Below, piece by piece: positions 1-64,000 of a stretch of 64,000 nt of DNA; position 1 is the first letter of the stretch, and every line of letters starts with the position of its first letter. The DNA is taken from contig CM074188.1 in the NCBI GenBank assembly GCA_037179385.1, positions 17,935,318 to 17,999,317 on the forward strand, written 5' to 3'. This DNA is from Holothuria scabra (taxonomy: Eukaryota > Echinodermata > Holothuroidea > Aspidochirotida > Holothuriidae). A model generated the notes under the pieces. It was not told the origin of the DNA and did no database searches. It was given only the letters and a program-made list of their open reading frames with translations. Made by a program: the position numbers and the translations under genes.

Positions 1-83
1 TCTTGACGTCAATGAAAGCACTCTATACGTGAAGTAACTTAAATTATTTAATTTGATATGAAATGAAATCTTTCATTTTCCAG

Positions 84-1864
84 ACAGCGGGGACTTTTCT
101 CAACTCACACCGAACGGTCAATGGCACCTTCGAGCCATGCCAGTGGAGGAACATCTAGTGAAGTATGGTTGTTGTCCGATTCCTTTCTCCGATATAACAT
201 TTACCTTGCAACTACGACGTAAGGAACTTTTCTACCTATTTAACTTGGTGCTGCCAGCAATACTCATGTCCTGGTTATCTGTCCTTAGTTTTTACATGCC
301 GATGGAATCAGGGGAAAAGGTTGGATTAAACATCACCATACTCCTTTCTCTGGTCTTTTTTCTGTTTCTCGGAGCGAGTCTGCTGCCACCAAATGCTGAC
401 TCAGTACCACTCCTCGGTAAGTCTTACCGTATTCATTTTCGCCGTTGGATCTACAAAACTTAGTGGTTTGCGAGCGAAACAGGCTTGCCATCACAAGGAC
501 CTACCACAGTATACACAAATATGATTACTAAGTGATATAGATGTTTGGCGTCCATTTGTGAGGTCCGTCTTCTCGTTTCTTTGTCTGTCTTTGTCATGAA
601 TAGTTGTATTTAATTCAAGTCCTGAACGTTATCTCCGTTCATAGGTTTTGACTTGTTTGAAACCATTGTGGTATTAAGCAACAGGCTTATAACTAAAATA
701 AAGATCGACTGATGGACCCCAGCAATTTTTCATTGCTACTTGACTTCCAGATTCGTTGAAAACATTGCAAAAAGGTTCTACTCCTTGATTTAGGAGGTCG
801 AAGTTTCAATCGCCAGTAAGGGAGATTTTTACAAAAAATACGGTTATTCAAACCTAAGTAACCAAAATCAAAACGTTTCCATAAAGGTGAGAAGTGTGAT
901 GTTGTAGTGCAAGGAACAACTAAGGACCTACTAAGTTGCCCAAGAACATGATGGTTTCCTTTCACTAAAATAGGCCTAGTCACGACCTAGCTGTCTGATA
1001 CTAAAACTTTAAAGCAAACCAATTAGTTTCCGAGAGGCAAACTGCACTGCAAGGTTATTCGTAAATATATGTAACTCAATACGTTATTTATGTGGTCCTC
1101 AAGCAATATTACAGACAATATTTATCTTTTTATTTTGTTGCTTTGCCTGAGACAGAAAATTTTGCAAACTTGGGGCAGGTATTTTCCAGTCCCGTGACTG
1201 GTACATACCGTCCCAGGCTGCTCTTTTAAGATAGGCTACCAATGCTCCAACATCTTAGTGTACGTCAATTGAATGAATATGTGATTTGTTTTTTATATCC
1301 CTTATAGCTCTTCTTTTGGAAACAATCATAATAATCATGTGCGTCGAGACGGGAATGGCTGTAATCGTCCTTCGCTTCTTCTTTCGTCAACCAAAAACAA
1401 AGCCTCCAAAATGGATGAGGTGGTTGATTCTTGACAAGCTGGCAGACATTTTGCCTTTGAAAGGACGCCACCACCCTTACAAAGAATACAATGACGATGA
1501 TGTAGATGAGGTTCTCTCCGCCAGCCCTTTTGAATTTGACGAAGGTGTAAGTTCAATTGACGACCGTGTCGTCGGAAAAAGCTTACTGGAGAAACTAGGT
1601 ATGACTTCCAATGAATCGTCAAAATGTGACGATTCTGACTACGATAGTGGCGGAGAGATGGAAGAGGCAATCGGTAGTCGGATCAAACACATCGAACGCT
1701 GCGTGCAGAGAATGAAAGAGCACGCGAAACAGGCGGACGAAGACGAAGACATCACACAGCAGTGGATGGATATTTGCATCATATTTGATCGACTTCTGTT
1801 GACTTTATTTATCATCGCTTTAGTATTAACCTCCGCAATAGTCTTGCTTTTGATGGTCTCTTAA
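84..1864 (+). CDS. Nicotinic acetylcholine receptor-like alpha-type subunit, last two exons
   Basis: This is the C-terminal part of a Cys-loop ligand-gated cation channel subunit of the plasma membrane. Exon A is 84-416 (acceptor TTTTCCAG, donor GTAAGT) and exon B is 1308-1864 (acceptor CCTTATAG, stop TAA). The split codon is completed in frame (phase 1), giving about 295 residues. Exon A holds the end of the ligand-binding domain (NGQW, then the loop C vicinal cysteines in YGCCPIPFSD), M1 and M2 (GEKVGLNITILLSL). Exon B holds M3, a cytoplasmic loop of about 120 residues with an acidic middle and an amphipathic pre-M4 helix, and M4 next to the C-terminus. The Cys-Cys pair marks an alpha-type subunit. 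GEK before M2 predicts cation selectivity. The second loop C aromatic is Phe instead of Tyr. VPL-to-M3 spacing equals that of known subunits, so no exon seems to be missing. Upstream exons lie outside the window. Confidence 0.93.
417..1307 (+). other. Intron of the acetylcholine receptor-like gene
   Basis: The intron runs from donor GTAAGT at 417 to acceptor TTATAG ending at 1307, between M2 and M3. The boundary between these segments is a common intron position in this family. I see no nested gene or repeat in it; the ORF on the minus strand at 693-983 resembles nothing I know. Confidence 0.85.
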
Positions 1865-2208
1865 TTTTTTCGCTCTTTTACTGAGGACGTGACGTTAAAG
1901 ACTGATGCAATTGAATGGACCCATTTGTGATTTCTCTACAACGACTTTTTATTACATCGTCCTTATTGATATTGTATTAACCTTTCCCGCCGTTTTAAAG
2001 TCTCTCTTGTTGTTATACATTCACTTATATATCTACTAAAAGCAGGTGTTATGACGTCACAGAAGTGCTGGGATACACTGACTTGAATTTTTTTATGTGA
2101 AATGGCTAATGACGTTTTTCCGCCTCAGCTATGATGTAATCACCCGGATGGTCCTCGATAATAAATTGTGTATGTTTCATATTATTTTAAGCCAATCTTT
2201 GTTTTCAT

Positions 2209-2218
2209 AATAAATAAA
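2209..2218 (+). other. Overlapping polyadenylation signals
   Basis: Two overlapping AATAAA hexamers (2209-2214 and 2213-2218) lie about 345 bases after the stop codon of the receptor gene. They are the best candidate for its 3' end. The stretch 1865-2208 would then be its 3' UTR, and I see no other feature in it. Confidence 0.5.
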
Positions 2219-2762
2219 ACTCTGGATTTGATCATGGTAGGCATATAAAGTGCTTTCACTGATGTCACAAGCGGCGTCCCTTTTATAGGACGAAAACCTA
2301 GTTCACGCTAGCTGGTGTAGCTAGCTGCTAGCTGAGAAGCAGCCGACGACCCCGTGTGACTGTTACACTAAACCGCTGATGTCGACTTTTGCCCGGCAGA
2401 GGACGTGGCTAACCAATTGTGACGTCACGTGAATGTCAGGTACATTTACAGAAAAAACAAACAGAAGGGGAAAAAGAAAACGGGAAAAGTGAAGTCAATT
2501 TTTTGACACTAATTGACAGGGTCTGTTTTGTTTTCCTTGTGTATTCTTTCGTATTCTCTTATGCTGGTGTATACAATATTTAACAAGGTTACTTTTGCAA
2601 GAAAAAACGCTCAGACGAATTAATATGGCAGAGAGAAGTAATGCACCAGTGAAACGTCTTAACTGGAATATTTCTCCGAAGAAAAAAATGTGTGGGCGAC
2701 AATTTACCAACATGTGAAAGTTAGTGGGTAACCTTTTTTAATGAAGAGAAAGAGCATATTGT
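2219..2762. other. Intergenic stretch, no gene seen
   Basis: AT-rich sequence with several GACGTCA-like and TGACGTCAC words (around 2431) but no ORF with family resemblance. A short segment near 2248-2340 resembles 16263-16370 (same order of AGTGCTTTCAC, ATGTCACAAG and GCTAGCT-type words), suggesting an old dispersed repeat. Confidence 0.4.
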
Positions 2763-3013
2763 TTAAAGGGCAAGAGCAGTTGCCCAATACTTCTATTTAA
2801 GCAGCAGCTAAATCGCATTATTAATTTCTTCTAATTCCTCTTCAAAGTATTTTTCAAAATGAATATGGCATATTTAACGTAAACCAAACAGTAACGTCCA
2901 GTAAATTTTACATTTTAGGAGAACAATATTGTCACATGACTCTCAAGAACCAATCATAAAACAGGACAATCTACTACTCTACTTCAATGTGGGGACTCAA
3001 TTTTGCCTTTTAA
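2763..3013. mobile_element. MITE, TTAAAGGGC family, copy A
   Basis: The segment starts TTAAAGGGCAAGAGCAGT and ends with the inverted form TTGCCTTTTAA. Inside it carries the words CACATGACTCTCAAG, CCAATCAT and CTACTACTCTACTTCAA, which recur in copies at 7395, 53708 (reversed) and about 59150. It has no coding content. Terminal inverted repeats plus dispersed copies of similar size suggest a non-autonomous DNA transposon; the superfamily is not determined. Confidence 0.65.
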
Positions 3014-3196
3014 GTTGAAATACGGTCATCATGCGCATCAGTTGATAAAGAACGACGGGGAATATTGATTTGAAACCAGAATGCAAAAATGCATTGAGGT
3101 TTCGATGATACACACATGCTCTTTTCAATAAAATGCTACAATTCTTGTAACAACTGGTGACCCAAAGTGACCTTTGACTCCACCTGTAGGTAGCTG

Positions 3197-3557
3197 CACT
3201 ATAAAATCAAAAGAGTGAACTTAGTCACTCTTTGATCGAGTGAAAAGTATAAATTCACTCCATAAGAGTGATAATTCACTCCAAGAGGAGTGAAGTTCCC
3301 TCCAAAAAGAGTGAAGTTTCACTCTTGATGGAGTGCCCACAGTGATCGCTCTTAAAAAAAGAGCGATCATTGCAGGCACTCGTGGAAGAGTGAATTTTCC
3401 CTCTTCCTCTAGTGAATTTCACTCTTTTTGGAGCGAACGTCACTCTTTTTGGAGGGAACTTCACTCCTCTTGGAGTGAATTATCACTCTAATGGAGTGCA
3501 TTTACACTTTTCACTCGATCAAAGAGCGACTAAGTTCACTCTTTTGATTTTAGAGTG
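3197..3557. repeat. Foldback palindrome, 361 bp
   Basis: The left arm begins CACTATAAAATCAAAAGAGT and the right arm ends with the inverted form CTTTTGATTTTAGAGTG. The arms meet around 3354-3358, where GATCGCTCTT faces AAGAGCGATC across a run of A. The arms are built from repeated GAGTGAA and TTCACTC words and differ in length by about 40 bases. It lies inside the left part of the minisatellite element and is absent from the second copy of that element, so it is probably a nested insertion. Short ORFs here are by-products of the repeat. Confidence 0.85.
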
Positions 3558-3639
3558 TGGTTTTTCCTTTAACCAAAACATTTCTATATTCAAAAAGCCA
3601 AATTACATACTGTGCCTTAAGATATACTGCAAACAAGGT

Positions 3640-5165
3640 TTTCAGAGTTTAATTCCAGGTGGTACCAGATGACCATTGACCTCCACAAAAACAACAGGTG
3701 CAGTACTTTCAACTCACCATAGCACATCCACATACTAATTAGGAAATCCATCCAAGTTTCCTACCTTGAGATACCCCAGTTTTCTTTTCACCTCCACAAA
3801 AAAACCTTATACAGACCATCTTCTCACCAAAATTCATCCACATACTAATTATGCTATCCATCCAAGTTTCATACCTTGAGCTATCCTAAACAAGTTTTTC
3901 TGAGTTTGATCCCCTATGACCCAAAATGACCTTTGACCTATACCAAAATCAAAAGGGTTCCTCCTTACATCATAACGCATCAACATATCAAGTTTGAAAT
4001 CAATCCAAGCTTCCTACCTTGAGATATTGTGTGAAAAAAGGTTTTCAGGATTTGTCCCCTCCTGACCCCACATGACCTTTGACCTCCACCAAAATATATA
4101 GGATTCTTCTTTACATCATAATGCATCAACATATCAAGTTTGAAATGAATTCAACTTTCATACCATGATGTGTCATGTAAACAAGGATTTCAGAGTTTGA
4201 CCCCATGTGACCCCAAATGACCTTTGACCTCCACCAAAATTAATTGGCTTCTTCCTTACATCATAACACATCAACATATCAAGATTGAAATGAATCCAAG
4301 TGTCCTACCATGATGTATCATGTAAACAAGGATTTCAGGGTTTGACCCCATGTGAACCCAAATGACCTTTGACCTCCACCAAAATTAATTGGGTTCTTCC
4401 TCACATCATAACGCATCAGCATATCAAGTTTGAAATGAATCCAAGTTTTCTACCTTCAGATAAAGTGTGAACAAGGATTCCAGGATTTGACCCCAGGTGA
4501 CCCCAAATGAGTCCTTTCTTACAGAATAACCTATCGACATATCAAGTTTGAAATTAATTCAAGTTTCCTACCATGAGATGTCGTGTAAATAAGGATTTGG
4601 GGGTTTGACCCCCAGGTGACCCCAAATGACCTTTGACCTCCACCAAAATCAATCGGATCCTTTCTTACATCATAACGCATCAACATATCAAGTTTGAAAT
4701 TAATCCAAGTTTCCTACCATGAGATATCGTGTAAACATGGACTTCAGGTTTTGACCCCACGTGACCCCAAATGACCTTTGACCTCCACCAAAATCGATAG
4801 GGTTCTTCCTTACATCATAACGCATCAACATATCAAGTTTGAAATTAATCCAAGTTTTTTACCATGAGATATCGTGCAAACAAGAATTTCGCGGTTTGAC
4901 CCCAGGTGACCCCAAATGACCTTTGACCTCCACCAAAATCAATAGGGTTCTTTTTTACATCATAACGCATCAGCATATCAAGTTTGAAATTAATTCAAGT
5001 TTCCTACCTTGAGATATTGTGTAAACAAGGATTTTGGGTTGTGACCCCCTGTGACCCCAGATGACCTTTGACCTCAACCAAAATAAATAGGGGTCTCCCT
5101 CTCAGCATGGGGTATCTGTGTACCAAGTTTGAGAACTGTCAGATCTTCCTTTCTCAAGATATCAT
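3640..5165. repeat. Minisatellite, unit about 145 bp
   Basis: The phrase ATGACCTTTGACCTCCACC recurs at 4072, 4217, 4372, 4626, 4771, 4916 and 5061. The last four are exactly 145 bases apart; one unit near 4507 has lost this phrase. Each unit continues with TACATCATAACGCATCAACA, a TTTGAAAT word, and GAGATATCGTGTAAACAAGG. Earlier units (3640-4060) are more diverged. No reading frame stays open through the array. Confidence 0.9.
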
Positions 5166-5620
5166 GTAAACAAGCAAAGTGTCACAAACACACACATATA
5201 CACACATACATACACACACACGCCATCATGAATGCATAGGTCTCTCTTTTCATCGAAACCAATTATAAGCGTATGTGTCCCCTCTGCTTAATGGGGAACC
5301 TATTTTTCCGAATGTCCGTAATTGATGACACATCCAAAAGTTCGAGCAAAACCGAACGGACATTCGGATGGGAGTAATTTAACAATGTATGATAATTACT
5401 CCATTGTCACCTAGCGCAGAGGATTGCCTGTACGAAACGTGTGATTCTTAACTGATTAAACGCGATCTACGCGGGACGCTACCACCAGTTGACAAAACTT
5501 CGAACAATCCCGACCACCCTCGAATGGCTCCAAATGGCATTTCCAAACCTGTAAGTAGAGCACATGCATACGTTACTTTGAATTTTCGCCGGATTATCCG
5601 CGAGGCCGAAAATGTACTGA

Positions 5621-5870
5621 GTAGGGTTCCCAAGACCGAAAATCAAAAGGAGTTCACGAGACCAAAGATTCGCGAGACTGGAAAGAAAGTAGGATCCACG
5701 AAACTAAAAATGAAGAAAGGTGCGTGAGATCGACATTAAAATTCCGATGACATGTATTTATTTTCAGGTTCGTGGACCTATTCTTATTTCAGGTCTTGCA
5801 AACCTTTTCCTGCTACTTTCGGTCTCGCGAACCCTTTCTCATTGAAATTTTCGGTCTGGTAAACCTTCTG
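5621..5870. repeat. Imperfect inverted repeat of CGCGAGACCGAAA-type units
   Basis: The left arm (about 5621-5719) contains repeated words such as CACGAGACCAAAG, CGCGAGACTGGAAAG and CCACGAAACTAAAA. The right arm (about 5758-5870) contains their inverted forms, such as TTTCGGTCTCGCGAACC and TTTTCGGTCTGG. Both arms look like short tandem arrays of a 30-35 base unit, in opposite orientation around a spacer at about 5740. Short ORFs on both strands here are explained by the repeat. Confidence 0.6.
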
Positions 5871-5910
5871 GCTTCGGTATCGTGGGATGCCCCCAAAGTT
5901 TTTGAGTGGT

Positions 5911-7394
5911 TTCAATGGTATTTGATCGGCGAACCTTTGAAATGCAGCACAGTACTTAGAACACTTCTCTAACCAACCTATATGCAACGTCTTTGACTCT
6001 TTTGATAAAACCTCGAATATAAGTGATTTTCATCGACTTACGATATTGAGGATTGCTTGAGGGAATGCTTGTCTCCTATTGTGAAAAATGACACATTCCT
6101 CACTTATGTCAAATTTGTTTTTTAGCAGTTTGTTCCTAAAATATGTAAAATACATTTTACTTCATAGGGTACGTAGCATATGTGGCACCAGATTGCATAT
6201 ATGGTCACTTAGTTTCAAAAATTTTCAAGGGAAGGGGATAACCCCCGTCAAAACCAGGGAATATCTACCACAACAGGAGAGAAAGACCCACTGCTATTTC
6301 AAAGCTGGGGTTGATATCTTACAGCAGTAAGGTACATTCCCTGTCTCTACCGTTCCTGCGCTGGTCCTTATTCCCTAAGATCGTCATTGGATTCCACTCT
6401 CGTATTGACAACAAGACAAATAAATATACAATTAGACAGAAAGTTGAATTGCAACCACTTTTAATGATTCCATGTATTATCAATCATACCCAACTATGTA
6501 CATTAAGATCGAAATTCAATCAACTCAAAAGACATTTAAAATTAACTTTGAATTGGAATTTGATACCTATTGCACAAATATACTGTTCCAAGAAATCGAA
6601 GAGATATCGACCAAAACTACATTTGTTTGGAATACCTTTGACAGGGGACTTCCAAGTAACAGTTTCCTGCTTTGACTTCGATTGCCAAGGTTGGACTGGG
6701 CTTTCTTGATCTAAAAACTTCGTTCGGTAACAAAAGAGGAAAATACATTACCCACACTGACACAATCATAACAAACCAGTTCTCACCGAGTCAAAGATTT
6801 AGGCCTCCTTGGTGCCTGAATGTGACGTCACAAAGTTTAGGCCCATAAAAAGATGGCAGCACCTCACTGCAGCAGCAGTGGTGGTTTTATTTCAGTAAGA
6901 AGTTGCAAAATTAAAATTTTACAAAGGCAATGAAAGTACTCTGTATGGCAGGGTAATCAGAAAGTCCGGTTCGGATTGTATGCATTTTAATGGAATGATT
7001 ACTTACATAGCTGAATACTTAATTTTGAAGGTTGGGGACATAGGAAATTGAGTATTTGGTGAAAGAGGCACTGAAAACCTAGAAAATAGACATAACTCTC
7101 ATCAAATACATCAAAAACTGACCATTTTACAGGATAATTTCTGATTTGACCTTCTCGCAGGATAATTTCTGATTTGTGCATGGAAACATGAGCCCAACAT
7201 GCAAATTCTGTGATGTTGAGAGAGAGAGATAGGTCATGTATTTTCTATTGCTATCCTTTGTTTTTACAATTTTCATTTAAAGGACAGTTGTAACATTAGT
7301 AGGCTTCAACCTGAGGTTTATATCTTATACTTTAGTTGAAATTGTGCCCTTGAGTTTCATTAGTATTGCTAAATTAAAACTATCTGATGAGTAA
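5911..7394. other. Intergenic stretch, no convincing gene
   Basis: Open frames at 6311-6709 and 6472-6675 overlap each other, show no family resemblance and lack clear splice or promoter context. I treat them as chance ORFs. Confidence 0.5.
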
Positions 7395-7603
7395 TTAAAG
7401 GGCAAGATCAGTCGTCCCGAAGTTATTTTGAAACAACAAATAAATCTCACAAGGTTCCTCTTATTTCTCTTCAAATTATCTTTCATAATATTTTAGCACT
7501 TCAATATTGTAGATTCAAGGTCACAGGACTCTCAAGGGCCAATCGTGAAAAAAAGACAGGTCTACTACACTACTTCAAGTTGCGGAGACTGCTCTCGCCC
7601 TTA
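7395..7603. mobile_element. MITE, TTAAAGGGC family, copy B
   Basis: It begins TTAAAGGGCAAGATCAGTC and ends with GACTGCTCTCGCCCTTA, so the termini are inverted repeats of about 20 bases. Internal words GGTCACAGGACTCTCAAG and GGTCTACTACACTACTTCAA match copy A and, reversed, copy C. Confidence 0.7.
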
Positions 7604-8536
7604 CAGAGATAATGTCACGTTGATGTCAAACATATTTCAGGCCTATATTTTACACTCTTTGTTCTCTTTGTTTGTAGCCAGATGAACAAGTCAAAGAGAC
7701 AGAGGTTAAATATTAAGGAACTTACATGAATCAAGCAAGTAAGAAAGCTAACAGACATGGCCATGAAAAGTGCGGAAGTAAATTCATGTCCCTAAAACGC
7801 ATCCTTGGAAATACAACTTCAGACGGAACAAGATCTGGGGACAGCATGGTGGCAGACACCACCCTAATTTTTGCAGAAAATTTCCTGTAATGGTATTTAA
7901 GTCACATGATTCCCAGCATCACAATAATTGAGGGCCAGAGCTTCTTTCCTCAATCCTCAAACTCACCCTGTCAGCCATAGATTTGTGTTAGACTTATCCC
8001 TGTTTAATTTCATATGATATACTGTGAGATGAAGGCACCAACTTATTTTTTAGAGTTATTGAAATTTATCCAGATAGGAGGGAAATATTTCACAATACTG
8101 CCTAACAGAATCTACCAACTTTAAAAAAAAACCTTTCAGTTTATAGGAACCTTACAGTAACCACTTGACAGCAACATTCACGATCAATGATTAACTCCTC
8201 ATTTTTAAGCCATTTGCTAGTATATTTTTAATAGCAAAATTAACAACATGAAATTGGTCACCAATGTTCCAGCTGATGTTCTCACAACTACTTAACTAAA
8301 GGGGCAATCAGCATTTATATCTTTACAGTTTTTCACAACTTTAGTACTTCACCAAATTTACACTGACCTAAAACTAACAGAAATTGAGCTGTGATCACAG
8401 CCTAACATTCTGAATGGTTATAGTGTAGATAAGGTTGTCTAGTCTTGCATCTGTGTGGAAACTTTTAACCTGAAAATTATTAAGAATTTTTCATTCAACA
8501 GCAGCTAACACAACATTAATGTTTCTTCTAACCACT
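7604..8536. other. Intergenic stretch, no gene seen
   Basis: AT-rich sequence without a long ORF or recognisable repeat. Confidence 0.5.
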
Positions 8537-8911
8537 GACTTATATACATGGACAGAGTACGTAACGTGTACGTCCTATCGGTCGCCACCGACTGGGACAA
8601 AAAGGCGCACCAAGCTGGGGGCCGTGAAGCTATAAATCATCTGATTTGACAACGACCCCATAATATTTTGAACAAAAGCTAAACTTGAATGGGAAACAAT
8701 ATCATACTCCTGCAATATGTGAAGTGATTTTGACCTTACCTTGCCATATTCCAAAAATATTTTAACTTTCTTGCAAAATCTGGGGACTGACTTGAGCAAG
8801 TCCAAACTATCACACAAAACAATCACAGACTGCCATCTTGGTGTGCTTTTTCTCATACATACACTAGCGACAATCTACTGTGTAGTATGCTCTGTCCATG
8901 TATAGGAAGTC
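8537..8911 (-). mobile_element. MITE, TATACATGGACAGAG family, copy 1
   Basis: TATACATGGACAGAG at 8543-8557 is inverted exactly at 8890-8904, and the outer GACTT word extends the terminal repeat to 8537 and 8911. The inside matches 15869-16250 in the opposite orientation. An ORF on the minus strand (8575-8856) has a sister ORF in the other copy, which reflects shared repeat sequence. It resembles no known transposase and is too short to be one. Confidence 0.75.
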
Positions 8912-11900
8912 TGTACTTCTAACCCCAAAGATCTAAATGTATCTATACTCTGGTGAATAGTTCAGGAATGGAAAACGAGGTGCTGTGGCAAAAGATTCAC
9001 ATTCTCTGTGGAACTCTTGATTGCCCTTTTAGTGAATAAAGAAACAGTCATTACATAAACCTATAAAAGTACATCCACTGCATTGTCTAATAAACAAAAC
9101 TAAGAAAACCACAGTTGGCCACAATGTCCATGTTCAATCCAACCTACCAACCTTACAAAACAATGTCATATATATACAGACAACTGAGAAGCGGCTCTGC
9201 TAAAAAAAACATCTAAAAGCACCAAATAAAAGAATTTCACTTTTGAAGTGTTGTGGATGAAATCGCCTTTTTTTTCTAAAAAAATATAGATTAATAAATA
9301 ATGTTGAAGTACCAACATGGCCCTAAATGATGTAATATAAAGAGTTGCAGGATCATATTTATTTAAAGCAAACTTCCATTTGCAATGGGGAATATTCTGA
9401 TATGAGAAAAATATGCAAATAAATGAGAAACATACAAAAAAGAAAGGAAATTCAATTGCCTTTGGCTTGCTAAGTAAGCAGTTCTGGTAAATACTATCTC
9501 AAACTGTGATTTCTTTTAACTCCAGAATACTGGCCAACTACACACCTTTGAAATAGCTTTCTGCTGCCAACAGCATAAAAATTATTGGTGTTGAAATAAA
9601 GTTCAGAAACTTATGTCCCTGCAATAAATGATCCACCACACAACATTAACAGCAAACGAAAAACATAAAGCAATTAGACTTACAAAGCTTGCACATTTTG
9701 CTGACCATGCTATTCAATCCAACATCCTTCTCTGTAAATACTTTTCAATCAATTCATACCATTGCACCATCAAAATTCATAGCTTTATTTTGGTAAGCCA
9801 AAACAGTGAGGCTACAGAGCATTATACTATAAGTTAAGTCATCTCCAAACTGTAGAGCATTGGTGTGTATCTAATTTCAGGCATTACATCATATTTCAGC
9901 CAACCAGCCAAACTGCATCTTCACCAATACAATGATTCAGACCACGTTTAATATTCACCTTACACTCTGTTGGCAGGCACCATATTAACTACACTTACCA
10001 GAAAAACCCCTTTGGGCTGGGGCTCTAGAATATGACCACAATATATATGTTGTCATATTCTAGAGCCTGTACTTATGCCTGTCAAAGAAGGTGACTAAAG
10101 AGGAGGACTTGAACAGTATTTTAACTTGGAAGATACGATGACTGCCTTCCTATTCACCGTATTTCAACTTAAAAGATACAATGACTACCTACCTATGTAG
10201 CGACAATACACAACAACTGGTGTTGGTATGTCATTATTTAAGTCTTGAAATTCCTAAAACAAATTTGCTTTAATATCATGATGCTTCAGTGTCAAGCAGA
10301 TACCACCAGTTAACTAATGATTTGTTCACAAAGCATAATCTGGGTCAAATATGCAGTTAAACCAGGATGTATTGTGCACCATACTGTGAAAAATACAAAA
10401 ACACAAAGAAACAACTGCACACAATGCCTCATACCCTTCTGAATGAATTAAAGCAGACTTTTTGTTGATCCTGACATGTGTTACCATACGCTGAGCTATT
10501 TCTCAAATTTGGCATTATTCAATCGTTCGAGGACTGATTTGGTGGATTGTGACTAAGGAAACTTCTGGAAAACCCTCTCTGGAAATACTATAACTAAATT
10601 TGGATTCAGATTGATAAATAAGTTTGAATGGATATTCTCAAAAACCCATCAACAAATACAGTACCATTATCTTTCTACAACAGCTGCAATTTTAAAACAG
10701 TAAATAAATACTTCTTTATAGTACTACTCTAAATAAAGCAGACAAAATCCTCTTTTGTGCTGACTTTTTCATCAAAAGAAAGTCCTACAGAGACTGTAAT
10801 GTGCCCAAAATATGGATTTACTTTGATGAGCTTTTGTGGTTTAGTTTCTTTCCAATTGGTTTAAGTAATTTTTCCAGTTGCAGCTCACTGGCGTGCTTTC
10901 TAAACTCAATTGCATATACTGAGCACCAAGCACAATTATGACAGTCAGTTTTATTTTTAAAGGAATGGAATACAAACAATGGCATCATTGCAACTGGAAT
11001 GAAAGAGAACTGCCCTCAGTTGTCTTGGGCTAGGAGGGTTAAAGTTCAAGATATTTTAGGGACACGTTTCAGTCTTTTCATGTTGTCTATTAGTTAAGCA
11101 TAGCCTAAACAGTAAAGTAAGGTTCAACTGATGTTAGATTCTTTAGAAGATTCTTCCAGAACCGAATTTATGTTTGATACGTTAAAGATAAACACACTCC
11201 AACCATTATGTTGAAAGTTACTTTATTTCCCATGTTTGGTTCTTGAGATATTAGCAAAAAAAGAAAGGTGTGATGTCATGGATTCACACTGTTGCCAAAT
11301 GTTTTGTTATTCTTTATTCTTTATCCTATCATTTTAACCTTGAATTGATTAGGGATTTAGTTATGATATCTTGCCTCTAAGGGATATTTAAGTTTTTTAT
11401 AATTTCATTGCTCTGTATAGAGCAGAGAGACAAAGACTAGATTAAGAAAGAGTGGTAGGGGTCAGCTACTAGCGAATTCATTTTTATTATTCTAGCTGTA
11501 GGCACCGTAAAAAGAAGCTGTTACAATACAATAACTTTTTAAAATGAAGCATAGAGTGCTTTCTATGCTTACGTCACTACCTCCTCTGTGAAACACCTAG
11601 ATTTTGTGTGTATTTTAAATAACCTGTTCACACTATTTTGAAGCTATTTTGAATGCTCTAGTTCTAAGCTATTTTGCATGCTCTAGTTCTGCAAATTATT
11701 ATTTTTTTTTTTGTGGACGTCATAATGATTGCTTAACCTCTATGACGTGTCTATTACATGCACGTCCCATTTTCATTGTCATTGTATAACCCTTATACTT
11801 GGCATTTGCAGACTGAAGCATGTAGGCTACAAAAATAAGCCAATACGAAACAAGCTTGTATCTCGAAATGCAATAGTGTTTACTAACTGATTCATACTCC

Positions 11901-12761
11901 CTCCCATCAGTTGAGCACTGTATCCAGTGTTGCTTTGCTACCTCCAACCATATATACAGCTTGTGTAGAGTCCTTTTTAATCTTTACTTGGATTTTACAT
12001 CTTATTTTCCGCTACTTTATGATTCTGTTTCCATTTTTGTAATATTTGCGTCTGATACACATTGCACCTACGGTCCTTGGGGAAAATACACTTTGGCTAA
12101 CAAAGTTTTAAAACGTTTTAAGCAATGTTTAGGTGAAATTAAAACAGCAGCTTCTATACGAAATGGTAGTATTGCCAGGAATATCATATATAGCTGTAAC
12201 TACATAATCAAGGCATGTAAAATAAATTACACTTACTACATTATGAAAATAGGTGTGAGATAATACAGACTAGCTACATTGAGACATACCAACATTCATC
12301 ACACAGTCTTGCCCATGGCACCTTTTTCGACTATTCAATAGTCCATTGCCGGCCAAATGAGCTACTACTGAAATTATTTAATGCCACTTAAATTGCAACA
12401 AGTCTTACAGTATCTGCATCCTTTGCAGTCTTTCAAGAAAACTGGTATCCATGCCAAACATATGAAGGTGTCTCAAACACCAATTGAATTTGCTTATTTC
12501 AGCAGGACACTTCTTTATGCAGATTTGTAAATACTGCCACACTCAGAACTAAACAGATGTCACATGACTTTTTCCATAAGCATAATTTGCTTGAAATTTT
12601 GTGCATCATTTGCAAAGATGCTGTAAATATTTTCATCTGATGTTACAATCTTTTCAACCCCACATTTAAAAGATAAATCAACTGGGGTCATTGCACTGCA
12701 TATATCACAAATCAGGCATCAAACAAACCTGATGAAATATATTTGAAACAACCTTCTGCTG
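8912..12761. other. Region downstream of the PTH2 gene; no further gene seen
   Basis: The part next to 12762 is probably the 3' UTR of the minus-strand PTH2 gene; an ATTAAA-type signal on the minus strand lies at 12377-12382. The rest is AT-rich with stop codons in all frames. A perfect 16-base inverted repeat sits at 10021-10036 and 10052-10067. Two direct repeats of GCTATTTTG/CATGCTCTAGTTCT lie at about 11640-11690. Confidence 0.45.
10021..10067. repeat. Short hairpin around CTCTAGAATATGAC
   Basis: GGCTCTAGAATATGAC at 10021-10036 is inverted perfectly at 10052-10067, with an AT-rich loop. The word AGAATATGACCAC also occurs in the dispersed repeat at about 26516, with a relative near 61290, so the hairpin may derive from that family. 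Confidence 0.6.
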
Positions 12762-15700
12762 TCAGAGAAGTTTCAGCTTTCCAGTTATTTCATCCACTTC
12801 GCTCACTCTGCCAAAAACAGCAAGTACTGTAGTTGAACCAGCTGGAATCTAAGATAAAAAGAGATTTCTCTTTTTAGTTGGATAGCTTCCATCTGAAAAG
12901 TCATAATTTACAGTATTTACATGATATGAATATGGACCATGTGCTATACAATCAAAAGTCGTTCTTCTTATGCCCTACCCCCCTCCCTTCCCCTGTGGAC
13001 TGGGCATAACAGAATTTGCCAAGAGCATTTCCATCCTGTTGTAGGAGGGGGCTTAAGGGAAGAACTTGCAAAGAATTTCAATTGTGTCTAAAACTAAACT
13101 TGAACTGTATGTGCAATGGTATTTAAATTTACATTTCTGTCTAGCTGACACTATAAAACTCATTTGTGTTGGTGTGTCGCTAAATCTCATCAAACCAACT
13201 ACAATAAATGGATAAGATAATCCAATGAATCTCATCTTTAGGGAACTAAATGAGATGATTGATGGATACTTAAAAGCAAAATACAGTCACCCCACTTTGG
13301 ATAAGTGCAGTATACTATCTTTTTTCATGAATGGCTGTAGAGAATCATGTCACAATGTTAACCTCACTCAATTGTAAATTTTATGAAGAGTTACATCTTG
13401 AACTACCTTGAATATGCTATCTTAATGTCTTGAAATATCATGGAAATTCCTTGGAGAAAAAATAGTCACCAGCAACTTTGTTAGATTTAGCTGTTGATTG
13501 AAATAAATCTGGGGTAAGCTGCTTTTAGTCTTTATGTCTAGTCACTAAAGCAATTGGTTACTTCAGTTATGTACATTTAGAATTTTACCCCTGCCCCAAG
13601 AGAGAATGGATCCAATATTATCTAAGAAGTAATTTTAATGGAGGAGAACAGTACTCAGCATAAAACCGCTGCCTCTCGTTTTACTAAGCTGCTGCATCTT
13701 GATCCAAACTACGATCTTTTTATTTTTTTCTACTCCTTTTTGTCTTTGCGATTCAATGACTTAAATATTCATTACATTAAAACTAAACCCTCTTAAAGAG
13801 GCTCACTGAGTTGATATTGATAACTTATGAGAGTGTTAAAGGGTCACTACCACATGGCAATGCTTACAGTTGGCATAACAAGTCAATTTTCCTATCCAAT
13901 AGTTATGGGAAAAGTTAAAATTTTGAGTTTTGTTGTGTCCGGAGTTGTAACGGTTTTGGGCATAATTTGAAAAAGTGTCTGGTCACAAATTTTTGAAAAC
14001 CTAATTGAGGCTTTAATTACTCACTCATTAAACATTTATTTGTATGTAGGATATGAAGATTGTCTAAGTATGACAATTTGTCATTAATATGTGGACAAAA
14101 TTTAACAGGTTTGGAAAAATTTGTTGGATTTCACAAACCAACTTAATGAGTCGCTTTAATATGTTACAAAAAAAGGTGTCCTTTTCCACCCTCATAAAAA
14201 TCAAATGGAAACAAAACAAGCATTAACAAATGTGCCACCTCTTGAGTTTAAGACTTTCCAGGTGTGCTACTAATCACACTCCTCAAAAATTAAGGATGGT
14301 GGTACAGTTGGTGTGCTTTTTCATAAACTTAAATAGATTTTCATGATTTCAGGCCAGTGATCATGAACCATTGCACTAGCATAACACACCTCAGAATTCA
14401 ATCCCTGATTTGTACATTCTGTTATAAATGAATTTTTCATTTCATGCAAGTGTTAGCTGCACCATAGCACGATTTCTTGACATGGCTACAAAGTTAAAAT
14501 TTCTTGGAAAGAAATTACCGCATGAACTTCACTTGCCAATGCTTTGCGGTTATTGTCATTGGCATTCGTTCCTTCCTTTGAAATGAGTCCCTCCCTAATT
14601 TTTTGGGGGGGAGGAGGGAAGTTTTCTTCTTAAGCAGGAAGTCTGATGAAATTTGATTACCCCACCAAACCTTGATTTTGATGGGAACTGGGGTGAAATA
14701 TCTTATAGGGAAGAAATTAATCACACCTACCTGCTTGTGAAATATATGAGTGAAACGTCTTACAGTATTACCCTCCTTGGCATAAAATCAATACATAGAA
14801 TGGTAATTGTGGTATCTTTGTTTCCATGTAACCAATCCACTAAAGAGAGCAAAGCCAGGCTTGTTACCTTGGTTGCACATCTAATCTATATTACAAGCAT
14901 ATTGCATGTGATGGTCATACAGATTATACAAGAAGTTAGAGCTTAGAGCTGGTAAATTTATGGCTCTGCCATTCAGCATTAACACATGGTTTATCTCAAA
15001 CTATTACAATTGTGAACATTACAAACAAACAAGAGATCCATTGCAGTAGTTGCATTCTAGCCCTGCAGTAGGTAAATGGTACTACCAACCTGTGTTCTCC
15101 CTGCATCACTGACCATGTAACAAGGTAGGCTGGCTGCCTCTGATTTTCTCCTCAAGTCTTCAAGGAATGTAACATTGTCCCCCTTTAAGACAACTTTGGT
15201 CTCCCTGGAAATAATATGCAAATAAAACAACAAATAGAATTAAACACAGCTACATCACTACAGTATCTACTGTAACTACTTAATAGACAGCCTGTACTTG
15301 CAGACAAGTAAATATCAAAGCTTCCTGAAGATACTGATTACCCAGGCTAGACGAACAATGTAGATACAACATGGTACAAGGAAATCAGGAATTCTGCTGT
15401 CCCACTACCCAGTGTCTAACATTAGGCTTTACCTATAACAGAATCTACTGTATGAACAGCTGACCCCTCCACTCTGATATTGGAATCTATATATAAGAGT
15501 GGACAAGTTGAACCTGCAGCAAAAGGTCTGAACTTGAATATGCAAATACCAGTTTAAACCTATCAGTTTGTGTAGTACCTAAGTGGCAGCTCCTTGCTTT
15601 ATCAAACTTGGTCCTGTACAGACTTGTTCAGTTTGTGTAATTGTAGCAGGGAGCTGCCACTCCAGGAGCATGCACTTACAGTAAAGTCTTGTAGAAGTCA

Positions 15701-18700
15701 ACTAACTTAACATGAACTGCTGCTGCCTTACCAGGCTGTAGCATTTCATCACTCTACCCTGTATGTTATTGAATTCCAAAGTCGCAGGACTTACAAACTG
15801 AGTGTGTCTTATAATCTCACATCTGGAGATGTCACATGCATGTACGAACAATCTTTGCTACAACCATAGACTTCCTATACATGGACAGAGCAAACTATAC
15901 GGCACATTGTCCCTACTGTACGTGTGAGAAAAAGCGCACCAAGATGGCCATCTGCTATGTTTTTGTGTGAAAGTTTGGACTTGCTCAAGTATGTCACCAT
16001 ATTTTGCAAGAAAGTTGAAATATTTTTGAAATATGGCAAGGAAAGGTCAAAATCACTTCACGTATTGCAGGAATATGATATTTTTCCCCATTCAAGTTTA
16101 ACTTTTGCTTGAAATATTACAGAGTAGTCATCAAATCAGACGATTTATAGGTTCACGGCGGCCATCTTGGTGCACCTTTTTTGTCTCAGTCGGTGGCAAC
16201 CAGTTACGATAGGACGTACACGTTGCATGCTGTATCCATGTATACAAGTCCGTGGCTACAGCCTAAAGAGTGCTTTCACCCATGTCACAAGGCTCCCCCT
16301 CCCCTTTTTGTCAGGGAAAATCTCAAGTGAAGTACATGTAGTAAGTTTGTGAGCTAGCTAGTATAGCTACAATCCTCGACAAAAATACATGGGACAAACC
16401 CCGCTCCCCGTATCAATGTTGAAGTTTCAGGACGCCTTGGGCTGCCGCAACATTGAATGGGGGAGTGGGGGGATGGTGTTCCTTTCATTGCTTGTTTTGC
16501 TTGTTTTGTCCCATCATTTTTGTCGAGGATTGTAGGAAGCCTGTACAAATGTATATGAAGAAGTTTTCGGTCATGGGCAACGTAATGACAGTTGGTGAAT
16601 AAAGGTTGTGTACTTTGAAAGGAGTGATTCGCAGACAAATGTCACGGTGTTAGCATTATGAAGAACAATTGCTAAATGACAGGATAATAAAAGCGGCTTT
16701 TAAATATTTCACGGGGAAGAAATGTAACTTATTACGCATAGCGGATTTCTGTCCATATTCGGTTTTTCTAATTTGGACCGGGAAGTGATCAAATAAGGTA
16801 CCCATGAGTGGTTTAACATCGTTTATTTTGTCATTAACCTATTCAGAAGACCCGTTGCCGCAGTGTACATAAGGGGGGGAGGGGTCGCTTTCAAGGGAGA
16901 AATATATCAGGGGAGGGGGGCAGATCAAAACGACCTTCGGGGAGGGGAGGGGAGGGGACAGATATTCCAGATAAAATACAGGACAAACGCAGCGTTTTCA
17001 TTTTTTGAAACCGAACTGCTACAGAAAGCTCCGAAAGTAGGCTTTATAATGCTTAATTTATTTGTTATCCCGATGCAGAACTCGTCACTGCTCCCTATTA
17101 CTAAGAATATTTAATTAGCGCCACGGTTTACCGTTGACCTCACCACGATTAACCATTGACCTACACACTATTTCAATGACTGTCGAGGGTTAATCGTGCA
17201 AATAGAAGATCTCTCTATTTATAGGGAACTTTCATTGTGCAGAAATGGTTAACCGTGTCATTTTCGAGAAATCTTTACGTAAATTGTCACGTTCACTACC
17301 CCTAATGCTTACATATAATTTCGTCTTTAACCAGATTGTAGTTTGAATCATCATTCAATGTTTTTTTATGCAAAAAAAGAGAGAATTTTGTGGTTAACCG
17401 TTGGGTATATCGTGAAAATATGTTACCCCCAACCCCTAACACAAAAAATAAGATGGAAAAACTTCTTTGTTTTTTCCCCATTACAGTACATGAAATTTTC
17501 AAAGTAAATTAAATCTCTCACCACCCGGAGAACTATTTCCCCCTCCCCTTCCTCGTATGAGCTACTTGAGGAAGACAATCTTTATTCGAGCGCCCAGCGC
17601 TAATCTAACACGGCAGTATACTGGTTGGACAAATTCAACTGTTACTACTTTTCTGTAGCTTGAAAAATAAAAAGGCAACAACACTTGTTTCAGAGCATTT
17701 AAAACGAAAATTTGGAAATCCCTATACCTTTGTACAGGCTTCCGACAATCCTCGACAAAAATACATGGGACAAACCCCGCTCCCCGTATCAATGTTGAAG
17801 TTTCAGGACGCCTTGGGCTGCCGCAACATTGAATGGGGGAGTGGGGGGATGGTGTTCCGTTCATTGCTTGTTTTGCTTGTTTTGTCCCATCATTTTTGTC
17901 GAGGATTGTAGCTTCTATACAAAATGTACTTTTGGTCAATCACTAATGTTCAGAAGAATTATATAGCTTCAAGTTTCAATCTACTGTATGATCAGACTAG
18001 AGCAGTTACTTGATCAATATTGAAATAAATTAAATACTCTGAATTAACAGTACTTTCAGTGATATGGTTGGAATTCAAAGTTCAAAATCCTCCATTTTGG
18101 ATGTGCATTACTTGACATGCCAACACCTTTATGTTGAATGTGTATTCATGAGTGCATTTACCTAGCCACACAAGTAGTGGAAAAAAAACAAGTGACAAGC
18201 AAAATCATCCCAACAATCAAGGCTGTGGGCTTAGATTAAAGATATTTGTGAAAGTACATGTTACAAACAATTGAAATAGCACTTTCTTCAAATAGAAAAG
18301 GAGATAATTAGAATTATATGGTACCACTTTGATACCCACTGCTGATAAACAAACCACCAGAAGAACAAATTTGGCAACATGATGGATGAAGCAAAGCCAA
18401 GACTGTGATTCTGACAAAAGTGTAGCCATGCCAGTTTATAAATTCATGAAATTCTACCAGATGCTGTTTAATTCTTTCCTGCTGTAACCGATTTACAGTA
18501 TGACAATTTGCAGCTTTAATCATCACTTCCTTCAAAATATTACAACAGGCAGATATGTAAGCAAAGTAGTGGTACATTTCTTGAAATTCTTATCCCTACT
18601 GTCAGCGTGGGCAGGTCTAAGAGGAGGGTGAACCTTTAACAAAATGTCACATGAGGCCTGGTGCAAAGTTTTGCCTTCTTTTTCTCTGTTTTTCAAGTAT

Positions 18701-21700
18701 ATTCATGCCATAAAACTTCATTTGTACAAAAGATTCCAGATGACCTAAAAGCTTTCCCTGACCTTAGCTGTTCCAACCATCTCAACCATTGAAAAATTTT
18801 TTGTCCAGCAAAATCGATAAATTCCCTGAGAACTTTGCTCAGAACTTCCCGTTTCATCAACCAGTACATCTTTCAACAGCTGCAGATGTCACCCTGCAAT
18901 AACTGGTCACTGTTCTGCCAATGAAAAATACTGCATCTGGTTTGTCTAAAAATCTTCAGGGACTGTGACTGCATACACAAACAAAATGCAAATTGGTATG
19001 TTTATCATGCATCAGGTTTTAATAACACACTGTTTCGGGAAAAGCTTTAGTGATGAGTTACTCAGTTGGATGAGGATTTACAGATCAGTTTCAAAGTTAA
19101 CCTATTGGTTTCATTTGGGCTGGTCACAACCTTTTTCTCCAGTTGAGCATCACTGGCTTATTTTCATTGATGGGATACTCAAGGTACCATCTGCATGCAT
19201 CAATGTATTTTTGAAAGAATTATGATGACAAGAATTTATATTATGGTAATACTAATTGAATTACATTACATGTAACCTGCCTGCATAAAAAAATGGACAT
19301 TGCTATTTCAGTAGGGCAATACCACACTGTGCGCATACCCAGATACCAAGGCAAGTATAAAGCAAGGTAAAGGATGCCAAAGATATTGGTGCTGGTAATT
19401 ATTCCAATACCATACATATGCAGATGTATACAATAAGTAATTTTGTAATTTATACATAACATTATAGAATGTGTTTTTGATGTCTGTGACTTGACCTGAG
19501 GCAATTTTTTGAGGGTTGATATTGTTCCAAGCTCAGCAAGACTATTTCCGTGAGTTTGGTATGGCATTGACCGAAAGTTAACCACTAAATAGGAGAGTGC
19601 TAAAGACAAAGTAGACTGTCTTGTAAATTGATCCACCTAAGGGTGCTTCAGCCTGGATTGGAACTGACTTTATCAGCTGGGGAACTGATTTAAGATCCAA
19701 TTATTATGAAATTATTATATGAAAGTCAGAGAACCCAGAGAAAGACCCGGGTACAGTGAGCCAGATTTGAACTCATGCACATGTGAATTATGTTAGTGCA
19801 CAGCAGCTTGAATTGTTGAAAAGCACTCTCTTGACAAACCAAGAGAGTGCTTTAATATTTAGAGTGTTAGCCATGACTATACCTTTAGTGAAAAGCACAA
19901 ACAATAGCCATTCAATACCGTTGTTATTCTATTTGTAGACACATGTATGTATATTAACAGTGGTTGAACAGTTGTTCAGTACCTTGGTCACTTACCCTTG
20001 TAACATAAAGTCTGAAGGATTATCAAAGTTTTTTAGTGGTATAGAGAACCAGTTGGCCAAAAGTACTCTCATTTGTTATGTTTTGACAGCTAGGCCAGTG
20101 TTAAGTTGATCCAAAACAAAACTTCTCAATATGGATTAATGAAGGTGATACAACAAAGTAACGACTGGTATTAACATAACTCAATTTCACTAATTTAATC
20201 TGTACAGAAGTCTTAAATATTTACCCATCGGCATCCCATAGTAGTAATAAATGGCCGTAAACTTCTTGATTCTGGAGCAGAAATTTGTGCAAACCAACTG
20301 CAGCATGGGCAACCTGAGCAGCAACCTTCCCTACCCCCATGTTAAGGTCCATATTGACAACAAACACCATCTTGGCAACATTTTCACCTTCTACTAGAGC
20401 TCCATCAGGTGGTAGTCTTTCCTGCTAGACATAAAGAAAAATGTCTAAATCATAAAAGTCCTGTTAATATAAATCTCTTATGAGTAATACAACTGTACGT
20501 TGGATACAAAAATACTTTGGCATGCAGCGTACTTAACAAAATGTCATAGTGATTGTTTAAACCAGGTGACATTTGATCTCCACCAAAAACAAAAGGGTCC
20601 TTTCTCTCATACTCATCTATGTACCAAGTAGGAGAACTTTAGGAGATTCCATTCTTGAGATATCTTGTTAACGAACAAGCATCACAAACACACACGTGCA
20701 TGAACACACTTCATAGCAGTTGTTGGCAATGAGTTAGTCAGATGAGGTTTAACAGTCCTGTTTCTAACGAATTGGTTTTAAGTCAAGTAGCCTCTCCTTT
20801 TATACAGTTGTGGCATGGTGGCTTGTTTACCCTAATCCTTTGCTTATGCTGTGCACCAAGAACAATGACAGTAGGTTCCATTTTGTAAGTCTTCAGTATG
20901 ACCCAACCAGGAGTCAAACTGCATACATCCCAGCTACAAGTTGGATGCTCTAAGCACTTGACCATGCAGTTTTTAGCAATGAGAGGTAGCAAGAGGATCA
21001 TGGGAAATTGCACACAAGATTGTATCATTTTGCACTTACTTCTGCTTTAATGTAAAAATTAAACTCATTAAATTAAAATAACAAATACCTTTTTTTGCAT
21101 AATTTTTTTTCTCCCTGTGACTAGCCACATTCTGCAAAATTCCCTGTACTGAGCTGACATTGCTAACTTGAAAAGTTACACAAACATATTTGACAAAACC
21201 CATAATTCCAGGAGTCTCTCTGGTGTTCCTGTTTGGTCATAATACTATACAAATATGTTCATGTTTACTGATTGGTGATGAAGTCACCTTAAACACATGC
21301 TAAAATTGGTTTTAAAATGAAACCAGAATGCAAAAATGCATTGAGGTTTCGATGATATATATATATATGTACTGTTTCAAATTTGCCATCATGCATCATT
21401 ATCTTCTAACTCAAACGTTATACTAACATGTTCAAAAAATAATTTTGTTATTCCAGATGACCTTTTGACCTCCATAAAAGCCATACATAGATAGACATTG
21501 TGATATATCACGTTAACAAGATTTTCAGATTTTGACCTGTGGTGACCCAAAATGACCTTTGACCTCCTTCAAAAACAATATGGACCATTTCCTGATCATG
21601 ACGCATCCACATACCAAATATAAAATCTAAGTTTCCTATCTTGAAATAGCGTGTTAACAAGATCTTTCAGACTTTGACCCTGGTGGCCCCAGATGACCTT

Positions 21701-24700
21701 TGACCTCCACCAAAAACAATAGGGTTCTCCCTCTCAATATGGAACATCTATGTATTAAGTTTGGAAACTGTCAGACATTCCTACCTTGAGATATTGTGTT
21801 AACGAGATTTTCAGACTTTGACCCCAGGTGACCCAAGATGACCTTTGACCTGTGCCAAAAACAATAAGGACCATCTCCTGACCATAACGCATCCACATTC
21901 CAAATATGAAATCTATCCAAGTTTCCTATCTTGAGATATCATGTTAACGAGATTTTCTAACTTTGACCCTTGGTGACCCCAGATGACCTTTGACCTCCAC
22001 CAAAAATAATAGGGACCAACTCCTGACCATAACGTACCAACATGCAATATATGAAATCTATCCAAGTTTCCTATCTTGAGATATCGTATTAACAGGATTT
22101 TCAGACTTTCACGACTGGTGACCCCAGATGACCTTTGACCTCCACCAAAAACAATAGGGTTCTCCCTCTCAATATGGAACATCTATGTATTAAGTTTGCA
22201 AACTGTCAGACATTCCTAACTGAGATATTGTGTTAACGAGATTTTCAGACTTTGACCCCAGGTGACCCAAGATGACCTTTGACCTCCGCCAAAAACAAAA
22301 GGGACCATCTTCTGACTATAACAGATCAACATACCAAAAATAAAATCCATCCAACTTTCCTACCTTGAGATATTGTGTTAACAAGGTTTTCAGACTTTGA
22401 CCCCTCGTGTCCCCAAATGACCTTTGACCTCCACCAAAAACAATAGGGTTCTTCCTCTCAATATGGCGCATCTATGTACCAAGTTTGAAAACTGTCAGAC
22501 ATTCCTATCTTGAGATATCGTGTTAACGAGCAAAGTGTTACAAACACACACACATACACACACACATACACACACACGCACGCACAAACACACTTACACA
22601 CATACATACACACACACGCCATCATGAATGCATTGGTTTCTCTTATCATCTAAACCAAAAAGCAGTTGCAGACCCACTCATCCCTGTATTATTGGTCATA
22701 TTAGACCTGGAAAGCAAATTGTCTCATGTTAAGTTGAACAGAGTGGCTTTACACTTCTTCATTCCATCTTTAAATAATGGCAACACAGCTGCACACTTGC
22801 CAACACTTTAAGAAAATTAAACATGTACTGTAGCAGATGATCCACTGCGTCCAGTGAGCACACAAATGTTAACTTTAATGGACTCAATAGTAAAAAGACC
22901 TCTCTAAATGTTCACAATAAAAGTATGAGTCGAAATTACTAAGGTGTATGTAAAGATTTCCATTCCCTGATCATTTAGGTATATATTTTTAATGCTTTAA
23001 CATTCGAAAATCAAAACCTGATTTTTGTGGGTTTGCAGCTCAGAAAATGGAACAGGTAAACTTAAAATGGGACATTTGGCAATAGTACTTGAACTGATTT
23101 TGCTAATTAATTTACTTTTAAGGTTGTATAAGGACCTTCCCTTTGTTCCATTTCCCTGTTTGAGGCAGAGTATACTGTACATATTTTATTTTATGTACTC
23201 AGTCTTTCTAGTAGGGGGAAGAGGGATTTGTCCCCCTCTTTTCCAAAAGAAGGTGGGTAAAATCACCCCCTTTTCATTTCTATAATAATTCTCCAATATC
23301 TTGGTTTCTTTTTTAAAAAGAGAACACCTCCACAGCAATGTTTGAACTTTCCAAAATAAATGGCCTTTCAAACCCTTAAAATTGCACCTTACAGGTGCCT
23401 AGAAGCAAGCTTTTGTCCCCCCGAACCCACTTGTAACTTAAGCATAGAACAGCATCATCAATTTGGACTTGGGATTTAGCGGTAATTTATTCCCGCCCCC
23501 CACACACTTTTGTGTTTCTGGTGGAGTCCCCGGTACCTAGGCTTTAATAGAGACCTTACCTCCCCTGCCTCTGCAGTGTCTTCTCTGTTTTCGAATATCC
23601 AAGTGAGGGCAGCATCCACTGTCGTACTCCCAGTCACCCAAACAGCCTGTAATTCAAGAAATATCAACACCAATGTAATGCTTCCCATAAATAATGATTT
23701 AGAAGATGGGGCAACTACTCACAAAGTAATAAATCAACAACATAAAAAATTTTTGAAAAGTTGTTGACACCTTTGTTTGGGGACGTGTATGTTCAACTTC
23801 GGAAACTAAAACGCTTCATATGAAGTTTCAAACCTCCATGAGATATTTCAAAGCAGTTAAAGGAGCTGGATATGGGTGTATCCAAATTAAATGTCATTCC
23901 AAAAAAGATGATTACCCTCCGTGCTGGGCTTATTTTAAAAATAGTACAAATATGTTTATATTGTCATTTTAATATAATTTTGAAAAGCAATTTTGCAATA
24001 ACATTCCTATATTATTTATTGGAATATTTGAATTTACACTTCAAAAAATATTTCACAATTTGTCCTTTAAATTTCTTCAATAAACTGCTACTGGCAATTT
24101 CAAATCATTTCTACTTGTGAGGGTTCTGATCAATGCATCTACCCATTCAATAGTGTACACACAACTCACAACGTAAGAACATGTGAAGTATTCGCATTGT
24201 TGCACATTTCAGTGTGATACTAGTGGCATGACCAAGTATTGCAGGAGGTTCATGAACAATACTGACGATTTTTTAAGGTACTTGACATTGAAACTGTTTT
24301 TTTCATCAATGAGTCATGGTAGACCTAGGTTAGGCCATCATGTTAGCCTTACTTCGGCTCCATTAATTCTTTTAACAGGAGTAACAAGTATACTGTTACA
24401 CCAGACACACTTCATGCATGCTTTGGACAAGTATTAGTATGAAATTGAATCAATAAACCAAGAAGCAAAACAGAAATGAGGTAACAAAGTTGGAGGGTCC
24501 AAGAATTAAATCCACTTTGGCAGCTACCATGCTCCTTGGAACCAAAAACCCTGCTCATACGTGTCATTGATATGGAACACCTTAGGAATCTCCTTCCAAG
24601 GTGAATGACAGAAAACAAAATTTGTAAATGAACAAACTGTAATGAAGAAATTGAGCTGAATTTGATTATATCTCCATAATACTGTAGCAATTTTCCTGTC

Positions 24701-25602
24701 CTGCTGAACAACTACAGTATGCACAGTTCAGGATACACACTAATATCTTTGCCATACTGTACTTGAGCACTGTAAACAATTCATCTACTTGCAAAAACCT
24801 CCTTACTGTACCCTACTAAAAGTTAAAATGGAAGGGAAGAAAAAACTGAAATCAAAACCCATTTGCAAGATCACAAATGTGTAAATTATGCTACTGCAGT
24901 TGTTGTCACATATTAATCATACACCAAAATTAAAGCACCAAACCTCCACACATTAAGGAGAAATAAAATTTTGTTGAAAAGTGGGCCCCATTTGTACCAT
25001 TTTACAGTATAACCTCACACATGTTTACAGTGCTGTGTACATGCTGATATGTGAGCTACTGTACTGTAATGTGTACAGTAAACTACTTTCTTCATACTTT
25101 ATCCTCCCAAAGGACACATCTTGCAGGATAAAATAAAGCTGTTCAACTAAGATACCATCAAATTAAAACTGCCAATTAAAGTGACTCTGAAACTATGTTA
25201 CGCTGTAATCTACATGAGAGATATTACAGTACACTTACAAATACAGTTCATTTTACTAAATCGTTGAAAATTCTCAATAAAGAATACATTGACAGACATA
25301 AACAAGATCAAAAAACATGTTACACTTTCATTGAATCCCAAATGTATAAAACAAGTCCAACAACTTCCAAATTTCTTCAGCAATTACTCTGTTAAGGGAT
25401 CTTTGATAAATTTTACATTATCAAGCAAAGTTACAGTGTTAAACAAATGATTGTATAGTTGCAAATGGCTTACCTGCATGGCTAGCTCTTTTTCAATGCC
25501 CATGGCCATCAGTGTTTTCACTAATTCAGGGGTTTCCCCTGATGGTGGTGAAGCCTCAGCAGCTTCTCCTGCCTCTGCAGCAGACTCACCGGCAGGTTCC
25601 AT
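12762..25602 (-). CDS. Peptidyl-tRNA hydrolase 2 with N-terminal UBA domain (five exons)
   Basis: Exons in coding order: 25602-25474, 23646-23560, 20421-20225, 15204-15090, 12848-12762. All junctions are GT/AG and phases agree, giving about 204 residues. PTH2 enzymes cleave peptidyl-tRNA that has dropped off ribosomes. Residues 1-25 are Ala/Glu-rich. Residues about 26-66 form a UBA domain (LVKTLMAMGI, then TTVDAALTWIFEN across exons 1-2), expected to bind ubiquitin. The catalytic domain covers residues about 88-204: KMVFVVNMDLNMGVGKVAAQ with VAHAAV (exon 3), TKVVLKG and SDAGRTQ (exon 4), IPAGSTTVLA and a typical end at KLKLL (exon 5). The family's lysine, glutamine, histidine and DAGRTQ residues are present. 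Vertebrate PTRH2 has a membrane anchor where this protein has UBA. Start ATG at 25600-25602; a CACAG acceptor just upstream hints at a 5' UTR intron. Exon 3 has a CAGCAG tandem acceptor. Confidence 0.93.
12976..13250. repeat. Dispersed repeat (GTGTTGGTGTGTCG family), copy 1
   Basis: The order of words CCTGTGGACTGGG, TTGAACTGTAT, TTTAAATTTA, AGCTGACACTATA, GTGTTGGTGTGTCG and TAAATCTCA is shared with 61268-61490 and in part with 26495-26720. It lies in intron 4 of the PTH2 gene. No coding content; the class is unknown. Confidence 0.5.
13836..14159. mobile_element. MITE, TTAAAG/CTTTAA family with GTGGTAGTGACC end, copy 1
   Basis: It starts TTAAAGGGTCACTACCACAT and ends TTAATGAGTCGCTTTAA. A reversed copy lies at 62983-63302, matching at both ends (TTAAAGCGACTCATTAAG and CATGTGGTAGTAACTCTTAA) and in the middle. 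It lies in intron 4 of the PTH2 gene. Non-coding. Confidence 0.7.
15869..16250 (+). mobile_element. MITE, TATACATGGACAGAG family, copy 2
   Basis: The left terminus is GACTTCCTATACATGGACAG and the right terminus is the inverted form with one changed base. The interior is the reverse of 8537-8911. It lies in intron 3 of the PTH2 gene, so the two copies form a 7-kb-separated inverted pair. The ORF at 15924-16112 is its shared pseudo-frame. Confidence 0.75.
16370..16532 (+). mobile_element. 163-bp MITE, CAATCCTCGACAAAAAT family, copy 1
   Basis: The terminal inverted repeats are CAATCCTCGACAAAAAT...ATGGGACAAA (one extra base apart between the two ends). TA flanks both sides here. The sequence is nearly identical to 17746-17908, with one clear difference (CCTTTCATTG against CCGTTCATTG). 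It lies in intron 3 of PTH2. Both copies have the same orientation. Confidence 0.85.
16533..17745. other. Spacer between the two 163-bp MITE copies
   Basis: It contains G-rich runs (GGGGAGGGGA repeated around 16935-16960) and no gene. Its two ends are inverted relative to each other: GGAAGCCTGTACAAA at 16535-16549 and TTTGTACAGGCTTCC at 17729-17743. Confidence 0.6.
17746..17908 (+). mobile_element. 163-bp MITE, CAATCCTCGACAAAAAT family, copy 2
   Basis: Same element and orientation as 16370-16532. The left flank is GA instead of TA, while the right flank is TA, so a TA target duplication is not clean here. It lies in intron 3 of PTH2. Confidence 0.85.
17909..20224. other. Remainder of PTH2 intron 3
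   Basis: AT-rich intron sequence. Open frames at 18965-19225 (+) and 19241-19636 (-) show no family resemblance or splice context. I see no repeat with a partner in the window. Confidence 0.5.
20550..20725. repeat. Degenerate single unit of the 145-bp minisatellite family
   Basis: It carries CCAGGTGACATTTGATCTCC, ACCAAAAACAAAAGGGTCC, TTGAGATATCTTGTTAACGA and CACAAACACACACGTGCATG in the same order as the right end of the two complete elements. It has one unit only and no visible terminal repeats, so it is an old fragment. It lies in intron 2 of PTH2. Confidence 0.65.
21345..22656. mobile_element. TIR element with internal 145-bp minisatellite, copy 2
   Basis: The left end GGTTTCGATGATA (21345-21357) is preceded, as in copy 1, by the hairpin sequence AAACCAGAATGCAAAAATGC. 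The right end is TATCATCTAAACC (22644-22656), one base different from the perfect inverted terminus. The array of GACCTTTGACCTCCACC units spans about 21450-22500, followed by a CA-rich tract (22535-22620) and CGCCATCATGAATGCATTGG. It lies in intron 2 of PTH2. Non-coding. Confidence 0.65.
22535..22620. repeat. CA/CATA-rich microsatellite
   Basis: Runs of ACAC, ATACAC and ACGCAC without long interruption, at the right end of the second minisatellite element. A shorter counterpart is at 5185-5222 in the first element, so this tract is part of the element. Confidence 0.9.
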
Positions 25603-26494
25603 CCTCTGTGATTTTTGTATTTAGGTAGAATTTTGATGATGACAGCAAATCAAGAGTACTAATAGAAAAGACAAACAGAGCCACTTACAGCACATCCCAT
25701 TCCACTCTTTGGTACAGTAAATATACTGTACACGAACAGTTTTGGTAACAAGAATGTTGTCTACAAAAGTTTTATACTGCTCATGTATTTTTAACTATGC
25801 AGTATGTGCGCATGGACAATATAAACTCAAATTCATAAACACCTCTTTTGATTTCCTGCATTCTGATTGGTCAAAACCATTTGAGACCAGTCTCAAATTG
25901 CAATTTAGACCGGTTTCTTGACAGTTAGGAGGATTAGATCCTGTGCTTGACATGCGCATGGTTTGAACAAGTAAAACATTCCCTTTGTGTTTATTGGCAC
26001 TGCAGGTTTTTTGAAAACAAACACACCACACCGTGAAAACAAACCCATCTTTCACAACTCCCAATATACACAGTAATTCGCCTGCACTATACTGTGTGTC
26101 TTTGCGTGTGTAGCTAACTACTGTGTATGCTGGGTACTATGTAAAATGTGCAGTTGTGTCCTGTGGGGTCTACCAGATGTTCCCCGGGTTCAATGTTCTT
26201 AAGGTTTGATGTTTCCAGTTTTCATATATCAAGATGATTTGAAGATTATTACAAGGTTCGTTTTTCCAGGGGTGCGATGTTCCCAGAAGTGCTGATGCTC
26301 CCAAGCTGCAGGAACATTGAACCTCGGGATCAGAGAACCTTGGGAACATTGACACACTGTAGCCCTGTGTCCTGTGCATGTATACGTTGCTTGCTTGCAC
26401 TGAGCTGTATAAATATGGCTGGCCTTCAAGGTAAGTGATACAAGACAAAAGAAAGCATAATCAGCAAAGACATTGTACTTGTTATATCAATTGC
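25603..26494. other. Region upstream of the PTH2 start
   Basis: It should contain the 5' UTR and promoter of the minus-strand PTH2 gene. No TATA box is evident close to the start. The stretch 26170-26360 holds several degenerate copies of a TTCAATGTTC/GGGAACATTGA word in both orientations, possibly another foldback. I see no other gene. Confidence 0.4.
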
Positions 26495-26720
26495 CCCCTG
26501 TGGACTGGCTGCTGTAGAATATGACCACGGTATTTTCCTCTTGGAGTAATTTGGGGACCAAAGGGAAGAAATTACACTGTATATGAACTGTATATGAAAC
26601 TGAATTTGAACCGTATTTAAACATTACTTGTTTATCTAGTTGACACCATAGAACATATTCTTTCTTTTGGCTTTAGTTATTCGCCTCCATCTGAAGAAAC
26701 TAGAAGGTTCTGCAGAGTCC
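26495..26720. repeat. Dispersed repeat (GTGTTGGTGTGTCG family), partial copy 2
   Basis: Shares CCCCTGTGGACTGG, TAGAATATGACCACGGTATT, TGAACCGTATTTAAA and CTAGTTGACACCATA with the copies at 12976 and 61268, in the same order. Its right end is diverged. Non-coding. Confidence 0.45.
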
Positions 26721-26819
26721 TAGGAATGTTTTCTCTTTTGCTATGTTAATTGTTCTATGAATGTAGATAACACTCTAGGTGGAGTCAAAGGTACAAGGGA
26801 TCGGTGTACCTAAGAAAAG

Positions 26820-27120
26820 TTAATCCTCCCGTTTGAAGAAACTCCAGGCAGACATCTTGAATAACTTGAGGTCCTGGAGGTTAGTAATATCCCAAGGAAG
26901 AAGATTCTTATCTTTGCCGGTGTGAGGAAAGAAGCTATGTTGTATATAGCAGTCCTTGTTTGCTTTGATGGTAGTGCAGTTATCTGAGTAGTGATGCCTA
27001 CAGTAGAAGGCTGCCAGACCACTAGAAGAAGGTTGGCAATTGGCACGGCCAGAATCTGGCTTTCTGGAGGGTACAAAGGCTATTAAAAGACCTCCTTCAG
27101 TATCTTTGAGGCTTTTCCAC
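26820..27120 (-). mobile_element. LINE remnant, C-terminal end of a reverse transcriptase ORF
   Basis: On the minus strand, ending at a TAA at 26820-26822, a frame reads HSFFPHTGKDKNLLPWDITN. This is the SFFPRTxxxWNxLP-type motif near the C-terminus of many non-LTR retrotransposon polymerases. The rest of the polymerase is not recognisable, so this is a short broken fragment. Assignment rests on this one motif. Confidence 0.5.
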
Positions 27121-28934
27121 CCTTAATCCTGTAACACTTCAGTAATGGCATAGTTATTGAGCAGGTGTACTTCACCCTTACCGCACACAACCTGCAGTAT
27201 GATAAGCCTGTAGGGCCTACTGAACGTCCTCAGCAAACTTAGGTCTTCAAATGCCAAGCTTCGGAACCAGTATTCTACGCTTAAAAAGAGAAAATGAAAC
27301 CGAGAATATAGGATTTCTTCATTCATTCAAAAATCTTAAAAACTTACTGATTGGGAGGGGGGGCCTTTTGCAGTTCCCTTTTAGCCATTGGGTCAACTTT
27401 AATTTCACTTCCCAGCAGAAACAGTACATCGCTCAATGGAGCCATATTGCTACCAATTGATCGTGTGCATCTTCAAAGTGACATGATTAACTTTTTTGAA
27501 GAGCTCAACATACTTTTAGGGACAGTTACAGATGCACCTTACAAAAACTACTGTTTGAACACACATATGTACAGCTTCTACCTCTGTGCAATGCATACAC
27601 AGTGTATGTAAGGAGTTTCCCAACCAGGGAAAGGTGTAATAACTATGGTAATACTACTGTAAAGTGTATTTTGGTCACACATAAAATCCTTCACAAAGGC
27701 ACCTTTGACTGGATTGTGCATTGGGACTGAACCCTTGACTTCCACCACCTACATATCATAAGAAAGAAGAAAAGTAACTCTACATTATTATGGAGAGTAG
27801 TGATCACCAAAAATAACCTTTCTTTGCCATTTTTAGGTTGAAACATTGGTGTTAAGAATAAACAGGGTTCAAAAAAATTCGCAATTGCTACCCAGCATCA
27901 TTTTGTAGCGCTTTTTTGTGATCTTTCCATTTCGAAGGAAAAAAAAAATGAATTTTTGCACAGCCCTGGCCCACACTTGATTTACACAAAACTACCCTAT
28001 ACCTTGAACCCCACCTATATCTTTTGTACTGGGCCAAAATTGGATATGTTTATGTACAAGCCCATTGTACAGGCTTAGCAACCAGTCATTTTGGACCAAT
28101 ATGCATATGTTCTTATAGTACTGTGTATGTATACATGTACATATGTGGTGTGTAATGCTGATGTGTGGTTAGTGAATCATGTACATGTACAGTATTAGTG
28201 TACATGGACCTTTATGGGTTGCTATTGAGTAGACTGTGTGTAAGCAAGCTACAGCATTTGTGTCTTCATTAGTGTTCACGCTGAAGCCAAAACAGGTTGG
28301 TACATTTTTATCCTTACCCAAATTAGTTCCTCACTGAAGCCAACAGTTGATTCTTTGAATTAAGGTCAGGGAAAATCACACTTTTTGCTCCATTTATCTT
28401 GACTGTTTTTAGCAGGAGCATGCCAGCTTACTGCATTGGTCGATTACAGGAATCCTTACGAGTCAATACATTTAGCAATATCCCTTTGGTTGCTTGCGAT
28501 CTCCACCTACTGTAATGTGGAAATTTGGAAGTTTTACAACTAACACTAACAGTTGTTCCAGTCAACTTAATAATATCACAAGTTTAGAGTGAAATTTGGA
28601 AGATATCTAATTTATATTTCAACATTCAAGTTAAGACATTACGGATTCAGCATGTAGCCTAAAGGGACATTTCATCTTCAGTTCTAGAATATTTCTAATT
28701 CTGAGCTATAAGTTTAATACAGAGTGGGCTTACACTATGTAGGCCTAAGCTATGTTTTGATGAATATCTTTGGTGTACAATTACTGTAAGACTTACTGTA
28801 CACTCCCATTTTGACGTTGTGATTGTCTTGCCTCCTGTCATGTACTGTGCTCAATTTGCATCCAACCAAATTGAGGTGGTAAGAAATTTAAGAAATAGCC
28901 TAGTCTATATACTGTAATGTAGTGGTAGGGCCAA
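27121..28934. other. Intergenic stretch, no gene seen
   Basis: Mixed AT-rich sequence with scattered short ORFs lacking resemblance or splice context. I see no repeat with a partner in the window. Confidence 0.45.
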
Positions 28935-29140
28935 ATTTCAAACACCAAGAATTTTAAATGGCCCTTTTGTCAATCTTTCATTTATCAGTTATACAGTATG
29001 ATAGCCATTTTCTTTAATTTACTTAAAAAAAACAATTAAGAAAAATTGTGGCTCCACATGGCATGGCCAAACTGACAATTATTTTTCATTAATCAGTGAA
29101 TAAATTTTAAGCATTTTAATGAGGTGTAAGAACTGCTGAA
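28935..29140. mobile_element. Diverged relative of the 31021-31260 MITE
   Basis: The words TGTGGCTCCACATGGCATGG, CTGACAATTATTTTTCATTA and ATCAGTGAATAAATTTTAA match the middle of 31021-31260 in the same order. The TIRs are decayed (TTTCAAACACC on the left, GAGGTGTAAGAAC on the right). Confidence 0.55.
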
Positions 29141-30745
29141 TATAAAATTCTGTTATACTTCTAGTTTGGTCAACAGCTGTAACTGCTTGGTTAACATGAT
29201 AACACTTCCACTTCTTTGAGAGTTTAAAAATTGCATTGATCATTAATATTCAATATTTGTTAAAATTAGTAATGATGTATGTCTATTGACAAGCACAACT
29301 TGTAAACATTGCACAAATTACTGTACAATGAATTTAGCAAAAATCTTGATATTTTGGATAACTTTGGATAACATGGGAAGGACATTTAGTTACTGAAAAG
29401 TGTGGCAGTGCTGAATTGTATTTCTCAGCAGCATTTATCAGCTATGTGTACCAACACTGAACTGTTACTAAATTAGGAATATTCACATTTTTCAGCAACT
29501 TGTGAAAAAAACGGGAAACAGGGCCACCTTGCCATACCTAATGACGGAAGGTCTAAATGCAGAAAAGTTTGGTCAGAAAAGTGTGATAGCTAATTATGTC
29601 AGAAACTTCAATATAATTTTTTAAGCTGGAAGTAGTGTGACTTACCATTCCATGTCATATTATATAGTGTGTGGTGTATAGAAGATCGTAGAGGGCGCCT
29701 GTGGCCTAGGCCTAGCCCCCGAACAAGACTGTGTTCGTTTCATGGCCTAGGCTCATTCCTCTCACAACACAACCATTGTGGGGATAACGTTTACTGTACA
29801 TACATAGCCACTAATCAAGATGCACAAAATATGAAATAACTGACCTGGTTTAATACTTTTACAACTTTTAGTATCATACAATGAACAAAAAATGTGTTTT
29901 GTTGAGATCTCACCAAAATAACTGTAAATAGGGATGATTTGTCCAACAAGATATAAAGAAAAATCTAGTGTTCCGTTGTGTTGTCGTCTGGTGTATGACG
30001 GAATGAAAATACATTCTAAGTGACAGATGCACATAGTCTATACAGCATTCAGGATAACATTCACCTTCTTATTGTTACTGAATCAAATGTAATATGAAGA
30101 CAGCTGCGCAAGTTAAGTATCAATTTGGGTGGGGCCTATTCACACGAAAATTTTCGTGCGAATAAGGGCATGTGGAAGCACTATTCACACAAAAAATTTT
30201 TTCAAATTCAATGACTTTTCCATGTTTTCCAGGAAATGCTGGGAACCCTGTATTTTGGTTGTCCAAATGAAAGTTGCACACAAGATGAACAATTGTTATT
30301 TCCTGTCTCTTCCATACTACTAAGGTCAAAAGGCTATGCACATTACACAGGGCATTGGCCAAAGCCTAACAAGATCAAATCGACCCAGCACTCGGTCATG
30401 ATAAAACCAATGCAGCAGCAAGACTAAATAAAGTTGAATGATGCTTTATTCCCTGTGGCCTAACTTACAGGCCAAAATGGAAATAGTTATCAGCCTCCCG
30501 ATGGCATTATGGATTCCTATACTCTATCTGACAACGAAAGCGAGTGGAAGTTGGGCAGGGCTTCCGTCAGGGAGGTGGGCAAGGGAGGATTTGTCACATT
30601 GTTTTACTGACTGTGTGTCTGGGTGTGAGTAGTTCCACAAGAATTTTGGAGAAAAATTCTGTGGGCGTGCGACAACCCTATCATTATGCACAAGGAAACT
30701 GGGCTCTTATTTAGTTTCCGTACCCGGAACTTGCGTCACAGCTGT
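29141..30745. other. Intergenic stretch, no gene seen
   Basis: Only short ORFs without resemblance. A 28-base near-perfect palindrome (TATTCACACGAAAA facing TTTTCGTGCGAATA) lies at 30137-30164. Confidence 0.45.
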
Positions 30746-30850
30746 AGGGTTAGGGGTTACCTATGCATATTAATAGGATTAGGGTTACGTATGCATTGTA
30801 ATAAGGTTTGGGTTACGTATGCATAGTATTAGGGTTACGTACGCATAGGT
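30746..30850 (+). repeat. Minisatellite with TTAGGGTTACGTATGCAT units
   Basis: About four units of 22-28 bases, each with (T)AGGGTTAC(G/C)TATGCAT followed by an AT-rich spacer. Each unit contains the animal telomere word TTAGGG or a variant of it, joined to a GTATGCATA core. Confidence 0.75.
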
Positions 30851-31020
30851 ATCTTTAAGGGTGGGCCATATGCAGGTGTACCACAGGAACTGTATACATA
30901 TATAAACCTGTACACTGTATAAAACTATCGTTAGGCTATACGTGTACGTATCCCATACTGTACATATATGTACACTCTCAAGTACATACATACTTAGCTT
31001 TAGGTATAGCCTACATATAT

Positions 31021-31260
31021 ATAATGGCTGGTTCAAAGTTCGAACAGGTTCTAATTTCGAACACCTAATTAAAATCATTCATGTAACAGTCATAAGACAG
31101 TATTTTCTTCAATTACTTGAAACACCATGAAGAAATAATTATGGCTCCATATGGTATGGTAAAAATTGACAATTATTTTGCATCGATCAGTGAATAAATA
31201 TTCCATTTTAAATGAGGTGTTCGAATTAAGAACCTGTTCAAACTTAGAACCAACCACTAT
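31021..31260. mobile_element. MITE with long TIRs (about 55 bp)
   Basis: The left end ATAATGGCTGGTTCAAAGTT, GAACAGGTTCT and TTCGAACACCT are all present in inverted order at the right end (AGGTGTTCGAA, AGAACCTGTTC, GAACCAACCACTAT). The inverted repeats reach about 55 bases with a few mismatches. The element is 240 bp and non-coding, and lies in a TATA-rich site. A diverged relative is at 28935. Confidence 0.85.
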
Positions 31261-31317
31261 ACACATACCTATGGCTGTATGTATAGTATTTTTAGACAGT
31301 TTTTAACCCATCCACCA

Positions 31318-31560
31318 GCAACGGCTCTCTTAACGCAGTAGGCAAAGAAGGCTGGTCTTCATGCTAGAATTGCTATACCGCTAGGGTCGAAGGTTCAGAT
31401 CCCGGTACTAACAATGCCTTTCTTTCTTCCACAGCACTAACCATTCACTTCTTTCCACAGCACACACTCATAGTGCTGTTTCCCGAGTGAGGAAAAAAAG
31501 AAATGGGCTTTTTAGGCTACTTAAAAAAGGAAAAAGAAAAAAAAAAAAAAAATTTAAAGT
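31318..31560 (+). mobile_element. tRNA-derived SINE with poly(A)-like tail
   Basis: A pol III A-box-like word TAACGCAGTAGG is at 31331-31342 and a B-box-like GGTTCAGATCC at 31392-31402, spaced as in tRNA genes. A body follows and then an A-rich tail ends at about 31554. The head does not fold as a clean tRNA by eye, and the A-rich tail fits a retroposed SINE better than a functional tRNA gene. Confidence 0.6.
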
Positions 31561-31659
31561 TTCAGCGCCCTCTTTTGGAAGTTGTGAAGTGAGTAAAATT
31601 ATGTCTACTTCCGGGTACGAAAACTAAATTTGTACCGGAAACTGGACCTAGGTTAGGCC

Positions 31660-31915
31660 TAGGAGCAAGTGGTACAGTGCAGTGGTAAAGAACTGCGTCT
31701 TCCAGTCATGAGGTCGTGAGTTCAAGTACCAGCTCCAACATCAAAATTGTCGTCTAGTTTTCTGGGTTGTAGTTAATCTGCTATCCCTTAGCTAAATCAT
31801 AGACGTTAAACTGTGAGTTTGTCTCACGAGACTGGCGTTGCCAGCTTGGCGCTAATACCCCTTCATTGGGGCGTTGCCGAGTTCCCGCAAGGGAGGATCA
31901 AATGAAAACAAAACA
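31660..31915 (+). mobile_element. Second tRNA-derived SINE-like sequence
   Basis: An A-box-like TGGTACAGTGC is at 31670-31680 and a B-box-like GTTCAAGTACC at 31720-31730. The head is followed by a non-tRNA body (CTGGCGTTGCCAGCTTGGCG, TTCATTGGGGCGTTGCC) ending near AAATGAAAACAAAACAGG. No tail repeats are evident. The body differs from the first SINE at 31318, so it is probably a different family. Confidence 0.55.
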
Positions 31916-32495
31916 GGCCTAGCCTAGGCTGACTAATGTCATTACTAATGTTAGCCTATGCTAATACAGGCTTAACGTTAGGCCTAGCCTAGACCTACGT
32001 TTGGCTTCAGTTTTTGAAGTTGTGAATGAAATGCAAAGCAATACTGACCACTTTTAGAACTACTGGTTGAAGAAAGCTAATAAATACAACTTGGTAGATT
32101 CAATTCCGCACAAGCCTTTGTTATCAAAGGAAATTTACACATAACCCAATTTTCACTGTCAATCTTTCGAAGAGATGGGAGCGGCCATTTTCTCTTAAGG
32201 TACGCGAGCTAAAGCACAATTTAGCACTTCAGCTACAGATTCGGCTACACGTACAAGTCCTTGAAATAGTTATGAAGTGTACCTATGGCAAGCCAAATGA
32301 CAATTGAACACGTCATGGATTAAAAAACCATAAGCATGAATTCCCCCCCCCCCCCCTCCCCCCCACCGAGAAAAAAATACAATTTGAACACGACACAATA
32401 AGTGGCTTAAAAGGCCAAAACTCTCACCCCCAGCTACAATTTTGGTACGGGGATACCGAAATTCTCAATTGGTCCAGCTGTTTGATTGACAGCTA

Positions 32496-35400
32496 GGCCT
32501 AATTAAAGTTAAAGAGTTTGAAGGCTAGTAAGCAGTGGCGTAGCCAGGATGGGATTTTTGGGGGGGCCTAGGTAACAAGTGGGGGGGGGGCTGGTACCTC
32601 CGAGGGTCAGGCACGGCAAGACTATCTAAGCGGAGCGCCACCATCAGTTGGCGCGGAGCGTACAAGAAAAATTTGGGGCTTTAAAACCCCTCCAGATGGC
32701 CGGAAACGGCACTTCCCATGTGTTTTAAGCTGGATGTACCCAGCCTTGAAATACGAATCTCATGTCTGCGATGTCTCAAATAATGAGAATAAAAAATCAA
32801 TCTATGAAAAATGGTAATACATACACTTTTTAGGGACCTCAAAACTGGGCACTTCTGATCTGTGGCCTGGGGGATGAGACTAAAGGGAGCCGGTATCTCC
32901 CTTTCCCTTGGGAAAAATTGTAAACTTCAGAGGCACGTAGATCGCAATTGCGGCAATATTTGAATCTAAGCGGAGCGCCACCATCAGTTGGCGTGGAGCG
33001 TACAAGAAAAATTTGGGCTTTAAAACCCCTCCAGATGGCCGGAAACGGCACTTCCCACGTGTTTTAAACTGGATGTACCCAGCCGCAAATTCGGCAATAT
33101 TTGAATGGATTTCAGCTTACCTAAGGCAGTACCTCACCCTTTAACAGGAAAACCAAAAGTAGTTGTGTCCCCCTCTGAGAAACTTTCTTTGCGTTAGATT
33201 TCCTAGATGCAAAATGGTGCTATGTTTGGCAAAACTTTGAACTGATTATAGGCCTGAGTTTTAGGATTTTCCCTTTTTGGGGAGCATGAAAAATATAAAA
33301 ATATTTTTAGTTTTTGTAGAGATTTTACAAGAGACATACATACTACCAAAGAAACAATGTGCAAAATGGTGCAGTATTTGTTCATCGGTACATTACGTGG
33401 TCAAAATTAAAATACTACGAATAACTCCCTCAAAATAATTGAACCTCAAAGCAGAAGTATGGATCATGTGGGAAACACATGAAATCCGGACCTTGTGGAC
33501 ATTTTACAAATCCCCCGGACGCCAGTGCCAACTACTAAAAAGAAGACTTGTCGAAAAAAAATCGTTTTACAGTGGCACTTGCCATGGGCAGGAGTGAGGC
33601 ACGACATAGGCCTACTTGTTAAGGATGGAAGGGAAGAATTATCCGAAGGCAGTACCTTACCCTTATCTGCTTACGGCATATTTTGTGTATAATTAAGTAT
33701 AGGAAGGGTCGTGTAAGAGTGGTCTCCAGTGTACGATTGCCTTATTTTCAGTAAATCAATCAGCCATCCGAAAGGGAGAAAGGGTCTTAACCTAACAAAG
33801 TCGCATTAAAGTTTGTCGTCGAGACTTTCGTTTCATTTTCGAAGTGAAATGCAATAAACTACAGTGCAGATCACAAAGGGTATCTAATTTAGTGAAAGTA
33901 GGCATTTTGAAGTTATTGCTTGATTTCATACGTGCGGACAAAATGTGTTTTACACACATTCATCCATTTTTTTTTTTAATTTTTACACATTTTTTATTTT
34001 TCAATTACTTTATAAGGACGCAAAAAATCTAGGGGGGGGGGGGGCCTGAAGAAAATCTGGGGAGGCCTAGACCCCCAAGGCCCCCCGTGGCTACGCCACT
34101 GCTAGTAAGGCCCCTGGGCCAGATGGGGTCCACCCAGCCATTTTATGTGAATGCTCTGAGATTTTGTCAGTTCCTCTTTCCATCTTTTTTCAGAAGTGTC
34201 TGGATTCGAGTTTTGTTCCTACTGACTGGCGGGTAGCAATTAAATGTTACTCCATTTTTTAAGAAGGGGGATCGAAGTATGCCTTGTAATTACAGGCCTG
34301 TCAGTTTAACCAGTGTTGTGTGCAAAGTTATGGAATCTTTAATTAAGGATAGTTTACTTAAGTATCTTTTAGACAATGAGTTACTTAATCTGTCACAGCA
34401 TGGTTTCCTGCCAAGCAGATCTTGTGTTACTAATTTACTGAGCTGTCTTGAAGATGTCTCTTCATCTCTTGATTCTGGGTACGGCGCTTATGATGTCTTT
34501 TACCTTGACTTTTCAAAGGCTTTTGATAAAGTTCCTTTAGGTAGGCTAATGGTTAAACTACATAGATTAGGGGTTCATGGCAATTGTGCTGATTGGAAAT
34601 TCGTGGCTTCATGGTAAATCTCTGACAGTTGCTATCAAGGTTACTTCTCCTCTTGGAAGGAAGTCACAAGTGGAGTACCACAGGGTTCTGTCCTTGGCCC
34701 ACTTCTTTTCTTAATTTTCATCAATGATATTGATAGATCTCTTACATCTCGTAAAAGTAAGTTTGGAGATGATACTAAGCTTTATAAGAAGATTAGCATT
34801 TTGGATGATGCCTTACTGCTGCAGAAAGATCTGGATAGGTTATTTTCTTGGTCTCAGACCTGGCAAATGTCTTTAAATGCGGATAAGTGTGAGGTCCTTC
34901 ATTTTGGTCCTAAAAGTTTTGGCTATGATTATAACATGAATGGTAGTGTTTTAAGTAATGTCACATTCGAGAAAAATCTGGGTGTTGTAATTACTGGGGA
35001 TTTAAAGTCATCAAGGCAGTGTGTAGCCATGACACTTATACATGGCTTATAGAGTGCTTGGATTGATCAAGAGGAATTTCATCAATTTTAGTAAGGATAT
35101 TGTACTTAAATTGTATAAGCAGTTGGTAAGACCCCATCTTGACTATGCAGCTCAGGCTTGGAGCCCCTTCTATACAATGAAAAGTACAAGTTTCTTTTAG
35201 AGCAAGTTCAGAGGAGAGCCACTCGCCTTATACCTGAGGTGAGAAATTTACCTTATCATGCTAGGCATAAGCATCTTGGGCTTACCACTTTGGAGCTGAG
35301 AAGGATTAGGGGGACATGCTCCAGGTTTACAAGTTTCTTTGTGAAAGAAATCCCCTCCTTACTTGCAGTAGTTATTTAAGGGTTCAAAGTAATTCTCGGG

Positions 35401-35700
35401 TGCGTGGGCATTGTAAAAAGCTGGAAAGCCTTTTGCAAGGCTTGACATTAGGAAGTTTAGTTTCTCCCATAGAGTTGTCAACGAGTAGAATTGTCTGCCA
35501 GATAAGGTAGTTAACTCCCCGTCAGTTCACTAATTTAAGGTTAACATTGACAAGTTTTTCCATGGTTGTGGTAGAATGTGATTGTTTGGGGCTGTTGTCC
35601 GAGCTTTGGTGGTTTGACTTTTGATTACGGCTTGGACTTCAGGGCATCTTATGGGGCCTTGGCCCTCCATTGCCCTTCAACCTGTTTTGTTAATTCAATC
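32496..35700 (+). mobile_element. CR1/L2-like LINE fragment, split by a hAT element
   Basis: The 5'-truncated element starts near 32496, is interrupted at 32533-34101, and ends near 35700. The reverse transcriptase signatures come in order: SKAPGPDGVHPAIL (34104), PCNYRPVSLTSVV (34282), FYLDFSKAFDKVP, SGVPQGSVLGPLLF (34672), then FGDDTKL where FADD is usual, and the C-terminal PHLDYAAQAWSP (35133) with VQRRATRLIP. Frameshifts near 34241, 34600 and 34655, and stops near 34617 and 35050, break the frame, so it is a dead copy. No endonuclease domain is seen. The CR1/L2 group is judged from the thumb and C-terminal motifs. Confidence 0.85.
32533..34101. mobile_element. Non-autonomous hAT element, copy 1
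   Basis: The termini are CAGTGGCGTAGCCAGG and GGCTACGCCACTG. The 8-bp target duplication CTAGTAAG is exact (32525-32532 and 34102-34109), which is diagnostic of hAT transposition. It splits the LINE between the codons of KAS and KAPGPDG. Inside, a unit with CGGAGCGCCACCATCAGTTG, ACCCCTCCAGATGGCCGGAA and GCACTTCCCA occurs twice (about 32625-32755 and 32970-33085). No transposase frame is seen, so it depends on an enzyme from elsewhere. Confidence 0.92.
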
Positions 35701-36052
35701 AATGCAGAGTACCAAAGCTTACTTTACACAGCATGAACGGTACTGAGAGTATTTGATTATATAAATTGAGTTTTTCTTTACTCATCGTGTAGCAATAAGC
35801 TGAGATTGTATCTGGATAATCATGAATTTCAGACAATTGTGGGAGGGTCTTAAGTGAAGGGTGAGAGAACTGGGCCTTTATAGAGGTTATGCACGTGACA
35901 TCAGTACGTTTCAATATAGCAGATTGGCTGGAACTGATCATGCGAAGTTGTTGCGTTAACAAAACGGGCGGATAGCATGTACCTAAGGAACAATTGTTGT
36001 AAAATGGACGGGTGGACGAGTAACACAGTGACGTCGGTGCATAACCCCAATA
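35701..36052. other. Short intergenic stretch
   Basis: No gene recognised; the ORF on the minus strand over this region (35699-36070) has no family resemblance. A TGACGTC word at 36019-36025 resembles the ends of the adjacent MITE. Confidence 0.4.
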
Positions 36053-36209
36053 TCTATAGGTAGTTCTCATGTGACGTTATGGGAGCTTTTCGCGTGGCTT
36101 ATTCCAGCCATGTTTGAGGGCAACCCCTATATGAACACACAGGCTTGCCCTATGGCATGGCGGTTGCTAACGCCTAGTAGTTGTGACGTCACTGAGAACT
36201 ATCTACAGG
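36053..36209. mobile_element. Small MITE with GATAGTTCTCA-type TIRs
   Basis: The left end CTATAGGTAGTTCTCATGTG faces the inverted right end CACTGAGAACTATCTACAGG. Arms are about 25 bases with three differences and one indel, and both contain TGACGT. Length is about 157 bp. Only one copy is in the window, so the mobile nature is inferred. Confidence 0.5.
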
Positions 36210-37032
36210 CGGGTTGGGACAGGAGGGCGATTTCCCCTTGGCTCAGAAAAAACATGAAAAAACATTAAGTTTGCTAGCCTACATGTGATTTCCAGTCTGC
36301 AAAGCGGTTTCCCAGTTTTACTTTCATCAATTTCCGAATTCTTTCCAATTGCCTCCAATAAAATTTTTTAACCTTTTTTTAAAAGAAAAGAAAATATCTG
36401 TTTCCCTTTGCACGCCGCGTATTATATCCCTAGTGCAAAAATGTTCACACTTTAAAACAAATCAAAGTTTTTATCGGAAATAGGACAGTAAGTGGCAACT
36501 GGCAAGGAAACCGAATAACTACAGTGCCATTTTGTAAATTTTCCTTTTTATAAATACCATATTTTCTCCAGTATTACAGGTAGCTCTTGATTTTCAAGTT
36601 TGTCTAGTACATAAGAAAAAAGAAAATGTCGGAAACATGTTAAATGCCGACAGGGAGCCTCAATCCCTAGCCCTTATGATAACATTATGTAACAACAACA
36701 ACCCTTAGTCGCTTTAATTCGCCCATCAGCGAGCAGGAATATTGTTTACTTCAGGTAGCAGAACAACTGATTCCATTTTCTTTGCTAATGCTTGGGTGAC
36801 TTTCAGCGGCATTTGGCAATTGAGTGCTTTTCGGGGTCCCCACTTAAATGCCCGATTCGCCCGATATGTGGTTAAAAGAATTCTAGAGTAACACTGTTTT
36901 CCCAATGAAAATCTGGACATGTGGCAAGTTGATATAGCCGGCCTCTCTGTAGTTTTCCGTTGGGTCTATGTCCATATACTGCAACGTACCATCGATGACG
37001 ATGATGAAGATTTCCATCGTAGTTTTCTAGAC
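36210..37032. other. Intergenic stretch, no gene seen
   Basis: No ORF here resembles a known family; short frames such as 36726-36920 (-) and 36919-37176 (+) lack splice or promoter context. Confidence 0.4.
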
Positions 37033-37534
37033 CGACGGTCGCCAAACTGTGGGACGCCTCGCCTTTTGTTCAAAGAAAAAATTATAAAAAGTTCGTCTGA
37101 GAAACTAATTGTGGAAATTAGAACCTTTTCTGATTTCGGAAAAAAAACTATCAACAGAAGCCAAGAAGTGACATGATATAAATATCAAGATAGATCAGTT
37201 GATTATTTTTCTTCAAAATCGTTCGTTGTTGCTATTTTCGTAGCATACGTGGTATACATTCATAAGATCATGAAAAGCAAAATGGTTTTAATCAGGTACT
37301 ACTCTTTAAATTTACAGTTAGACTAGTCACTAATGTGAGTCAATTATCATTTATTTTATTTATTTATCTTTGCCAACATAGCCATTCAACAGGTCCCTGA
37401 GAAGTTATTGAAGTATTCGACATAACGTCGGAAACTGAAGTAATAATTAGCTTTTACAAATTTGGTACAGGTGGGACGGTTCAGATTTCCGATTTTGTTA
37501 GTGGGACGCCAGCGAGAAAGTTTGGAGACCGCTG
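37033..37534. mobile_element. Small hAT-type MITE with 8-bp target duplication
   Basis: TTCTAGAC is duplicated exactly at 37025-37032 and 37535-37542. The left terminus CGACGGTCGCCAAACT matches the inverted right terminus CAGCGGTCTCCAAACT at 13 of 16 positions. This end type and 8-bp duplication are typical of hAT relatives (Charlie/hobo-like). The element is 502 bp and non-coding. The site lies within an open frame (36919-37176) that has no known homology. Confidence 0.85.
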
Positions 37535-37542
37535 TTCTAGAC

Positions 37543-38054
37543 CCTCCCTCTCTTTATTTATATATTGATTAATGGATGAAATGGAACGAATTTGTGCCTC
37601 TTCGACGTTGCTACTACTGAACTCAAAACAACTTGCGTGTTCAATTAAAGTAGAATTACAATGGCATTTGCCATCAAAGAAAACAGCCCAAGTTTTCTCT
37701 CCAGTATTCCTTAAGGCTTACTTTTGAAGTGTGCCAAATATGAAGTAAAACTAATGACAGGAAATGGTATATAATTTGGGGATAAAACAGCCCATTTTTC
37801 ATGATAGAAATCGAGCATTTCACGAAAAGAACTGCAGTGGTCACGTGTTCCAAGTTGACCCGTGACGTCACTGTGAAGACTCATTCTTATCGTGACCTAA
37901 GCTTGTTTACATGGTGAAGTTCAGTGTATACATACACACGTGCAAAGTATATGCAAGCTAGCGTTAGTTGTGGTTGTACAGTACAGCATGCAACGTGAAT
38001 CACATCAAACCAAAAAGGTTTCGCTGTTGGACTAGAACTACGAATTGACGCAAA
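37543..38054. other. Stretch upstream of the THAP exon
   Basis: It presumably contains the 5' leader of the THAP gene. TGACGTCA-type words occur (about 37862). I see no TATA box and no other gene. Confidence 0.4.
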
Positions 38055-38582
38055 ATGCCAAGAAATTGTGTTGTTGGGGGATGCACCAGAACAAGTGCGG
38101 ATCCCTCGCTGAGCTTTTTTGATTTTCCGAGCGAGAAAACCAACGATAAGTGCAGGAAACTCTGGATACGCTTTGTGAGGGGAACGAGAAAAGATTTTGT
38201 GGCACCTGGGGGCCGTTCCACAAAGAGTTACGCACAATCTTAAGTTTGATTTACCATACTTAAGCCAACAGTAAATCATACTTAAGATCGTGCGTAACTC
38301 TTTGTGGAACGGGCCCCTGGTGTTTCTCACGGAAAGAACGCAAAGATTTGTTCTGCACATTTCACCGAAGACGACTGGGATCCACAGTATGTTTTACAGA
38401 AAAAGATGAACTTCAAAGTGAAACCTAAATTGAAGACACTGGCTACTAGAGCGCCAATATCATTGAGCATGTGGTGCGTACACGATTTGGGAATTTCAGT
38501 AACGCAACACAATCTTCAACAGTTTTTCGAGGAAAAGACGTATCTTTGTTGCAGTGTCGTTGGAACCATGAAAAATAAATAA
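38055..38582 (+). pseudogene. THAP zinc-finger protein, interrupted by a MITE
   Basis: THAP domains are DNA-binding C2CH zinc fingers of animal transcription regulators and P-element-type transposases. The part at 38055-38209 starts MPRNCVVGGC (the first two zinc ligands) and runs through FDFPSEK and the conserved Trp in KLWIRFV. The part at 38321-38582 begins in the matching frame with KICSAHF (last Cys and His ligands) and ends at TAA 38580-38582. A 106-bp MITE separates them. Without the MITE and one copy of its CCTGG duplication the frame would be open for 138 codons. With it, translation ends 12 codons into the insert, losing the C..H ligands, so I call this allele broken. The C-terminal 30 residues (after RAPISLS) look unlike coding sequence and a splice site may precede them. 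Single-exon small THAP protein or first exon of a longer one cannot be decided. Confidence 0.8.
38210..38315. mobile_element. 106-bp MITE inside the THAP exon
   Basis: CCTGG is duplicated at 38205-38209 and 38316-38320. The inserted segment has near-perfect TIRs of about 40 bases (GGGCCGTTCCACAAAGAGTT and AACTCTTTGTGGAACGGGCC) and can fold as one hairpin with CTTAAG words in the stem. The high TIR identity suggests a fairly recent insertion. Confidence 0.9.
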
Positions 38583-39836
38583 AAAAAAATTTCAAAGGCT
38601 TCAAGAAGTGGGGACCGCGGCAAGAATTTCGGAAGTGGATGTTGAACACATTCTTGATCGGTCCAATACACCTGCACTGCGTCAAGTAATGGTGGTGCTC
38701 CGCTTAGATATACTCGTTCGCACTCAGCCCCCCCCCCCCTTTTCCATTCCGTCGCGCCGCGTTCTTAGTGTTAATTTATGTACAACCGTGCATACAGGCT
38801 CATTTCCAGTTATTACTTTCCATTTCCCCAACTTGGCAGTGGTATATCTCGTAATGTCCTCATCATTTTACAATTTACTCAGTTTTTACTAGAATGAAAC
38901 TTCTATTGAAAAAAGCTCATGAGGCGACTATCGAAGGTTTAGATTCTACTAACAAGCCTATATAGGAAATGCCATTTCCAGCAAGGGGTCGCGATTTTCC
39001 AATATTTTCTCAACGCTCCCTGCCAACTGATGGGGTGGAAGCGCTCCGCTATAGTCTTTCAGACAGTCACCATTTCTCACGCCCTCCGCCCAAATTTACT
39101 TTTACACGAACTCCTTGAGCCTTCTCCCTTAGCCTCACCGGTGCCAATACCCATATCATAGTGGGAAAAGGTTTTGAGCTAAAATTTCTACTGTCAAATG
39201 TAGCTATGAAATGAGAAAAGAAAAGCTGCAAACAAATGGACATAACAGACCCCTTCACTAAAGGATAACGATGATAGGAAGAAATTAAACTCCTTTAGAT
39301 GTCTGAAAAATGTTATCACACATTAGGGAGGTTAAGAGGAAGGGCGGGTTTGGTGAGGGGGAGGTGCATGTCGGGTGGTTAGGTGCTGCCACCCTCATAA
39401 GTTTTAATACACCCCCCCCCCCTCGAAATTTTGTGTATTCTTATAGTGGTGAGGCCACATATGCTCGGAAAATACTCTTTCAATACGGTTTCAAACAATT
39501 ACATCCCTAAAACCTAGCCCGGGAAGGGAGGGGGTGACTACCGTGTAGAACATTGCCGATACCGCTCTCTTACAATTTGACCAGTGAGAAGTGATTAAAA
39601 GTGATTTTAGGGGATTAAATGGGTGTCTCTTCTTCATTCCATCCACTGCGTACAACACTTATTAAACGTTTTCGTAGCCTATACGAATTTCAAAGCGCGC
39701 CTTTCACAGAGAACAAGAAACTTTTTTGAACTTCATTCATCATACACAGACTCTTCTAAGTACCTACGTATATATTTTACTTAAAATTAAAAAAGGAGAG
39801 AGAGAGAGAGAGATAAGAAAGGAAAAACGAACCAGT
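38583..39836. other. Intergenic stretch with hAT remnants
   Basis: Two short segments match the interior unit of the hAT element: TGGTGGTGCTCCGCTTAGAT at about 38689-38708 and GCCAACTGATGGGGTGGAAG with GCGCTCCGCT at about 39020-39050. They are in the orientation of the 55-kb copy. A poly-C run (38730-38740, 39412-39422) and a GA-rich run (39793-39815) are present. I see no gene. Confidence 0.4.
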
Positions 39837-40121
39837 CTAGAACTTGGAGACGGCCCTGATTGGCAGGGTTCGCGGCAGGTTGTTCTTCTCTGGGTTGAGC
39901 TCCTTCAGCAAGGACACTTCAAACATGTAAGGGTTAGGTCCCATTCTGGGTACATGACCTTCCGCTCCATCCTCTCCTCCCTCAAGATCAATGTCATCAT
40001 ATTCATCATTTTCCTCTGAAGATGATGATGAATCACTAAATGGAGAATCCACACATTCTAATTCAACATATCCCTCAGCTGGTTCTTCTTCGACCTCGGG
40101 GTCTGGTTGGTTGGAGGCCAT
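39837..40121 (-). CDS. Small acidic protein of unknown function
   Basis: I do not recognise this gene with certainty. From ATG (40119-40121, context GTCAGAATGG) to TAG (39837-39839) it encodes 94 residues. The first two thirds are rich in Glu, Asp and Ser (PEVEEEPAEG; a run of six Ser; EENDEYDDID). Then comes GPNPYMFE, reminiscent of the PYxFEP-type segment in front of P2X7-like cysteine-rich domains in invertebrate proteins, followed by a basic end. The likeness is weak. The coding part could also splice out after MFE, where a weak GT lies. A TATATA box sits about 50 bases upstream. Strong compositional bias over a complete frame with a promoter-like element argues for a real gene. Confidence 0.45.
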   Translation of the reverse strand: MASNQPDPEVEEEPAEGYVELECVDSPFSDSSSSSEENDEYDDIDLEGGEDGAEGHVPRMGPNPYMFEVSLLKELNPEKNNLPRTLPIRAVSKF

Positions 40122-40170
40122 TCTGACCGCGGAATGTCGATGGTTGGCAGACTCGTAGGTGAGTTTTCCT

Positions 40171-40178
40171 ATATATAC
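40171..40178 (-). promoter_or_regulatory. TATA-like box upstream of the acidic ORF
   Basis: Read on the minus strand the sequence is CCGTATATATAGG. It lies about 50 bases before the ATG, which leaves room for a start site about 30 bases downstream and a very short leader. Confidence 0.4.
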
Positions 40179-40199
40179 GGGACTATCCAAACACTTGGT

Positions 40200-42043
40200 G
40201 AGCTTGTTTTGTTTCCCGTTTTAATTTTCCTTTTCAGGGTTATGACTTCAGTGAAACTTAGCACGCAGTATAATTAGCACTGTTACCGAAATATCGGGAC
40301 CGTACAAGCGGGACATCACTGCAGTAAAACAGCGTAGCTTGCATTGCCTACTTGTATGCTTTTGTGTATTGGATCAACACAGTTGTTCTCTCGTAGCCTT
40401 CTCCAGGGACTATGGAAGTTTATTCACTTTGTTATGGATTGAAAGGGTTTTCTATTTCGTTTCGTTTTTTGTTTTCTGGATGTTTATATGGGTTTAATAC
40501 CTTTCTCGGATATGTGGTAAGTTGACTGTCACGATTTCGTTCACTGTGACTCCGGCCACTTGTGTGATTTCGCCGGGTAGCCATTGTGTGAACGAACCAA
40601 GCAGGCAGGGCACTGTTCTCAATGTGTTCTTCTCATTCAATTGATAAATTAGGCCTAATTAGTCTATGTCTACATTTGCGAACATTCTACAGAAAGTAGC
40701 TCCCATAACCCGTGAAGCTTAACTGGTTGTGAAACTGAGGTATTGGCGAACTGCCCCAGCCTATTCTATGCAGGGACTTGCATTATCTAGCTAGCGGCAT
40801 TGGAACCGAAAAGGTGAAAGTGGTATTATCGTTGCCAAGAGGTAGCCTATATTTGCAGATTTTGATATGAACATGAAAAACGTGATTTTCATAATCCGCC
40901 CGCAAACCGCGGGTTGCCAACTGCCTGGACATTGATTCGAAGTCACCTGAAATCTTGCACAGTGATCGTAGTAACTCAATACAGATGTGTACGATTCTTT
41001 GCGCCAACAGGCAGAGAGCTCGACTCTTCACAATGACGTCACGCACTGACCCGTGTGCTATTCGAGGTCATATCGGTGTTCTCAAAGTGAGTGAATTCGG
41101 TTGTGTTGAGTAGGAGAAAACCCACGTTTTTATTCCCTTCGTTTGTGACTTTGTGAGGAGTTATTTACAAAAATCAAAAAGGATGTTGTTAAGTAACAAT
41201 TGAACTACAATCTGTGTAAAAATGAGAGGTTTTTGTTTCTGTCATTGTAATTCTACTTTAAAGCTCTATACTGTCCGCTGGTTAATGTAACGGAACCATA
41301 TGACGCACGGTTCATAGTATAGCCCTGTTTATGTTACATGTAACTATTTAAATATGTACACAGACCGATGTTACAAACTTTTGCACACGGCAGTAAGCCA
41401 GTTCGGTACACTGAGTGGGGTTGCGCATGCGTACATCCTCCAAATCGTTGGGATAAGAGAAAACGATCCTGCACCTACATTGTTACATATTCCAAACTTT
41501 CGTGGAATTTTAGGTGGGGTTGTACTGTGGATTTGCCTAAAATTGCCTTTTGGCGTTAAGTTTTTATTTGAATCCGTAGCAAGAAAGATCTAGAGTCCCC
41601 GTTTGATCTATCTGTCTATATAGACGCTTAGAATTATGCTTAGTGCTGTAGGTACACAGTGCAGGAAAACTAGGGGAAGCAGCACGTTATTTACTGTACA
41701 AATCAGGAGGATCGGGTGACTGGGCTCCGAGGTAGTACTACTTTCATGGGTTTGTGTGTTGTCAGGGTTGCTACTTTGCCAAGGGTATACTTTCGTTTGG
41801 TCTTTTCATACATATCTCACCACCGCAGGGATCATAGAAGTAGACAGCAACAAAAGTGGCTTCACAACCAAAAAAGAAATTTTGGTGGTTTTGCAAATCA
41901 GAAGAGAATGTTCATCTAACGTGAATATTCATATGCTGGTTACCTTAACTAGGTTTTTATAGGTTTTCCCCACGCTCTACTCCCACAATTCTAGTATGCG
42001 ACAACGAAGTACGGATCTGTTATTTAAAAGGACTTGGCGTATA
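40200..42043. other. Intergenic stretch, no gene seen
   Basis: Several short open frames lack resemblance to known families, and I find no repeat with a partner in the window. A TGACGTCACGCACTGAC word at 41034-41050 is the only motif of note. Confidence 0.45.
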
Positions 42044-42277
42044 GAAGTGTAACGAAATTGCATTGTGGCTATTTGAAGCCCCGTGTGGTAGATCCGACTG
42101 TTACCAATACTGGAAGCCACGGCACTCACATCCCTGACGAACAGCTGGTAAAGCCTCTTTCCCTGACCTCATTGGTTCCTTTCCTTCACGAAAATAGGGG
42201 TGGAGTTTTAGGTTTCCCGCTCACTGATTGGGTAAGTCTGCTAGCGCAGCGCACGTGGGACTCAGATGATGTTCGGA

Positions 42278-42284
42278 TATAAAA
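42278..42284 (+). promoter_or_regulatory. LTR TATA box
   Basis: TATAAAA in the context GTTCGGATATAAAACTACC. The same box is at 50316-50322 in the 3' LTR. It probably sets the start of the genomic RNA about 30 bases downstream. Confidence 0.6.
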
Positions 42285-42737
42285 CTACCACGAGGAAGGA
42301 AACAGGGGCTGGAAGACGGAAGATCTCACTGAAGACGTCCACGCGCACGCTGTTCAATAATAATTAAAGTATCAGAATTGAGGCCGAATAACAGCTAATA
42401 TTTGTGGGAACAAGGCGAGAGGCGACTGTTACGATTTGGTAAGAAAAATTGAAGGACGGGACTATTAGTAAGGAAGAGCAAAAGTTAAGTTAGCGGTACT
42501 CCGCTAACTGTGTTAGAAATTATACAGGCATCCGTAGAAATCATAGCTAAGAGTCGGGGTGGTTATAATTCACGCCTTACGAAGGCCGGGAAGGCGTGAG
42601 ATTATTAGGAACACTGGAATTACGAAACCGTGTTTTAGGACGGCATTATGATCTGGGAGGTTAACTAGGAGGGATGTACGTTATACTCCAGGCAGGGAGT
42701 TGTAACTAGGCTGGGTTATAGAACTGAAGAGCTGCCA

Positions 42738-42965
42738 TATGTGTTCTACCGTTGGGTAAACCCCGTATGTGTTATATCATTGAAGAGATGCTCTATGTGT
42801 TCTATCGTTGGCTCCACCTCTTATGCGTTATATCATTAAAGAGGTGCCCTATGTGTTCTATCGTTGGGTCAACCCCGTATGTGTTATACCAGTGGAGAGC
42901 CGGTGTATGTGTTTTTTTTTTCTTAGAGGCTTTCCTGTATGTGTTGTATCCTTGAAGACAGACAG
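42738..42965 (+). repeat. LTR minisatellite, 56-bp units (5' LTR)
   Basis: Units start TATGTGTTCTATCGTTGG and continue CCCCGTATGTGTTATATCAT, with GAAGAGATG; each 56-bp unit is two related 28-bp halves sharing TATGTGTT. About three to four units are present. Confidence 0.85.
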
Positions 42966-43518
42966 GTATGCTATATCGTAGGGCGTACCCGCCTGTGCTA
43001 TACAACCTGGAGCTAGCTTAGGTACGTGGTATGTCGACGCAGAGCTGGGTCGTTCTGGAAGGCAGAGGCGCACAGACGTACAAGGCACCGGGAGAGAAAT
43101 AACCCTCTTAGACGCTGGACCTTCTGCTAGAGAAAGGGGGAAGCCGTAGGGACCAAGGGACGAGTGCCCCCGTCAAAGACGTATACAGTGGGATATTGGA
43201 GCCAGGAGGGGAAAATTAGGACACTCCGACGTCTTGAGGGCCGGGACCACATCGCTTTTTGAGACAAAGGGGAGTCGGCTGGTACAAGGCCCACGTGCTG
43301 ATCTCTCTTAAAATTGTATCATTTTACCGCTTCTAAGTGTAAACACCATTATCCTATATTAGGATTTGCCTGTAATTCAATTATCAGAGTTCATGAATAA
43401 TTATTTGATTAACTTTAGAAATTTGTGTTCTGTCCATCTTTACGTGTGTGTGTTAACAATATCTATTCTATAGCCTATCCCCGGACCGCACTTTAATTTT
43501 AAGCGGCGCGTTACAAAT

Positions 43519-43536
43519 TGGTGGCAGCGGTGGGAT
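43519..43536 (+). other. Primer binding site (tRNA-Leu type)
   Basis: TGGTGGCAGCGGTGGGAT starts three bases after the LTR. It is the complement of the 3' end of animal tRNA-Leu (CCCACCGCTGCCA plus CCA), recalled from the human tRNA-Leu(AAG) sequence. This tRNA would prime minus-strand DNA synthesis. Confidence 0.85.
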
Positions 43537-43573
43537 AGGCCAGGAATATTGTTAATATTTTCTTGTATTTAAG

Positions 43574-44944
43574 ATGGAGCCAGAGCCGAATTACCCAGAT
43601 GGAGACCACGTAGGATCTCAGGGGTCGTGGCAGGTAGTAGATGACTGGCGTGAAGACGACCTAATCCAACTGTTCCCCCGATGTACCCCCAGTCCACATG
43701 GCAGGCGTGAGGGTGATTTTCATGGCAGACGTGAGGATGATTCCGAGAGAATAGGACACTCGAGAGATGTTGGCATTGAGCTAGGTACTGGAAGAGTTCC
43801 CCACGACGAGGACCGCTTGAGGGAAGCCCAGGGTTCTGGACAGGGGGTGAGGACGTATTCTCCAAGGAATCCATTTAGGAGGTACGATGGTCAAGACGAA
43901 ACCTTGGGAGTGATGAACCACTTATCAGGCATGAGGTTTGGCAGGAACCCAGGAGATGGTAATCTTGGACGAGGGAATGACAACTTTACAGCAGGTGGGG
44001 GCATGGCCACAGGAGGGATAGCTGGAATCCGTCCTGGTACATATGATGGTAGCTCATCATGGGGAGATTACCAGGCCCAATTTGAAATTGTTGCCGAATT
44101 GCATAGGTGGAGTGCAAGGGAGATGGCCATGTGCCTAGCAGCTAGCCTGAGAGGTGAAGCACAGGCAGTTTTGGCTGATTTAGATGCAAATGCTCGTAGG
44201 GACTACACCTCGGTAGTGAGTGCTCTTGCACGTCGTTTCGACCCCGCCCACCAAACGGAAGTCTTTCGCATACAGTTAAAAAATAGAATAAGAAAGAAGG
44301 AAGAGTCACTCCCAGAGTTGGCGCATGAGATCAGACGGCTCACTAGGCAGGCGTACCCAGCCGCATCTTCTGAGGTGCAGGGTTTGTTGGCCAAAGATCA
44401 CTTCGTGGATGCAATGGACGATCCTGATTTAAGGTTTGGCATCTATCAGATTCGACCAAGGACCTTGGATGAAGCCTTAAAGGCAGCACTAGAAATCGAG
44501 GCATTCCAAACAGTAGAGAAGCAGAGAAACTTCACCGGTAGGAGGGTTGTGAGGGCTGTTGGTGGGCTGGACAACCGCCAGGGAAGCCCTACGATGAACC
44601 CCCATATGAGTAGCGAAAATAAGGTGAAGGCTACAGGTGGGGACATGAAGGACCGACAAGATATGTTAAGAGCTTTGAAGGAAGAAGTGCAGACTCTGAA
44701 AGAGAGAGTTAAACAAGACCCTCCATGGAACAGGAGATGGAGCAAAGGGGCTGCAAGGGCTGGTGGTAATCCCTCATATACGGAGGATGGTACCCCCATT
44801 TGTTTTCAATGTAGGAAGCCGGGACACTTGAAGCGAGACTGTAAGGAAGCCAGAGAGGTCCACACGGAGCTGCAGAGGGCAGCAGAAGTGGTATCACAGG
44901 AAAACTCTCAACTGTCGGGGTTGGGGTTCGCATCCCGGCAGTAG
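43574..44944 (+). CDS. Gag polyprotein of the Gypsy element
   Basis: 456 residues, uninterrupted, from ATG 38 bases after the primer site. Residues about 1-150 are hydrophilic and carry repeated GRREGD/GRREDD-like motifs. Residues about 155-310 are a retrotransposon capsid domain (YDGSSSWGDYQAQFEIVAEL, LAASLRGEAQAVLADL, LARRFDPAHQTEVF). Residues 410-423 form one nucleocapsid zinc knuckle CFQCRKPGHLKRDC (C-x2-C-x4-H-x4-C). It would assemble the virus-like particle in the cytoplasm and bind the element RNA. The end of the frame overlaps the start of the pol frame, which is one base back (-1). I see no canonical slippery heptamer at the overlap. Confidence 0.95.
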   Translation: MEPEPNYPDGDHVGSQGSWQVVDDWREDDLIQLFPRCTPSPHGRREGDFHGRREDDSERIGHSRDVGIELGTGRVPHDEDRLREAQGSGQGVRTYSPRNPFRRYDGQDETLGVMNHLSGMRFGRNPGDGNLGRGNDNFTAGGGMATGGIAGIRPGTYDGSSSWGDYQAQFEIVAELHRWSAREMAMCLAASLRGEAQAVLADLDANARRDYTSVVSALARRFDPAHQTEVFRIQLKNRIRKKEESLPELAHEIRRLTRQAYPAASSEVQGLLAKDHFVDAMDDPDLRFGIYQIRPRTLDEALKAALEIEAFQTVEKQRNFTGRRVVRAVGGLDNRQGSPTMNPHMSSENKVKATGGDMKDRQDMLRALKEEVQTLKERVKQDPPWNRRWSKGAARAGGNPSYTEDGTPICFQCRKPGHLKRDCKEAREVHTELQRAAEVVSQENSQLSGLGFASRQ

Positions 44945-45029
44945 ACGGAGAACATAATAGACCTATTCGTGTAGCAGTTTATGAGGGAATTCCAGGTTTA
45001 TCCCAGGATGGTATTATCTAAGCGGGTCA

Positions 45030-45335
45030 GTGCATTCAAAACCTTTATCATGTTTAGTAGACACAGGTGCCAATATTTCTATTATACAAGCTAGCAAGTT
45101 TTTCACAATTCCTCAGGAGGAACGACCACAGCTACAAGGGAGTAAGCTGAGTATGGTGCTGGCAGACGGAAAGAGTGTACCAATACTGGGGAAGGCCAGT
45201 ATGGGCATGAAAATTGGCGAGGAGGGACTGAATCATGAATTTTGGGTTGCCGAAATTGGGCCTGACTGTATACTGGGCCTGGACTTCCTGAAGCGGCATA
45301 ACTGCGCCAATGGGCAGTGTCATACTTGGCAGTGA
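45030..45335 (+). pseudogene. Gypsy aspartic protease region (frame-displaced)
   Basis: The aspartic protease signature LVDTGANISII is at about 45054-45086, followed by ADGKSVPILG and the ILGLDFL flap-end motif at about 45271-45291. The domain is complete in length but lies in a different frame from both the pol segment before it (stop at 45019-45021) and the one after it (from about 45310). Two indels of opposite effect, one at about 45000-45025 and one at about 45305-45325, would explain this. The listed start is only where this open segment begins. Confidence 0.85.
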
Positions 45336-46983
45336 CAAGGACACGTCAAAGTTCTCTGGGATGGAAAAACAGGATTTTTGTTGTAGGATGATTTTAACCG
45401 AAACATTGGTATTACCGGCTAACTCGGAGACTATGGTGAAGGCCAGAGTGAAGGACTTTAAAGAGGATCCCAAGGGGGAGATGGGAATGGTTGAGCCCAC
45501 GGTGGAGCTTCTGAGGAAGAAGGGCGTGTTGGCTGCACGGTGTCTGATCGAATTGGGAGCAGGGAATCTTCCGGTGAAACTGGCTAACTTCGGTGACCAG
45601 GATGTGACTGTGTACAAAGATACAACGTTAGGTGTCTGTGAAGGGGTGGAAAGGATCGATATCGCCGAGGTACCCAGAGATGGCCCAGATGTGGCACAAG
45701 GACACCAGGACGAGTTGTATCGGGATGGTACAGGGGGCCAGAGAGTTGCAGTGTGCGAGGGGTTGGAAGAGGTGAGATCTTCCGGATGTGGCGAGGGGAA
45801 TATCGCCAGGGACACCCAGATGGGACCGGTTGTGGTGCCCACACAGCTGCAGGCATTGTACCAAGATTGTACCAAGGACCTGGACGAAGAGCAACGGAAG
45901 GATGTTGCTAGATTGTTAGCTAGATGGGAAGCAGCCTTCTCAAAGGGATCGGAAGATTTGGGAAGAACAAATGTTGACAGACATCGTATTGACACTAGGG
46001 ACCATCCACCAATTAGACAACCAGCTAGGAGGTTACCATTCCACAAACAAGAAGAAGCTACCGAAGAGATTAATCGTATGCTTTCCTCTGGTGTCATAGA
46101 ACCTTCCTGCAGCCCGTGGTCTTCCCCCATTGTTCTCGAAAGAAAGAAAGATGGAAGTTTGAGATTCTGTGTTGATTTCAGGAAGGTCAATGATGTTACC
46201 ATTAAAGACTCATATCCGCTTCCTAGAATAGATGACACGTTGGACCTCTTAGGTGGAGCCACTTGGTTTTCGACTCTGGACTTAGCGAGTGGATATTGGC
46301 AGATTGAAGTAGACCCTGAAGATCGAAGTAAGACTGCCTTTTCTACCCACCAGGGGTTGTTTCAGTTCAAGGTTATGCCTGTCGGGCTTTGCAATGCCCC
46401 GGCCACCTTTGACAGACTGATGGACAAGGTTCTTGGTGGATTGAAATGGGAGAGCTGTCTTGTCTACTTAGATGATGTGATTGTTCATGGGAAAACGTTT
46501 GTGGATCATAACAGACGGCTAGAAGAGGTTATCAGACGGCTCAGTCAAGCAGGCTTAAAACTGTCTCCCCAGAAGTGTCAGCTCTTCAAACGTGAAGTGA
46601 CTTTCCTAGGGCACGTCGTTAGCTCTACTGGGATTCATACAGATCCCGAGAAAGTATCGGCAGTGACAACGTGGCCCCGACCTCAGAGTGTTCGAGACGT
46701 AAGAAAATTTGTGGGCCTTTGCAGCTACTATCGAAGGTTTATAAGGGGGTTTAGTACAATAGCAAAGCCACTCCACCGACTGACAGAGAAGGGTCGTGAG
46801 TTTAAGTGGACTAATGAATGTGAGGAGGCCTTCAATGAATTAAAGCAGCGACTGGTAACATCACCAATCTTGAGCTACCCGACAAGGGAAGACCCTTTTA
46901 TACTAGATACTGATGCCAGTGATCAAGGCTTGGGAGCAGTACTATCTCAAGTGCAAAATGGTGAGGAGCGTGTTGTTGGGTAA
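45310..46983 (+). pseudogene. Gypsy reverse transcriptase and start of RNase H
   Basis: After a linker of variable sequence, the polymerase begins near 46010 (HPPIRQPARRLP). Motifs in order: GVIEPSCSPWSSPIV, FCVDFRKVNDVT, STLDLASGYWQIE, FSTHQGLFQF, MPVGLCNAPATF, catalytic YLDD at 46465-46476, and FLGHVVSSTGI. The thumb and connection domains run to about 46860, then RNase H begins at LDTDASDQGLGAVLSQ. The frame ends at a TAA (46981-46983) where relatives have a Tyr codon before YSRT. Because the same frame continues directly after, this is a point nonsense change. Confidence 0.95.
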
Positions 46984-48612
46984 TACAGTCGGACGATGAC
47001 TAAACCTGAGAGGAAATACTGCGTTACCCGGAAGGAGCTCCTGGCAGTCGTGGAAGGTGTGAAGTGGTTCCATCACTTTCTTTACGGCAGGCATTTCCTG
47101 GTAAGGACGGACCACGGGGCACTCCGATGGCTAATGAACTTCCGACATCCTGAAGGTCAGACAGCTAGATGGCTAGAGCTGTTAGGTGCATATGACTTCT
47201 CCATTGAGCACCGAGCCGGGAGAGTTCACAATAATGCGGATGGGCTATCCAGAAGACCTTGTGGTAATTGTGCTCACGGTGGCAGGGAAGAGACTAAGGA
47301 GACCACTAGTAGGGAGAAAGAGGAACGCCTGGTTGAACGTACAGAACCAGCCCTCAGGATGGCACATATTAATACCAAAGAAGGAGAACATGGCAACTCG
47401 GTCGAGCCACCACCCCAGAAAGCTTCCGTTCCACCCTTCTGGACCCAAGAAAATTTGAAAGATCATCAGAGGAATGACCCGGACCTACTACCAATCATAC
47501 AAGGCAAGGAGAACCAATTGGAACCTCTATGGGAAGGTGTTTCTGGGGGAAGCAAGGTATTGCACCATTACTGGCGCCAGTGGGATAGTCTTGTACTGAG
47601 GGATGGGTTATTATTCAGGAAGTTTGAGTCCCCGGATGGGAAGGAAGCCCAGCTGCAATTGGTTGTGCCAAATTCACTTCAGAAACAAGTGTGGAACGTT
47701 TCTCATTCCCACCCTCTGTCAGGACACTTTATGATGAAGAAAACTCTAGGTAGGTTGAGACAGAAGTTCTATTGGAGTGGCTGCTCGAAAGATGTGGACC
47801 GTTGGTGTAAGAACTGTACAGACTGTGGGCAGCGGAGGGGCCCGAAGTCTAAACCAAGGGGGAAACTCAAACAATTTAGGGCTGGTGAGCCACTACAAAG
47901 GGTGGCCTTAGACATATTAGGCCCGCTACCTACGACGCCGAACGGGAAGAAGTATGTTCTGTTAATGGCAGACTACTTTTCCAAGTGGGTAGAAACTGCG
48001 TCCCTCCCCGATCAGGAAGCGATCACTGTGACAAATGCCCTAATTGAAAATGTTATCTGTAGATTCGGGATACCTGACGAAATCCACTCGGACCAAGGCA
48101 GGCAGTTTGAATCGGCAGTATTCCAGAAGACCTGTGAGCTATTGAGCGTGCATAAAACCAGGTCGACACCATACCGCCCCCAATCGGATGGTATGGTCGA
48201 GAGGTTTAATCGTACACTAGAGACTATGCTTTCCCTAGTTGTTTCCCCGAACCAGAAGGATTGGGATGTGTGGCTCCCTATCGTTACGATGGCATATAAT
48301 ACAGCTGTACATGAATCCACTGGATACTCACCCGCGGAGTTGATGTTTGGAAGACAACCACGAACGCCAATGGATATGCTGTTACCGGTAACAGATGAAG
48401 TACAGACTAAGAACTACCCAGAATACGTGGAGAACCTCCGAAAAAGACTAACAGAGGTACACCGACACGCGCGGGAGAACCTGAAAAAAGCTGATAACCG
48501 ACAGAAAACCCAGGCTGACCGGAAGGCAACCGAGGTCTTGTATTCCCCAGGTGATTTAGTGATGGTGCATTGCCCGGCTGTTAAGAAGGGACGTTCGTCC
48601 AAATTACATTGA
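46984..48612 (+). pseudogene. Gypsy RNase H and integrase
   Basis: Continues the pol frame after the TAA. RNase H: KYCVTRKELLAVV, FLVRTDHGALRWL and the end motif NADGLSRRPC. Integrase: an H2C2 zinc domain (HSHPLSGHF to WCKNCTDC, about 47704-47826), then the catalytic core with D in LDILGPLP, D in HSDQGRQFES, and E in GMVERFNRTLE. All three acidic residues are present. The frame ends in a TGA (48610-48612) where relatives have Trp in the HWPWQGP motif, a second nonsense change. Confidence 0.95.
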
Positions 48613-49035
48613 CCGTGGCAAGGCCCTGGTATAGTAATCAAGAGACTGAATAATATCCTATATCGAGTGAAGCCTGGTTACCACAAAGCCCCTAAAGTTA
48701 TTCACAACAACCGTCTCAAGAGATTCACAGGTTCAGCCCCTGAGTGGGTAGGAAGTGGGGTGGCTCCACAGGAAGAACCCAAAGAGGTGGGGTGGGAGTT
48801 CGATGGGAGTCTAGATAAATGCAGGACCCCTCCACCCGAAGTAGCCCCTGACTCAGCCTCACCTTTGGGGGTTGGGTTAGGTGAGGAAGTAGAAGACAGT
48901 GGGCGTCCCGATTTAGGGACTAGTGCTCTAGAAGCTAGGGAACCAGTTGAGGAAGGCAGGACAGTACCTGATGGGCAGCCAACAAGGCGTCAGTCCGGTA
49001 GAGTGCGGCGGGCTCCCAACAGACTTAGCCTATGA
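48613..49035 (+). pseudogene. Integrase C-terminal end (GPY/F-like module)
   Basis: Same frame as the integrase. PWQGPGIVIKRL and YRVKPGYHKAPKVIHNNRLK match the GPY/F module found in many Ty3/Gypsy integrases. A Pro/Glu-rich tail follows and ends RRAPNRLSL at TGA 49033-49035. I see no chromodomain. Confidence 0.85.
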
Positions 49036-49163
49036 TCGTTTTTGTTTGTTTGTTTTTTTTGTACACAATGGCTGAGGTTTCATTTTTTGTGTGTATATAG
49101 AAGCAAAGATTTTCTAACTTTTATTGCTGCGTTACTTTTCTCTTTTTATGCTATTACAGGAAG

Positions 49164-49950
49164 ATGGGCGATATCTGTACCCTGAAGTATGAATGCAACA
49201 GGTGCCACCAGCAGTTCTCAAAAAACGGTTCTTTGGAGAGACATGTTGAAAAGGAGCACTCTCCAAGCTTGTGGACTTGTGATATCTGTAAAACGTATCA
49301 GAGCGAAAGGAGATGGGCAGTGGACCGGCATCGAGATGGGTGCAAGAGAAGGAATTGGGGAGTCCGGACGGAGACAGTAGGAGAGTGGAACATCAGCCCA
49401 GAGGGAACAAAGCGAAAGGATGAAGGGCAGAAGGAGCCGAGGGGCAGGAGATTAGATGGACAAGGGAAGAGGGCCAAGAAGGACGATTCCAAGGGAGAGA
49501 AACGAAAAAGTGCAGAAAAAGGGCAAGCGTGCAAAGAGAGAGTGTAGCCGAAGTGCAAAAGGCAAAGGAAGTTTTTTTTTGAAGGACCCACCACTAGTGC
49601 AGAGGTGGCCCCACCTGGAGTATCTGACAGCACTAGGGTCCCCCCTCTCACAGACACCACAAACCCCTAGGGAGAAGACGCAGGAGGAGGCGAAGCGAGA
49701 AACGCAGGGGGAGACGAAGCAAGAAACGCAGGAGGAAACGAAGCAAGAAACGCAAGAGGAGACGAAGCAGGAGATAGAGAAGGAGACTTGAGGTGATAAC
49801 GGAAGAAAGGAAGCAGAGTCGGTCTTTAAAATTAACCTAAACCCTGGAATGGTCTTCCAAAAGATGATCCGCACTACCACCTACCCAGACGGCCGAGTAG
49901 AGGTAGAGGAGAAGCAGGAATTAAAAAGATGCGATTGTTGTTCTAAGTAA
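49164..49950 (+). pseudogene. Extra C2H2 zinc-finger ORF of the Gypsy element (env position)
   Basis: The ATG follows a strong acceptor (long pyrimidine tract, ATTACAG ending at 49159), so a spliced subgenomic RNA is likely. Residues 9-32 form a classical C2H2 finger (YECNRCHQQF to HVEKEH, C-x2-C-x12-H-x4-H). Residues 38-59 form a C-x2-C-x13-H-x3-C relative (CDICKTYQ to RHRDGC). A long Lys/Arg/Glu-rich region follows. The first frame closes at 49545-49547. The adjoining frame (from 49456) goes on with Gln-Glu-Thr repeats (ETKQETQEET) to a TGA at 49789-49791, then in the same frame with NPGMVFQKMI, YPDGRVEVEE and RCDCCSK to TAA 49948-49950. So one ORF has taken a frameshift and a nonsense change. 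No signal peptide or membrane segment is present, so it is not an env. Role unknown; nucleic-acid binding is inferred. Confidence 0.75.
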
Positions 49951-50069
49951 GCATCGGTTGTAATTGTACTGGCGCAAAGAAAGAAAGAAGAAAATATATA
50001 TGCGTCTCCTGTCCTTTTGTATTCCTGTCTTTTCTTCTATTCTAATAGAAATCAATGCGGGCGCATTCT

Positions 50070-50085
50070 TTAAAGGTGGGGGTGG
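50070..50085 (+). other. Polypurine tract of the Gypsy element
   Basis: The sequence AAAGGTGGGGGTGG immediately precedes the 3' LTR start TGTAACG, the place where plus-strand DNA synthesis is primed. The stretch 49951-50069 before it is non-coding. Confidence 0.75.
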
Positions 50086-52084
50086 TGTAACGAAATTGCG
50101 TTGTGGCTATTTGAAGCCCCGTGTGGTAGATCCGACTGTTACCAATACTGGAAGCCACGGCACTCACATCCCTGACGAACAGCTGGTAAAGCCTCTTTCC
50201 CTGACCTCATTGGTTCCTTTCCTTCACGAAAATAGGGGTGGAGTTTTAGGTTTCCCGCTCACTGATTGGGTAAGTCTGCTAGCGCAGCGCACGTGGGACT
50301 CGGATGATGTTCGGATATAAAACTACCACGAGGAAGGAAACAGGGGCTGGAAGACGGAAGATCTCACTGAAGACGTCCACGCGCACGCTGTTCAATAATA
50401 ATTAAAGTATCAGAATTGAGGCCGAATAACAGCTAATATTTGTGGGAACAAGGCGAGAGGCGACTGTTACGATTTGGTAAGAAAAATTGAAGGGCGGGAC
50501 TATTAGTAAGGAAGAGCAAAAGTTAAGTTAGCGGTACTCCGCTAACTGTGTTAGAAATTATATAGGCATCAGTAGAAATCATAGCTAAGAGTCGGGGTGG
50601 TTATAATTCACGCCTTACGAAGGCCGGGAAGGCGTGAGATTATTAGGAACACTGGAATTACGAAACCGTGTTTTAGGACGGCATTATGATCTGGGAGGTT
50701 AACTAGGAGGGATGTACGTTATACTCCAGGCAGGGAGTTGTAACTAGGCTGGGTTATAGAACTGAAGAGCTGCCATATGTGTTCTACCGTTGGGTAAACC
50801 CCGTATGTGTTATATCATTGAAGAGATGCTCTATGTGTTCTATCGTTGGCTCCACCTCTTATGCGTTATATCATTAAAGAGGTGCCCTATGTGTTCTATC
50901 GTTGGGTCAACCCCGTATGTGTTATACCAGTGGAGAGCCGGTGTATGTGTTTTTTTTTCTTAGAGGCTTTCCTGTATGTGTTGTATCCTTGAAGAGATTC
51001 CCTATGTGTTCTATCGTTAGCTCAGCCCCGTATGTGTTGTATCATTGAAGAGATGCCCTATGTGTTCTATCGTTAGCCCAACCCCGTATGTGTTATATCG
51101 TTGAAGAGATGCCCTATGTGTTCTATCGTTAGCTCAGCCCCGTATGTGTTGTATCATTGAAGAGATGCCCTATGTGTTCTATCGTTAGCCAAACCCCGTA
51201 TGTGTTACATCACTGAAGAGATGCCCAATGTGTTCTATCGTTGGGTCAACCCCGTATGTGTTAAACCATTGAAGAGGTGCTCTATGTGTTCTATCGTTGG
51301 CTCCACCTCGTATGCGTTATATCATTAAAGAGGTGCCCTATGTGTTCTATCGTTGGGTCAACCCCGTATGTGTTATACCAGTGGAGAGCCGGTGTATGTG
51401 TTTTTTTTTTTTTTCTTAGAGGCTTTCCTGTATGTGTTGTATCCTTGAAGACAGACAGGTATGCTATATCGTAGGGCGTGCCCGCCTGTGCTATAAAACC
51501 TGGAGCTAGCTTAGGTACGTGGTATGTCGACGCAGAGCTGGGTCGCACCTGTCCATGTGATTTAAAGGCGAGGTCGAACTGTGGATTAGCGCAGTGAGTT
51601 GTTTATTTCGTATTGAGGGCGTTCTGGAAGGCAGAGGCGCACAGACGTACAAGGCACCGGGAGAGAAGCAACCCTCTTAGACGCTGGACCTTCTGCTAGA
51701 GAAAGGGGGAAGCCGTAGGGACCAAGGGACGAGTGCCCCCGTCAAAGACGTATACAGTGGGATATTGGAGCCAGGAGGGGAAAATTAGGACACTCCGACG
51801 TCTTGAGGGCCGGGACCACATCGCTTTTTGAGACAAAGGGGAGTCGGCTGGTACAAGGCCCACGTGCTGATCTCTCTTAAAATTGTATCATTTTACCGCT
51901 TCTAAGTGTAAACACCATTATCCTATATTAGGATTTGCCTGTAATTCAATTATCAGAGTTCATGAATAATTATTTGATTAACTTTAGAAATTTGTGTTCT
52001 GTCCATCTTTACGTGTGTGTGTTAACAATATCTATTCTATAGCCTATCCCCGGACCGCACTTCAATTTTAAGCGGCGCGTTACA
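50086..52084 (+). repeat. 3' LTR of the Gypsy element
   Basis: 1999 bp with TG...CA ends, TATAAAA at 50316-50322. It is about 530 bp longer than the 5' LTR. One cause is a block of about 74 bases (about 51552-51625, CACCTGTCCATGTGATTTAA and on) missing from the 5' LTR; the other is an expanded minisatellite. Confidence 0.95.
50776..51475 (+). repeat. LTR minisatellite, 56-bp units (3' LTR)
   Basis: About ten to eleven 56-bp units of the same type as in the 5' LTR. The motif with GTGTATGTG followed by a poly-T run and CTTAGAGGCTTTCC occurs twice (about 50940-50990 and 51391-51445), which shows that a multi-unit block was duplicated. Confidence 0.85.
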
Positions 52085-52088
52085 GAAG

Positions 52089-53707
52089 CCTATTTGCCAA
52101 TAAAAGAGAATGGCCGGCTCTCCAAAAACTCAGTGACGTGTTCACTTGAAAAGATAGTTTCGGTGGTAGTTTGATATTATAAATAGTCGGGTGACCAAAA
52201 AATTGGTAATGAAGAGGGCAGTGTTGCCTCGTAAATTGTAGATTTATATACAGGGGTAAAAGATCAGGTAACCTAAAAGATAATAGGTTAAATATTCAAA
52301 TTGTGACCTTGTTTGATAACAAGCTATAGCATGGTGTGCATCATCTGACTGCACGAAACAGCTAGTATTGAAACTCTGTGCCTTAATTCGATATATGTAA
52401 ACAGCACAAGAGGAAACATTCAGAATTAGAGCATTCTAAAGCCGTGCTGCGCTGTACACACTATCAACATATGGCGAAAACAGAAACCACTCCCTGGTTG
52501 AAAAATAATCGGGTAGCATTACATCTTACACCCAGAAAAAAAAAACAGACAGGTGATTTGTGTACAGCTGATTCTAGAATTTTGCAAAGTCTCTCCTGGC
52601 GATATCCATTCTCCCACCAATGTTTAAAATGTTTTATCCAAGCCGATTAGCCATTATAACTCTTCAAAATCTTACGCCCTCTATTTGTGGCCGCCCTGTA
52701 TCCACGTCCGCCAATGAACGCAGAAAGAGGGAGTAAACGAGAAGAGCAATGATTACGGGTCTTATTAAAGAGGGAGTGAAATTTGTAAAGATGATTTGAG
52801 CAGACTCTGCAGAGTCTAAGCTGATTCGCGCGTCAGTCCACAAAGTTCTACCGTGGGAGCAGGGGAATTCATCGTTAGTCCGCGAGAATGCGTTGTGTGA
52901 CGTCAATGCGTAAGACCTGTTCTCACTGAGTTGTGTTTTATAGTTCAGCCAGTAACCTTACACCAGTCAACTTCTAACTTCATTCTCATTTGCAAAACTA
53001 TACGTTTGGATCAGATTCAGTGTGCCGTTTCATGATCGAAAATTTAGGAACTATATAGTCCTATCCCTATTAGGTTCATTCGCATGTTTGACAAGAAAAT
53101 TAACTTCATTCAGATAGGTATAATTGAATTCTTCGTTTTGCCAGATATTGTACATATAGTTATGCTGATTAAACAGCTTGCCATCCATCACACTTACAAG
53201 TTGATGCAGAAATAAAGGTAAAATAGCCACACATATAAGATATAGACTGCGTAGCGCCTCTGTGGCTGCCGCCCCTTAGACTGTGGTCTCTCGTAGCGAT
53301 GAGCTGAACAAAAAGATTCGTCCACTCTGCGGGCTATTTCAGATATGCTATACTGACGAGTACCACAGAGAAAGCGGTTTATCAAAACCACGCTTCCTCC
53401 AAGGTGTAGTTGCTCCAGGATAAAGATCATTTAAACACATCCTTTAAATATATCACTACATCAAATCTTGTCACGCGTGCGTGTTGCAATAGGCATGAGA
53501 ACTGGTTAACATCATCACCATACTCCAGATAAATCCTCTGACTCATAGTAATCATTATAAGTTTATAACGGTAAAGGTAATTCCTTCCCAGAATTTCCTG
53601 TAGTTCTGAGTCTCAAAAACTAGAAATTTGGATGGTAATTAGTGATCAAAACGTACAGTTAGTGTTACAGAGTGTCTAGGACACATGCTTCATAAAAATG
53701 TTTTTCA
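52089..53707. other. Intergenic stretch, no convincing gene
   Basis: An ORF on the minus strand at 53194-53430 and another at 52664-52906 have mixed composition but no family resemblance and no splice or promoter support. No repeat with a partner in the window was found. Confidence 0.4.
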
Positions 53708-53977
53708 TTAAAGGGCAAGAGCAGTCATTCCAAAATGAATTAGTGTAGTAGACTGTCCAGTTTCATGATTGGCTGTTGAGAGTCATGTGACCAGATGACA
53801 ACTTTTTTTTTTCATTTATATGTGAAATTTACTTAAATTAACTGTTTGTTTTAACTTGAATATGCAATAGTTAAATCATGAAATGTAATGAAAGGTAATC
53901 TGAAGAGAAAAAGACAAAAATTGTGCTACTTAGCCTTTTCTTCAAAATAAGTTTGGGGGACTGCTCCTTACCTTTAA
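53708..53977. mobile_element. MITE, TTAAAGGGC family, copy C (reversed)
   Basis: It begins TTAAAGGGCAAGAGCAGTC and ends GGGGACTGCTCCTTACCTTTAA. The inner words TAGTGTAGTAGACTGTCC, CATGATTGGCTGTTGAGAGT and CATGTGACC are the reverse of those in copies A and B. Confidence 0.75.
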
Positions 53978-55069
53978 GCTCTTTATCCACTCTGCAGATG
54001 GAAGCCCCGGCAAAACTGCTTCCAGTGAGATGCAAGCTCAGCAGGCGGAAGTGAGAATAATTCGAACCCCTCTTGGTCCTCAGAATTTCACAAAAATGGT
54101 TTGTCATGTATGCTTCTAATCCAGGTAGACTGTGACCAACAGTTGCAACACGTGAGGATAGGAAGCAGCCTAGTCTGTATGCTTAGTCATGTCTGGCTGA
54201 TAAGGAGCACAGTTCCTCTCGACCGAGAGGTAAGATTCCTCTCAAGTCCAATACCCCGCTTAGCGAACTCTTTCTTCTCAGCTTCTCAGCTTCGACGGGT
54301 ACGACTGAACAAGGAATTTACCGCACAACCTGCTACGTAGGTTGCAATTCCCATCGTCTCTATGTGGCAAACCGGAACTGAGGAACGAAAGCAAACTTTC
54401 ACCGTGGATGAAATCTGCTTCTCAAAGGAGCTTAGTACGACCCCGAAGAGACAACATTCAAATAGCAAGAGTAGTTGTCACAAATTAGGACCTATTTTAA
54501 AATGGGTATGACACGGCCAAAGTAAGATTCTTAGTAAATATTTTTGCAGGTACACCTTGGCATAAAGCGAATGTTTTCCCTACAAATTATGTCCATAAAC
54601 ACAGAAATACGATTTTCTGAATTCCCAATTCAGGCCAGGCTCAGCACATTTGAAATCCGAAAGCTAAAAACGTATGTGAGCGCGTCTCAAGATGGTGATG
54701 TCTAACGGTGTTAGCGAGTACATCATTGCAAACATTTGTTCTACGATAGCAGCGAGCCTGACCAAGGACTTCTTTGTGTGTGGATATGACGTCGTTGAGG
54801 GGTGACTATAGCACCTTCACCAAACATCTCATATAGACGAATCCGATAAGCACATGTGTTTAGTGACTGTAGGCAGCCATTAGTGGGGTTCATCAATCTT
54901 AAATCGTCTTTATTTATTGTCTACATGAACTTTAAACCTTCGTATTCACTGAAATTGAAGAAATTTAGATACAATTTAGTGTACAACCATCCATGATACA
55001 GATAAGCAAGGAAACTGAAAGATTGAAAGGTGAAAACCCCAGCTATGGCGGACTGTAATCAGACCATCA
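53978..55069. other. Intergenic stretch, no gene seen
   Basis: Short ORFs without resemblance (54101-54340, 54286-54468). No repeat partner noticed. Confidence 0.4.
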
Positions 55070-55077
55070 CTTCCTGT

Positions 55078-56660
55078 CAGTGGCGTAGCCACGGGGGGCC
55101 GGGGGGGCCTAGGTCCCCCATATTTTCTTCAGCCCCCCCCCCTCCCAGATTTTTTGCGTCCTGATAAAGTAATTGAAAAAAAATAAAATGTTTGAACGGA
55201 AATAAACTTTGAAGTATATCCTTCAAAACAGTAAATAAATAAAATGTGTAAAAATTTAAAAAAAAAAACATGGATGAATGTGTGTAAAACACATTTTGTG
55301 CGCACGTATGAAATCAAGTAATAACTTCAAAATGCCTACTTTCACTGAATTGGATACCGTTTGTGATCTGCACTGTCGTTTATTGCATTTAACTTCGAAG
55401 ATGAAACGAAAGTCTCGACGATAAACTTTAATGTGACTTTGTTAGGTTAAGACCCTTTCTGCCTTTCGGATTGCTGATTGATTTACTGAAAATAAGGCAA
55501 TCGTACACTGGAGACCACTCTTACACGACCATTCCTATACATTATCATACACAAAATATGCCGTAAGCAGGTAAGGGTACGGTACTGCCTTCGGATAATT
55601 CTTCCCTTCCATCCTTGCCTCAGTCCTGCCCATGACAAGTGCCACTGTAGGACGATTTTTTCGACAAGTCCTCTTTTTACTAGTTTGCACTGGCGTCCGG
55701 GGGATTTGTAAAATGTCCACAAGGTCCGGATTTCATGTGTTTCCTTCTGCTTTGCGGTTCAATTATTCTGAGAGATTTATTCGTAGTATTTTAATTTTGA
55801 CTATGTAATGTACCGATGAACAAATACTGCACCATTTTGCAAATTGTTTCTTTGGCAGTATGTATGTCTCTTGTAAAATCTCTACAAAAACTAAAAATAT
55901 TTTGATATTTTTCATGCTTCCTAAAAAGGGAAAATCCTAAAAATTAGGCCTGTAATCAGTTCAAAGTTTTGCCAAACATAGCACCATTTTGCATCTATAA
56001 AGAAAGTTTCACAGAGGGGGACACAACTACTTTTGGTTTTCCTGTTAAAGGGTAAGGTACTGCCTGAGGTAAGCTGAAATCCATTCATTGGCGCATTTGC
56101 GGCTGGGTACATCCAGTTTAAAACACGTGGGAAGTGCCGCTTCCGGCCATCTGGAGGGGTTTTAAAGCCCAAATTTTTCTTGTACGCTCCGCGCCAACTG
56201 ATGGTGGCGCTCCGCTTAGATTCAAATATTGCTACATTTGCGATCTACGTCCTAAAATTAACAATTTTCCCAAGGGAAAGTAAGATAACGGTTCCTTTCA
56301 GTCTCATCCCCCAGGCCACAGATCAGAAGTGCCCAGTTTCGGGGGCCCTAAAAAGTGTATGTGTTACCATTTTTCATAGATTGATTTTTTATTCTCATTA
56401 TTTGAGAAGTCGGAGACATGAGATTCGTATTTCAAGGCTGGATACATCCAGCTTAAAACACATGGGAAGTGCCGTTTCCGGCCATCTGGAGGGGTTTTAA
56501 AGTCCAAAATTTTCTTGTACGCTCCGCGCCAACCGATGGTGGCGCTCCGCTTAGATAGTCTTGCTGTGTCTGACCCTCGGAGGTACAAGGCCCCCCCCCC
56601 ACTTGTTACCTAGCCCCCCCCCCCCCCCCAAAAAAAAATCGCATCCTGGCTACGCCACTG
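55078..56660. mobile_element. Non-autonomous hAT element, copy 2
   Basis: The termini CAGTGGCGTAGCCACGG and GGCTACGCCACTG are flanked by an exact 8-bp duplication CTTCCTGT (55070-55077 and 56661-56668). The interior is the reverse of copy 1, including the doubled unit with GGTGGCGCTCCGCTTAGAT (about 56200 and 56540). The frames seen in both orientations are not conserved as proteins. The two copies (1569 and 1583 bp) are closely similar throughout. Confidence 0.92.
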
Positions 56661-56668
56661 CTTCCTGT

Positions 56669-58021
56669 CCGAATTCGTGTATTGTAAAGACGCGCTTGTT
56701 ATGAATTGACCATACATGTTCATTCTGTATAGGGCCCGGACGGCTTCTTTTTTGCACAAAAACAGAACAGTTTTTACACGCGAACATATTGGCCAATGAT
56801 ATGGTTCGAATCCCCAACATGGTCCGCGCCTTGCCCTCTGTATGCTGGACGTGCTTGATAATGCTTAGAATTGCATTTAGATAATAAAATTAAGACTTCA
56901 CTAGCTGCTGCTCGAATTGGCATAGGTTTGAGATCAAGAGGTCAGTGGCTTCAAATGAAGAATGCAGCCGCCGTCGCAACTCGAATTAATGAGTTTGTTA
57001 GCTGAATTTTTACGGCCCAGTTTCCAAGCATAGGCCTATATTTCTCCTCTTGCAATACAAATATACAGCAATTGGATTGAAAGACTGTGTTTCTTCGGTA
57101 TAAGCTAGAGGCCGGTAGAGATTCAGTTTGCGAACAGCGATGAGCCTAACGGCTTTAATATAACCCCATTGTTGTATAGGAGTAAAGTCTTGGTAGCATC
57201 CAAGGAAAGCCCCTACAGCTGAGGAATGTTGAAGCTGTAGACAATCAAATACCACTGACTCTGGGAGACTCAGAGAAGACTATAAGTTCTACTCAATTTT
57301 TGCAGGAACAGCTTTTAAAATAATGATGGACAGAGACGGAAGTGAATGCAAAGATGAATCATCATCATTTAAATGACTTTATTCCTTTAAACTAGCTTTA
57401 TACAATAACTGCATTGTCACTTGGCACTTAGAGCACCTTTGCTTGTGTAATTAGCGAATATTCAAATAATATAATCAGGGAGTTGCTAGAGACTCCCTGA
57501 TATAACCTCACACGCTTCAATGCTATTCACGGCATCCGATTAGTTTTTACCACGAAACCATTCCAGGCCAGCTAAATCTTCATACATTCACTTTTAGTTA
57601 GAATACCTTGAGTGCATTAACATTGCAAGTAATTATCTTCATCGATCGAGACTAGTGAATGAACTGCCGATATTGTCGGCAAAGCAAGCCGATGCGTTAA
57701 TTAAGGTGTTCACGCTTACGTCACTGGTTGGCGTGGGTTTGCATGCATAGAGCATGAGCAATCACAAATGCGTGTATGTTACTGATTGTGCGTGTTAATG
57801 CTTGCGCGACTGCACGCAGCAGCGTAGACCAATTGGAATCTACCTTTTTTGTGACGACAGTGCAAGAGTCTTACCAACTCTTTTGATGCTGAACCGTAAC
57901 GAAATTTGTTTATAAACACTGAAGGAGTCTATTGCATTAGGAATTACAGGTCACGTAAGGATTCAGGGATTTTCCAACCTTCATATGACACTTTTACGTT
58001 GTAGCCACTTTCAAACAAGAT
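56669..58021. other. Intergenic stretch, no gene seen
   Basis: A short inverted repeat (CAGGGAGTTGCTAGAGACTCCCTG) lies at 57477-57500. The minus-strand ORF at 57010-57255 resembles nothing known to me. Confidence 0.4.
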
Positions 58022-58118
58022 GCCCTACAGATTTTATTTGTTTTTTTTGTTTGTTTGTTTGTTTGTTTGGTTTTTTTTTTGTTTTTGTTTTTGTTTTGTT
58101 TTGTTGGTTTTTGTTTTA
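58022..58118. repeat. (GTTT)n / poly-T low-complexity tract
   Basis: Runs of GTTTGTTTG, poly-T and TTTTTG/TTTTG units, typical of a slippage-prone simple repeat. Confidence 0.9.
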
Positions 58119-58860
58119 TTCGTAGGATGGCATGTTCATGTTTTCAAAAGTAGTCAAATTGTATTTTTTTTTTAAATCAGAGAAAGGATTAAAGGTACGG
58201 TTAGGTCCGGGTTACGTAGATTGCGAATACCTCATCTGTTGTTCTCGTAATCTGGTATTACAAGTATGAAAAAGACCGAAAAGCTGCTATTTTGGAATGG
58301 AGGTTGTGGCCAATTTCCGCTTGTCCCTGATTCGCCCATTGGCATAAATAATCCATTAATTGCTTTGATACGAGAAAAAGTTTGGCATGCGGGCATAGAA
58401 TTTTGCATTTTAATTTGTTGCACATGTTAAACACTAAACCTGCTCGTCGAAAATAAGTTTTGTCATAACATGGAAGCAAATTCTGAATGATGTCATTAGT
58501 TGTCATAAATTAACAACTGTTTCGAGTGACAACACTTTGCAACAATAGTAGAAAAATAATGGTAGATAAGGCCCATGCATGAAGCGCGTCTCGTGTATAC
58601 ACAAGTACACGACACACTTTTGCATGGTAAGTCGAAGCCAACACACAAATTTGCAAGGAAGAGCTGATTTCCTCAAATCCTCAAACCTCTTCAAAATATC
58701 CTTCCTTTACGTCATGTCCTTATTCTTAAAATATAAATCAAGAGCGGAACAACCAATATCGCATTATCCTATGACTTTCATGAGTAATTTACGCATGTCT
58801 CTCAATTTGAATGGTTGCTCGTCTGTCTGACAGGGGGCTCACTGCAGGTGGGGGATGTAA

Positions 58861-58867
58861 TATAAAA
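58861..58867 (+). promoter_or_regulatory. TATA box of a rightward gene
   Basis: TATAAAA in GTAATATAAAAGGGAAAAC. A CCATCAGAC initiator-like word lies 35-40 bases downstream (about 58896-58904). That spacing is right for an RNA polymerase II start. Confidence 0.6.
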
Positions 58868-59037
58868 GGGAAAACTTCGGTTTGAGGAAAACACACCATC
58901 AGACACAAGCAGAGAGTCATCAACACTTCTCACTCGAAAGATTAGAAAGAAACCGAAGGGTATCTTATTGAAGACGGCCATAAGGGTTTATTATCAGTTA
59001 ATCTCTTAAGGAAAAGAAGTCAATCATCAAAACTATA

Positions 59038-59074
59038 ATGGAAGGAAAGATCAACATTTTATTTGTCTTGCTTG
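59038..59074 (+). CDS. First coding exon of an unidentified gene with a signal-peptide-like start
   Basis: After a leader of about 140 bases from the TATA-driven start, ATG opens MEGKINILFVLLG, and the exon ends in phase 1 at a good donor (G|GTAAGA, 59074/59075). A short charged start followed by a hydrophobic run and a phase-1 donor is the usual design of a signal-peptide exon of a secreted or membrane protein. The body of the protein would be in later exons. I could not recognise any between 59075 and 64000, so the gene probably continues beyond the window. An upstream ATG in the leader was not found. Confidence 0.5.
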
Positions 59075-61267
59075 GTAAGACTAGTTTTTAACATGTATTT
59101 GCATTGTCTGTTTTCCTTTGTTTTGAAAGGGAATACGATTAATTTTAGCCCTCAAAGGGAAGATATCGTCACTCCTATCTGAATAAGTGTATAGTAGTCT
59201 ATCCCATTTCATGAATGGCCCTTAAGAATCATGCGCAATACTTTTCTCACTAAATGGTGAATTTAAGGAGTTACTCATTGGTTTACTTTTAACATGCAAT
59301 TTTAAAAATGTCTGATCCCCTCACTCAAAACATTTCCAATTCACCTAACCTACTTCCTTAAGCGTTAAGTCCACCCCACAACTGTCTAAAACTAAGGCAC
59401 TCATTTTCTTCCTTCGTTGAAATAGATTTTAGAATATTGTTATTTTGAATTTTAATCAATAATTTTCAGTAAGGATAGTGAAATCATTGTAATATTGAAG
59501 ATACAATTTGTACCACAGTAACTTTTGGTATTCTTCGCAGGGTAGTAGGTGTTCGACCAGTCGCTTCTCAGTGAGGTCGAACACACACTACTTGTAATCT
59601 ATATCTACCGTATCACGTGTTGTCACTACAATCATCAACTTTTGACAGAGAAGTAATTTGCCTCTTCAAAAATAAGAATTGAACAGATTTTTTGGAGGGG
59701 GAGGGGGTAGGGGAGAGGTGCTGAGGTAAAGAATACCCATTATTCTGACAAACCGGAGAATGGTACCGTAATTGTGTTCGAAATAGTTTTAAATTTGCAA
59801 TAACTGTTGTGTCCATCAGGTCTAGGCAGAGGCATCCATCTAGCTTTTGGGTTGACGGGCAAAAATTTTGCAAAAGCCGGAACCTTAGATCGTGTCCAGG
59901 ACCGGATTCGTCTATAAGCAAAAGAAAAATAATGAATAATTAAAAAGTAAAAACATGCTAACACACTCACCTTGAGGGGCATATAGACAAAACAGATAAA
60001 TAGCGCTTTATAAATGCAGTAATTTTCTATTATTATATCTTTAATAGACTCAAATTGACTTTTTATCGAAGCCCCAAAGACCTCTCTACACCACAATGAG
60101 TATATTTTGTTTGCTTATTTTGCCTGTTAGTTTTTATCTGCATGAATAAAAAGGGGGAGGGAACGACATGTTTCCCTCAATATTTTTAAATTGCCCTGCT
60201 CACCCTCCCCCCCCCCCTCGATCAACTCCCCTGTGTCTAAACGCGCAAGAGGGTTTGGCAATGAAGTGATTGGTAAATTTTAAAGTTCTTGACCAACAAA
60301 TAAGCATAAATAGATACGGGTGACCTGATATGGGCAATCATCAGCTACTCCTACCTGGCACGCCATTGAACCGCAACTGGAAAATAGACCGTGGCCGTGG
60401 CCGGCGCTACTTGAACCAATTGGGTGGAAACTGTACCGTAAAAGTTTATCTGACCTAACCTAACTGGAACGCAGACTATGATATGTTCGGTTTCTTTTAT
60501 CTATCTGTCTATCTGTCTATAGACACATCTGAGAACTTGTGAGAGTGAAAACGAGGTCCATTCCAAATTTCCTCACGTTGTTTTTGTAAGTGAATGACAA
60601 TGGTTGTGAAAGACAAAACGGAAAAATCCATCAAACTGATGTAAGGAAAAGAATTAAGAAACATTTGTAAAAATAGTACTTAATCTAATATGAAAAGAAG
60701 GGAATACCCACTTTGAGGATTGGTTCTTGTTTCTACAAGGGAAACAAGTAATATTCAAACCCATATTATAGTGTGTGACAAAAACCCGGCACCTGGATAT
60801 TGTTAAATAAATGCATTATATTGAGTAATGAATTGAAGAGGAACTTATAATTATATCAGCTAATCTGCATCCTTGTAAGTAACTGCTTCGATCATGTAAG
60901 AGAAATTCACTAGAGAGGACACACACGCAACGATATTTATAAGGAAGCATTTATCATCCGTCATTTTTTTATTTTCAAAACTGTTTCTTTAATTCATTTT
61001 TTATTAAAATTTCACTTTTTAAAGTTAAGACCCTTTTCCACCCAAGCAAATTATTTTCCGTTACTCAAAAAAAACCACCATGCTTTAGATACATATATTT
61101 TAAGAACGGTATATAGACGTAGCCAGGATGTTTTATATTTGGGGTAGTCAACCGCATGACTTTACTGCCAGTCTAAGTGAGAGGTCCAAGGGTAGAAAGC
61201 TTGGAGGTCATTTCTTTCATTACGTAATATTTTTTTAGGGAGGAGGAATTCGATGGGGGAGAGGGTT
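59075..61267. other. Probable first intron of the gene starting at 58.9 kb
   Basis: No exon with family resemblance was found. It holds a decayed MITE at 59150-59370, a short TCTATCTG repeat at about 60500-60522, and G- or C-rich runs (59695-59712, 60208-60220). Confidence 0.4.
59150..59370. mobile_element. MITE, TTAAAGGGC family, diverged copy D
   Basis: The words TAGTAGTCTATCCCATTTCA, TGAATGGCCCTTAAGAATCA and TTTAACATGCAATTT line up with copy C (53708) in order and orientation. The termini are decayed (CAAAGGGAAGA and CTTCCTTAAGCG), so it is the oldest of the four copies. Confidence 0.5.
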
Positions 61268-61490
61268 CCTTGTGGGCTGTGGGTTGTAGAATATGCTCAC
61301 GGTATTTCCCGCCTTTCGTAGGAGGCCATTAAACTGCTAAAGGGAAACCAGATTTGAACTTGAACCATACAGTTTTAAGGTAAATTTAAACTCGAAACTT
61401 TTTATCGAGTTGACTGCTACTACACATACAGTAACACATTCGTGTTGGTGTGTCGTTAAATCTCACTCTAACATCTAACATCGATGGGTA
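61268..61490. repeat. Dispersed repeat (GTGTTGGTGTGTCG family), copy 3
   Basis: TGTAGAATATGCTCACGGTATTT, TTGAACCATACAG, TTTATCGAGTTGACTGCT and GTGTTGGTGTGTCGTTAAAT match the copies at 12976 and 26495 in order. Confidence 0.55.
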
Positions 61491-62982
61491 CAGGAGACCA
61501 TTGGCCTCCCTCAGAAGACGTCAGTGCATGTTACTTTATAAGACGTCGAACAGTTTTGCAAACGTAACCAGTGAAATAAGCCTTTTTATGTTATGAGGGC
61601 AGGTCTTTATTATTTGGGAGAAATGCCAATTGCGTAAGTTTACTTGGAAAACGTTGCATCGTATGTGTCTAGCTCACGTTTTTCGGTCTGGGGATGATTT
61701 ACTATCGTGCTGATTGAGCGTCAATTAACCTACATGATCCAATTTTCCTCATCCACTAGTAACTTGGGACAAGGTTACGTGTGGATTTATTTTTTTAAGA
61801 ACAGCTACTTCGGAGCCATATAGCACAAAGGACATCGTATAGATGTTACTGAGAAGAAAATAATAAAACGGAATGTTTTCATGGAGGCTTCACTAATTTG
61901 TTATCGGGGGCAGAGCGATGCCGCCCTCCAGACTCTGAAAAGGGAAAAATTTGGGAATGTGCAATATGTGATACCAGTCAACTACACGATACGATTAGTC
62001 CAACTTTTCCTTCCGAACATTCCCAATTCTCTCCAATTTTGAGCTCTATATTTGCCGTAATTATTCGTTTGGAAGGAAACAAGCTTTCCACCGCAAGTCG
62101 AGCCTTACAAATTTCTACCTCTAATGCACTTGTGTCAGCTCATACCGTAATGTCATTTTGGGAAACTTTTCCGAGCTCTGTGGAGGAACAAAACGGGAAA
62201 TTACCATATATGATTGACTGAGCAACACCGACAACCTTAAAAGTCTGATTTCCTAAATTTTCTGTCATAAATTTCCACTTTTCCTATATCATTTTGAAAT
62301 ACAAGCTATTGATTTTGAAGTATTTGTCTAAAAATGCAACAAAGTTCACGAAACTTTTTACGTTGGTTCGTTACCGCGGTCACCACCTTCAATAATTTTT
62401 ACATGACTAAGTTGAACACAATTTCACAAAATTGATTCAAATAGCTGCTCATGTAAGTCTTGGTCCAAGACCCTATTTATATATCATTTGCTAGTTAGTA
62501 CATTACTTGCTACTCTCAGATTTCAATGCATGGTCCCATCTCTTTTGAGGACGCCCTTCCATTATCTTCGGAATTTCTCAGCTCTGTTATAACGAAGAAG
62601 ATCTCTCTGCAAAATTGTCAAGTTTAAAGGGCGTCCTCTAATTTGCTTACCAAGTAAGAAAACGTGTAACGTTTTAGCAAGACTTGTGAAACGACAGTCA
62701 CGATGAACAAGAAAAGCCTGTCATTACTTTTCGTGGAAATACGAATTTGCCAAGGAGCTTGAAGTTGCGTATGCGCGGAAGAAAGGAAACGTCTCCGATA
62801 ATTTCAAATGTTAGCTATTCGGTACTGAAGCCTGAAGTTAAGTTTGTTTGCCACCACTCGGTATGGGCGACATCACAAAACTGAGACATCTCCCTAAGCA
62901 CCATGATTTTTGAGAAACATTTGGGACTAGATTGTTCATGCACCTCTGTGGTGGAGTAATACCCTGAAATATGTCGTACATG
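61491..62982. other. Stretch without a recognisable gene
   Basis: An ORF at 61898-62221 (+) has no family resemblance; it contains WECAIC but no second metal-binding half. A short direct repeat of GGGCGTCCTCTAATTTG-like and inverted GAGGACGCCC words (62557-62645) may be part of a small foldback. Confidence 0.4.
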
Positions 62983-63302
62983 TTAAAGCGACTCATTAAG
63001 TTGGTCCATGAAATTCAACAAATTTCTCCAAAGCTGTTTAGTTTAGTGCACATACTACTGACAAAATTAGAAAATACCGTACTCATACCTTACATACAAA
63101 TAACTGTTTTGTTAGTGAGTGCTTAATTCGATTTTCAGAAATTCGTGACAAGACCCTGTTTTTCTAGTTACGCACAAAGTCGTTAAGTCAGGACATATAA
63201 AAATTCAAAATGTTAACTTTTCCGTCACTACTTGACTTGAAACTTGACTCATTACGCTAACTACAGGCCTACTAAGCATTGTCATGTGGTAGTAACTCTT
63301 AA
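62983..63302. mobile_element. MITE, TTAAAG/CTTTAA family with GTGGTAGTGACC end, copy 2 (reversed)
   Basis: It is the reverse of 13836-14159. It begins TTAAAGCGACTCATTAAG and ends CATGTGGTAGTAACTCTTAA. Internal words (TTACATACAAATAACTGTTT, TAGTGAGTGCTTAATTCG) also line up. Confidence 0.7.
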
Positions 63303-64000
63303 ACACTTTCACATTAGGTTATCGATCGACAACAACTCAATGATTGTTGACATGTTTCGGAGATATCGCACGACAGGTTACGACCGACACATGCCTGTGC
63401 AAACGAACGTGTGTTTGACCGCCTATACGTCATTGTGAGTCACCTCCTGTCGGTGCATCAACTTCATTTATGACCTTTTACTCACACCGTAGTATACCGT
63501 GGAATTCTTTCTGGTGTCAATTAGTGTCGTTTTAGCCAATCACTATAACCCTCTTTGGTGTCAATTATTATTAATGTAACCGGGTACACGTGGTATCCGG
63601 TTAATACTAGTCCCAGTTGTCAACCAAGTCAATTGTAATTTACCGTTTCCTCATCTGAGGTAGATCGCTAAGGCGAGAAGTGGGATCCGTGAGCTTTAGA
63701 GGTCCCCTTAGTGCTGTAGTGTCTCTTCATTTTATTGGGGTGTAACTTCGTATCCTATTTGCCAGTACAAGACATCCACTCTCTGCCACAGAAGTGTTCT
63801 CCGAACCATCATGACGTAGTTAATGAAGGCAGTTGGGCTTCTCGGTTTTAAGTAAGTAAGGTCACAACCAGAAAACCAAAAGCCTGACTGAGTTTAATAA
63901 ACAACTAAGTCTTGGCGACGATAGAATCTCAAAATTGTTAGGACAAAATATTTATCATGGAAAATGTTGGGACAAAGGTTTTCACCCGTAGAGGCGAGAC
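63303..64000. other. Right edge, no gene seen
   Basis: Two TCTGGTGTCAATTA/TTTGGTGTCAATTA words lie at 63509-63523 and 63553-63567. No coding sequence is recognised. Confidence 0.4.

What the first reader, a model, noticed from the sequence alone, without database searches (positions are those of the whole stretch)
49164..49950. Gypsy retrotransposon carries an extra C2H2 zinc-finger ORF where env would be
Between the integrase end and the 3' LTR is a frame that starts right behind a strong splice acceptor. It encodes a classical C2H2 finger, a C2HC relative, a highly charged repeat region and a C-terminal RCDCCSK. It has no signal peptide or membrane helix, so it is not an envelope gene. A spliced accessory zinc-finger protein could act on packaging, chromatin targeting or host silencing. 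The ORF is damaged by one frameshift and one stop in this copy.
Basis: partly seen in the sequence, partly recalled or inferred. Interest (0 to 1): 0.75.

Follow-up and report, generated by a model that had tools for sequence, protein, structure and literature searches.

The report
Zinc-finger accessory gene in Gypsy retrotransposons
A large group of virus-like jumping genes in an animal genome (probably an echinoderm) carries an extra gene for a two-zinc-finger protein where a virus would keep its envelope gene; selection has kept it working in many families, which points to an unstudied helper protein.

Summary
The ORF at 49164-49950 lies between integrase and the 3' LTR of a young Gypsy element. 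It is damaged in this copy, but the host genome (1.19 Gb; probably an echinoderm, since it holds bindin) has at least 68 places with a stop-free homologous frame of 240 aa or more. All nine rows aligned share two N-terminal fingers; most share a P-x-L-x-x-L motif and a C-terminal module modelled as a beta sheet. Selection is purifying: omega about 0.1-0.2 between families, 0.4 in family B; in the same 12 copies ORF3 equals integrase (both 0.37). An acceptor-like site just before the fingers ranks high in 10 of 12 sequences tested. The ORF3 and integrase trees agree broadly, with one conflict. One lineage deleted the ORF and still has at least 14 copies, so it is dispensable in cis. It has no membrane helix. 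Best reading: a spliced, trans-acting nucleic-acid-binding regulator, comparable in role to Cer1 CERV or retroviral Rev/Tat. Splicing, localisation and function are inferred. Ten library searches showed no published description; Repbase was not searchable.

The parts
42048..43515 (+). 5' LTR (TGTAACG...GCGTTACA), with GAAG just outside both LTRs as likely target-site duplication
43574..44944 (+). gag, ends in a CCHC knuckle, open in this copy
44985..45335 (+). protease
45292..46983 (+). RT and start of RNase H; in another frame than the protease, ends at an in-frame stop
46984..48612 (+). RNase H end and integrase; ends at a second in-frame stop
48613..49035 (+). integrase C-terminal part (Integrase_p58_C) and charged tail
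49130..49160 (+). predicted splice acceptor; exon would begin at 49160
   Evidence: rank 5 of 630 AGs here; rank 5 or better in 10 of 12 sequences tested
49164..49547 (+). ORF3, first piece: start codon, two zinc fingers (49194-49259, 49278-49343), basic/acidic linker
49552..49791 (+). ORF3, second piece in another frame: WPHLEYLTALGSPL motif (49606-49647), charged tandem repeats, premature stop 49789-49791
49792..49950 (+). ORF3, third piece: C-terminal module (from about 49816), modelled as three strands in homologues, and RCDCCSK
50086..52084 (+). 3' LTR, longer than the 5' LTR by extra 56-bp repeat units

Best explanation
ORF3 is an accessory gene of a clade of Gypsy elements. SHOWN: homologous ORFs behind integrase in many families; shared finger architecture; purifying selection; an acceptor-like signal just before the fingers in most sequences tested; loss of the ORF in one amplified lineage. 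INFERRED: it was present in the clade's ancestor and mostly inherited with pol; it is translated from a spliced subgenomic RNA; the two C2H2/C2HC fingers bind nucleic acid in the nucleus; the helix motif and C-terminal module bind a partner or multimerise; the protein acts in trans on the element's own transcript or LTR, most likely to promote export or expression of unspliced genomic RNA (the CERV/Rev role), less likely as an LTR transcription factor (the Tat role). Trans action would let ORF3-minus relatives persist.
For: ORF3 homologues lie 3' of integrase at all 15 other places fetched and within 2.5 kb downstream of 85 of 142 integrase places, a lower bound (strand of the ORF3 match not checked there). 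At least 68 distinct places have a stop-free frame of 240 aa or more (less one place whose frame is mostly integrase). Omega by codon ML on a grid: 0.2 over three families (2dlnL 114), 0.1 over eight B/C/L024 sequences (2dlnL 170), 0.4 over 16 copies of family B (2dlnL 17.5). In the same 12 copies integrase and ORF3 both give dN/dS 0.37. Cys11, Cys14, His27, Cys39, Cys42 and His56 are invariant in 9 of 9 rows, and finger 2 keeps R/K at helix positions -1 and 6 in 10 of 10 sequences. Two AF2 models, built on the same nine sequences, give two bba fingers and a three-strand C-terminal sheet. The acceptor ranks 5th or better in 10 of 12 sequences. Integrase and ORF3 trees agree broadly. All 14 ORF3-minus places of one lineage lack the same stretch, 11 of the 13 checked with identical limits; 7 of 14 have a pol frame of 1300 aa or more. 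In recombinant L016 gag-pol is of family A, ORF3 and its 3' side of another lineage. Working analogue: CERV is spliced, nuclear and needed for gRNA export (PMC10309623).
Against: No RNA evidence, and no donor could be singled out. A simple monopartite NLS pattern is in only 3 of 9 families and not above shuffles overall. Family C (7 recent copies) gives omega about 1, with no power. 57 of 142 integrase places show no ORF3 match; of five of these fetched, three have no two-finger ORF in the stretch seen. The ORF3-minus copies show it is not essential in cis and may be dispensable. L017 and L058 have weak acceptors. L022/L024, L017, L018 and L020 show no in-frame ATG between acceptor and fingers. 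The trees conflict on the order of L066 and L059 (ORF3 support 100, integrase 84). RNA binding is not shown; the fingers resemble DNA-binding CTCF fingers most. The C-terminal sheet has no significant structural match.
Confidence: 0.42

Rival explanations
1. ORF3 is a sequence-specific DNA-binding protein that steers integration or tethers the preintegration complex to chromatin, doing with zinc fingers what the chromodomain does in chromoviruses.
For: Fingers resemble CTCF and other DNA-binding C2H2 fingers; finger 2 keeps R/K at contact positions -1 and 6 in 10 of 10 sequences (meaning of the positions recalled).
Against: It is a separate ORF behind an acceptor-like site, not fused to integrase. 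In L016 integrase and ORF3 come from different lineages. A lineage without ORF3 still amplified. Insertion-site preference was not tested.
Confidence: 0.2
2. ORF3 counteracts host silencing (piRNA or zinc-finger-guided heterochromatin), or acts as an LTR transcription activator.
For: Two host-like C2H2 fingers; contact residues of finger 1 differ between families; ORF3 kept its own 3' side in L016 (one case, also explained by linkage).
Against: No test of host interaction was possible. Purifying selection dominates; sites under positive selection were not sought.
Confidence: 0.2
3. ORF3 is an extra nucleocapsid-like packaging or chaperone protein.
For: Zinc fingers and long charged linkers.
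Against: gag already has a CCHC knuckle; classical C2H2 pairs are not the usual nucleocapsid type (recalled).
Confidence: 0.08
4. Neutral passenger: a host gene fragment caught once, or an ORF open by chance.
For: The window copy is damaged; some families lack the ORF.
Against: At least 68 places with long stop-free frames, omega 0.1-0.4, and the same constraint as integrase in the same copies.
Confidence: 0.03

Closest known systems
CERV of the C. elegans LTR element Cer1 (PMC10309623; abstract, sections 6 and 9 and passages read)
   Same: Accessory protein of an LTR retrotransposon made from a spliced RNA; [quoted passage not shown] the paper notes no obvious homology outside nematodes.
   Different: CERV is 517 aa from five exons, three of them in the gag frame, with a possible C4 finger, a predicted ring-forming domain and a G-protein-like domain. 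ORF3 here is 220-320 aa with two N-terminal C2H2/C2HC fingers, its own ATG just behind the acceptor in seven families, and a modelled C-terminal beta sheet. Homology with CERV was not tested.
Bdelloid rotifer LTR-element ORF3s (PMC5408684; abstract and passages read)
   Same: ORF3 downstream of pol with non-envelope products, shared between unrelated elements; that paper states that ORF3s in LTR retrotransposons are expressed from spliced messages.
   Different: Products there are GDSL esterases, DEDDy exonucleases, coiled-coil or TM proteins; the words zinc and C2H2 do not occur in its main text.
Additional ORFs of plant LTR retrotransposons, e.g. Grande, Retand, RIRE2 (PMC7264820; abstract and passages read)
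   Same: Extra ORF between pol and 3' LTR, some products nuclear, regulatory role proposed by comparison with retroviral accessory factors.
   Different: Those discussed are envelope-like or antisense; the word zinc does not occur in the text.
Chromodomain of chromoviruses (named in PMC12440569; abstract and passages read)
   Same: A chromatin-type module added at the 3' end of pol.
   Different: Fused to the C-terminus of pol; ORF3 is a separate ORF behind an acceptor-like site.
CTCF zinc fingers
   Same: Best PDB sequence match of the fingers (7w1m with the A3 profile, E 8e-25; 8sss with L041, E 4e-11; 8ssq with the window piece, E 7e-7).
   Different: Several different CTCF finger pairs match, ORF3 has only two fingers, and other C2H2 proteins also match; origin from CTCF is not shown.

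Membership tests
Ty3/Gypsy (Metaviridae) LTR retrotransposon | Order PR-RT-RH-INT in pol, with RT and integrase of this type | tested here: met
   Pfam RVT_1 2.5e-37, RT_RNaseH 9.1e-19, Integrase_H2C2 2.8e-16, rve 1.2e-14 in that order
Ty3/Gypsy (Metaviridae) LTR retrotransposon | LTRs with TG...CA ends and 4-6 bp target duplication | tested here: met
   TGTAACG...GTTACA, GAAG on both sides
Envelope-bearing Gypsy (errantivirus type) | Third ORF with membrane helix | tested here: not met
   Highest 19-residue hydropathy 0.47 over the window's three pieces and nine homologues; signal peptides were not predicted by a program
C2H2 zinc-finger proteins | C2H2 finger above Pfam gathering score | tested here: inconclusive
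   Window finger 19.4 against 25.2 bits; of 8 homologues, L041 28.4 passes PF00096 and L035, L041 pass zf-H2C2_5; bba fold at pLDDT about 90 in L012
Chromovirus | Chromodomain at the end of pol | tested here: not met
   No chromodomain among the Pfam hits of the pol or ORF3 pieces
CERV/Rev-like export regulator (working analogy) | Product of a spliced RNA | tested here: inconclusive
   Acceptor-like site, rank 5 or better in 10 of 12; donor not found; no RNA data
CERV/Rev-like export regulator (working analogy) | Nuclear, binds and exports genomic RNA | not testable with these tools
   Simple NLS pattern in 3 of 9 families, not above shuffles overall

The most novel reading that the evidence does not exclude
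A clade of animal Gypsy elements took a two-finger, CTCF-like host domain in its ancestor and turned it into a spliced Rev/Tat-like trans-regulator. The 3' cassette can be exchanged between lineages, and one lineage has become an ORF3-minus parasite of ORF3-plus relatives. This would be a complex-retrovirus style of gene regulation evolved independently in retrotransposons.
Probability: 0.33. Interest if true: 0.8.

Novelty: new variant of a known kind. Interest (0 to 1): 0.62.

Why it matters
Accessory proteins of animal LTR retrotransposons are little studied; CERV of Cer1 is the one worked example met in these searches. Here one type is old, is held by selection over many families, and has a natural control: sister lineages with and without the ORF in one genome. 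That makes the question of what a non-envelope third gene does for a retrotransposon directly testable from RNA-seq and insertion data. It could also show a separate origin of Rev/Tat-like regulation or of zinc-finger targeting.

Tried and rejected
Homologues outside this genome: one piece of the window ORF found none in 5.8 billion proteins. A nine-row alignment found only a multi-finger protein. Viral contigs and prokaryote genome contigs (with a pol query) gave none. These collections are poor in animals, so absence means little.

Host source of the fingers: among 75 matches to L066 ORF3 the one I judged host-like, L081, is part of a tandem-finger gene (read) with no special likeness; not a shown source. 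CTCF is the best PDB match, but through several different finger pairs.

Donor site: higher-scoring sites lie in the LTR (42232, 42439, 42966, 43022) and gag (43995, 44637), with none standing out. NLS search: no signal above shuffles overall. Fold search with the L012 model: nothing at E 0.001 or better. COX1 search for the host: no usable contig.

Own errors: the gag query was translated in the wrong frame (32 stops), so its gag identities are not used; the DNA comparison replaces them. One search failed on a parsing error and was redone. One search printed 69; one place (C1:42133935) has a frame that is mostly integrase, so I count 68. In one search, 142 of the 143 matches were typed (the dropped one is a second piece of the L010 integrase), and the ORF3 list was typed without checking strand. 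Copies without an open two-finger frame (L027, L028, L050) and broken ones (L025, L029) were left out of the codon tests; the 30 loci used were the best 30 of 80 matches. Some places were fetched twice (L021 and L026, L022 and L024, among others).

Full report
What is in the window. The finding sits in a young Gypsy element: 5' LTR 42048-43515, 3' LTR 50086-52084, GAAG on both sides. The LTRs are 99.3% and 99.1% identical over the two longest aligned stretches. Gag is open. Pol carries a frame break after the protease and two in-frame stops. ORF3 carries one frame break and one stop. ORF3 begins with ATG at 49164, four bases behind an AG with a long pyrimidine tract, and ends at 49950.

Is it real? 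A search of the host genome with the first ORF3 piece gave 19 matches. Eight near copies (90-100% identity, the window included) form one family, A. All 15 other places fetched have a Gypsy integrase end directly upstream of ORF3. Queries with ORF3s of more distant families gave 80, 79 and 75 matches, with many of the same places turning up in more than one search. Counting stop-free frames of 240 aa or more gives 69 distinct places, of which I drop one whose frame is mostly integrase. Of 142 integrase places related to the window's (one search scored 142 of 1932 candidates), 85 have an ORF3 match within 2.5 kb downstream. By integrase identity: 9 of 9 at 90% or more, 1 of 2 at 62-90%, 26 of 26 at 58-62%, 5 of 21 at 55-58%, 6 of 20 at 51-55%, 28 of 41 at 49-51%, 10 of 23 below. 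This is a lower bound: of five no-hit places that were fetched, two (L056, L058) do have a two-finger ORF that the searches missed.

What the protein is. An alignment of nine rows shows two zinc fingers at the N-terminus, then charged low-complexity sequence, a C-terminal module, and between them a short motif P-x-L-x-x-L in 7 of 9 rows (L017 has a variant, L056 lacks it; so does L066, which was not in the alignment). The metal ligands Cys11, Cys14, His27, Cys39, Cys42 and His56 are invariant in 9 of 9. The last ligand of finger 2 is Cys in some families and His in others; finger 1's last His is Gln in L017. The C-terminal module has a PDG or similar turn in most rows; L016 ends early in another sequence. 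Two AlphaFold2 models, started from proteins 19% identical but built on the same nine sequences, both give two bba fingers and a three-strand C-terminal sheet, with low-confidence linkers (mean pLDDT 61.6 in each, so only these parts are trustworthy). At the helix positions that usually touch DNA, finger 1 differs between families, while finger 2 keeps R/K at -1 and 6 in 10 of 10 sequences (meaning of the positions recalled). There is no membrane helix.

Is it selected? Between families synonymous sites are saturated or nearly so (pS 0.74-0.85) while amino-acid sites are not. Codon ML on a grid gives omega 0.2 for three families (2dlnL 114 against omega 1), 0.1 for eight B/C/L024 sequences (2dlnL 170) and 0.4 for 16 copies of family B (2dlnL 17.5). 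Family C, with seven recent copies, gives no signal. In the same 12 family-B copies integrase and ORF3 have the same ratio, 0.37, although ORF3 has a higher synonymous divergence (0.043 against 0.024), which I cannot explain. Pairs are not independent, and copies without an open frame were left out.

How it is likely expressed. The best AG within 140 bases before the fingers is among the top five AGs of its sequence in 10 of 12 sequences tested; L017 (13th) and L058 (11th) are weak. The 12 include close relatives (window and L012; L016, L018 and L020), the stretches differ in length, and the score uses a recalled consensus table. In seven families (A, L016, L059, B, C, L066, L056) an ATG in frame follows the acceptor within about 30 bases. 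L022/L024 and L017 have none before the fingers, nor do the decayed L018 and L020; there a start would have to come from the upstream exon. No donor stands out. Splicing is therefore inferred.

History. The integrase tree (21 rows) places ORF3-bearing families throughout. Three families with no two-finger ORF in the stretch fetched (L054, L055, L057) are each sister, with support 100, to an ORF3-bearing one (L066, L056, L058). For L054 the loss is direct: it matches L066 at 96.6% and then skips about 640 bases holding the acceptor end and nearly all of ORF3. The 13 further ORF3-minus places of that lineage lack the same stretch, 11 with identical limits and two (L072, L078) with slightly different ones; 7 of the 14 have a pol frame of 1300 aa or more. 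For L055 and L057 the loss is inferred from the tree alone. The ORF3 tree agrees broadly with the integrase tree: A with L016 and L017 on one side, and B, C, L022 and L056 on the other. Two of its seven nodes are below 70, and it conflicts on whether L066 (ORF3, support 100) or L059 (integrase, support 84) is nearer family A, which may be exchange or error. L016 is a recombinant: bases 149-5421 match family A at 94.4%, and from 5427 the acceptor and ORF3 match the L018/L020 lineage at 88%. The 3' cassette can thus change partners.

Best explanation. The facts fit a diffusible accessory protein made from a spliced RNA. Its fingers suggest a nuclear nucleic-acid-binding role, its constraint shows that it has helped the elements that carry it, and its loss in an amplified lineage shows that it is not needed in cis. 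The closest worked example is CERV of Cer1, a spliced, nuclear protein needed for export of unspliced genomic RNA (PMC10309623). An element with a spliced mRNA faces the same export problem. I give this export or expression role about 0.4, chromatin or integration targeting 0.2, and anti-silencing or LTR activation 0.2.

Novelty. PMC12440569 names chromodomains and envelope genes as known additions (passage). Repbase and most subscription journals were not searchable, so prior cataloguing is possible. The kind, an extra ORF between pol and the 3' LTR, is known; this type appears new to me.

Host. The genome is 1.19 Gb in 31 contigs. A bindin match (E 8e-30) points to an echinoderm (that bindin is an echinoderm protein is recalled; the 14 control genomes were negative, but the eight named are prokaryotes). 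The class was not determined.

Noticed in passing
42656-42980 and 50694-51469: The LTRs hold tandem 56-bp units; the 3' LTR has more of them (1999 against 1468 bases), so the two LTRs of one insertion differ mainly by repeat number.
   Followed up: partly
L062/L054 and L067-L079: A lineage with ORF3 deleted has at least 14 copies, 7 with a pol frame of 1300 aa or more; one search shows about six near-full-length ORF3s of the ORF3-plus sister lineage. A natural plus/minus comparison.
   Followed up: yes
L016 reversed, about 107-150: After the LTR the leader continues into a sequence that looks like the 3' arm of a tRNA and then into gag, as if the primer tRNA had been copied past its normal stop (seen by eye).
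   Followed up: no
L019 reversed, about 5450-5480: Integrase sequence is joined almost directly to the ORF3 exon, either a deletion or a copy of an unusual spliced RNA.
   Followed up: no
L017: Integrase pieces are 33-50% identical to the window's but ORF3 is 54%, so ORF3 is the better conserved part here; possible cassette exchange or a degenerate pol.
   Followed up: partly
window 38203-38322: An inverted repeat, two 52-bp arms at 92% with 16 bases between, outside the element.
   Followed up: no
family B loci, ORF3 against integrase: Synonymous divergence is higher in ORF3 (0.043) than in integrase (0.024) of the same 12 copies.
   Followed up: no
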